A stretch of 40,803 nucleotides of DNA, taken from assembly GCA_913057645.1 (NCBI GenBank), contig CAJXOU010000027.1, positions 1-40,803 on the forward strand, written 5' to 3'. Both the position numbers and the translations under genes were made by a program. This document shows, one piece after another, positions 1 to 40,803 of the stretch. The notes below the pieces were generated by a model. It made no database searches. It worked only from the letters and a program-made list of their open reading frames with translations, and had not been told where the DNA came from. The DNA comes from an uncultured Rhodobiaceae bacterium. Its GTDB lineage: Bacteria > Pseudomonadota > Alphaproteobacteria > Parvibaculales > Parvibaculaceae. Each line of letters starts with the position of its first letter. The first letter of the stretch is position 1.

Positions 1-83
1 ACAGTCAGCCGCTCCTCGGCGCGCGCGGGCAGCACGAGCAACAGCAGCGCAAGCATTACAACAGCGAATATCGGCTTCCTCAT
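1..83 (-). CDS. Exported protein of unknown function, N-terminal fragment
   Basis: On the minus strand an ATG at 83 opens a frame that runs off the window edge after 27 codons. The fragment is a classic Sec signal peptide: basic start (MRKP), a hydrophobic core rich in Leu/Val/Ala, and a signal peptidase I site after ARA (residues about 20-22), followed by an acidic EER. The mature protein lies outside the window, so no function can be named. Its promoter must lie in the gap shared with the fructokinase gene, which is transcribed the other way. Confidence 0.6.
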   Translation of the reverse strand, partial: MRKPIFAVVMLALLLLVLPARAEERLT

Positions 84-123
84 TCGCCCCCCGGCAAACA
101 GTCACCCTCAACACAACCACAGG

Positions 124-152
124 TGTCATCCCGGCGAAAGCCGGGATCCATG
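124..152. repeat. Short palindromic intergenic repeat (CCCGGC-GAAA-GCCGGG type)
   Basis: A GTCATCCC start leads into a perfect hairpin, CCCGGC-GAAA-GCCGGG at 130-145, followed by ATCCATGG. This form (GTCATCCCGGCGAAAGCCGG...) is a dispersed intergenic palindrome I recognise from many alphaproteobacterial genomes. Only one copy is in the window, so its repetitive nature here rests on recall. Confidence 0.6.
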
Positions 153-198
153 GGCCTCACCGCGCCTTCAGGCTGCTTGACTTGCCACCACCCATCCC

Positions 199-329
199 CG
201 TCATTGCGAGGAGGCGAAGCCGACGAAGCAATCCAGGGGCGGCAGGCTCGGTGTTCAACGGCCCTGGATTGCTTCGCAGAGCCTGTCCTCGGGATCGCCA
301 AAGGCGATACCCGTGGGCTCGCAATGACG
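199..329. repeat. Large inverted-repeat intergenic element
   Basis: The ends CGTCATTGCGAG (199-210) and CTCGCAATGACG (318-329) are perfect reverse complements. An inner pair, CGAAGCAATCCAG (224-236) and CTGGATTGCTTCG (264-276), is also perfect, so the element folds as a long two-tier cruciform or hairpin. It resembles the mosaic REP-like palindromes of alphaproteobacterial intergenic DNA. It carries no ORF of its own. It sits between an exported-protein gene and mak and may affect transcript ends or stability. Confidence 0.65.
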
Positions 330-406
330 CCGACACCTCTGCGTTTCTGCGCCTCTGCGTGCATCTCGCCAAACCTGCTATCCTCCGCGCAAAAAACGGA
401 GTCCCC

Positions 407-1309
407 ATGCGCATCGGCATCGACCTCGGCGGCACCAAGATCGAAGGCATCGCCCTCGACAGCACGGGCATCGAACGCGCCCGCAAACGCATCCCCGCCC
501 CGCGCGGCTCATACGAGGAAACCGTCGCCGCGATCCGCGATCTCGTCGCCGCGCTCGAATCCGAAACCGGCGAAACCGGGACCGTCGGCATCGGCATCCC
601 CGGCGCCGTCTCTCCCGCCACCGGCCTCGTGAAGAACGCGAACAGCACCTGGCTCATCGGCCACCCCCTCGGACAAGACCTCGAAGCCGCCCTCGCCCGT
701 GACGTCCGCCTCGCCAACGACGCCGACTGCTTCGCCCTTTCAGAAGCGACCGACGGCGCGGGCGCGGGCGCGCCCTCCGTCTTCGGCGTCATCCTCGGCA
801 CCGGCGTCGGCGGCGGCATCACCGTCAACGGCGCGCTCGTCTCCGGCCCGAATGCCATCGCGGGCGAATGGGGCCACAACTCGCTCCCCTTCGTCCTGCC
901 GGATGAGATGCCGGGTCCGCATTGCTATTGCGGCAAGAAAGGCTGCATCGAAAGCTGGCTCTCCGGTCCGGGTTTCGCCGCCGATTACATGCTCGACACC
1001 CGCGAAGCCCTCTCGCCCGAGGCCATCGTCGCCGCCGCGGACGCGGGCAACCGCCCCGCCCGCCTCGCGCTCCGCCGCTACGCCGACCGCCTCGCCCGCG
1101 CGCTCGCGCATGTCGTCAACATTCTCGACCCGCACGTCATCGTGCTCGGCGGCGGCATGTCGAACATCGCCGCCCTCTACGACGAGGTGCCGGCCCGCTG
1201 GGGTGCCTACGTCTTCTCCGACACGGTCGCAACCCGTCTCGCCCGCCATGCCCACGGCGACGCCAGCGGCGTCCGCGGCGCGGCATGGTTGTGGCCGGAA
1301 GCAAACTGA
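407..1309 (+). CDS. mak: ROK-family fructokinase (Mak type)
   Basis: This cytoplasmic sugar kinase of 300 residues most likely phosphorylates fructose or a related hexose with ATP. It opens with the phosphate-binding GIDLGGTK (residues 4-11). The catalytic Asp105 sits in LANDADC, the substrate motif is EWGHN (154-158), and the ROK zinc site is CYCGKKGC (173-180). The C-terminal blocks VVNILDPHVIVLGGGMSN and GVRGAAWLWP match E. coli Mak (YajF) closely, which is why fructokinase is preferred over glucokinase or N-acetylglucosamine kinase. The frame is open upstream, but the ATG at 407 gives the family N-terminus and avoids translating the palindromic repeats. It converges on the metallopeptidase gene 13 bp downstream. 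Confidence 0.9.
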   Translation: MRIGIDLGGTKIEGIALDSTGIERARKRIPAPRGSYEETVAAIRDLVAALESETGETGTVGIGIPGAVSPATGLVKNANSTWLIGHPLGQDLEAALARDVRLANDADCFALSEATDGAGAGAPSVFGVILGTGVGGGITVNGALVSGPNAIAGEWGHNSLPFVLPDEMPGPHCYCGKKGCIESWLSGPGFAADYMLDTREALSPEAIVAAADAGNRPARLALRRYADRLARALAHVVNILDPHVIVLGGGMSNIAALYDEVPARWGAYVFSDTVATRLARHAHGDASGVRGAAWLWPEAN

Positions 1310-1322
1310 CCCTCGCCCGCCT

Positions 1323-2402
1323 TCATCGCGCGGGCGCGCCGCCGGCTGTCTTGTTCGCGCCCTGGACGAGCCCGTGCACGAAGCGGATCTTGCCCATCAC
1401 CGTCGGCGACAGCACGAACGGGTAGAGATCGTCCTGCCCCATGCTCTGGTTGAGATTGTTGACGGCAACGGTGAGCGGTATCCAGCCCCCCATCAGCGCA
1501 TCGAAATCGCCGGGATCGCAGGCGCGGAAATCCGTTTCCTTTCCTTCGCTCACTTGCGGCCGGGTCCTCAGCCCCAGCGCACCCGCCGTTTCCAGCGTAT
1601 CGGCGATATGCAGGTAATGCGCCCAGGTCTCGGCGAAATCTTCCCACGCATGGGCCGTGGCGTAGGCGCTGACAAACGAAGCCTGCCACCCCGCCGGAGC
1701 GCCATTGGCGTAATAACTCGAAAGCGCTTCGCTGTAGTCCTGCCGCTCGTCGCCGAACATCTCCCGGAAGGACGCGTGCCAGACGGTATCGCGCACAAGC
1801 AGGTCCCAGTAGTAGTGCCCGATCTCGTGGCGAAAATGGCCGAGCAGCGTCCGGTAGGGTTCGGCCATGTCGCGGCGGTTGCGCGCGCGCACGGCATCGT
1901 CCGCTTCCGCCACATCGATGGTGATGACGCCGCTCCGGTGACCGGTGGTGACGGAGCCGTCCCCCGCCCCCGGCGCGCTGGACCCCGAGAGAAAGTCGAA
2001 AGCGATCCCCCGCTCGCGGTCGTCGAAACGGCTGGTCACGGGCAGGCCAAGTCGCAGCAGGCCATAGACGAGGCGATGCTTTGCCGTCTCGATCCGCCGC
2101 CAGAGCAGAACGCTCGCCGCATTGCCGAGGTCCGGCACCGTCCGGTTCAGGCGGCAGGCCACGCAATAGGGATTGGCCGCGTCCGCGGGCACCATCCAGT
2201 TGCAGGCGTCATGGGCGGCATTCGCGCAATACCGCATCTCCCGATGAGGGCCGATCATCGGACGAAAATTCTCGCGCTCGGGTGACAGCGCGCTCAGCTG
2301 CATCTCCTCGGGCAGAAACCCGAGAAGCCTGCCGCAGCGCTCGCATTCCGTATTTTCGAAATAGAGCATCTGTCCGCAATGCTGGCATTCGAAGAGCTTC
2401 AT
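1323..2402 (-). CDS. Zinc-ribbon putative metallopeptidase (DUF/Peptidase_Mx-like)
   Basis: The 359-residue protein begins with a zinc ribbon (Cys6, Cys9, Cys20, Cys23) and has a second Cys cluster (Cys59, Cys67, Cys80, Cys83). Midway comes HEIGHYYW at 192-199, an HExxH zincin-like active-site motif, and then a conserved-looking SEALSSYYANG segment. This matches the family of bacterial zinc-binding putative peptidases usually annotated as hypothetical with an N-terminal zinc ribbon. It has no signal peptide, so it should be cytoplasmic. Its substrate is unknown and proteolysis has, to my knowledge, not been shown. It is monocistronic by position, converging on mak. Confidence 0.8.
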   Translation of the reverse strand: MKLFECQHCGQMLYFENTECERCGRLLGFLPEEMQLSALSPERENFRPMIGPHREMRYCANAAHDACNWMVPADAANPYCVACRLNRTVPDLGNAASVLLWRRIETAKHRLVYGLLRLGLPVTSRFDDRERGIAFDFLSGSSAPGAGDGSVTTGHRSGVITIDVAEADDAVRARNRRDMAEPYRTLLGHFRHEIGHYYWDLLVRDTVWHASFREMFGDERQDYSEALSSYYANGAPAGWQASFVSAYATAHAWEDFAETWAHYLHIADTLETAGALGLRTRPQVSEGKETDFRACDPGDFDALMGGWIPLTVAVNNLNQSMGQDDLYPFVLSPTVMGKIRFVHGLVQGANKTAGGAPAR

Positions 2403-2561
2403 GAACGGGAGCCTCGGTCGGGGGGTTCAGCTACGGACATAACGCCCCGCGCGCGGAAAGGCCCCATCGTCTGGAGCAGGGCCCGGCATATCCGGGCGTT
2501 CATTCTCCCGAAAATACAAAATATCCAATGAAAACTTCTGCTTTGTTCTATTTTCACTGCA

Positions 2562-2591
2562 TTGATTATATTTGAAAAAACTCCATATAAA
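2562..2591 (+). promoter_or_regulatory. Possible sigma-70-like promoter in AT-rich gap
   Basis: TTGATT (2562-2567) and TATAAA (2586-2591) are separated by 18 bp in a stretch (about 2515-2640) that is much more AT-rich than the rest of the window. A start near 2598 would give a short leader to the small ORF at 2637 and could also serve the repeat-protein gene. No experimental support; A/T richness alone makes such matches likelier. Confidence 0.3.
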
Positions 2592-2636
2592 TAAGTCACA
2601 AGCAAATATTTCTTGTGAAAAAGAAAGTACAACCCA

Positions 2637-2783
2637 ATGATCAAAACAGAAAAAGTGCCGGAAAATCAGGCCTCGAAGCCGGAGTCCATGGCCGCCCCCA
2701 TCAAGGAGCCGGTTGTCACCTCCGCGCCGGCCCCTGTGGCCGAAGCGACGGTTGCGCCCGCGAACGACGCGAAGCCGTCCTGA
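2637..2783 (+). CDS. Small Ala/Pro-rich ORF, function unknown
   Basis: An ATG at 2637 opens a 48-codon frame ending TGA at 2783. The predicted peptide is charged at first (MIKTEKVPENQ) and then a low-complexity run of Ala, Pro, Val and Lys ending NDAKPS. It has no cysteine, signal peptide or membrane segment. An AAAGAAAG tract 8-15 nt upstream could serve as a weak ribosome-binding site. It lies just after the possible promoter and 71 bp before the exported repeat-protein gene, in the same direction. I do not recognise it, and it may not be a real gene. Confidence 0.35.
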   Translation: MIKTEKVPENQASKPESMAAPIKEPVVTSAPAPVAEATVAPANDAKPS

Positions 2784-2854
2784 ACGCCTGCGGAGGGGTA
2801 GCTTTCCTCTCCGCATCTACCCCACGCCCTTCCAGAACCTGAAACGGAACTTGA

Positions 2855-3769
2855 ATGAAATACCGGCTTTTGAATGCGCTGCGTCCTGTCGGGGTCGCGG
2901 GACTGCTTCCGGCCCTGATGTTCCTGTCGTCCCTTGTCGGATTCCAGGCAGCCCACGCGCAGACGATCGCCGCTCCGCCAGCAGCCGAAATGCCCGCAAA
3001 CGCGCACATGATGAGCTACAGCGACGGATGGGCATGCGATCATGGATACCGCATGAGCGACGGCGCTTGCGTCGAGATATCGATTCCCCCGAATGCCTAC
3101 GCGACGAGTTCGAACTACGGAAGAGCTTGGGACTGCGACCGCGGGTTTCGCCGGACCGGGAACGCGTGCGTCCAGATCCTCATTCCCGCCAATGCCTACC
3201 TGACCTCCGCCGGAGATCAGTGGAGCTGCAATCGCGGCTTCGAAAAGACCGAGGAAAAGTCCTGCGCCGCAATAAAAGTGCCCGTGAACGGATACCTCGT
3301 GGAATCCACTTACGGCAACAGCTGGAAGTGCAACCGGGGGTATCGATCCAACAGACATGACTGCGTGGCGATCGCCATTCCGGAACATGCCTTCGCGACG
3401 AACACCAGTCTTGGCAGCGGCTGGGAGTGCGAGCGCGGCTACCGGACCGTTGACGGCGCCTGCGTCGCTATCGTTCTTCCGGAAAATGGCTTCCTGTCCG
3501 ACTCCTCCACCGGGAGCGGTTGGGAGTGCCATCGCAACTTCCGCGCTGTAGACGCCACCTGCAGGAAAATTGCCCTGCCGAAACACGCTTATCTGACCGG
3601 AACGCCCTATGGTTCCGGCTGGGCGTGCGAACGCGGATTCCGCGACGTGGATGGTCGGGGGTGCGCGGCGATCGTTCTTCCCGAGCACGCGCGCATCGAC
3701 TACTCCGGCAACAATTGGGAATGCGCGGCCCCCTACCGGCGCAAGCAGGACGCCTGCGTCTCCAGATAA
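2855..3769 (+). CDS. Exported protein of eight two-cysteine tandem repeats
   Basis: The 304-residue protein has a Sec signal peptide (basic start, hydrophobic residues about 12-30, cleavage after AAHA at residue 35) and a short linker. From about residue 47 to the end it is only tandem repeats of 29-34 residues. Each unit starts P-x-N/H-A/G, then has G-x-W-x-C, R-G-Y/F-R and a second Cys followed by V/A-x-I. All eight units carry exactly two Cys (16 in total), which suggests a disulfide within each module in the periplasm or outside. I do not recognise a named family. The gene precedes a SET-domain methyltransferase gene on the same strand, 206 bp away. Confidence 0.8.
   Translation: MKYRLLNALRPVGVAGLLPALMFLSSLVGFQAAHAQTIAAPPAAEMPANAHMMSYSDGWACDHGYRMSDGACVEISIPPNAYATSSNYGRAWDCDRGFRRTGNACVQILIPANAYLTSAGDQWSCNRGFEKTEEKSCAAIKVPVNGYLVESTYGNSWKCNRGYRSNRHDCVAIAIPEHAFATNTSLGSGWECERGYRTVDGACVAIVLPENGFLSDSSTGSGWECHRNFRAVDATCRKIALPKHAYLTGTPYGSGWACERGFRDVDGRGCAAIVLPEHARIDYSGNNWECAAPYRRKQDACVSR
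2993..3766 (+). repeat. Eight tandem protein-coding repeats of about 87-102 bp
   Basis: The units encode the two-Cys modules of the exported protein. Consensus by eye: P-x-N-A-Y-x-T-(x)4-6-G-S-G-W-x-C-x-R-G-Y-R-(x)5-C-V-A-I-x-I. Units 4-7 are closest to one another and the first, third and last are shorter or more diverged. DNA identity between units is modest, so these look like old duplications rather than recent expansion. Confidence 0.75.
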
Positions 3770-3975
3770 TCGTCCGAACGCGGGACCGGCAACATCGGAG
3801 CATCGCCTGCCTTTGACGCGGCACGCGCCATCAGGCGCGCCGGTGGGCAGAAACGATCGGATCAATCGGCACCTGGCCAATGACGCTGTGCATTCTGCAT
3901 TGCGCGGCCCCGTTTGCATCGAAATGGCGGCTTTGTCGCGATGGATGCCTGGCGGTATTTCACAAGGAATTATGG

Positions 3976-4470
3976 ATGACACCCGGTATAGAACTGCGAA
4001 CGACGGCCGCAAAGGGCGACGGCGTGTTCGCAACGAGGCCGTTTACGCCAGGCGACACGGTATTGGCGGGCCAGATCGAAAAAAGACTTCTGAAGAATCA
4101 TTCGCATGCATCCCAGATCGGCGAGCATGAATTCGCGTTCCATGCCGGCCTCATCAGCAAGTTCAATCATTCCTGCAATCCCAACTGCGGAATTCGTCTC
4201 AACGCCGATGGCGGGCACGACTTCGTTGCGATGCACCCCATCGAGGTGAATGAAGAAGCCACTTTCGACTATGCGATGCGCAACTACACGATCGACCACT
4301 TTCCCGGAAACTGCACATGCGGAGAAACGGCGTGTCGCGGTTCCATAACGGGCTGGCAGGACTTGCCGCAGGCTCGCAAGGATCAGTACGCCGGTTTCGT
4401 GGCGCCATATCTGGTCGAGATGGACGCGAAGGCAGGCCTGCAAAACGTCGCTTCGAAATTCAGTCACTGA
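3976..4470 (+). CDS. SET-domain protein methyltransferase
   Basis: The 164-residue protein carries the core SET signatures: an early G-D-G-V-F-A segment, the SAM/active-site block FNHSCNPNCG with a following FDYAMRNY, and a post-SET-like cysteine cluster CTCGETACRG that should hold zinc with the NHSC cysteine. Such enzymes transfer a methyl group from SAM to a lysine side chain of a protein. Bacterial SET proteins are patchily distributed and their substrates mostly unknown. The ATG at 3976 is chosen because AAGGA (3964-3968) precedes it by 7 nt; an ATG at 3880 would add 32 residues unlike the family. Its substrate could be a neighbour or a basic nucleoid or ribosomal protein; this is open. 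Confidence 0.82.
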   Translation: MTPGIELRTTAAKGDGVFATRPFTPGDTVLAGQIEKRLLKNHSHASQIGEHEFAFHAGLISKFNHSCNPNCGIRLNADGGHDFVAMHPIEVNEEATFDYAMRNYTIDHFPGNCTCGETACRGSITGWQDLPQARKDQYAGFVAPYLVEMDAKAGLQNVASKFSH

Positions 4471-4644
4471 CGGCGCTGCAAACCGGTTTTCTCTGGAGGC
4501 GGGAGGCAGACACCTCGCCTCCACCGGAGGCGTCCGGGCAGAGCCCGGTTGTGCCCCTCCGGAGTGGAGGCAAACAACACCATCGCCCCCACCCTCCCCT
4601 CGGGGCATGCTACACTCTCGCAAAACACACCGTCCCCGCTCCCA

Positions 4645-5910
4645 ATGACCGCCACTCAAGGCCTCTGCCGCGACTGCTTCTCCCCCGTGCCGGAAGGCGC
4701 GGAGCGTTGCCCTGCCTGCAGGCGCCCGCGCCTTCTCTTCCACCCCGAACTGCACGGCCTCACCATCGCCCATCTCGATTGCGACGCCTTCTACGCCGCC
4801 GTCGAGAAGCGCGACAATCCGGAGCTGCGCGACAAGCCGCTCATCATCGGCGGCGGCACGCGCGGCGTCGTCTCCACCTGCTGCTACATCGCGCGCATCC
4901 GCGGCGTGCGCTCCGCCATGCCGATGTTCAAGGCGCTCGCCGCCTGCCCGGAAGCGGTCGTGATCAAGCCCGACATGTCGAAATACGCCGCCGTCGCGCG
5001 CGACGTTCGCGCCCTGATGCGCGACCTCACGCCGCTGGTCGAACCCGTCTCCATCGACGAGGCCTTTCTCGACCTCACCGGCACCGAACGCCTGCACCAC
5101 GGCAGCGCGGCGGCAAGCATGGCGCGGCTCGCAAAGCGCATCGAGGACGACATCGGCATCACCGTTTCCGTCGGCCTCTCCCACAACAAGTTCCTCGCCA
5201 AGATCGCCTCCGATCTCGACAAGCCGCGCGGCTTCGCCGTCATCGGCCGCGAGGAGACGCTCGCCTTCCTCGCCTCGAAACCCGTCTCCATGATCTGGGG
5301 CGTCGGCAAGGCGCTGGAGGCGAAGCTCGCCCGCGAGGGCATCACCCGCATCTCGCAGCTCCAGAAGATGGAAGAGAACGACCTCATGGCGCGCTACGGC
5401 TCGATGGGCCGCCGCCTCTTCCGTCTGTCGCGCGGCCTTGACAGCCGCCATGTCGAGCCCGTGCACGAGGCGAAGAGCATTTCCTCCGAGACCACTTTCA
5501 TGCGCGACATCTCGAACGCCGCCGAGCTCGACCGCATCCTCTGGCCGCTCTGCGAAAAGGTTTCCCGCCGCGCCAAGGCTGCCGGCCTCGCCGGTTCGAC
5601 GGTCGTGCTGAAACTGAAGAGCGACGACTTCAGGATCCGTACACGGAATCAGACCCTGCACGATCCGACGCAGCTCGCCGAGGTGATCTATCGCACCGCC
5701 GCGCCCATGCTCGCGCGCGAGGCGACGGGGACAAGTTTTCGTCTTCTCGGGGTGGGGATATCCGGTCTCACCGATGGCGACCTGTCCGACCCGCCCGACT
5801 TTCTCGATCCCGATGCCGCGCGCCGCGCTGCCGCCGAACGCGCGATGGATCGCCTGCGCGACAAATTCGGGGATAAGTCGATCGGCAAGGGGCGCGGATT
5901 ACGAAAATGA
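4645..5910 (+). CDS. dinB: DNA polymerase IV (Y family) with N-terminal zinc ribbon
   Basis: This error-prone translesion polymerase has 421 residues. An N-terminal Cys8/Cys11/Cys22/Cys25 zinc ribbon precedes the catalytic palm. The metal-binding acids are in [12 protein letters not shown] (Asp45, Asp47) and SIDEAFLDL (Asp138, Glu139). The helix-hairpin-helix region ([13 protein letters not shown]) and the little-finger domain follow. The ATG at 4645 is preferred because it starts just before the zinc ribbon; a frame-open ATG at 4549 would add 32 low-quality residues. The C-terminus ends in KGRGLRK, and I see no QLxLF-type clamp-binding motif there. Zinc-ribbon DinB forms are known among alphaproteobacteria. 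Confidence 0.92.
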
Positions 5911-6036
5911 AAACCGGGGATAAGTCCGCTTACGGAGTATTGTGACGTTTTCATGACGGTTCGATGACAGTCGGCGCGGCCCGTCACAAAACGGCGGGAC
6001 TCCGCCACCCCGAATTGTGGCAGACCACCGTGACGC

Positions 6037-6852
6037 TCAGCAGTCGCCGGCCGGGAAATAGGCGATCTCGCGGAGCGCGCCCTTGATCTCGACATCGGGG
6101 TAGTCGAGCCGCAACTCGGTCGATATCCCGTTGGAAAACAGGGCAAATCCCATCTCGAAACTGGGCACGCCCTCGCGGTCCTCCGGTTCGAAATAGCTGA
6201 TGCGGACCGGCCAGTGCCTTGCGCCCTTCAGCCGCTCCGCGCCCTCTCCCCGCGTCGCGGCGCTCGCCCTATCCGCCTGATCCGAAACGCTTTTCCCGAC
6301 GAATATCGTGGTCGGATTCTCACCTTCCTCGGTCCCGTCGAACAGCGCCTGGGTGAAAACGCGCTCGCCGTTTTCCGCCTTTTCGATCATCGCGAGGTTG
6401 TATTCCATCGGAAAAAGCACCTCGCCGGGCATCGTCCGCGGCGCCGCGCCCTCTCTCAGGATCTTGATTTCATTGTTCTTTTCGCGCCTCGCCGTGCCGT
6501 CGTCCTGGTCGGTCAGTTCGCCGTTCGTGTATTCCGTCCTCGCGAATGTGAACTCGCTGCCATCCGCCGCTTCGAAGTAACTGAGCCGTATATCGTTGCT
6601 GACAAAGCTGCCTTCGACGCCCGTCACGCGCGTCACGACCCGCTGTGTCGACGTATAGCCTCCACATGTTGGGCCGCCGCGCCACTCGACCACCATCCGT
6701 CCGTCGATGCCCGAAACGTCGCTCACCGGCTCGACCCGTCCAAGAGACAGATCGTAGACCGCGCGATGCATCTGCAGCACCGGCGCGGCGCTCGCGGCAC
6801 CGCTCACCGCCACCGAAAAAAGCAAGGCCGTCAGATACTTGCAGCATTTCAT
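6037..6852 (-). CDS. eipB: Periplasmic envelope-integrity protein EipB (DUF1849)
   Basis: The product is 271 residues with a signal peptide (MKCCKYL, hydrophobic core, cleavage after ASA near residue 22). The mature part matches DUF1849 proteins: YDLSLG early, EWRGGPTCGGY (Cys63), and a C-terminal segment ending FPAGDC (Cys271). Brucella EipB is a spiral beta-barrel periplasmic protein needed for envelope integrity, stabilised by a disulfide between an early and a near-terminal Cys; both cysteines are present here. The start at 6852 gives the signal peptide directly, whereas the longer frame to 7017 does not. It is divergent from the 2-hydroxyacid dehydrogenase gene, with 99 bp between starts. 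Confidence 0.85.
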   Translation of the reverse strand: MKCCKYLTALLFSVAVSGAASAAPVLQMHRAVYDLSLGRVEPVSDVSGIDGRMVVEWRGGPTCGGYTSTQRVVTRVTGVEGSFVSNDIRLSYFEAADGSEFTFARTEYTNGELTDQDDGTARREKNNEIKILREGAAPRTMPGEVLFPMEYNLAMIEKAENGERVFTQALFDGTEEGENPTTIFVGKSVSDQADRASAATRGEGAERLKGARHWPVRISYFEPEDREGVPSFEMGFALFSNGISTELRLDYPDVEIKGALREIAYFPAGDC

Positions 6853-6951
6853 CGTCAAACCGGGCCTCACCTTCCGCATACAAAACCGGGGCTTTTGAAA
6901 CTGTACACCATCGGCTAAACCGGACATCCATCTCAATATCTTGGGTATCCG

Positions 6952-7917
6952 ATGTCCCGTCCCCGCATATTCGTGACCCGCAAACTCCCGCCCGCCGTCG
7001 AAACCCGCGCCACGCAAGACTACGACGCCGTTTTCAACACCGATGACAGCCTTCCCACGCGCGAAAGCATCGTCGCGGGCGCACAGGAAAAAGATGGTCT
7101 CCTCGTCACCGTGACCGACCGGATCGACGCGGATCTGATCCGCGCGCTCCCGGACAGCATCCGGATAATCTCAACCTTCTCCGTGGGTTACGACCATATC
7201 GACATCCCCGCTGCGAAGGCCCGCGGCATCGCCGTCACCAACACCCCCGACGTCCTCACCGATGCCACGGCGGAAATCGCCCTCCTCCTCATGCTCGGCG
7301 CTGCCCGCAACGCAACCGCCTCAATCGCCACCCTTCGCTCCGGAAACTGGCGGAATTGGGCCCCCACCGGCATGCTCGGCACCGAACTCACCGGCAAGCG
7401 TCTCGGCATTCTCGGCCTCGGCCGCATCGGCCGCGCAACGGCGCAGCGCGCCCGCGCCTTCGGCATGGAAATCCACTATCACAACCGCAGCCGCCTCGAC
7501 GCCGAACGTGAGAAGGGGGCAATCTATCATGATGATATTGCTGGTCTTTTCAGCGTCTCGGACATCCTTTCCATCCACTGCGCCTCGACGCCGGAAACCC
7601 GTGGCCTGATCAACCGCGACACCATCGCCCTCCTCCCCGAAGGCGCCATCCTCATCAACACCGCCCGCGGCGACATCGTCGACGACGAGGCCTTGATCGA
7701 GGCTCTCGCTTCCGCTCGTCTCGGCGCCGCCGGCCTTGATGTCTTCAACAACGAACCGAACCTCCACCCCGGATATCTCAATCTTTCCAACGCCTTCCTG
7801 CTGCCGCATCTCGGCAGCGCCACGCTCGAAACGCGCAACGCGATGGGCTTCCGCGCACTCGACAACCTGGACGCCTTCTTCAGGGGACAGACGCCGCGCG
7901 ACCTCGTCGAAGGATGA
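6952..7917 (+). CDS. D-isomer-specific 2-hydroxyacid dehydrogenase (glyoxylate/hydroxypyruvate reductase type)
   Basis: This cytoplasmic NAD(P)H-dependent reductase has 321 residues, normal for the family. The nucleotide-binding loop is LGILGLGRIGRATAQ. The catalytic set is visible: Arg in INTARGDIVDDEAL, Glu in LDVFNNEPN and His in LLPHLGSAT. TFSVGYDHIDIPAAKARGI and VTNTPDVLTDATAE are typical of glyoxylate/hydroxypyruvate reductases (GyaR/GhrB group), the most likely assignment, but the keto-acid substrate cannot be read from sequence. It shares a promoter region with eipB, and nothing links the two functionally. Confidence 0.88.
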   Translation: MSRPRIFVTRKLPPAVETRATQDYDAVFNTDDSLPTRESIVAGAQEKDGLLVTVTDRIDADLIRALPDSIRIISTFSVGYDHIDIPAAKARGIAVTNTPDVLTDATAEIALLLMLGAARNATASIATLRSGNWRNWAPTGMLGTELTGKRLGILGLGRIGRATAQRARAFGMEIHYHNRSRLDAEREKGAIYHDDIAGLFSVSDILSIHCASTPETRGLINRDTIALLPEGAILINTARGDIVDDEALIEALASARLGAAGLDVFNNEPNLHPGYLNLSNAFLLPHLGSATLETRNAMGFRALDNLDAFFRGQTPRDLVEG

Positions 7918-8084
7918 CAAGCCTGCCCGGCGGGGCCGGCGGCCGGGAAAAATTTGCCGGGCCGAAAGATATCCCCTCCCCCCTAAGGCATTGATATCAA
8001 AGGCAGGGCGCGGTGGCCGCCTCCTTGCATTCCATAAGCCGACACACACGCCCTTGAAGGCGATGCAACGACACGAGACAGACG

Positions 8085-8813
8085 ATGGCCTATCTGAAAC
8101 GCACGGCCGGACTGACGGACGAACACGGCACTCCGGCACCACTCGGCAACGGCACGCTTGAAAACGATCCGCAAACGGAGCGCTTTCGGCGCAGCCTCGG
8201 CCCCGTCGGCCGCAGTCCTACGCATCGGCATCTCGTCTCGCGTGCACTCGCTTTTGCCAACGAGACCGAGACGCGCATCGGCGAACTGAACGCGCGCATC
8301 CGGCAGCTGGAAGCGCTCACGCAGACAGATGAACTGACCGGCCTCCTGAACCGGCGTGGCTTCGACGAAATCATCAGTAGGAACCTGTCGAGCGCCGCTC
8401 GGTACGACGAAACAGGTCTTCTTGCCTATATCGACCTCGACGATTTCAAGGCAATCAACGACCGCTGCGGTCATGCCGTCGGAGACGAAGTCCTCCGGGC
8501 GGTCGGAACGTTCCTGCACAAAAACATCCGGGCAACAGACTACGCCGCCCGGCTTGGCGGAGATGAATTCGCCGTCCTTTTTGTCCGGGCTGACCATCGT
8601 CGCGCTCGAGAGCGCGCGCGGGAAATGTTGCGCGCCATCGACGAACTCGAAATCGCATCCAGATCCCACAAGATCAGAATTCGCGCGAGCCTCGGCCTTG
8701 CCGGATACAATGCAGAGACGCGATCCGGAGATCTTTTTGATCGCGCGGACCGCGCCATGTACGCCGACAAGAGGAGCGGCGGCCGGGAAGCGCGGCTGAC
8801 GACGCTCGGCTGA
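8085..8813 (+). CDS. GGDEF-domain diguanylate cyclase
   Basis: This is a 242-residue signalling enzyme that should make cyclic di-GMP from two GTP. A charged N-terminal region of about 65 residues has no recognised sensor domain and no membrane segment. A short likely helical linker (LNARIRQLEALTQ) then leads into TDELTGLLNRRGF and the GGDEF core. The active site is intact (RLGGDEF, GGDEF at 158-162), and an RxxD inhibitory site (RATD, 149-152) lies five residues before it, so product feedback is expected. No EAL domain follows. The start lacks a strong Shine-Dalgarno and could be a little further in. The gene stands alone, convergent with the agmatine deiminase. Confidence 0.9.
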   Translation: MAYLKRTAGLTDEHGTPAPLGNGTLENDPQTERFRRSLGPVGRSPTHRHLVSRALAFANETETRIGELNARIRQLEALTQTDELTGLLNRRGFDEIISRNLSSAARYDETGLLAYIDLDDFKAINDRCGHAVGDEVLRAVGTFLHKNIRATDYAARLGGDEFAVLFVRADHRRARERAREMLRAIDELEIASRSHKIRIRASLGLAGYNAETRSGDLFDRADRAMYADKRSGGREARLTTLG

Positions 8814-8816
8814 CCG

Positions 8817-9857
8817 TCAGGCGACGGCTTTGCCTTTGGGCTGCTGCTGGGTAATGCAGTGGATTGATCCGCCGCCGGCCGCGATCTCGAGCGCCGGCAC
8901 TGGGACGATCTTCCGCCCCGGAAACGCTTCCGCCATCACCGAAGCGGCCCGTTCATCATTCGGATCGTCGTATATTGGCATGATCACGGCGTCGTTTGCG
9001 ATATAGGCATTCACATAGGACGTGCATAGCCGCCGTCCGTCCGGGCGAAGCAATTGCCGCTGCGGCTGCGGCATCTCGACGATTTCGAATTTCTGCCCTC
9101 GCGTGTCGCGCGCAGCTTCGATTCTTTCTCTATTCTCCTGCATACGCCGGTAATTCGGGTCGCCTTTATCATCTGGCATATGAAGCAATATGCGTCCTCG
9201 CCCGGCGAACGAAGCGATCATGTCGACATGCCCGCTCGTTTCATCGTCCTGCAACCCGCGATCGAGCCAGACGATACGGGCAACACCAAGCGTCAACGCC
9301 AGGCGTTCCTCGATCTGCTGGCGTGTTAGTTCCGGGTTGCGGTTGTCGTTGAGAAGACACTCTTCCGTTGTCAGCAACGTGCCGTAGCCATCTACGGAAA
9401 TGGATCCGCCCTCGAATACCATTCTCCCCTTGTAGGTACGCATGCCAAGCCGCTGGAGAATGCGCCCACCCAGCGCAGCGTCATTTTCATAGTTGCTATA
9501 GGCATTTCCCCAGGCATTGAACCCCCAATGAGTACCGCACACGCTCCCTTTTCCGTCGATGAGGAATATCGGCCCCGAGTCCCGCGCCCAACTGTCGTCG
9601 ATGGGAATCGGAACGATTTCCACTCCGCGTCCACAGGCCAGCCTGACTTGCGGTTCGTCGTCGGGACGGCACACCATGCTGACAGGCTCGAACTGCGCAA
9701 TCGCCCGCGCCACCTGCGCATAGGCCGCATAGGCCTGAGGTAGACGCTCTCCCCAGACATCGCCTCGGCTCGGCCACTGCATCCAGCAACGCTCGTGCGG
9801 TTCCCACTCCGCCGGCATGAAAAATCCGTCATCTGCCGGTATCCGCACTTCTGTCAT
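8817..9857 (-). CDS. aguA: Agmatine deiminase family protein
   Basis: At 346 residues the protein has the normal length for agmatine deiminases, which convert agmatine to N-carbamoylputrescine plus ammonia. The guanidine-group transferase fold signatures are visible: MPAEWEPHERCWMQWPS near the start, SWARDSGPIF, FEGGSISVDGYGTLLTTEEC, DETSGHVDMIASF, and the catalytic Cys334 in GGGSIHCITQQQP. The frame stays open upstream to 10343, but the ATG at 9857 gives the family N-terminus and clears the divergent Rid gene. Peptidylarginine deiminase-like activity is an alternative within the same family. No N-carbamoylputrescine amidase is visible nearby. Confidence 0.9.
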   Translation of the reverse strand: MTEVRIPADDGFFMPAEWEPHERCWMQWPSRGDVWGERLPQAYAAYAQVARAIAQFEPVSMVCRPDDEPQVRLACGRGVEIVPIPIDDSWARDSGPIFLIDGKGSVCGTHWGFNAWGNAYSNYENDAALGGRILQRLGMRTYKGRMVFEGGSISVDGYGTLLTTEECLLNDNRNPELTRQQIEERLALTLGVARIVWLDRGLQDDETSGHVDMIASFAGRGRILLHMPDDKGDPNYRRMQENRERIEAARDTRGQKFEIVEMPQPQRQLLRPDGRRLCTSYVNAYIANDAVIMPIYDDPNDERAASVMAEAFPGRKIVPVPALEIAAGGGSIHCITQQQPKGKAVA

Positions 9858-9953
9858 CGTTAAGCGTCTCCGGGCTTTCGCCGTTAAGGGATAGAAGATA
9901 GGTATAACGGGCAAGGACCAGGCAGCAACCGCCGCAGAGGGAGAAACAGGTTC

Positions 9954-10421
9954 ATGGCAGGAAAAATCGAGGCACGTTTGAAGGACCTGGGGATCGAATT
10001 GCCCGCCCCGGCAAGCCCGGCGGGCACCTACGTGCCCTATGTCGTAACGGGCAACCTTGTCTTCATCTCCGGTCAGGGGCCCATGGGTTCGAAAGGCATC
10101 GAGTATCAGGGCAAGGTCGGCAAGGATCACGATGCCGAAGCAGGAAAAGCGGCGGCTCGCCTGACGATGATCAACGTCCTGGCGCAGTTGAAGGCAGCCT
10201 GCGGCGGCGACCTCGACCGGGTTACTCGCTGCGTGAAACTTCTCGGCTTCGTCAACGCCACGCCGGATTTCGATCAGCAGCCTACGGTGATCAACGGCGC
10301 TTCCGATCTTCTTGTCGAAATCTTTGGCGAGGCCGGGCGCCATGCGCGGTCGGCAGTCGCTGCGCCGTCGCTCCCCTTCCAGATCACGGTCGAAATCGAG
10401 GCCATTTTCGAGATCGCATAG
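9954..10421 (+). CDS. Rid-family (YjgF/YER057c/UK114) protein
   Basis: The 155-residue protein matches the longer Rid subgroup beginning with RLKDLGIELPAPASPAG and then YVPYVVTGNLVFISGQGP. The family Arg is present in HARSAVAAPSLPF, and VEIEAIFEIA ends the chain. Rid proteins form trimers, and RidA itself hydrolyses reactive enamine/imine intermediates of amino acid metabolism. This subgroup's own substrate is not established. It heads a probable three-gene operon (27 bp to the next start) and diverges from the agmatine deiminase gene across 96 bp. Confidence 0.87.
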   Translation: MAGKIEARLKDLGIELPAPASPAGTYVPYVVTGNLVFISGQGPMGSKGIEYQGKVGKDHDAEAGKAAARLTMINVLAQLKAACGGDLDRVTRCVKLLGFVNATPDFDQQPTVINGASDLLVEIFGEAGRHARSAVAAPSLPFQITVEIEAIFEIA

Positions 10422-10448
10422 ACAGTTTCCGTCCTCTAGGATTTTGTC

Positions 10449-11648
10449 ATGGGAGATCGCGAAGCAGCCATCATCAAAGTCATCGATAGCCTGTCATCCG
10501 TGGATGCCAGGCTGTGGGACGTCTGCGCCAATCCCGACGGCGACCCCTACAACCCTTTCGTTTCGCACGCTTTCCTGAGTGCCCTGGAGGAAAGCGGTTC
10601 CGCAACGCGGAGGACAGGTTGGCTTGCCCAGCATGTTCTTCTTGAGGATGGCGACGGAAACATCGCCGGCTGCATGCCGATGTATCTCAAGAATCACAGC
10701 CGAGGCGAATACGTCTTCGACTATGGCTGGGCGAATGCTTTCGAGAACGCAGGCGGACGCTACTACCCGAAACTGCAATCCTCGGTACCATTCACACCTG
10801 CAACGGGCCCGCGGCTTCTGACGCCACCCGGGCGCGGCCGGGAAGCGGCCGAAGATACACTCATCGCCGGCGCGGTCGAGATCTGCAAACGCCATGAAAC
10901 ATCGTCGTTGCACATCACATTTCTGCCCGAGCGCCAGTGGAAGAGGCTCGGAGAAGTGGGGCTGTTGCAGAGAACCGATCAGCAGTTTCACTGGCTCAAC
11001 AGGGGTTACAGGTCTTTCGACGACTTCCTGTCCGATCTCTCGTCACGCAAACGCAAGATGATCCGCAAGGAACGCGAACGGGCGCACAGCAACGGCGTCG
11101 AGGTCGAATGGGTTACCGGTTCGGATCTGACCGAGGAACACTGGGACGCCTTCTTTACTTTCTATATGGATACCGGTGCCCGGAAATGGGGCTCCCCCTA
11201 TCTCACCCGCGAATTCTTCAGCCTTGTCGGAGAACGGATGGCGGATGACGTGCTGCTGGTCATGGCGCGCCGGGGGGGCAACCCGATCGCGGGGGCTCTG
11301 AACTTTATCGGAGGAGAGGCGCTCTACGGCCGGAACTGGGGCGCAATCGAACACCACCCGTTCCTTCATTTCGAATGTTGCTACTATCAGGCCATCGAGT
11401 TCGCCATCGAACGCGGTCTCGCTCGCGTCGAAGCCGGCGCTCAAGGAGAACACAAGCTCGCGCGCGGCTACGTCCCTTCCCGCACATACAGCGCCCACTG
11501 GATAGCCAACTCATCGTTCAGGGAAGCCGTCTCTGAATATCTCGAACGAGAACGCCAGCATGTCGACCACGACATAGAGCTGCTTGGAGAATACGCTCCG
11601 TTCCGGCACGATGCCGGTGCAAGAGAACAGCAAGAGGACGATTTCTGA
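10449..11648 (+). CDS. GNAT/FemAB-like acyltransferase (DUF482 family)
   Basis: The 399-residue cytoplasmic protein matches the DUF482/FemAB-like GNAT family: an N-terminal NPFVSHAFLSALEESGSA, GCMPMYLKNHSRGEYVFDY, then HITFLPERQW, a FDDFLSDLSSRKRKMIRKER basic block and a C-terminal GAQGEHKLARGYVP signature. Relatives transfer acyl or aminoacyl groups, but no substrate is established for this family, so only the fold is assigned. It follows the Rid gene by 27 bp and ends one base before the HIT start, so the three are likely co-transcribed. Confidence 0.83.
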   Translation: MGDREAAIIKVIDSLSSVDARLWDVCANPDGDPYNPFVSHAFLSALEESGSATRRTGWLAQHVLLEDGDGNIAGCMPMYLKNHSRGEYVFDYGWANAFENAGGRYYPKLQSSVPFTPATGPRLLTPPGRGREAAEDTLIAGAVEICKRHETSSLHITFLPERQWKRLGEVGLLQRTDQQFHWLNRGYRSFDDFLSDLSSRKRKMIRKERERAHSNGVEVEWVTGSDLTEEHWDAFFTFYMDTGARKWGSPYLTREFFSLVGERMADDVLLVMARRGGNPIAGALNFIGGEALYGRNWGAIEHHPFLHFECCYYQAIEFAIERGLARVEAGAQGEHKLARGYVPSRTYSAHWIANSSFREAVSEYLERERQHVDHDIELLGEYAPFRHDAGAREQQEDDF

Positions 11649-11649
11649 C

Positions 11650-12069
11650 GTGGCCTACGACGAAAACAACATCTTCGCCAAGATTCTCCGCAAGGAAGCG
11701 CCGTGCTTCGCCGTTTACGAAGACGAAATGACGCTCGCCTTTATGGACGTCATGCCTCAGACCCCGGGGCACACGCTTGTCATTCCGAAATTTCCTGCCG
11801 AGAACATTTTCGACCTCGACCCGGAATATGCGGCCGCAATGGCAAAAACGGTGAAAAAGATCGCCCCCGCCGTCAAGGCCGCCTTTGACGCGCCGGGCAT
11901 ACTGATCGCGCAGCTAAACGGCGCCGCGGCAGGACAGACGGTCTTCCACATCCACACCCACATCATTCCACGCTCCGAGGGAATAGACCTGAAGCTGCAT
12001 GCGCGGGAAATGGCCGACTTCGATGAGCTGAAGCAACACGCCGAAAGAATCAAAAGGGCTCTGGGATAA
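11650..12069 (+). CDS. HIT-family nucleotide-binding hydrolase
   Basis: The 139-residue protein has the histidine-triad active site HIHTHII together with DVMPQTPGHTLVIPK and NNIFAKILRKEAPC, typical of HINT-like purine nucleoside phosphoramidases. I choose a GTG start at 11650 because it gives the family N-terminus (VAYDENNIFAK), lies one base after the previous stop and follows AAGAGGA (11632-11638). ATG starts at 11584 or 11611 would overlap the acyltransferase gene and add unmatched residues. Last gene of the Rid-acyltransferase-HIT group. Confidence 0.9.
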   Translation: MAYDENNIFAKILRKEAPCFAVYEDEMTLAFMDVMPQTPGHTLVIPKFPAENIFDLDPEYAAAMAKTVKKIAPAVKAAFDAPGILIAQLNGAAAGQTVFHIHTHIIPRSEGIDLKLHAREMADFDELKQHAERIKRALG

Positions 12070-12139
12070 AAACATCCAATAATGGCGGCCCGTACGAGGG
12101 GAATCGAAGTACGGGAACCGCAATCACGGGGAGGAAATC

Positions 12140-13762
12140 ATGCGCGCTCTGGTAAATGCGGCGGCTCTGTTCGCCGCACTCATGGTCGTTGCCGCTTGCT
12201 CGGAAGAGAATGGCGGCAGTTACACGCTTGAGGCGGTGACGGCGCCTTCTCCCTTCCATGGCATTCATGGCATCACCGTAACGAAAGACGGAAAGATCCT
12301 GGCTGGCAGTGTCGTCGGAAGCGCGATCTACGAGATAGATCGGCAGTCGGGGGAAACAAGCATCTTCGAACCCGCGCCCGAAGGCATGGCAGACGATCTC
12401 GAGGAAGGTCCCGACGGTACGCTCGCCTGGACGGCCTTCCTCGACGGCAAGGTCTATGCCCGCAAGCCCGGCGGTACGCTGCTGACGCTCGCGGAGGGCT
12501 TTCCCGGCATGAATTCACTTGCCTGGACCGATGATGGGCGTCTGTTTGCGACACAGGTCTTTCTGGGCGATGCGCTCTACGAACTCGACCCGTCCGGAGA
12601 GAACCTGCCCCGGAAGATCATGGAGGGAATGGGCGGCCTCAACGGATTCGATTTCGGTCCCGATGGAAAGCTCTATGGCCCCCTCTGGTTCAAGAAGCAG
12701 GTTGCACGCGTCGATGTGGACTCAGGCACGCTTGAAGTTGTCGCCGATGGCTTCGCCACGCCGGCCGCCGTTAACTTCAACTCGAAGGGCGAGCTTCACC
12801 TCGTTGACACGGAAGCGGGCCACGTCTACCGCGTAGACACAACGACCGGCGAGAAGACCCTGCTTGCCGAAGTCGATCCGGCCATCGACAACCTGGCCTT
12901 TGATGGCGACGACAACCTCTTCATCACGAACATGGCGGACAACGCGGTGATCGCCGTCAACACCGAAACGGGTGAGTCGAAATCGATCGTCTCCGGCCCC
13001 CTTGCGGTCGCCGGCGACATTGTCATGTCGGGAGCGGCTGGCGAGGAAACGCTCTATGTCGCAGATCTCTTCTCGATCAGGAAGATCGATCTGGCGGACG
13101 GATCGGTTTCCGAAGTCGCGCGCGTCTGGTCGTCAAATATCGACTATCCGATGAGCATTTCCGCAACGGGTGGCAGCATCACCGTGGCAGCCCTGACAGC
13201 AGGCGCCGTCCAGTCCTTCGATAACGAAGAGAAAGCCCTCGCCCTCCATCACGGCTTCACAACGCCTGCCGATGCAATCGTGCTGGAAGATGGAAGCATC
13301 GTCGTCTCCGAATATACACGGGGAGCTATCGTCCGGGCCGCCGGCGATGATCTCGATGAGCGCAGCGATCTGGCGAGCGGCCTCGAAGGTCCCTCGATGA
13401 TGATGCTCGACGGCAAAGATGGTCTGTTCATAACAGAGCGCGACGGCGGTAGCGTTTCACGCATCGATCTTGCAAGTGGAGAGCGGTCGGTCGTTGTCGA
13501 AGGGCTCTCCGCACCCGAAGGGCTTGATATCACGCCCGAGGGTCATCTCATCGTCGCCGAAGTCGGCGAAAAGAGGATCGTCGCCATCAACCCCGAAACG
13601 GGAGAAAAGGAGATCATTGCAAACGATCTCCCGATCGGGTTCGAAGGACCAGATGGCGCACCGGCTTTGTTCATTCCAACTGGCGTTGCCATCGCAGCAA
13701 ACGGAGACATCTACTTCTCGTCAGATGTGGACGCCCGTATCTATCGCTTGAAGAAAGGTTGA
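12140..13762 (+). CDS. Beta-propeller lipoprotein (SMP-30/NHL-like)
   Basis: The 540-residue protein starts with a lipoprotein signal: MRALVN, a hydrophobic Ala/Leu/Val core and a lipobox VVAAC with Cys20 as the lipidation site, followed by SEENGG. The rest is a run of beta-propeller segments of the type ...NGFDFGPDGKLYGP, LAFDGDDNLFITN and GVAIAANGDIYFSSD, characteristic of SMP-30/strictosidine-synthase-like and NHL propellers. The length suggests roughly two propellers. Enzyme activity (lactonase) is possible but not shown by visible metal ligands. GGGGAGG-type Shine-Dalgarno directly precedes the ATG. A small protein gene follows 6 bp after the stop. Confidence 0.82.
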   Translation: MRALVNAAALFAALMVVAACSEENGGSYTLEAVTAPSPFHGIHGITVTKDGKILAGSVVGSAIYEIDRQSGETSIFEPAPEGMADDLEEGPDGTLAWTAFLDGKVYARKPGGTLLTLAEGFPGMNSLAWTDDGRLFATQVFLGDALYELDPSGENLPRKIMEGMGGLNGFDFGPDGKLYGPLWFKKQVARVDVDSGTLEVVADGFATPAAVNFNSKGELHLVDTEAGHVYRVDTTTGEKTLLAEVDPAIDNLAFDGDDNLFITNMADNAVIAVNTETGESKSIVSGPLAVAGDIVMSGAAGEETLYVADLFSIRKIDLADGSVSEVARVWSSNIDYPMSISATGGSITVAALTAGAVQSFDNEEKALALHHGFTTPADAIVLEDGSIVVSEYTRGAIVRAAGDDLDERSDLASGLEGPSMMMLDGKDGLFITERDGGSVSRIDLASGERSVVVEGLSAPEGLDITPEGHLIVAEVGEKRIVAINPETGEKEIIANDLPIGFEGPDGAPALFIPTGVAIAANGDIYFSSDVDARIYRLKKG

Positions 13763-13768
13763 TTGCCC

Positions 13769-13993
13769 ATGTGGAGCATTGTTGTCGTTCTGTCCGGACT
13801 TCTCACCGGACCTGAAATTCACGCTGTGACGGAAGCAGGCATTTTCAAGACAGAAGAAAGCTGCGAAGCCGCGATCGCCGAAGGGGTCAAGACGAAGCTC
13901 GAAGGCGACGCAAAGAAGGAATATGAAGGCGGATACCGGAAGTTCGTCTGCGTAAAGGCCATGGGCTCGGACGCGCTGGAGCATCTGCAATAG
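13769..13993 (+). CDS. Small protein, function unknown
   Basis: A 74-residue product with a short hydrophobic N-terminus (MWSIVVVLSGLLTGP) that may be a weak signal or anchor, then a helical charged body with two cysteines (ESCEAAIAEG and FVCVKAM). I chose the ATG at 13769, with AAAGG 10 nt upstream; a TTG at 13763 would add two residues. It follows the propeller lipoprotein by 6 bp and is followed by a strong terminator, so it is the last gene of that transcript. I do not recognise the family. Confidence 0.65.
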   Translation: MWSIVVVLSGLLTGPEIHAVTEAGIFKTEESCEAAIAEGVKTKLEGDAKKEYEGGYRKFVCVKAMGSDALEHLQ

Positions 13994-14025
13994 AAAAAAG
14001 GCCGCCCCGTAGGGGGGCGGCCTTT
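13994..14025. terminator. Bidirectional intrinsic terminator
   Basis: A perfect 12-bp stem AAAGGCCGCCCC (13997-14008) / GGGGCGGCCTTT (14014-14025) with a 5-nt loop is flanked by an A-run on the left and a T-rich run on the right. It lies between the converging small-protein and VOC genes and can stop transcription from both sides. Confidence 0.9.
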
Positions 14026-14038
14026 CTCCCTTGAACTA

Positions 14039-14404
14039 TCAGCCCATGTGGAACGCAACGAACTTGTTTCCGTCAAGGTCGCGGAAGTAACCGCCATAGA
14101 AGCTGCCGCCCCGCTCGCCCGGCGCGCCTTCGTCCTTGCTTCCGAGACTCATCGCCTTCGCATGCATCTTGTCCACATTCTCGCGTGAACCGACGGCGAG
14201 CGCCACCATCGTGCCATTGCCGAAACTGGCCTTGTTGCCGTCATGCGGCTTCGTGACAGCCAGCATGGGTCCGCCGTTGCTCCAGCCGACAAACCGGCCG
14301 GGATCCGACATGGCGCGCTTTGCGCCGATGACCGACAGCAAGTCGTCGTAGAAAGCCGTCGCCTTGTCGAGGTCGTTCGTTCCGACCATCACGTAACCAA
14401 TCAT
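14039..14404 (-). CDS. VOC-superfamily (glyoxalase/bleomycin-resistance-like) protein
   Basis: The 121-residue protein has the single-unit vicinal-oxygen-chelate layout: MIGYVMVGTNDLDKATAFYDDLL at the start (DLDKATAFYD is the hallmark) and GGYFRDLDGNKFVAFHMG at the end, where the DPDGN-like segment reads DLDGN. Members are small dimeric metal enzymes or binding proteins, and the actual substrate is not predictable. GGGAG lies 5 nt before the ATG. It lies downstream of clpA on the same strand but beyond clpA's terminator, and ends at a two-way terminator. Confidence 0.85.
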   Translation of the reverse strand: MIGYVMVGTNDLDKATAFYDDLLSVIGAKRAMSDPGRFVGWSNGGPMLAVTKPHDGNKASFGNGTMVALAVGSRENVDKMHAKAMSLGSKDEGAPGERGGSFYGGYFRDLDGNKFVAFHMG

Positions 14405-14441
14405 CTTTTTCTCCCTGGGGTTTATTGTTTCACTTGCACAG

Positions 14442-14479
14442 AAAAAGGACGGTCACCGATGTTGCCATCGTGACCGCCC
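14442..14479 (-). terminator. Intrinsic terminator of the clpS-clpA transcript
   Basis: Read on the minus strand, GGTCA-CGATG-GCAA-CATCG-(bulge)-TGACC forms a 10-bp stem with one bulged base (14451-14475 on the plus strand). It is extended by outer G-C pairs and followed by five T residues (A-run 14442-14446). It lies 35 bp after the clpA stop. Confidence 0.8.
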
Positions 14480-14513
14480 TCCATTTCGTCAACCTGCACC
14501 TTGCAGGCGAAAA

Positions 14514-16898
14514 TCACTCGACCAGGAGCGGCACCTTCGGGACCGTTCCACCGCCCTCGCCTCCACCCGAGCCATCACGTGGCTTCCGGGCCTTGGGCTT
14601 CCTTGGGCCGCCGCTGCTCGGGCTCTTCGGGGGAATCGGCTCGATATCGAAAGCGAGCGCATCGTCCTTCACGGTAACGACGACATGACCACCCTTGAGA
14701 AGCCGGCCGAAAAGAACTTCATCCGCAAGCGGCTTCTTGATGTTCTCCTGGATGACGCGGGCAAGCGGCCGCGCACCCATCTGCTCATCATAGCCACGCT
14801 CTGCAAGCCAGGCATTGGCTTCGGAGGTGAGCTCGATGGTGACATTGCGGTCAGCGAGTTGCGCTTCAAGCTGCAGGACGAACTTCTCGACAACTTGAGC
14901 GATGACTTCCTGCGGAAGATGACCGAACGGGATCACCGCGTCGAGCCTGTTACGGAACTCTGGCGTGAAGAGCCGCTTGATCGCGTCTTCGTCGTCACCC
15001 ACCCGCTTCTTCTGCGAGAAACCGATGGTGGGTTTCGCCATGTCGGCCGCACCCGCGTTGGTAGTCATGATGAGCACGACATTGCGGAAGTCGATCTTCT
15101 TGCCGTTGTGGTCGGTGAGCTTCCCGTGATCCATCACCTGCAACAGAATGTTGAAGAGATCGGGATGCGCCTTCTCGATCTCGTCGAGCAGCAGCACGCA
15201 ATGAGGATGCTGGTCGACTCCGTCGGTCAGGAGACCGCCCTGATCGAAGCCGACATAGCCGGGCGGCGCACCAATGAGGCGCGACACCGTATGACGCTCC
15301 ATATACTCCGACATGTCGAAACGGAGCATCTCGACACCAAGAATTGAGGCAAGCTGCCGCGCCACTTCCGTCTTGCCCACGCCCGTCGGACCGGAGAAGA
15401 GGTAACACCCAATCGGCTTCTCGGCTTCGCGAAGTCCTGCACGCGCGAGTTTGATCGAGGCGGCGAGTGCGCCGATCGCCTCGTCCTGTCCGAAGACCAC
15501 GCGCTTCAGCTCGGTATCGAGATCCTTGAGCTTTTCCGTGTCGCTCTTCGACACGGACTTGGGCGGGATGCGCGCCATGGTTGAGATGACGGCTTCGATT
15601 TCGCCGACACCGATGGTCTTCTTCCGGCGCGACTCCGGCAGCAGCATCTGCGAGGCGCCTGCCTCGTCGATCACGTCGATCGCCTTGTCCGGCAACTTCC
15701 GGTCGTGCATGTACTTCGCCGACAATTCCACGGCCGCCTTTACCGCATCATTGGTGTAGCGAACCTTGTGGAACTCCTCGAAATAAGGCTTCAGCCCCTT
15801 GAGGATTTTCACCGTGTCGGGCACCGAAGGCTCCACGACGTCGATCTTCTGGAACCGGCGGACCAGCGCGCGATCCTTCTCGAAGTGCTGGCGATACTCC
15901 TTGTAAGTCGTCGACCCTATGCAGCGCACCGAACCGCTCGCGAGCGCGGGCTTCAGCAGGTTCGATGCATCCATCGCGCCGCCACTCGTCGCACCAGCGC
16001 CTATCACCGTATGAATTTCATCGATGAACATGATCGCGCCGGGATAGGCCTCGATTTCCTTGATGACCGCCTTTATGCGCTCCTCGAAATCGCCGCGGTA
16101 GCGAGTGCCCGCGAGAAGCGTTCCCATGTCGAGCGAGAAGATCGTCGCATTCTTGAGAACTTCCGGCACCTCGCCCTTCACGATCCGGCGCGCAAGTCCT
16201 TCGGCGATCGCCGTCTTTCCGACGCCCGGGTCGCCCACGAAGAGCGGGTTGTTCTTCGAACGGCGGCACAGGATCTGAATCGTGCGCTCGACTTCGCGTT
16301 CACGTCCGATCAGCGGATCGATCTTGCCCTGCTGTGCCTTCTCGTTGAGATTGACGCAGTAATTGTCGAGCGCCTCGGTTGTACGTTCCTTTCGGCCGCG
16401 CTCACCCGTTTCGGCTTCCTCGCGCGCACCGCGCACAGGCCGAGTTTCGCTCATGTCACCGCGCTTCGCGATTCCGTGACTGATGTAGTTCACGGCGTCG
16501 TAGCGCGTCATATCCTGCTCCTGCAGGAAGTAAGCGGCATGGCTTTCGCGCTCCGCGAACATCGCAACGAGCACGTTTGCCCCGGTCACCTCTTCCCGGC
16601 CTGAGGACTGCACATGAATGACGGCGCGCTGTATGACACGCTGAAATCCCGCGGTCGGCTTCGAGTCTTCGCCGTTTTCGACAACGAGACTCGAAAGTTC
16701 GTTATCCACGTAGTTCGTCAGCTGTTGCCGGAGCAGATCCATATCGACGTTGCAGGCGCGCATGACGGCTGCCGCGTCCTGGTCGTCCATCAGGGAAAGC
16801 AGCAGGTGTTCGAGCGTGGCATATTCATGATTGCGATCATTCGCGAGCGCAAGCGCGCGGTGAAGGCCTTCTTCCAGACTGCGTGAAAACGTCGGCAC
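14514..16898 (-). CDS. clpA: ATP-dependent Clp protease ATP-binding subunit ClpA
   Basis: This AAA+ unfoldase of 794 residues feeds proteins to ClpP. Domains in order: Clp N-domain ([18 protein letters not shown]), first AAA+ ring with Walker [10 protein letters not shown] and Walker B IMFIDEIH, second ring with GPTGVGKTE and [10 protein letters not shown]. The ClpP-docking loop is present as PTIGFSQKK (IGF). The last 40 or so residues form a Gly/Pro/Lys-rich tail beyond the D2 small domain. I favour a GTG start at 16898, which gives the canonical [12 protein letters not shown]-terminus and sits 8 nt after GGGAAGG; the ATG at 16925 would add nine residues. clpS lies 48 bp upstream, and a terminator follows. 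Confidence 0.95.
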
Positions 16899-16946
16899 TT
16901 GCGAACCTTCCCTTCTGCTGAACAACCATACAGCTTGAACGCGCGA

Positions 16947-17279
16947 CTACTCTCTCTCCATCGTACATTGCAACGGATGCTGATTTTGCTGCGCAAAATC
17001 CATTACCTGCGTCACCTTCGTCTCCGCCACCTCATATGTATAGAGCCCGCAAATCCCTACCCCATGCTGATGAACGTGGAGCATGATCAGCGTTGCTTCC
17101 TCACGCCCCTTGTTGAAGAACCGCTCCAGCACATGCACGACGAACTCCATAGGGGTGTAATCGTCGTTGAGGAGCAGAACCTTGTAGAGCGAGGGCTTCT
17201 TTGTCTTGGGCTTCGTCTTCGTGATGACGCCGGTACCAACGCCCCCGTCATCATCACCGCGCTGCCTGTCGTCAGACAT
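16947..17279 (-). CDS. clpS: ATP-dependent Clp protease adaptor ClpS
   Basis: The 110-residue adaptor delivers N-degron substrates to ClpA and blocks some others. The core is clear: [20 protein letters not shown], the residues that line the N-terminal-residue pocket (Asn-Asp-Asp and Met), and IMLHVHQHG with the pocket His. A disordered charged N-terminal arm ([11 protein letters not shown]) and a KTKPKTKKP stretch precede the core. The ATG at 17279 follows AGGAACGGGG and is preferred over the one at 17300. It is first in the clpS-clpA operon, transcribed from the long gap to its right. Confidence 0.95.
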
Positions 17280-17794
17280 CCCCGTTCCTGCCAAAATCAC
17301 ATCGGCCGCCTGTCTGTATTGGTCTGCCGGCCGCCATCGCTGTCTTGAACCGCATACTTCATAGATAGTCGAGCATAACGAAAATCAAAGGCCATCCCAA
17401 TCGTAGCCGGATTCGCAAAAGCTTACGCAACGGCGCAGGATCGGTTTGGAAGCCGCTCGAGGAACCTTACGGCCCCATCAGTGGGGCCCCCTCGATATCG
17501 CTCGCCGGGATCCGGCTGCCAGGTCTCTCCCATCTGGCCACCCGCTCGAATGGGCACCTCGCCAGAAAAAGGGGGGCTGAGGCTCTTAAGAATTCATTAA
17601 CCACGTTAATATTTTGGTAATACGCTCGGCATATCGTCCGGAATAGCTGCCAAACGCTTAGGAAGTCTCAGTTTTTTTACCAATCCGGCCCCGAGGGTCT
17701 TCGCAAATTGTGGTTCTAGCGCTACAGTTGATTGGGGATAAGTTTCGGGTGACACGCACAGGCAGGGCGTGTCCGTAAGAGGGGTTAAAGGCAC
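17280..17794. other. 515-bp intergenic region between clpS and the carboxypeptidase gene
   Basis: No credible ORF. It must contain the promoters of two divergent transcripts. Visible structure includes a perfect hairpin GGCCCCA-TCAG-TGGGGCC (17471-17488), an AT-rich block (about 17586-17622) holding the CtrA-type site, a second dyad ATTAAC-CAC-GTTAAT (17596-17610), and a T7 run near 17671. I found no convincing -35/-10 pair close to either start. Confidence 0.6.
17586..17602 (+). promoter_or_regulatory. Candidate CtrA-binding site (TTAA-N7-TTAAC)
   Basis: TTAA (17586-17589), seven bases, then TTAAC (17597-17601) is an exact match to the full CtrA consensus of alphaproteobacteria. A third TTAA (17606-17609) follows closely. 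It lies about 190 bp before the SPOR carboxypeptidase start in otherwise GC-rich DNA. The distance from the start codon is long, so the regulated promoter is uncertain. Confidence 0.45.
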
Positions 17795-19441
17795 ATGCAG
17801 GGGCCTGCGCTCACGAGTTTTGCGCGCAATTCCTTCGATCTGAGCGCCAAGGCCGGCCGCCTGGCTCTCGCGGGGCTTTTTGCGCTGTTTGTATCGGCAA
17901 CGCTGTCTCCTGCGGATGCGGCGGCGCCCAAAACGGCCGCCCTCGTGGTGGACGCCTATTCGGGCAAGGTTCTGTATTCGCGCAGTGCCGACGAGTACCG
18001 GTACCCCGCCTCTCTGACCAAGGTCATGACGCTGTATCTTCTCTTCGAGAAGCTTGAGGCTGGCGAGACAACCCTGAAATCGAAGATCACAATGACGCCG
18101 AAGGGCGCCGGTATGCCCCCGTCGAAACTGGGGCTGCGCGCGGGTCAGACGATCAGCGTGGAGGATGCGATCCTTGCGCTCGTGACGCGCTCCGCTAACG
18201 ACGTTGCCTCTGCCACAGGCGCCTTCATCGCCGGAACGGAAGACGATTTCGCCGTTCTGATGACAAAGAAGGCCCGCGCCCTGGGCATGTCCAAGACGAC
18301 CTACAAGAACGCCTCGGGTCTGCCGAACAGCGCCCAGAAGACGACCGCGCGCGATCAGGCAACGCTGGCAAAGCGTGTGCGGGAAGATTTTCCGCAGTAT
18401 TATCACTACTTCAGCACCGAGTATTTTGCCTGGGGCAAGGCGCGCATCCGCAATCACAACCGGTTGCTGGGCGAATACAAGGGCACCACCGGACTCAAGA
18501 CCGGATATACGAATGCTTCGGGTTTCAACCTGACGGCGACCGTCGAACGCAACAACAAGTTCCTGATCGGCGTGGTCATGGGCGGCAGGAAGGCCAAGCT
18601 TCGCGACGCCCATATGATTGAAATCCTCGACAAGGCTTTCCCGCGCGCCATTGCCATGAAGGACGGGAATACGCTTGTTGCAGCGATCTCTCCCGCCCCC
18701 ACGCCGGTTGTCCGGCCGGTCGGTCTCGTACGCGCGGAAGACCGTTCGGCCCTGCTGCAGCTTGCCTCCTCCATTGAGGACGAGCGCGAGCCGGACGAAG
18801 AAACCTATGCGCAGGGCGATCTCAGCACGGATGTGCCGGTTCCGGCTCCGGTCGCAGCGACCTTACGCGCTCCCTTGCCCGCCACCCCGGCCAGCACGCC
18901 GGACGCCGCGGCACCGATCGACAGCATGACAGCCTATGCCGTTGCGGCTCTCCGCACAGCCGAAGGTCCTGTCCGGCAGGCAGGCCGCGAGATTGGCAAC
19001 TTCCTGGTAGCGCCGGCAAACGCCAGCGTCAGCCCGGACGCGGTGGCCAATCCCCTGCTTCGCACGGCCGCAAACGACCCCGCGCGAACGGAGCCGGCGG
19101 CGGCCCACACGTGGCGCGAAGGCGATCCATTGATCCCGGAAGGAACGTGGATCATTCAGATCGGCGCCTATGCCGACCAGTCGGATGCCGTGGACAGCAT
19201 CCGCAAGGCGATGCGCGCCGCGCCGTCGGAGCTCGGCGAAGCCGTGCCCGTGACAATTCCGGTCAAGACAGCCGACAAGCGCACCCTCTATCGTTCGCGG
19301 TTTGGCGGTTTCGAGGGCGAAGAAGCTGCGCGGAACGCGTGTGGCCGGCTTGCACGGCAGGCAATCCAGTGCATTCCGATCCCGCCCACCAACTGGGCGT
19401 TGCCGCAATCGGCTGAAAACAAGGAAAAGCGGCGCGGCTAA
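17795..19441 (+). CDS. D-alanyl-D-alanine carboxypeptidase with C-terminal SPOR domain
   Basis: This is a 548-residue exported penicillin-binding protein that trims the terminal D-Ala from peptidoglycan stem peptides. It has a long signal segment (hydrophobic about 21-36, cleavage near ADAAA), then the class A low-molecular-weight PBP motifs: S73-L-T-K76, S133-A-N135 and K235-T-G. A Pro/Ala-rich linker of roughly 150 residues leads to a SPOR domain (about 455-530, GTWIIQIGAYADQSDA). SPOR domains bind denuded glycan at the septum, so this enzyme likely acts at the division site. Its end is 19 bp from the end of convergent mipZ, another division gene. DacA/DacC-type naming is not possible from sequence alone. 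Confidence 0.93.
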   Translation: MQGPALTSFARNSFDLSAKAGRLALAGLFALFVSATLSPADAAAPKTAALVVDAYSGKVLYSRSADEYRYPASLTKVMTLYLLFEKLEAGETTLKSKITMTPKGAGMPPSKLGLRAGQTISVEDAILALVTRSANDVASATGAFIAGTEDDFAVLMTKKARALGMSKTTYKNASGLPNSAQKTTARDQATLAKRVREDFPQYYHYFSTEYFAWGKARIRNHNRLLGEYKGTTGLKTGYTNASGFNLTATVERNNKFLIGVVMGGRKAKLRDAHMIEILDKAFPRAIAMKDGNTLVAAISPAPTPVVRPVGLVRAEDRSALLQLASSIEDEREPDEETYAQGDLSTDVPVPAPVAATLRAPLPATPASTPDAAAPIDSMTAYAVAALRTAEGPVRQAGREIGNFLVAPANASVSPDAVANPLLRTAANDPARTEPAAAHTWREGDPLIPEGTWIIQIGAYADQSDAVDSIRKAMRAAPSELGEAVPVTIPVKTADKRTLYRSRFGGFEGEEAARNACGRLARQAIQCIPIPPTNWALPQSAENKEKRRG

Positions 19442-19460
19442 CGCAGCGCCGTCCCCATCA

Positions 19461-20285
19461 TCACACCGGAAGTTGTAGCGCCTCAACCAGCGCCCGCACC
19501 TCCGCGCGCGCTGCAACGTGAGACATGGACATCTGGGTTTCGACGCCCTCTTCCCTCAGATCGAGCAATGTCAGGCCTGACGGGAACATCTCCCGGAAAA
19601 TGACGCGTTCACCAAATCCGGGGCCGCTGCGAAAACCGATCCGGTCCGCTAGCGCAGTGAGGACCGCCTCGACCCGCCGTTTGTTCTTCGCGTCGAGGTG
19701 CGACAAGCGGTTTCTGACGACAATCCAGTCAATCTCTCCGCCATCTCGCACAGCACGCCGCTTGCGGCTTTCCCAGACCATTTCACTGTAAACGCTGGGT
19801 CCCTTGATCCGATAGGTCTGGGGATCAACCCGGCCCAGCAGATCGAAATCGACAAAACTGTCGTTCATCGGCGTGATCAGCGTGTCGGCCCGGGCATGAC
19901 CGAGCCGCGAGAGATAGCTGTCACTTCCCGGGCAATCTATGACGAGAAAATCGTTTTCGGCCGCAAGACGCTCGATAGTCGCATCGAGCTCCGCTTCCTC
20001 GGCAGCATTCGCCTCTGTAACAGTGTCCGCCGCAGAACGCGTAAGGACCGCATGATCGGGCATGACAAGATTGACGTTGGCAGCCTCGGCCCATGCTTTT
20101 CTATTCTCGACATACCTGGTGAGCGACCTCTGCCGCCCGTCCAGGTCGATCGAACCGACCCGAAACCCCGTTTGAAGCAGATACGCGATGACGTGCATTG
20201 CGGTGGTCGTCTTCCCCGAACCACCCTTTTCATTTCCAAGCACAATTACGTGGGCGGGCACACGTTCCCGCAAGACGTCTGTCAT
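19461..20285 (-). CDS. mipZ: Division-plane positioning ATPase MipZ
   Basis: This ParA/MinD-family ATPase of 274 residues forms a gradient from the ParB-bound origin and blocks FtsZ assembly away from midcell. Visible landmarks are HVIVLGNEKGGSGKTTTAMH (deviant Walker A), VGSIDLDGRQRSLTRYVENR, VIDCPGSDSYLSRLGHARAD, and the MipZ hallmark TPMNDSFVDFDLLG, all aligning well with Caulobacter MipZ. The frame is open to 20405, but the ATG at 20285 gives the normal short lead (MTDVLRERVPA) before the P-loop. It converges with the SPOR carboxypeptidase, and its promoter lies next to that of the glutamine-synthetase-like operon. Confidence 0.93.
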   Translation of the reverse strand: MTDVLRERVPAHVIVLGNEKGGSGKTTTAMHVIAYLLQTGFRVGSIDLDGRQRSLTRYVENRKAWAEAANVNLVMPDHAVLTRSAADTVTEANAAEEAELDATIERLAAENDFLVIDCPGSDSYLSRLGHARADTLITPMNDSFVDFDLLGRVDPQTYRIKGPSVYSEMVWESRKRRAVRDGGEIDWIVVRNRLSHLDAKNKRRVEAVLTALADRIGFRSGPGFGERVIFREMFPSGLTLLDLREEGVETQMSMSHVAARAEVRALVEALQLPV

Positions 20286-20504
20286 AAGCCCCGCCAACTC
20301 CCGCCAATACGACAATAACGGTCGAATCGCGCGGAGTTTGGGTGCTGGCACCTCAAGCGTCAACCGCGCCGCGCGTTCCCGTCCAGTGACTTGACGTAAC
20401 GCCACTTGCAGCCTCCCCCGTCCCTGCGGCTACACTCAGGAGACACGACAGGCGGGGCGCCGGAACATTGCTGCCCTCCCCCCATTTTGGCGACAACATC
20501 CGGG

Positions 20505-21881
20505 ATGTTTCGAATGAACGGCATGCTCACCCTCGACCAGCTCTCCGATCTTGTCTCTGCCGGCGAAATCGACACCGTCGTCATGGCGATGCCCGACATG
20601 CAGGGACGGCTGGTAGGGAAACGGATGGCCGCCCCGTTCTTTCTCGATACCGGCGTTCATGAGACACACGCCTGCAATTATCTGCTGACCGTGGATACCG
20701 ACATGGAGCCCGTGCCGGGCTACAAGGCGGCAAGCTGGGCGCAGGGCTATGGCGACTTCGCGTTGAAGCCCGATCTTTCGACACTCCGCCGCATTCCGTG
20801 GCTGCCCGGCACCGCGCTCGTCATCTGCGACACGGTCGACCATCATGGCGAGGACATACCGCACGCGCCGCGTTCAATTCTCAAGAAACAACTGAAGCGC
20901 GTCGCCGCCATGAAAATGAAGGCTTTCATGGCCTCCGAACTGGAGTTCTATCTCTTCGACGACAGCTATGAGAGCGCTCACGAAAAGCGGTATCGCGACC
21001 TGAAAACCCCGAACTGGTACATCGAGGACTACCACGTCTTCGCCACCAGCAAGGAAGAAGGGATCATGCGGGCAATCCGCACCGGGCTCGAAAATGCCGG
21101 TATTCCGGTCGAAAATTCAAAGGGCGAATGGGGGCCCGGACAGGAAGAAATCAACGTCCGTTATGCCGAAGCCCTGGAAATGGCGGATCGGCATACCATC
21201 CTGAAAAACGGCATCAAGGAGATCGCCTGGCTTCACGGTAAGGCCGTGACCTTCATGGCGAAGTGGAACTATGAACTCGCCGGTTCCTCCTGCCACATCC
21301 ACATGTCGCTATGGGACGAAAAGGCCAAGGCTGCCCACTTCTTCGAGGAAAAATCGGAGCCGCACGGCATGTCGGAGCTTTGCCAGAACTTCCTGGCCGG
21401 GCAGCTTCGGCACGCGCGCGAACTCACTTACTTCCTTGCGCCCACGGTCAATTCCTACAAGCGTTTCGTTGACGGCTCCTTTGCCCCTACCAACATCGTC
21501 TGGTCGAACGACAACCGCACCGCGGGCTTCCGCATGTGCGGACGGGAAAAGAGCCTGCGCATCGAATGCCGCATTGGCGGCGCGGATCTCAACCCCTATC
21601 TCGCTTATGCGGCGCTGCTCGCCGCGGGCGTCGCCGGGGTCGAACAGAAACTGTCGCTGGAACCCGAGTTTTCCGGAGACGCCTATGGCGGAGCAGGCAT
21701 TCCCTCGCTCCCGAAGAGCCTTCGTGACGCACTTACAGAACTCGAAAAGTCGGATACGCTCCGCGCCGCTCTCGGAGAGGATGTCGTCGAGCATTACCTC
21801 CACACCGGCCGCTGGGAGCAGAAGGAATACGAGCGCCGTGTCACGGACTGGGAACTGATGAGAGGATTTGAACGCGGATGA
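20505..21881 (+). CDS. Glutamine-synthetase-family ligase (gamma-glutamylamine synthetase type)
   Basis: The 458-residue protein is an ATP-dependent glutamate-amine ligase of the glutamine synthetase fold. It has the GS beta-grasp start (IDTVVMAMPDMQGRLVGKR), ASELEFYLF with the metal Glu residues, GPGQEEINVRYAEAL, the ammonia/ATP-site block SSCHIHMSLWD, and NRTAGFRMCG with the Arg residues. KRMAAPFFLDTG and the length fit the PuuA/gamma-glutamylpolyamine synthetase branch rather than ordinary GlnA. The ATG at 20505 is one of three close candidates (20514 and 20523 also possible). Its stop overlaps the aldehyde dehydrogenase start (ATGA), so it likely starts a three-gene catabolic operon. The amine substrate is unknown. 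Confidence 0.88.
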   Translation: MFRMNGMLTLDQLSDLVSAGEIDTVVMAMPDMQGRLVGKRMAAPFFLDTGVHETHACNYLLTVDTDMEPVPGYKAASWAQGYGDFALKPDLSTLRRIPWLPGTALVICDTVDHHGEDIPHAPRSILKKQLKRVAAMKMKAFMASELEFYLFDDSYESAHEKRYRDLKTPNWYIEDYHVFATSKEEGIMRAIRTGLENAGIPVENSKGEWGPGQEEINVRYAEALEMADRHTILKNGIKEIAWLHGKAVTFMAKWNYELAGSSCHIHMSLWDEKAKAAHFFEEKSEPHGMSELCQNFLAGQLRHARELTYFLAPTVNSYKRFVDGSFAPTNIVWSNDNRTAGFRMCGREKSLRIECRIGGADLNPYLAYAALLAAGVAGVEQKLSLEPEFSGDAYGGAGIPSLPKSLRDALTELEKSDTLRAALGEDVVEHYLHTGRWEQKEYERRVTDWELMRGFERG

Positions 21882-23272
21882 CCGAAGGCCTGAAAATCAT
21901 ATCCCCGGTCGACGGCAGTGTTTACGCCGAAAGGCCATTGGCCGACTGGCCGGAAGTCGACGGCACACTCGCAGCAGCCAAAGCCGCTCAGGCGGCCTGG
22001 AAACTTGTGCCCGTCGCCGAACGTGCATCGCTGTGCCTCCGCTTCGTCGAGGCATTCCTCGCAATGAAGGACGAGATCGTACCCGAACTCGCCTGGCAGA
22101 TGGGGCGCCCCGTCGCTTTCGGCGCGGGCGAACTCAAGGGCTTCGAGGAACGCGCCCGCTACATGATCGCGATAGCCGGAGATGCCCTCGCAGATATCGA
22201 CGCAGGCCCGAAGGAAGGATTCCGGCGCTGGGTCCGTCGCGAGCCCGTAGGCACCGTGCTCGCCGTCGCCGCGTGGAATTTTCCCTATCTCATCGCGGTC
22301 AACTCGGTCGTTCCCGCCATCATGGCGGGCAACTCCGTCATATTGAAGCATTCGGGCCAGACAGCGCTTTGCGCCGAGCGTTTTGCCATGGCCTTCGCAA
22401 AGGCTGGCGCCCCGGACGGCCTCTTTCAGGTTCTTCATATGAGCCACGAAATGACGGAGCGCACGATCGCCGACCCGCGCACAAGCCATGTGGTTTTCAC
22501 CGGCTCGGTGTCGGGCGGCCACGCCGTGGTGCGCGCCGCCGCCGACCGCTTCATCGATATCGGGCTCGAACTGGGCGGCAAGGACCCGGCCTACGTCCGA
22601 AAGGATGCGAACCTTCCCTTCGCCATCGAGAACCTCGTCGACGGCGCCTATTTCAATTCCGGCCAGTCCTGCTGCGGCAAGGAACGGCTCTATGTCCACG
22701 CCGACGTCTTTGATGACTTCGTCGAGGGCTTCGTGGACCTGACGAAGAAATACAAACTCGGAAGTCCCCTCGATCCCGACACGACGATCGGCCCCATGGT
22801 CCGAACGTCGGCGGCAACCTTCGTGCGCAGCCAGATCGAGCAGGCAAAACGCGCAGGCGCGCGGGCGTTGATTGGAGAAACGCATTTTCCCGCCTCGAAA
22901 GCCGGCACGCCCTATCTCGGCCCGGAAGTCCTCGTCGACGTGAACCACCAGATGGACGTGATGCGGGATGAAACCTTCGGTCCCGTCATCGGCATCATGA
23001 AGGTGACCTCGGATGAGGAAGCCATCACGCTGATGAACGACAGCCCTTACGGTTTGACAGCCTCGGTCTGGACCGAAGACGACGAAGCGGGGGAGAAGAT
23101 CGGCGAGCAGATCGATACCGGTACCTTTTTCCTCAACCGTTGCGACTATCTCGATCCCGCCCTCGCCTGGACGGGCGTAAAGGATACCGGCCGTGGCGCG
23201 ACGCTTTCGCGCGTCGGCTACGAACATCTGACCCGGCCCAAGAGTTATCACCTGAGAACCAGAACCAAATGA
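21878..23272 (+). CDS. NAD(P)-dependent aldehyde dehydrogenase
   Basis: The 464-residue protein has the ALDH fold and motifs: AAWNFPYLIAVNSVVPAIMAG, VVFTGSVSGGHAV for the dinucleotide, the general-base Glu in LELGGKDPAYV, the catalytic Cys in NSGQSCCGKERLYV, and ETFGPVIGIM near the end. ATGA overlaps at both ends couple it to the ligase before it and the alcohol dehydrogenase after it. In that setting the probable substrate is the aldehyde of a gamma-glutamylated amine or amino alcohol. It is somewhat shorter than the 490-500 residues of many ALDHs. Confidence 0.92.
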   Translation: MTEGLKIISPVDGSVYAERPLADWPEVDGTLAAAKAAQAAWKLVPVAERASLCLRFVEAFLAMKDEIVPELAWQMGRPVAFGAGELKGFEERARYMIAIAGDALADIDAGPKEGFRRWVRREPVGTVLAVAAWNFPYLIAVNSVVPAIMAGNSVILKHSGQTALCAERFAMAFAKAGAPDGLFQVLHMSHEMTERTIADPRTSHVVFTGSVSGGHAVVRAAADRFIDIGLELGGKDPAYVRKDANLPFAIENLVDGAYFNSGQSCCGKERLYVHADVFDDFVEGFVDLTKKYKLGSPLDPDTTIGPMVRTSAATFVRSQIEQAKRAGARALIGETHFPASKAGTPYLGPEVLVDVNHQMDVMRDETFGPVIGIMKVTSDEEAITLMNDSPYGLTASVWTEDDEAGEKIGEQIDTGTFFLNRCDYLDPALAWTGVKDTGRGATLSRVGYEHLTRPKSYHLRTRTK

Positions 23273-24447
23273 TCGACACGTATCCGAGCCTTGCCGGCAA
23301 CTGGAATTTCCCAACCAAGATGCGTTTCGGGCCGGGACGCATCAAGGAACTGGCCGAGGCATGCGCGACAGCGGGGATAAACCGCCCGCTTCTCGTAACC
23401 GATCCTGGACTGAAACCCCTGCCCATGATCGCGGATGCCCTGGCGCTACTGGAAGGCAACGGCATTCCGCCCGCGCTCTTCACGGACGTTCATCCGAACC
23501 CGGTCGGCGCCGATGTGGAAAAGGGCCTCAAGGTCTTTCGCAACGGGAAGCATGACGGCGTCATCCTGATTGGCGGCGGCAGCGCGATGGACGCAGGCAA
23601 AGCCATCGCCTTCATGTCCGGGCAAACACGGCCGATCTGGGACTATGAAGACCGCGAAGACTGGTGGACCCGCGCGGACCCGAAGGGCATTGCGCCTGTA
23701 ATCGCCGTTCCGACCACGGCCGGCACGGGCTCCGAAGTGGGCCGGGCCGCCGTCATCACGGATGAAAGCGACCACACGAAGAAGATCATCTTTCATCCAA
23801 AGATGATGCCTGTGGACGTCATTTGCGATCCGGAACTCACCACCGGCCTTCCGCCGCACATAACGGCGGCGACGGGCATGGATGCCCTGTCCCACAATCT
23901 CGAAGCCTGGTGCTCGCCCTTCTGGCATCCGCTGGCTCAGGGCGTGGCGCTCGAAGGCATGCGGCTCTGCAAGGAATGGCTCCCGGAAGCGACAAAACGC
24001 GGCAGTAATATCGAGGCGCGCGCCTTCATGATGGCGGCGTCATCCATGGGCGCAACGGCCTTCCAGAAGGGCCTTGGCTCGATGCACGCCATGAGCCACC
24101 CCTGCTCGTCCCTCAGAGGTACCCACCACGGCCTCACCAACGCCGTCGTGATGCCCTACGTCCTCGTCCACAACAAGGCGGCAATCGACGAAAAGCTGAC
24201 CGCTGCCGCGCGTTACCTCGGGCTCAAGGACCAGAGCTTCGGGGGCTTCGTGGACTGGGTACTCGCGCTCCGCGAAGAGGTCGGCATTCCGAACACGCTG
24301 AAAGAGATCGGCGTCGACGGGGACATCATCCCGGAAGCAGCCGCCATGGCGCTGGAAGACCCGTCGAACGGCGGCAATCCGGTTCCGATGACCGTCGCCG
24401 CCTACGAGGCGCTCTATGCCAACGCGATAGAAGGCCGCCTCGCCTGA
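23269..24447 (+). CDS. Iron-type (group III) alcohol dehydrogenase
   Basis: The 392-residue protein shows the Fe-ADH layout: LIGGGSAMDAGKAIA for NAD(P), VPTTAGTGSEVGRAAVITD, DPELTTGLPPHITAATGMDALSHNLEAW, and the metal-binding His residues in GSMHAMSHP and GTHHGLTNAVVMP. These oxidise primary alcohols or reduce aldehydes with an Fe2+ or Zn2+ centre. The ATG at 23269 overlaps the ALDH stop by four bases, so the long open frame before it is not used. It is the third gene of the ligase-ALDH-ADH set and converges, 3 bp apart, on the small exported-protein gene. Confidence 0.92.
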   Translation: MIDTYPSLAGNWNFPTKMRFGPGRIKELAEACATAGINRPLLVTDPGLKPLPMIADALALLEGNGIPPALFTDVHPNPVGADVEKGLKVFRNGKHDGVILIGGGSAMDAGKAIAFMSGQTRPIWDYEDREDWWTRADPKGIAPVIAVPTTAGTGSEVGRAAVITDESDHTKKIIFHPKMMPVDVICDPELTTGLPPHITAATGMDALSHNLEAWCSPFWHPLAQGVALEGMRLCKEWLPEATKRGSNIEARAFMMAASSMGATAFQKGLGSMHAMSHPCSSLRGTHHGLTNAVVMPYVLVHNKAAIDEKLTAAARYLGLKDQSFGGFVDWVLALREEVGIPNTLKEIGVDGDIIPEAAAMALEDPSNGGNPVPMTVAAYEALYANAIEGRLA

Positions 24448-24450
24448 CCG

Positions 24451-24744
24451 TTATTGCGGGCGGCCCGGTACCCAGTTCCCGTCTCCGTCATAGTGGCCCG
24501 GAATATAACCGCCACTCTCTCCCGTTGGCGCGACGGGTGGCAACGCGCCGCCCTCCTTGTAGTAGGGCCTGACCCAGCCGCCATATCTGCTCTTGTGCCC
24601 CGGCACGAAGCTCTTCTGCTGTTCTACCTTCGGCGAAGGATTCTCGATGGTCTGCAGGGGTGGCGCCTCGGGCGAAGTCGGACCTCTCGCCCATACGGGC
24701 GACGCGACGAGAAAGATGGCCGCAATGAGAAGAATTCTGTCCAT
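24451..24744 (-). CDS. Small exported protein with PGH/WVPG motifs
   Basis: The 97-residue product has a signal peptide (MDRILLIAAIFLVASPVWA, cleavage after VWA or ARG) and a Pro/Gly-rich mature part. Two related segments stand out: FVPGHKSRYGGWVRPYY and YIPGHYDGDGNWVPG, both of the form V/I-P-G-H-(x)4-6-G-x-W-V. Similar xWVPGHW-type motifs occur in small periplasmic or outer-surface proteins of proteobacteria with no fixed function. The frame is open upstream to 24879, but the ATG at 24744 gives the signal peptide. It overlaps no other gene and its start is 95 bp from divergent panC. Confidence 0.7.
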   Translation of the reverse strand: MDRILLIAAIFLVASPVWARGPTSPEAPPLQTIENPSPKVEQQKSFVPGHKSRYGGWVRPYYKEGGALPPVAPTGESGGYIPGHYDGDGNWVPGRPQ

Positions 24745-24839
24745 GACAGCGATATAGGGTGGCCGCCGCCGGTTTCGACCGGAATTGATGTCTTTCCCTC
24801 CCCCGGCTATCTTCCGCGCGGTTTCCGGAGGACCCACCC

Positions 24840-25706
24840 ATGCCGCTCGACACCGCGAGCTATGAAATTCCCGTTGCACGTTCCGCGGGCGACCTGCGCG
24901 AAGCCGTTGCCGGCTGGCGAAAGGACGGTCTCAGCGTCGCGCTGGTACCAACCATGGGGGCGCTTCACGCCGGGCACATCTCGCTCGTGGACCTTGCGCG
25001 GGAGAAGGTGGATCGCGTTATCGTCTCGATCTTCGTCAACCCGACGCAGTTCGCGCCGAACGAGGATTTCTCGGCGTATCCCCGCACCGAAGCGGAAGAT
25101 GTCGGAAAGCTTGAAGGCAAGGCCGACCTCATCTTCGCTCCGAACGCCGCCGACATGTACCCGGAAGGATTCTCCACGACCGTTTCGCTCACCGGTGTCA
25201 CCGAATCGCTGGAAGGCACCTTCCGGCCGACACATTTCGCGGGCGTCGCCACCGTCGTCGCGAAGCTCATCCTCCGCGCCCTGCCGGATATCGCGATCTT
25301 CGGCGAAAAGGACTGGCAGCAGCTCATGGTGATCCGCCGCATGGTCGCCGATCTCGACATCCCGGTGAAAATCCTCGGCGGTCCGATCATGCGCGAGGCA
25401 GACGGCCTCGCCATGTCGTCGCGCAATGTCTATCTGACCCCGGAGGAACGGAAAGCGGCCGGGCAACTCAATGTGATCCTGCGCGAAACAGCGGATGCCG
25501 TGGCAAAGGGTACGCCGATCTCCAAGGCAACCGCAGAAGGCGGCAAACGCATCCTGGCACTCGGATTCGACAAGCTCGACTACCTGGAAGTCCGCGATGC
25601 AGCCTCGCTCGCCGCCTTCCAGGGCGACAAACCCGAAGGCTCGGCACGCATCCTTGTCGCCGCGAAGATCGGCAGGACGCGCCTCATCGACAACATGCCG
25701 GTCTGA
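24840..25706 (+). CDS. panC: Pantoate--beta-alanine ligase
   Basis: This cytoplasmic enzyme joins D-pantoate and beta-alanine with ATP to make pantothenate, the precursor of coenzyme A. Its 288 residues include VPTMGALHAGHISLVDLA (HIGH-type nucleotide motif HAGH), SIFVNPTQFAPNEDFSAYPR, THFAGVATVVAKL, FGEKDWQQLMVIRRMVADL and MSSRNVYLTPEER, all diagnostic. No panB is adjacent. It ends 8 bp before the end of the convergent alpha/beta hydrolase gene. Confidence 0.96.
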   Translation: MPLDTASYEIPVARSAGDLREAVAGWRKDGLSVALVPTMGALHAGHISLVDLAREKVDRVIVSIFVNPTQFAPNEDFSAYPRTEAEDVGKLEGKADLIFAPNAADMYPEGFSTTVSLTGVTESLEGTFRPTHFAGVATVVAKLILRALPDIAIFGEKDWQQLMVIRRMVADLDIPVKILGGPIMREADGLAMSSRNVYLTPEERKAAGQLNVILRETADAVAKGTPISKATAEGGKRILALGFDKLDYLEVRDAASLAAFQGDKPEGSARILVAAKIGRTRLIDNMPV

Positions 25707-25714
25707 GCGTCGCC

Positions 25715-26608
25715 TCAAAGATGCGTCTTGAACCAGTCCCGCTGCACCGGCGCGGACATCTTGAACATGTCCCCGGTGTAAGCCTCGAAATGAGCGCAGG
25801 GAAGCCGCAGGAATTTCTTCGGCTCTAGCGCCTCCTCGTATGCCTTTGCGGTCAGGTCGTAGGGTGTCAGATGGTCTTCCAGCGCCGCGACGAGGAGAAG
25901 CGGCGTCGGCGAGATGCGCGACACATATATCCCCGGTTCGTATTCGGTGAAGAGTTCGACGGACTGCAGCGTGACCTCGTTCTCCCAGTTCGTCGAGTTC
26001 GATTTCGTGAACTCGGTGAAGAACGCGTAGGTGTCGGCCGTCGGCAATGCGCAGGGTTCGCCTTCGGGGGCCGTCACCGGAACGCGGGCATGGGGCTCGC
26101 CCCGCATCCGTGCCGCGCGGTCCGCTTCGAACCCCGCCCGCGTTGCCGCCCAGTGATCGCCACGAATGAGACGGCGCGCGGATTCGAGCCCGGCGACCAG
26201 AGGCACCTGTGAAACGACGCATTTGACGCGCCGGTCGATCGCGCCGACGACAAGCACGTGCCCGCCCGAATAGCTTGATCCCCAGATGCCGATGCGCTCA
26301 GCATCGACCTCGTCCATTGCCTGCGCATGGGTGATCGCGTCGCGGTATCCGTCGATCTGTTGACGCGGATCGAGATGACCGCGTGGAGATCCGTCGCTAT
26401 CGCCGCAATTGCGGTGATCGTAGACGAGCGAGGATATCCCCTCCTCCGCGAAAAACTCCGCGAAGTCGTCCAGATACATTTCCTTCACGCCGGAAAAGCC
26501 GTGCGCCATCACCACCGTGGGCGCCGGGCCTTTGGCCCCCTTGCCCTGGTAGAACCAGCCGCGAAGCGTAACGCCGTCTTCCGTCTTGAATTCGATATCG
26601 CGCCGCAT
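25715..26608 (-). CDS. Alpha/beta hydrolase of unknown substrate
   Basis: The 297-residue cytoplasmic hydrolase has an oxyanion-loop HGFSG (36-40), a nucleophile Ser in IWGSSYSGG (G-x-S-Y-x-G form, as in CocE/X-Pro-peptidase-like and FrsA-like enzymes), a likely acid in VAALEDHLTPYD and a His in LPCAHFEAYTGD. The start at 26608 is fixed by a GGAGGGAG Shine-Dalgarno directly upstream. It lies 72 bp after DUF1489 on the same strand and may be the last gene of the carboxylase operon. A role in acyl-CoA or ester turnover is possible but not shown. Confidence 0.85.
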   Translation of the reverse strand: MRRDIEFKTEDGVTLRGWFYQGKGAKGPAPTVVMAHGFSGVKEMYLDDFAEFFAEEGISSLVYDHRNCGDSDGSPRGHLDPRQQIDGYRDAITHAQAMDEVDAERIGIWGSSYSGGHVLVVGAIDRRVKCVVSQVPLVAGLESARRLIRGDHWAATRAGFEADRAARMRGEPHARVPVTAPEGEPCALPTADTYAFFTEFTKSNSTNWENEVTLQSVELFTEYEPGIYVSRISPTPLLLVAALEDHLTPYDLTAKAYEEALEPKKFLRLPCAHFEAYTGDMFKMSAPVQRDWFKTHL

Positions 26609-26680
26609 GTCTCCCTCCCATTGTGTTTTCCCAACACCAGCATGGGGAGGGCTACATGTCACCCGTCCTTTAGGGCGGGC

Positions 26681-27111
26681 TCAGAGGAGCCCCAGTTCCT
26701 CGAGATCGCGGCGCATTTCGTCCGGCATCTCTTCCTCGGGATCGCCCTTCTTTACATCGGGCGGCGCATCCTTTGCCTCCAGATAGCGCCAGCCCTGGAA
26801 CGGGCGGCGCTCCCGCCGCCTTGTGGGTACGATTTCGTTGTCGAGAACGAGACGGCAGCGGCCAATCCCCTCATTGTCGGTAAACGGTTCGATGCCGATC
26901 AGCTTCTGGCGGCAGCGGATGACACCTTTCATCACCCAGTAGAGCGAACCGCCCGCGAGAAGCTCGTCCGCCCGCTTCGGTGTCATGCGCGTTACATGGG
27001 CGAGAACCTGAGGTTCCTTGCGCTTTTTCTTCTCGGCGAGGCGCTCGGCCTGCCAGGTCGCAAGATCGGAGATATCCTCGGCACCGACGCAGAGTTTGAC
27101 GAGATGAACCG

Positions 27112-27115
<4 letters not shown>
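26681..27115 (-). CDS. DUF1489-family protein
   Basis: A 144-residue cytoplasmic protein starting TVHLVKLCVGAEDISDL and containing LAHVTRMTPKRADELLAGGSL, IRCRQKLIGIEPF and VPTRRRERRPFQGWRYLE, the signature of DUF1489, a family common in alphaproteobacteria with no known function. The start is GTG at 27115, overlapping the stop of the carboxylase alpha subunit by four bases (GTGA), which implies translational coupling. YWVMKGVIRCRQ suggests a basic surface that might bind nucleic acid, but this is speculation. The C-terminus is acidic (DPEEEMPDEMRRDLEELG). Confidence 0.88.
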
Positions 27116-29130
<2,015 letters not shown>

Positions 29131-29141
29131 GGCCATCTCCC

Positions 29142-30740
29142 TCACATCCGGAAGACGCCGAAAGGCGTCTCCGGTATCGGCGCGTTGAGCGCGGCGGAGA
29201 AGGCAAGCGCCAGCACGCGGCGCGTCTCCGACGGTGCGATGATGCCATCGTCCCAGAGCCGCGCCGTCGCGAAATAGGGATGCCCCTCCTCGTCGTACTT
29301 GGCGCGGATCGGCGCCTTGAACTTTTCCTGGTCCTCCGGCGTCCATTTATCCGCGTCGCGATGAACGGTCGCGAGCACGCTCGCTGCCTGTTCGCCGCCC
29401 ATCACGGAAATCCGCGCATTGGGCCAGGTGAAGAGGAACCGGGGCGAATAGGCACGCCCGCACATGCCATAATTTCCTGCGCCGTAGGAACCGCCGATGA
29501 TGAGCGTCACCTTCGGCACATTCGCGGAGGCGACGGCGGTCACCATCTTCGCGCCGTCCTTGGCGATGCCGCCCGTTTCATACTCCCGGCCCACCATGAA
29601 GCCCGCAATATTCTGCAGGAAAAGCAGTGGAACCTTGCGCTGGCAGCACAGCTCGATGAAATGCGCGGCCTTGAGTGCGGATTCAGAAAACAGAATGCCA
29701 TTGTTCGCGATAATGCCGACCGGCAACCCGTGGATATGGGCAAAGCCGCAGACCAGTGTCGTCCCGTAGAGCTTCTTGAACTCGTCGAAATCCGAGCCGT
29801 CGACGAGGCGCGCGATCACTTCGCGGACGTCGTACTGGACGGAAAGCGAGGCGGGGACAACCCCGTCGAGTTCGCCGGCGTCATAGAGCGGCGCGCGGGG
29901 TTCGGCGAGCGGAATGGCGATGGACTTCCTGCGGTTGAGCGTGCCCGCGATCTGGCGTGCAATGGCGAGCGCGTGGGCATCGTCGACGGCGTAGTGATCG
30001 GTAACGCCCGATTTGCGGGAATGAACGTCGGCACCGCCGAGATCTTCGGCTGTCACCACCTCGCCCGTCGCCGCCTTCACGAGCGGCGGCCCGCCGAGAA
30101 AGATCGTGCCCTGCTTGCGCACGATGATCGTTTCATCCGACATGGCCGGAACGTAGGCGCCGCCCGCCGTGCAGGATCCCATGACGACCGCGATCTGCGG
30201 AATGCCTTTCGCGGACATGCGCGCCTGATTGTAGAAGATGCGGCCAAAATGCTCGCGGTCCGGGAAGATATCCGCCTGGTTCGGCAGGTTCGCGCCGCCG
30301 GAGTCCACGAGATAGAAACAGGGCAGATTGTTTTCGAGCGCCACTTCCTGCGCGCGCAGATGCTTCTTCACCGTGACGGGATAGTAGGTTCCGCCCTTGA
30401 TCGTCGCATCGTTGCAGACGATCACGCATTCCTGCCCCGCGATCCGCCCGATGCCGGTGATGATGCCGGCGGCGTTGATCGCCTCGCCATACATGTCGTG
30501 GGCGGCCATCGGGGATAACTCGAGGAAGGGCGTACCCGGATCGATCAACCCATAGACGCGCTCACGCGGCAGCAGCTTGCCGCGCGAGACATGCCGCTCG
30601 CGGGATCGCTCGTCGCCACCGAGCGCGGACGCCGCCCGCTCCTCGTTCAGCGCGGCGGTCAGGGCCGCCATCGCTTCCGCATTTTCCTTGAAACGGGCAT
30701 CCCGCGTATTGACGCTTGTTTTCAGAACCGCCACGGCCAT
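29142..30740 (-). CDS. liuB: Acyl-CoA carboxylase beta subunit (methylcrotonyl-CoA carboxyltransferase)
   Basis: The 532-residue carboxyltransferase moves CO2 from carboxybiotin to the acyl-CoA, here most likely 3-methylcrotonyl-CoA in leucine breakdown. Length and motifs match MCC beta: [90 protein letters not shown] and [26 protein letters not shown] and NIAGFMVG are hallmarks of MCC over propionyl-CoA carboxylase. First gene of the minus-strand operon (beta, alpha, DUF1489, possibly hydrolase), divergent from a TetR gene. GGAG sits just before the ATG. Confidence 0.93.
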
Positions 30741-30770
30741 CCACTCCGGACTGGATTTTTTATAAAAACG

Positions 30771-30799
30771 ATCATACGTTCGTATTCAGGCTTCGGCAA
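30771..30799 (-). promoter_or_regulatory. Probable promoter of the carboxylase operon
   Basis: On the minus strand TTGCCG (30799-30794) and TATGAT (30776-30771) are separated by exactly 17 bp. A start near 30764 leaves a leader of roughly 25 nt before the liuB ATG. The palindrome of the probable TetR operator lies in the spacer and touches the -10 box. Confidence 0.5.
30774..30785. promoter_or_regulatory. Probable TetR-type operator palindrome
   Basis: ATACG-TT-CGTAT is an inverted repeat with 5-bp arms in the 83-bp gap between liuB and the divergent tetR gene. It overlaps the -10 box of the predicted carboxylase promoter, the expected place for a repressor. Arms are short, so recognition may extend further. 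Confidence 0.45.
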
Positions 30800-30823
30800 G
30801 ACCGGGATCGAGGACATCTCTCA

Positions 30824-31414
30824 TTGACCAGAACGGCAGGCTCCTCGGGCAAGAAGACCCTCGCCGCCATCCGCGAGGCGGGCCTCGACCTTATTCATGA
30901 ACATGGCTTCGAGGCCATGAGCCTGCGCCAGCTCGCGACCCGTGTCGGCCTGCAGCCCGGCTCCCTCTACAACCATATAGAAACGAAGCAGGACCTCCTC
31001 TTCGACCTCATCCACAACCACATGGTGACGCTGCTGGCGAGCGTCGACGAGGCCCTCAGCGGCATTGGCGACCCGCTGGAGGAACTGAAGGCCTTCATTG
31101 CCTTTCACCTCACCTATCATATCGAGCGCAAGCGCGAGGTCTTCATCGGCTCGTCGGAGCTCCGCAGCCTCGAACCGAAAAACCGCAAGAAGATCGTGGC
31201 CTTGCGCCGGACTTATGAGGACCGGCTCTGCGGCATCCTCGAACGCGGGGCGGCAAAGCGGCTGTTCAAAATTGACGACATAGCTGTCAGCGCATACGCC
31301 ATCCTCGCCATGCTGACCGGCATCTGCACATGGTACGATGCCAAAGGCCGGATCGACCGGAAGACGCTGATCGACATTCACACGCGGCTGGTGCTTCAGG
31401 GCGTGCTGAAATAA
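30824..31414 (+). CDS. TetR-family transcriptional regulator
   Basis: The 196-residue regulator has the N-terminal TetR helix-turn-helix (AIREAGLDLIHEHGFEAMSL, LATRVGLQPGSLYNHIETKQ), with the LYNHI recognition helix end, and an alpha-helical ligand-binding C-terminal domain. A TTG start at 30824 preceded by AGGA (30811-30814) fits best; the ATG at 30716 would overlap liuB and add unlike residues. Its divergent position next to the MCC operon suggests it represses leucine/isovalerate genes in response to an acyl-CoA. TetR regulators of this pathway (LiuQ) are described in proteobacteria; identity with LiuQ is not established here. Confidence 0.87.
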   Translation: MTRTAGSSGKKTLAAIREAGLDLIHEHGFEAMSLRQLATRVGLQPGSLYNHIETKQDLLFDLIHNHMVTLLASVDEALSGIGDPLEELKAFIAFHLTYHIERKREVFIGSSELRSLEPKNRKKIVALRRTYEDRLCGILERGAAKRLFKIDDIAVSAYAILAMLTGICTWYDAKGRIDRKTLIDIHTRLVLQGVLK

Positions 31415-31431
31415 TCCCCGGGGAGGAAAAC

Positions 31432-31827
31432 ATGTCCAACGAAGCGAGAGACTTTCTCACGCGCTGGTACGCCTTCGTGGAGAAGCACGACCCGGCGCTG
31501 CTCGATGCGCTGGTCGCGGAAGATGCGATGATTTCCTCGCCCGCCTTCTACACGCCCAAGCAGTCGAAACCCTATGTGACGGCTATCCTGAACGCAGTGA
31601 TGCAGGGCTTCGAGGATTTCACCTACACCAAGGAATGGGTGGACGGTCGCGACATCATCCTCGAATTCGAGACGCGCATCGGCGACAAGAAGCTGAAGGG
31701 CATCGACCGCATTACCGTGAACGACAAAGGCGAGATGGCCCATATCGAAGTGCTGATCCGCCCGTTGAACGGCCTGATCGCGCTTGCCGAGCATGTGAAG
31801 AACACACTCGGAAAGGCTGCCGCCTAG
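31432..31827 (+). CDS. SnoaL/NTF2-like protein
   Basis: The 131-residue protein has the NTF2-like cone-fold pattern: FLTRWYAFVEKHDPALLDALVAEDA, a central GFEDFTYTKEWVDGRDIILEF and VNDKGEMAHIEVLIRPLNGL. Such proteins bind or isomerise small molecules or act as steroid-isomerase-like enzymes; the ligand cannot be read. GGGGAGG lies 6 nt before the ATG. It follows tetR by 17 bp and may be co-transcribed with it. Its 3' end overlaps the convergent thiolase gene by four bases. Confidence 0.85.
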   Translation: MSNEARDFLTRWYAFVEKHDPALLDALVAEDAMISSPAFYTPKQSKPYVTAILNAVMQGFEDFTYTKEWVDGRDIILEFETRIGDKKLKGIDRITVNDKGEMAHIEVLIRPLNGLIALAEHVKNTLGKAAA

Positions 31828-33023
31828 GTCAGCCGCTCTATCGCGACCGCCGTCGCCTCACCGCCGCCGATGCAGAGCGAGGCAATACCGCGCTTCGTAT
31901 CCGTCTGTTTCAGCGCATTGAGCAGCGTCACCATGATCCGCGCTCCCGAAGCGCCGATCGGGTGACCGAGCGCGCAGGCGCCGCCATAGATGTTCATGTT
32001 GTCATGGGAAAGGCCGAGTTCCTTGATCGCGGCCATCGCGACCACGGCAAAGGCTTCGTTCACTTCCCAGAGATCGACCTCGTTCTTCGACCAGCCGGTC
32101 TTTTCCATGAGCTTCGAGATGGCGCCGACGGGCGCTGTCGAGAACCAGGCGGGTTCCTGCGCATGCATGGTCTGGCCGCGAATGGCGGCGAGCGGCGTGA
32201 GGCCGCGGCGTTCGGCCTCCGAAAGACGCATCAGTACGAGCGCCGCCGCCCCGTCGGAAATCGAACTGGAATTCGCCGCCGTCACCGAGCCGCCCGCCGC
32301 GAAGGCGGGCTTCAGGGTGGGGATTTTTTCGGGATCGGCCGTGAGCGGCTGCTCGTCGTTCACGACCTCGACCACGCCCTTCTTCGTCTTCATCTCGACC
32401 GGCACGATCTCGTGGGAGAAGGTCCCGCCCTCGACCGCCATTCGGGCACGGGAGAGGGACGCGACCGCATAGGCGTCCTGCTGCTCGCGCGTGAACTGGT
32501 AGTGCTTCGCCGTCTCTTCGGCATAGAAGCCCATCAGGCGGCCTTCATAAGCGTCTTCCAGCCCGTCGAGGAACATATGGTCCTTCACCTCGCCATGGCC
32601 GAGACGCATCCCGCCGCGCGCCTTGGGGAGCAGGTAAGGCGCGTTCGTCATGCTTTCGAGACCGCCCGCGACCGCGACCTCGGCATTGCCGCCGAGGATC
32701 GCGTCATGCGCCATCATCACGGCCTTCATGCCGGAGCCGCACATCTTGTTGACGGTCGTGCAGGGCGTGCCCATGTCGAGGCCCGCGCCGAGCGCCGCCT
32801 GCCGCGCCGGCGCCTGGCCGAGACCGGCCGACAGCACGCAGCCCATCAGCACCTCGTCGACCGCTGTCGGAGAGAGCCCTGCCCGCTCGACGGCACCCTG
32901 AACGGCAATCGCGCCAAGTTCCGGTCCGGTCTTGCCCGAAAGAACCCCCTGAAAACCGCCCATCGGCGTCCGCGCCGCGCTGACGATGACCACGGGGTCC
33001 GCTTCATGACTGGTTTGTGACAT
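31824..33023 (-). CDS. Acetyl-CoA acetyltransferase (thiolase)
   Basis: The 399-residue thiolase cleaves or forms acetoacetyl-CoA. The nucleophile Cys95 is in VNKMCGSGMK, NEAFAVV carries the Asn-Glu-x-x-Ala block, GGACALGHPIGASGAR the catalytic His, and SLCIGGGEA the second Cys (about 384). Length and motifs match biosynthetic/AtoB-type enzymes of acetoacetyl-CoA rather than long-chain 3-ketoacyl thiolases. In context it could convert acetoacetate-derived acetoacetyl-CoA, the end product of leucine breakdown, to acetyl-CoA. Single gene on the minus strand, its end touching the NTF2-like gene. Confidence 0.92.
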   Translation of the reverse strand: MSQTSHEADPVVIVSAARTPMGGFQGVLSGKTGPELGAIAVQGAVERAGLSPTAVDEVLMGCVLSAGLGQAPARQAALGAGLDMGTPCTTVNKMCGSGMKAVMMAHDAILGGNAEVAVAGGLESMTNAPYLLPKARGGMRLGHGEVKDHMFLDGLEDAYEGRLMGFYAEETAKHYQFTREQQDAYAVASLSRARMAVEGGTFSHEIVPVEMKTKKGVVEVVNDEQPLTADPEKIPTLKPAFAAGGSVTAANSSSISDGAAALVLMRLSEAERRGLTPLAAIRGQTMHAQEPAWFSTAPVGAISKLMEKTGWSKNEVDLWEVNEAFAVVAMAAIKELGLSHDNMNIYGGACALGHPIGASGARIMVTLLNALKQTDTKRGIASLCIGGGEATAVAIERLT

Positions 33024-33127
33024 CGGGTGGGCTCCACAGCTAGACTGGTGGTAATGAGGCAGGATTCGTCGGGAAACCTAGCCTAGAAACGCGCTCTGCC
33101 AAACAGGCAGACAGGAGAAGGGGGAAA

Positions 33128-34033
33128 GTGGTGGAAGATTTCCTGCATGATCTGAGCTGGGTGCTGCCGCTCCGCAGCGAAGTCGCAACGGCGATCTTCA
33201 ACGGCTTCACTTTTCTCGGTTATACCCCGTTTTTCCTGATCTTCCTGCCCATCGGCTACTGGCTCTGGGACCGCAAGCTCTTCACGCGGCTGACAGTTCT
33301 GATCGCTCTGGTCGCTGTCCTGAACAGCTGGCTCAAGGATTTCTGGCAGGACGCCCGCCCCGACCCCGCCTTCCAGCTCGACGGCGACCGTGTGGCCGAT
33401 TCCTACGGCCTCCCCTCCGGCCACGCACAGGTCGCCATCGCGATGTGGTTCTGGCTTGCCTACGAGATCAAGCGGCCCTGGGCCTGGGCCGCAGCGGCGT
33501 TCATCGCCGCCGGCGTCTGCTTCAGCCGGCTCTATCTCGGCGTGCACGATGTCGAAGACGTGCTTGCCGGCATCGCCCTCGGCCTCCTCAGCCTCGCGGT
33601 TTTCGCAGTGCTGGTGCATGAGAATGTCGTGGCCCGCTGGCGCCGTCTTCCGGCCTGGATCGACTTCGCGGTGATCCTGATCGCCATTCCTGTCCTGTGG
33701 GTTATCTGGCCCGAAGGCGAGGATCCGACTGGCATCGCCTCCGTCCTGTTCCTGCTCTTCGGCTGGTTCGCAGGCGCCGCGCTCGACCGCAAGGCGGCGC
33801 CGGAGGAACCTGTCCTTCCCGCATGGTGGCTCCGCATCGTCATGGCGGTGGGCGGCATCGTCGGGTTGTTCATCCTGCGCGCGGGCCTGATGAGCGGCAG
33901 TCTCGCCATCGGCCTCCCGGAAGCGATCACGGGTTACATCGCGGCTACGGTCATGGGGCTCTATGCAACCTGGATCGCGCCCGCGATCTTCCGCGCCTTG
34001 AAACTGATGAAACAGCCTCAGGCCATGCCGTAA
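33128..34033 (+). CDS. PAP2-family membrane phosphatase
   Basis: An integral inner-membrane protein of 301 residues with about eight hydrophobic segments. The three PAP2 phosphatase signatures are complete: KDFWQDARP (K-x6-RP), SGHAQ in LPSGHAQVAIAMW, and SRLYLGVHDVED (SR-x5-H-x3-D), placing the active site on the periplasmic face. Family members dephosphorylate lipid phosphates such as undecaprenyl pyrophosphate, phosphatidic acid or sphingoid phosphates; which one is unknown. GTG at 33128 or 33131 follows GGAGAAGGGGG. Its 3' end overlaps the convergent GST-like gene by 16 bases, an unusual packing. Confidence 0.88.
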   Translation: MVEDFLHDLSWVLPLRSEVATAIFNGFTFLGYTPFFLIFLPIGYWLWDRKLFTRLTVLIALVAVLNSWLKDFWQDARPDPAFQLDGDRVADSYGLPSGHAQVAIAMWFWLAYEIKRPWAWAAAAFIAAGVCFSRLYLGVHDVEDVLAGIALGLLSLAVFAVLVHENVVARWRRLPAWIDFAVILIAIPVLWVIWPEGEDPTGIASVLFLLFGWFAGAALDRKAAPEEPVLPAWWLRIVMAVGGIVGLFILRAGLMSGSLAIGLPEAITGYIAATVMGLYATWIAPAIFRALKLMKQPQAMP

Positions 34034-35100
34034 GGCGGCGTCTTCTCCGCCTCGCCGTCGCGGAAGGCAAGCCAGCGCAGACAGCCGCTCTCCGCAAGTG
34101 CCGGTTCGGTGCGTGCCTTCGCCGCGTCATCGAGCGCAGCGTAACGCTGCTTCATCCAGAGCAGCGTGTGCGCCTGATACGGCCGCGCAATGGTCTTGAA
34201 GCCGTGGCCGCGAATTTCCGCCACCATCGGCTGGAAATCCTTGCCCGCGACATGCGCGTCGACGGCCGCCTGCATCATCGGCATCGCGACTTCGCCGGCC
34301 AGTTTCAGCAATCCCCTGGCGCCGATGGAAAGCGGCACGCCCGGTGCGCTCCATTCGCCGTCGATGCCGGACGCATCATCCATGAGCTGCACCCACTGGA
34401 ACAGCCGCACGGCCTTCCGTTTCATCAGGTTCGAGGTCGTGGGATCGACCGCATACTGGCTGAGCTGGCCGTAAAGACCGAAATCGGCAATCGACGGGCG
34501 CGAACCGAAGAGGAAGAGTTGCGTCGCAAGATGCGCTTCCATGAAGCCCATCAGTTCGTCATAGGTCGATTGCAGCAACGGCCGGTTCTCCGCCGTTCCG
34601 CCGAGCAGTTCGCGCAGATGCTCCTGCCGCCCGAGGAAAGCCCTGGCCGCCTCGCCGAGTTCCGCTTCAGGTACCGCGCCGAGCCATCCTGCCATCTGAC
34701 GGCGCGGACAGAACAGGCGGTCCGCCTCTTCGTTCCAGCGATAGTCGAACATCGGCAGCGGCAACCATTCGTCCGCCGCTTCCTCGATGATCCGTGCAAG
34801 AAACGCCATGCCGGGATCGCCGGGCACCACGGAGCGCGCGCCCGGATGGCGCTTTTCAAGTTCGTCGATGATCGGCGTCGAATCCGAGTGATAGGAGCCT
34901 TCGGGAAACTGGATGACGGGCACCTGCGTCTTGCCCGCCGCCGCGATTTCCGTTCCCTCGCCGAGCGAGCCGCTGCCCCGGAACGCGCCGAGCGGCACGA
35001 TCCAGCGATGGGGCAAATGGCGATAGCGCAGAACCGCGCGCAGCTTGTGCGAATAGGGAGACCCGGGCCCGCCCAACAGCCGGTATGTGTCCGGCATCAT
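34018..35100 (-). CDS. Glutathione S-transferase-like protein
   Basis: At 360 residues it is longer than typical GSTs (about 200-230). An N-terminal thioredoxin-like domain ([20 protein letters not shown], with SPYS as the glutathione-contact motif, and [16 protein letters not shown]) is followed by a long alpha-helical C-terminal domain ([20 protein letters not shown]). The long C-terminus after about residue 230 has no recognised name. Its start (ATG 35100) overlaps the isovaleryl-CoA dehydrogenase stop (ATGA), so the two are translationally coupled and may share a pathway, for example handling a reactive acyl-CoA or enal. Confidence 0.82.
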
Positions 35101-36269
35101 GCCGTCTCGTTGAAGAGTTCGCGGCCGATCAGCATACGGCGGATTTCGCTCGTGCCGGCACCGATCTCGTAGAGCTTCGCGTCGCGCAGCAGACGGCCCG
35201 TCGAATAGTCGTTGATGTAGCCGTTGCCGCCAAGCGCCTGGATCGCTTCGAGCGCCATCCAGGTCGCTTTCTCGGCGGCATAAAGGATCGCACCCGCTGC
35301 ATCCTTGCGCGTCGTCTGGCCCCGGTCGCAGGCCTTCGCCACCGCATAGACGTAAGCCCGGCAGGCGTTCATGGTCGAATACATGTCGGCAAGCTTTCCC
35401 TGCATGAGCTGGAAGGTACCGATGGGTTCGCCGAACTGCTTGCGTTCGTGAACGTAAGGCACGACCGCGTCCATGCAGGCCTGCATGATGCCGAGCGGAC
35501 CGGCGGCAAGCACCGCACGCTCATAGTCGAGACCCGACATCAGCACACGCACCCCTTCGTTCAGCTTGCCGAGGACGTTCTCCTCCGGCACTTCGCAATT
35601 CTCGAAAATGAGTTCCGCCGTCGACGAGCCGCGCATGCCGAGCTTGTCGAGCTTCTGTCCGACCGAAAATCCCTTGAATCCCTTCTCGATCAGAAAAGGC
35701 GTGATGCCCTTCGGTCCCGCCGCCGCGTCGGTCTTCGCATAGACGATCAGCGTGTCGGCGTCCGGCGCATTGGTGATCCACATCTTCGTGCCGTTGAGGA
35801 CGAAACGGTCACCGCGCTTCTCCGCCTTGAGACGCATCGAAACGACGTCCGAACCGGAACCCGCCTCCGACATCGCAAGCGAGCCGACATGCTCGCCCGA
35901 CATGAGTTTCGGCAGATATTTGCGCTTCTGCGCGTCCGTGCCCCAGCGGCGGAGCTGGTTCACGCAGAGATTGGAATGCGCGCCGTAGGAAAGACCGACG
36001 CTCGCGGAGCCGCGGCTGATTTCCTCCATCGCAACGACATGTTCGAGGTAACCGAGCCCCGTGCCGCCATATTCCTCCTCGACGGTGATGCCGAGCAGAC
36101 CGAGTTCGCCGAGCTCGGGCCAGAGATCGCGCGGAAACTCGTTCGTCCTGTCGATGTCGGCGGCACGCGGCGTAATCCTGTCGGCCGTAAAGGCGCGCAC
36201 GGTGTCGCGGATCATGTCGGCGGTTTCGCCCAGATCGAAATCGAGCGAAGGGTAGTCGTTGGCAAGCAT
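35097..36269 (-). CDS. liuA: Isovaleryl-CoA dehydrogenase
   Basis: This FAD-dependent acyl-CoA dehydrogenase has 390 residues and oxidises isovaleryl-CoA to 3-methylcrotonyl-CoA in leucine breakdown. The family signatures are [38 protein letters not shown], and [20 protein letters not shown]. The catalytic base Glu250 lies in [17 protein letters not shown], the IVD-specific position, unlike the C-terminal Glu of medium- and short-chain dehydrogenases. It produces the substrate of the liuBD carboxylase about 4.4 kb away. Electrons go to ETF. GGGAAA lies 7 nt before the ATG. Confidence 0.95.
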
Positions 36270-36350
36270 CTTCGTTTCCCTGTTCTTTGCCGGGCGACTT
36301 TGCCGCGCCCTTGTCCCGCAGTCATTACCCCAAATGGGGCAGACCGGGGA

Positions 36351-37361
36351 TTACTCCGTGGAATAGATATCGACGACGTCGGACTCGGTGAAGACCGTGT
36401 AGACGCCTGCCCCCGGACTGCCGCCGACGACCACGAACTTGTCGCCGGATGCCGCCGCCACCGCGCCGTGTCGCGGCGTCGGCATCGGCGCCGCCTTGCT
36501 CCAGGAACCGCTGGCAAGATCGAGCACGAAGTGGTCGCCATAGGTACGCGGCGGACGGCGGAGTTCACCGCCTGTGACATGGATGCGGCCATCCACCAGG
36601 GCCGCTACATGGCCGGACCGCGGAGACGGCAAGCGCGGCCCGCTTTGCCAGCGCCCGCTTGCCGGATCGAAGATATCCACCTGATCGGTCGCGACGCCGT
36701 TTACAAGACCGCCGATCACGTAGATGCGGCCATCGACTTCCACATAGGCAGCGGAAACACGCGGGCTCGGCATCGCGTCGCCGGTCGCGCTCCAGTCGTT
36801 CTCGATCGGATCGTAAACCCAGACCCGCGACGCACCGCCGCCCCGCCCGCTCAGCGCATAAATCCTGTCGCCAACCGCGATGAAGCCGTGACCCGCCCGC
36901 GCACCCGGCATGGCGGCGAGGGATATCCACGTTCCCACACGCGGGTCGTATGACCACGTCCGGGCAGTATCGCCCTCTTCTTCGGAGGCGTCCGCGGCTC
37001 CTTCAGCGCCGAAAGTGCCGAACTCCGGCCGCTGCGCAGGCGGCGCTTCGTATCCGCCGGACACGTAGAGTTTGCCGCCATACTCGGCGACGCCGAACTG
37101 CTGGAGGCCCGCTGGCAGCGCAGGAGCAGCGCGCCAGATATCCCCGCGTATGTCGTAGATTTCGGCAACGGTTCTGGGACCGGCGGTGCTGTCCCCGCCG
37201 ATGACATAGAGTTCGTTGCCGATCAGGGCGCCACCCGCAAAGGCGCGGCCCGTGGTCATGGGGGAACCTTCCTGCCATCCCTCGGCCGCCGCCGCACATG
37301 GCAGGACGGCAAGCATCGCGACAAGCACATAACAGCGGCGCAAACCCGGCGCTCGAAACAT
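36351..37361 (-). CDS. Exported Kelch-repeat beta-propeller protein
   Basis: The 336-residue protein has a signal peptide (hydrophobic about 12-25, cleavage near AAAAE) and a series of Kelch motifs marked by GG pairs before aromatic-rich turns: GNELYVIGGDSTAG, GGKLYVSGGYEAP, GDRIYALSGRGGGASRVWVYDP, GRIYVIGGLVNGVATDQVDIFDP, GRIHVTGGELRRP and DKFVVVGGSPGAG. This makes a six-bladed propeller likely. An acidic insert (DASEEEGD, about 125-132) interrupts one blade. It follows mgtE by 23 bp, so they may share a transcript. Function unknown; a cell-surface or periplasmic binding role is plausible. Confidence 0.85.
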   Translation of the reverse strand: MFRAPGLRRCYVLVAMLAVLPCAAAAEGWQEGSPMTTGRAFAGGALIGNELYVIGGDSTAGPRTVAEIYDIRGDIWRAAPALPAGLQQFGVAEYGGKLYVSGGYEAPPAQRPEFGTFGAEGAADASEEEGDTARTWSYDPRVGTWISLAAMPGARAGHGFIAVGDRIYALSGRGGGASRVWVYDPIENDWSATGDAMPSPRVSAAYVEVDGRIYVIGGLVNGVATDQVDIFDPASGRWQSGPRLPSPRSGHVAALVDGRIHVTGGELRRPPRTYGDHFVLDLASGSWSKAAPMPTPRHGAVAAASGDKFVVVGGSPGAGVYTVFTESDVVDIYSTE

Positions 37362-37384
37362 TGAAAACTCCCTCTCCCCCAGCT

Positions 37385-38770
37385 TCAGTAGAACAGGATC
37401 AGTGCCGCCAGTCCGAGGAACGAGAAAAACCCTATCGTATCGGTAAGGGTTGTCACGAAAACCGCGGACGACACCGCCGGATCGACGCCGATCTTATCAA
37501 GACCGAGCGGAATGAGAATGCCGGCAAGGCAGGCCGTTATCAGGTTAATCAGCATGGCCGTCGCAATGACGCCGCCCAGCCAGACATTCTCGAAAACGAG
37601 CGAAACAAGGCCGCCCAGCAGGACGGCGAACATCAACCCGTTCAGGATTCCGACCAGAAATTCACGGGTGATGGTGCGCCGCACATTGAAATTGACGAGA
37701 TCGCGCGTCGCGAGGGCACGCACCGTCACGGTCATGGTTTGCGTACCCGCATTGCCGCCCATCGAGGCGACGATCGGCATGAGCACCGCGAGCGCCACCA
37801 TCTGTTCGATGGTGGCATCGAATAGCGCAATGACGGAGGCGGCAATAACCGCCGTGAAGAGGTTTATCACCAGCCAGGGAAAGCGGCTGCGTGTCGTCTG
37901 CAGCACGGAGTCCGAAATCGACTCCTCGCCGACACCGGCAAGCAAGCGGATATCTTCCGCGGCTTCCTCGCTGATGACCTCGACGATGTCGTCCACCGTG
38001 ACGACGCCGACGAGGCGGCCGGCCTCGTCGACCACGGCAGCCGAGATGAGGTCGTATTTGCTGAACTGGAGGGCGACGTCTTCCTGGTCCATCTCGACCG
38101 GGATCAGCGTCTGCTCGGTTTCCATGATCTCGGAAATCTTGACCGGACGCTTGGTGCGCATCACGCGTGAGAGCGGCACCGTGCCGCTCGGCTTGTAGGC
38201 GGCATCGACCACGAAGATTTCGTAGAATTCGTCCGGCAGATCGGCGGCTTCGCGCAGATAGTCGATCGTCTGGCCGACATCCCAGTAGGGCGGCACGGCC
38301 ACGAGCTCGCGCTGCATCAGGCGGCCGGCCGAGTATTCCGGATAGTCGAGGGACTGCTCCAGCGCGGCCCGGTCGCTCGCGGGGAGCTGGTCGAGGATGA
38401 GGCGCTGCTCGTCCTCGTCCATGTCCTCGAGGAGATAGACCGCGTCGTCGGAATCCATCTCCGTGAGCGCGGCGGCGATGTCCTTCGGATCGAGGAGTTC
38501 GATCACATGGTCGCGCACGCTTTCGTCAAGCTCGCTCAGAACCTCGGGGTTGAGGTCGTTGCCGAGCATGCCGACAAGGTCCTGCCGCTCGTCGTTGCGC
38601 AAGAGCTCAAAAAGTTCGGCAAGGTCGGCGGGCCGGAGCGGGAGCACGAGTTCGCGCGCCTGCGCGGCATCCGCCCGGTCCACCGCATCGACGACGGAAC
38701 GCACGAATCCCGGCGAAAGCGTTTCCTCCGCCGTTTCCTCCGGTGCATCTGTGAGAGCCGGATCGGCCAA
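37385..38770 (-). CDS. mgtE: Magnesium transporter MgtE
   Basis: The 461-residue inner-membrane Mg2+ channel/transporter has the full MgtE order: N-terminal superhelical sensor domain (about 35-140, DLAELFELL and LDPKDIAAALTEMDSDDAVYLLEDM), two CBS domains (about 145-265, VVDEAGRLVGVVTVDDIVEV) and five C-terminal membrane helices from about 300 (WLVINLFTAVIAASV, MPIVASMGGNAGTQTMTV). MPIVASMGGNAG is the selectivity-segment signature. The start is TTG at 38770, supported by GGGAG 6 nt upstream; no nearby ATG serves. The Mg2+ sensor domain implies closure at high internal Mg2+. Confidence 0.95.
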   Translation of the reverse strand: MADPALTDAPEETAEETLSPGFVRSVVDAVDRADAAQARELVLPLRPADLAELFELLRNDERQDLVGMLGNDLNPEVLSELDESVRDHVIELLDPKDIAAALTEMDSDDAVYLLEDMDEDEQRLILDQLPASDRAALEQSLDYPEYSAGRLMQRELVAVPPYWDVGQTIDYLREAADLPDEFYEIFVVDAAYKPSGTVPLSRVMRTKRPVKISEIMETEQTLIPVEMDQEDVALQFSKYDLISAAVVDEAGRLVGVVTVDDIVEVISEEAAEDIRLLAGVGEESISDSVLQTTRSRFPWLVINLFTAVIAASVIALFDATIEQMVALAVLMPIVASMGGNAGTQTMTVTVRALATRDLVNFNVRRTITREFLVGILNGLMFAVLLGGLVSLVFENVWLGGVIATAMLINLITACLAGILIPLGLDKIGVDPAVSSAVFVTTLTDTIGFFSFLGLAALILFY

Positions 38771-38789
38771 GCGCCACTCCCGTATGAAT

Positions 38790-38806
38790 CGCAGTTCCGA
38801 ACTGCG
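38790..38806. promoter_or_regulatory. 17-bp perfect palindrome before mgtE
   Basis: CGCAGTTC-C-GAACTGCG is a perfect inverted repeat with 8-bp arms and a one-base centre, ending 20 bp from the TTG start. As RNA it would form a CGCAG stem with a 7-nt loop next to the Shine-Dalgarno; as DNA it could be a dimeric operator. No known factor is matched. Confidence 0.45.
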
Positions 38807-38883
38807 GCGAGTGTGCGCTATTTGCCCGTGAGCCGCCAGCCGAGGACGGCGGAAAACCGCGGGAAAACAACCGATATCGACTT

Positions 38884-38917
38884 TGGAAAGAGGGCTCCGG
38901 CGATGACCGGAGCCCGG
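38884..38917 (-). terminator. Terminator of tRNA-Leu
   Basis: A perfect 9-bp stem GGGCTCCGG (38892-38900) / CCGGAGCCC (38907-38915) with a 6-nt loop lies 4 bp after the tRNA 3' end. On the minus strand it is followed by TCTTTCC, a weak U-run. It separates the tRNA from mgtE. Confidence 0.6.
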
Positions 38918-38918
38918 A

Positions 38919-39005
38919 TGGTGCGGTCGAGAAGACTCGAACTTCCACGGGAGTTACCCCACAGCGACCTCAACGCTGCGCGTCTACCAATTCCGCCACG
39001 ACCGC
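38919..39005 (-). tRNA. tRNA-Leu (anticodon GAG)
   Basis: On the minus strand the acceptor GCGGTCG pairs with CGACCGC, and CCA is encoded at the end. The D arm reads GCGGAATTGGTAGACGCGC; the anticodon stem is CAGCG/CGCTG around the 7-base loop TTGAGGT, giving GAG. The long variable arm TGGGGTAACTCCCG typical of class II tRNAs and the T arm AGTTCGAGTCTTCT are present. Total 87 nt including CCA. Confidence 0.95.
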
Positions 39006-39021
39006 ATGTTCGGGCCGGGCG

Positions 39022-39050
39022 GATGTAACAAATCCCCGACACTTGCTCAA
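39022..39050 (-). promoter_or_regulatory. Probable promoter of tRNA-Leu
   Basis: On the minus strand TTGAGC (39050-39045) and TACATC (39027-39022) are separated by 17 bp, giving a start about 10 nt before the tRNA 5' end. The -10 match is weak, but spacing and position fit a tRNA promoter. Confidence 0.4.
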
Positions 39051-39074
39051 GCGGCAAATGGCGGGAAAGCGGGC

Positions 39075-39899
39075 CTAAATGCCGTCGCCATCGATATTGT
39101 TGGGAAGGTGGATGCCGCACTCGTCCTTGTCGCGGCCAACCCAGCGTCCGTCGCGATAGGAACCGCCCTCCGGCACCCGCTCGGTGCAGGGCATGCAGCC
39201 GATGGAAAGGTAGTTGTCCTTGACCAGCGGATGGCGCGGCAGCTTGTGCGCATCGAGATAGGCTTCGAGATCTTCCTGGGTCCACGTGGCCAGCGGATTG
39301 ATCTTGAAGCGGGTGCCCTGATCCGAGCCCGGTTCGCCGGTGCCGCGCACCTTTTCTTCCTCAATGGCGTCCATGGCAGAGCGGGCGTTGGTCTGGAACC
39401 GCTTGCGGCCCGTGATCGAGGCGTCGAACCCCTTCAGCGCGCGCTCCAGCGGCAGCACCTTGCGGATATAGCAGCAGGCATCGGGATTGGCGTTCCAGAG
39501 ACCGCCATTGGGGTCCTTCGCGGAGAGGTCCACCGGATGCGGCCCGACGGCGCGAATGTCGGTGAGGCCGAGCTTTTCCTGGAGCCGGTCGCGATAGCGC
39601 AGCGTTTCGCCGAAGAGCTTGCCGGTGTTGAGGAAGATGACCGGGGTCGTGGGATCGACCTGCGAAATCATGTGCAGCAGCACCGCGGATTCGGCGCCGA
39701 ACGACGAAACGGCGGCGATCCGGCCCGGAAAATCGGTCTTGATGGCGGCTTCGAGGAGATCCATGCCCGACAGGCCGGCATGGGCGTCGCGCAGGCGCTG
39801 AAGCGCGGGCGAACCGACGGTCGCCGCATCCATGACGGCGGCGCGGCCTTCGTCCATCGACGCCTTGCCGGGGCGCTTCCTGAGGTCGATTGCGGTCAT
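39075..39899 (-). CDS. cysH: Adenylylsulfate (APS) reductase CysH
   Basis: This 274-residue enzyme reduces activated sulfate to sulfite in assimilatory cysteine synthesis. It has the PP-loop start VSSFGAESAVLLHMI, GLWNANPDACCYIRKVLPL, and SIGCMPCTERV. Paired cysteines Cys142-Cys143 and Cys235-Cys238 form the [4Fe-4S] site of APS reductases, and the catalytic Cys261 is in DECGIHL. The iron-sulfur cysteines point to APS rather than PAPS as the usual substrate. The ATG at 39899 overlaps the siroheme synthase stop (ATGA); siroheme is the cofactor of the next enzyme, sulfite reductase. Confidence 0.94.
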   Translation of the reverse strand: MTAIDLRKRPGKASMDEGRAAVMDAATVGSPALQRLRDAHAGLSGMDLLEAAIKTDFPGRIAAVSSFGAESAVLLHMISQVDPTTPVIFLNTGKLFGETLRYRDRLQEKLGLTDIRAVGPHPVDLSAKDPNGGLWNANPDACCYIRKVLPLERALKGFDASITGRKRFQTNARSAMDAIEEEKVRGTGEPGSDQGTRFKINPLATWTQEDLEAYLDAHKLPRHPLVKDNYLSIGCMPCTERVPEGGSYRDGRWVGRDKDECGIHLPNNIDGDGI

Positions 39900-40456
39900 G
39901 CGAGCCAGCCTTTCTCTTCGATATAGGCATCGACCTTGCGGCCGATTTCGGCGATTTCGAGCCCTTCAGAGCGCCATGTCCGGCGCTGCCGCCCCAGTTC
40001 GTCGAGCCGCCCTGCCCATTCGGGCCCGAACAGCTTTTCGAGGTGCAGCCGAAGCCGCCGCGCCAGCCCCGGCGCCTTGCCGCCGGTCGACACGGTGATC
40101 GTGAGATCGCCGCGCCTGACGACGGCGGGAACATGAAAGTCGCAAAGCGGCTTCACATCCTCGGTATTGACGAGCCGCCCCGCGGCCCGCGCCTTGCCGG
40201 AAAGCGCCACGCTTTCGCGGTCGCCAAGCCCGGCCAGGAAGACGAGGTGGGCCGCCTTCAGCACCTCGTCGGAAGGCCGCGCGCCCTTGAACCGCTTGCC
40301 CGCCTGTTTCGTGAGCGCCGAGGTCGGCGCTTGCGAATAGATCTCCAGATGCGGCGCACCCGCCGCGTCGAGCGCCGCAAGGCGCTTTTCCACCGCCTCG
40401 CCCTCACCCACCAGCACCACCGTCATGGCGCTCAGATCGACCAGGATCGGAAACAA
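39896..40456 (-). CDS. cysG: Precorrin-2 dehydrogenase/sirohydrochlorin ferrochelatase (CysG N-domain)
   Basis: The 186-residue protein matches the N-terminal half of CysG (Met8-like): VVLVGEGEAVEKRLAALD with the NAD-binding GxGxxxxxR, VNTEDVKPLCDFHVPAVVRR with the catalytic Asp, and TVSTGGKAPGLARRLRLHLE. It oxidises precorrin-2 and inserts iron to make siroheme. The uroporphyrinogen methyltransferase half is absent, so methylation must be done elsewhere. The best start is TTG at 40456: a perfect AGGAGGTG lies 6 nt before it and MFPILVDLSAM is the family start; the frame also runs to a TTG at 40534. Coupled to cysH by ATGA. Could also be called cysG-N/sirC. Confidence 0.85.
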   Translation of the reverse strand: MFPILVDLSAMTVVLVGEGEAVEKRLAALDAAGAPHLEIYSQAPTSALTKQAGKRFKGARPSDEVLKAAHLVFLAGLGDRESVALSGKARAAGRLVNTEDVKPLCDFHVPAVVRRGDLTITVSTGGKAPGLARRLRLHLEKLFGPEWAGRLDELGRQRRTWRSEGLEIAEIGRKVDAYIEEKGWLA

Positions 40457-40539
40457 GGGCGGCACCTCCTCGGGCAAGGCCCGGAAACGGCGGTATTCCA
40501 ACGGAAGCCGCCTAATTCCCGTTAGAGATAACAACTATG

Positions 40540-40568
40540 CCGTATAATTCAACTCACGTCCGTATAAT
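40540..40568. promoter_or_regulatory. Two 9-bp direct repeats in the cys operon leader
   Basis: CCGTATAAT occurs at 40540-40548 and again at 40560-40568, exactly 20 bp apart, i.e. two helical turns on the same DNA face. It lies 84-112 bp before the cysG start. On the plus strand the repeats contain perfect TATAAT; on the minus (cys) strand they read ATTATACGG. They may bind a regulator of sulfur genes. No factor is identified. Confidence 0.4.
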
Positions 40569-40601
40569 CTTTAGTTTCACACTCAAGATGTGGAATATAA
40601 C

Positions 40602-40625
40602 AAAAAGGGCCCAAAAGGGCCCTTT
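40602..40625. terminator. Bidirectional intrinsic terminator
   Basis: AAAGGGCCC-AAAA-GGGCCCTTT (40604-40625), preceded by an extra AA, is a 9-bp perfect stem with A-runs and T-runs on both sides. It follows the stop of the FliN-like gene on the minus strand by 24 bp and insulates it from the cys transcript. Confidence 0.85.
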
Positions 40626-40648
40626 GAAAATGCGTGAAAAGAGACAGC

Positions 40649-40803
40649 TCAGAGGTGCTGGCTGTCGGCCTCACCGGCCGAGACGACCGACGTGATGGAG
40701 ACCGCAACCCGTTCTCCCTGCACGATAATTTCACCGCGCGCGATGGGGACGTTGTTGGACACCACCACAAGCTCCCCGCCCGCTCTAGCGAGAGGCCCGT
40801 AAC
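40649..40803 (-). CDS. FliN/SpoA-type flagellar switch protein, C-terminal fragment
   Basis: The minus-strand frame from the window edge to the TGA at 40649 encodes the last 51 codons of a protein. It reads GGELVVVSNNVPIARGEIIV and then ERVAVSITSVV before a short tail. This aligns with the C-terminal SpoA domain of FliN (L..G.PLDI.VNG.LIA.GEVVVV.D.YGVRIT.I), the C-ring switch subunit. The NGxLxARGEVVV pattern is the basis of the call. FliM and type III secretion homologues share the domain and cannot be excluded. An overlapping 73-residue frame (40549-40770) is a shadow. Confidence 0.5.
   Translation of the reverse strand, partial: YGPLARAGGELVVVSNNVPIARGEIIVQGERVAVSITSVVSAGEADSQHL

Follow-up and report, generated by a model that had tools for sequence, protein, structure and literature searches.

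Results and Discussion

Three Overlapping Genes Match a Published Ethanolamine Operon in Gene Order

Which compound is handled by a glutamine synthetase-like ligase that is encoded in one operon with two dehydrogenases? The question is raised by a contig of an uncultured Rhodobiaceae bacterium, analyzed here over its 40,803 nucleotides (the window), in which three genes follow each other on one strand:

20514..21881, + strand: glutamine synthetase-fold gamma-glutamyl ligase, 455 aa (probable ethanolamine gamma-glutamylase)
21878..23272, + strand: aldehyde dehydrogenase (ALDH; probable gamma-glutamyl-aminoacetaldehyde dehydrogenase)
23269..24447, + strand: iron-type alcohol dehydrogenase (ADH; probable gamma-glutamylethanolamide dehydrogenase)

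The gene kinds proposed in an earlier note on this DNA are each matched by their Pfam family (Gln-synt_C, PF00120, E = 1.8e-102; Aldedh, PF00171, E = 1.5e-119; Fe-ADH, PF00465, E = 3.5e-48), and both junctions, ligase/ALDH and ALDH/ADH, read ATGA as it had claimed. Its ligase start at ATG 20505 gives way to ATG 20514, which is likelier because the nearest relative, with a ligase 97-98% identical to the window's, conserves ATG 20514 and has ATA at 20505. None of the three proteins is named by an NCBIfam model over its cut-off (for the ALDH, among the 25 of 44 matches listed); by sequence, the best PDB relatives of the ligase are 11zs (622 bits) and 5dm3 (543 bits). The trio is a genuine gene set rather than a chance arrangement, since the ADH is matched at E ≤ 1e-100 in 36 of the 40 genomes of the order and, in the 30 loci read from these 36 genomes, panC comes next on the same strand in all 30 and the ALDH is present in 29.

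In the Puu (putrescine) and IpuC (isopropylamine) pathways, an amine is glutamylated and then oxidized, by other enzymes where the window has an iron-type ADH; a PuuA-like paralogue in this genome sits away from the trio, on contig C47. The earlier note had proposed that ligase, ADH and ALDH together serve the gamma-glutamylation of an amino alcohol, and this agrees, down to the gene order, with a published ethanolamine pathway. As described (PMC10132767), the operon of Phaeobacter sp. MED193 comprises RpiR, GGAH, EtoVWX, ETAGA, GAADDH and GETADH; MED193_10046, MED193_10051 and MED193_10056 are named ethanolamine gamma-glutamylase, gamma-glutamylacetylaldehydeamide dehydrogenase and gamma-glutamylethanolamide dehydrogenase, the three proteins are increased in phosphorylethanolamine-fed cells, and EtoX, which adjoins the trio, binds ethanolamine with a Kd of 7.9 uM. 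Judged by published order and names, the window has the same ligase-ALDH-ADH order and the same kinds of enzyme but is without the TRAP transporter, hydrolase and regulator, and has panC downstream. Operons like that of MED193, in Paracoccus and Ruegeria, encode ligases that share 57% and 54% identity with the window ligase. The operon of S. meliloti pSymB and R. leguminosarum consists of RpiR, an N-formylglutamate amidohydrolase, a permease, the GS, the ALDH and the Fe-ADH, the first three of which are missing from the window; the S. meliloti ligase, ALDH and ADH are 62%, 54% and 58% identical to those of the window. Streptomyces coelicolor GlnA4 (SCO1613) makes gamma-glutamylethanolamide, and a dehydrogenase, an ALDH and an amidohydrolase step are predicted alongside it (PMC6529630); judged by this description, its cluster resembles the window's trio in kind and differs in being actinobacterial with its own regulator, EpuRI.

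The ethanolamine gamma-glutamylation route is thus already published, and the window locus would add a member to a known operon type. We consider it likely that the trio forms the core of this pathway, homology and genomic context pointing to ethanolamine as the substrate. We infer the following reactions: the ligase would join glutamate and ethanolamine at the expense of ATP to give gamma-glutamylethanolamide, the ADH would oxidize the hydroxyl of this product to an aldehyde, the ALDH would convert the aldehyde to gamma-glutamylglycine, and a final hydrolysis would release glycine and glutamate.

The Ligase Groups with EtoX- and Eat-Linked Relatives

We placed the window ligase in a tree of 126 rows (135 rows less seven duplicates and less L001 and L004), built by a quick method without bootstrap and containing two long branches, L249 and L002. 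The window ligase lies inside a 21-row clade (SH-aLRT 97) that is joined (95) to rows including EtoX- and Eat-linked ones. The family group includes L154, assigned through mipZ synteny, and G198 (L264) belongs to the same family but is not labeled as such; the family's own ligases are not uniform, with that of G198 elsewhere in the tree and that of G191 distant.

A glutamine synthetase fold and a 268-bit match to TIGR00653 speak for an ordinary glutamine synthetase that happens to lie next to unrelated dehydrogenases. We regard this as extremely improbable: the TIGR00653 cut-off is 429, TIGR03105 is matched at 253 against a cut-off of 470, and a separate type I GlnA is encoded on another contig (C78) of the same genome. 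The column of Glu327, the ammonia-site glutamate of glutamine synthetase, holds Phe in the window ligase and in five of the six clade relatives aligned, and Trp in the sixth. The trio order is, moreover, repeated in 58 of 67 named loci, these being the best 80 of at least 593 confirmed stretches after 13 with short flanks had been set aside. The PuuA-type model NF045547 is not reached either (224 against a cut-off of 650).

Relatives of the Trio Carry Exchangeable Transporters

Among these 58 trio loci, from the best 80 of at least 593 stretches, a transporter is present in 52 and absent in six; with permease types split rather than pooled as "Eat," the 52 comprise 29 S. meliloti-type permeases, 11 EtoX, 10 Eat-like and two others. 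The commonest type, that of S. meliloti, is no Eat equivalog, and the Eat-like permease of the same-genus genome G218 scores 352 against the Eat cut-off of 381.75. The hydrolase that the earlier note had suggested looking for beside ligase orthologues is found, as a formylglutamate-amidohydrolase-like protein, in 51 of the same 58 loci, and an RpiR regulator adjoins the operon in 49 of the 67, all within the best 80 stretches. Ten annotated plasmid records (of 41 with a match) hold the trio in eight, RpiR in seven, the hydrolase in seven, and a TRAP transporter, permease or eat in four, two and one. In Aminobacter the operon directly adjoins the bhc genes, which fits glycine as the product. 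A class-level tblastn draw of 20 loci was more varied, with the full trio in 10, no ALDH directly after the ligase in seven, and neither dehydrogenase in three.

The same chemistry might instead serve another short amino alcohol (alaninol, 3-aminopropanol or isopropanolamine) or a broad range of them. Ethanolamine is assigned here by sequence comparison, several transporter types occupy one slot, for the commonest of which we encountered no tested substrate, and 12 alignment columns separate the 21 clade ligases from 103 others, one of them (column 95, Thr for Ala) adjoining the ETHxCNYLL block. However, the ETHxCNYLL, GQEE and FAPT blocks are common to the 21 and the 103, and the window ligase is nested among EtoX- and Eat-linked relatives, so we judge a different or broader specificity unlikely.

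The Window's Subclade Has No Permease at the Upstream Site

Upstream of the ligase gene lie two further features:

19461..20285, - strand: mipZ (probable start), divergent upstream neighbor (PF09140, 3.9e-116)
20405..20436, + strand: putative promoter-like element in the mipZ-ligase spacer, conserved by same-genus comparison

mipZ is outside the route. By tblastn, the hydrolase, permeases, TRAP parts and RpiR of the known operons have no match in the window, which upholds the earlier statement that the operon holds no hydrolase, permease or regulator. At this site, in the mipZ-ligase spacer, five same-genus genomes carry a permease, which is of the S. meliloti type in G201, G209, G223 and G224 and Eat-like in G218. 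The upstream permease is absent from the window's Parvibaculum subclade, which suggests another source of ethanolamine: it may be released by phospholipid turnover, diffuse in or enter through a transporter encoded elsewhere. Elsewhere in the genome, we read two of four TRAP binding-protein matches (C12 and C1) and both APC permeases (C11 and C20); the best likeness of those on C12 and C11 to EtoX, EtoW or Eat is 23-29%, and those on C1 and C20 gave no match. The promoter-like element occurs in nine of nine permease-less same-genus loci read over the spacer, the nine from which its pattern was derived, and is absent from the five same-genus loci with a permease and from two without the trio.

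The Last Step Would Need Another Enzyme

The earlier note had called the route incomplete here, and for the usual hydrolase this extends from the operon to the whole genome, as far as copies were compared. Neither the window nor the own-genome copies compared include an FGase-like gamma-glutamylglycine amidohydrolase of the operon type. The high-scoring PF05013 proteins of the genome were compared through L057-L066, three weak matches lying outside this comparison; the FGase on C139 falls outside the operon-type clade (tree of 33 of 34 BLAST rows, L058, at 46 bits, being left out), and a BLAST search with the operon type did not return the copy on C19 (in L064 and L086). The last step would therefore need another enzyme. 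One candidate that could stand in is a PuuD-type C26 hydrolase on C47, which scores 164 against the PuuD cut-off of 266 over a 230-aa stretch and adjoins the PuuA-like ligase and an aminotransferase.

The Neighboring panC Gene and the Source of Beta-Alanine

Downstream of the trio lie two further features:

24451-24879, - strand: candidate open reading frame between the ADH gene and panC (ORF only)
24840..25706, + strand: panC, pantoate-beta-alanine ligase, downstream neighbor, probably outside the route (PF02569, 3.1e-98)

The adjacency of panC is left unaccounted for by ethanolamine use. The gap between trio and panC is 1-7 bp in some of the 30 loci read, and 32 of the 36 ADH-matching genomes have panC behind the trio; beyond the 30, it is linked in G226 and G223 (ADH in two pieces), lies on a different contig in G190, G191 and G198, and has no match in G197. 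In the genome that the window belongs to, panD gave no match and dihydropyrimidinase none above cut-off, and panD is absent from 25 of the 40 genomes of the order. Together with the panC adjacency, these absences suggest a beta-alanine route, in which 3-aminopropanol or a similar amino alcohol would be turned into beta-alanine that feeds PanC, replacing PanD in the family. Two of the four genomes without an ADH match, G199 and G203, do have panD; the other two, G207 and G217, have none, at 88% and 57% completeness, and the panC contig of G207 begins with an ADH fragment.

Several observations speak against such a route. mipZ and panC are adjacent without the trio in four relatives (G199, G203, G191 and G198), which makes the trio resemble an insert between the two, its linkage to panC being probably positional. 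The genus with tight trio-panC spacing (g2) has panD in seven of seven genomes; across the class sample, 3 of 22 ligase-bearing genomes have panD, as against 33 of 190 overall, with no association; panC is near the ligase in none of 18 class loci read outside the window's own family; and a permease accompanies the trio in same-genus relatives. We also know of no cellular source of 3-aminopropanol. We therefore think a beta-alanine route from such an amino alcohol very unlikely, and give slightly less credence still to a recruitment of the trio to coenzyme A supply in Parvibaculum and its kin, with gamma-glutamyl-beta-alanine yielding beta-alanine for the neighboring PanC in place of PanD. The PanC idea is weakened by the trio-less mipZ-panC pair and the missing panD association in the class sample.

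Implications

Read as the likely core of ethanolamine gamma-glutamylation, the locus would extend this pathway to Parvibaculum and its family, with the ADH matched in 36 of 40 genomes, and the transporter slot of the operon appears both exchangeable and dispensable. It also raises two questions for these bacteria: the identity of the enzyme that releases glycine from gamma-glutamylglycine in genomes lacking the usual hydrolase, and the origin of beta-alanine in those without panD and dihydropyrimidinase.

A probable case of a known route, without its accessory genes

The trio and its neighbours are arranged as follows (domain names from Pfam).

Likelier start 20514, end 21881, + strand: glutamine synthetase (GS)-fold ligase, Gln-synt_C
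21878-23272, + strand: aldehyde dehydrogenase (ALDH), Aldedh
23269-24447, + strand: iron-type alcohol dehydrogenase (ADH), Fe-ADH
Upstream neighbour of the ligase, divergent: mipZ
Downstream neighbour of the trio: panC

The ATGA overlaps described in the earlier note are present at both the ligase/ALDH and the ALDH/ADH junctions, all on the + strand; the ligase start it placed at 20505 is the less likely one, as the nearest relative (L232) has ATA there but shares the ATG at 20514. Its reading of the trio as a gamma-glutamylation route is sound, and the route is already known. According to the sections of PMC10132767 consulted, Phaeobacter sp. MED193 carries a single operon for an RpiR regulator, a gamma-glutamylglycine amidohydrolase, the TRAP transporter EtoVWX, an ethanolamine gamma-glutamylase and two dehydrogenases; phosphorylethanolamine raised several of the operon proteins, EtoX binds ethanolamine (Kd 7.9 uM), and the enzyme steps are predicted, as the pathway figure is labelled. 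The same authors, citing Vetting et al. 2015, name C. salexigens and A. tumefaciens as species for which related genes have been demonstrated, and the portion of PMC6529630 consulted describes S. coelicolor GlnA4 as a gamma-glutamylethanolamide synthetase with the same later steps predicted. The excerpts consulted of one paper found for Parvibaculum and ethanolamine contain no description of this pathway. The window trio is a new member of this known route, without accessory genes, and we infer ethanolamine as its substrate.

Against the curated NCBIfam models for gamma-glutamylputrescine synthetase and for type I and type III glutamate-ammonia ligases, the ligase scores below cut-off, and in an alignment it has Phe at the column of the ammonia-site glutamate. 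The nearest solved structures, 11zs (622 bits) and 5dm3 (543 bits; presumably the Chromohalobacter salexigens enzyme), are both labelled glutamine synthetase only. No NCBIfam model above its cut-off names the ALDH or the ADH, the best ADH matches being 4-hydroxybutyrate dehydrogenase (321 vs a cut-off of 500) and choline dehydrogenase (260 vs 550).

Operons of relatives

Among 41 plasmid records with a match, 10 were opened, and the trio is present in eight (S. meliloti, R. leguminosarum, Aminobacter, two Paracoccus, Qingshengfaniella and two Ruegeria); accessory genes in the plasmid records are RpiR (7), an N-formylglutamate-amidohydrolase-like gene (7), a TRAP transporter (4) and a permease (2). 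The ligase is accompanied by an SDR and eat in the Thermomicrobium record and lacks both dehydrogenases in that of Paraburkholderia sabiae (L049 1898-9377). The latter ligase shares 59% identity with that of the window and is grouped with LysE, PLP enzymes, a C26 hydrolase and a fatty-acid-desaturase-like protein, perhaps a biosynthetic cluster using a gamma-glutamyl protecting group. On the Aminobacter aminovorans plasmid (L050 8004-17362), the ethanolamine-type operon adjoins bhcRABCD, annotated for glyoxylate and glycolate use, which glycine as route product would fit.

Taking the best 80 of at least 593 confirmed stretches, 67 named loci had enough flank and 58 of these hold the trio, with a transporter in 52 of the 58 and the N-formylglutamate-amidohydrolase-like hydrolase in 51. 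A class-level draw was less regular: the trio is complete in 10 of 20 loci read, the ADH is present with the ALDH missing directly after the ligase in 7, and both dehydrogenases are missing in 3. Many rhizobial loci have a ParA-family gene after the trio (e.g., L047 12287-13003); since the window's mipZ is just 27% alike and lies upstream, the resemblance is probably coincidence.

One site between mipZ and panC

In its own genus, Parvibaculum, and in genus g2, the trio is flanked by mipZ on one side and panC on the other; in genus g171 it precedes panC, and the short stretch fetched contained no mipZ. A permease of the S. meliloti type stands between mipZ and the ligase in four genomes (G201, G209, G223, G224), and an Eat-like one in G218 (TIGR00908, 352 bits vs a cut-off of 381.75). 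Most simply, these arrangements would go back to a single module at a single site, from which the window's subclade has lost the permease. In G223 (L266 5710-6881) the Fe-ADH match is in two overlapping pieces, which may reflect a frameshift. The mipZ-ligase spacer of the window also holds an element, TTGCRGYCYCCCCC...GGCTACACT (20405-20436), found in all nine permease-less same-genus loci read over the spacer, from which the pattern was derived, and missing from five same-genus loci with the permease and two without the trio; a scan of 272 sequences (2.8 Mb) gave no matches beyond the nine loci and overlapping copies of them.

panC follows the trio in 30/30 loci supplied and in 32 of the 36 genomes of the order with an ADH match, and is near the ligase in 0/18 class loci outside the own family. 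Because mipZ and panC are directly adjacent, with nothing of the trio between, in four relatives (G199, G203, G191, G198), we take the linkage as probably positional, a functional tie being less likely. panD had no match in the own genome or in 24 of the other 39 order genomes, an absence that is not special given that, in the part of PMC7142369 consulted, panD is rare in Alphaproteobacteria and R. etli uses a uracil route; in the class sample it occurs in 33/190 genomes overall and 3/22 ligase-bearing ones. Dihydropyrimidinase exceeds its cut-off in 3/40 order genomes (own genome, best match 233 bits vs 393), and these two routes do not account for the beta-alanine source in most of the genomes without a panD match.

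Ligase tree

A 126-row ligase tree built with a quick method places the window within a 21-row same-family clade (SH-aLRT 97). This clade groups, with a support of 95, with five further rows, among them EtoX-linked and Eat-linked ligases. The 21 rows differ from 103 others at twelve columns; one column adjoins the ETHxCNYLL block, which, like other conserved blocks, is common to both sets. The G198 ligase falls elsewhere and G191 has a distant ligase only; the ligases of the family are not of one origin throughout. In G191 (L262 8760-14331), an ALDH (in two overlapping frames) and Fe-ADH of the same type lie apart from panC, together with an M81/MlrC-type protein and the distant GS-like ligase (34%).

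Completing the route

A search of 20 ligase-bearing genomes found the hydrolase family PF05013 in 18; the own genome has two copies. Operon-type hydrolases form a separate clade (100/97) that excludes the own copy on contig C139; the copy on C19 was not retrieved by BLAST with an operon-type hydrolase and is absent from the tree. Among the copies compared, operon-type rows come from only five of the 20 genomes (G040, G107, G117, G154 and G148, the last on another contig), so many ligase-bearing genomes seem to complete the route otherwise. In the own genome, contig C47 (L087 278-5663) carries a PuuA-like ligase, a C26 hydrolase and an aminotransferase; this is a separate gamma-glutamylpolyamine-type locus, and its C26 hydrolase is a candidate for the last step of the route.
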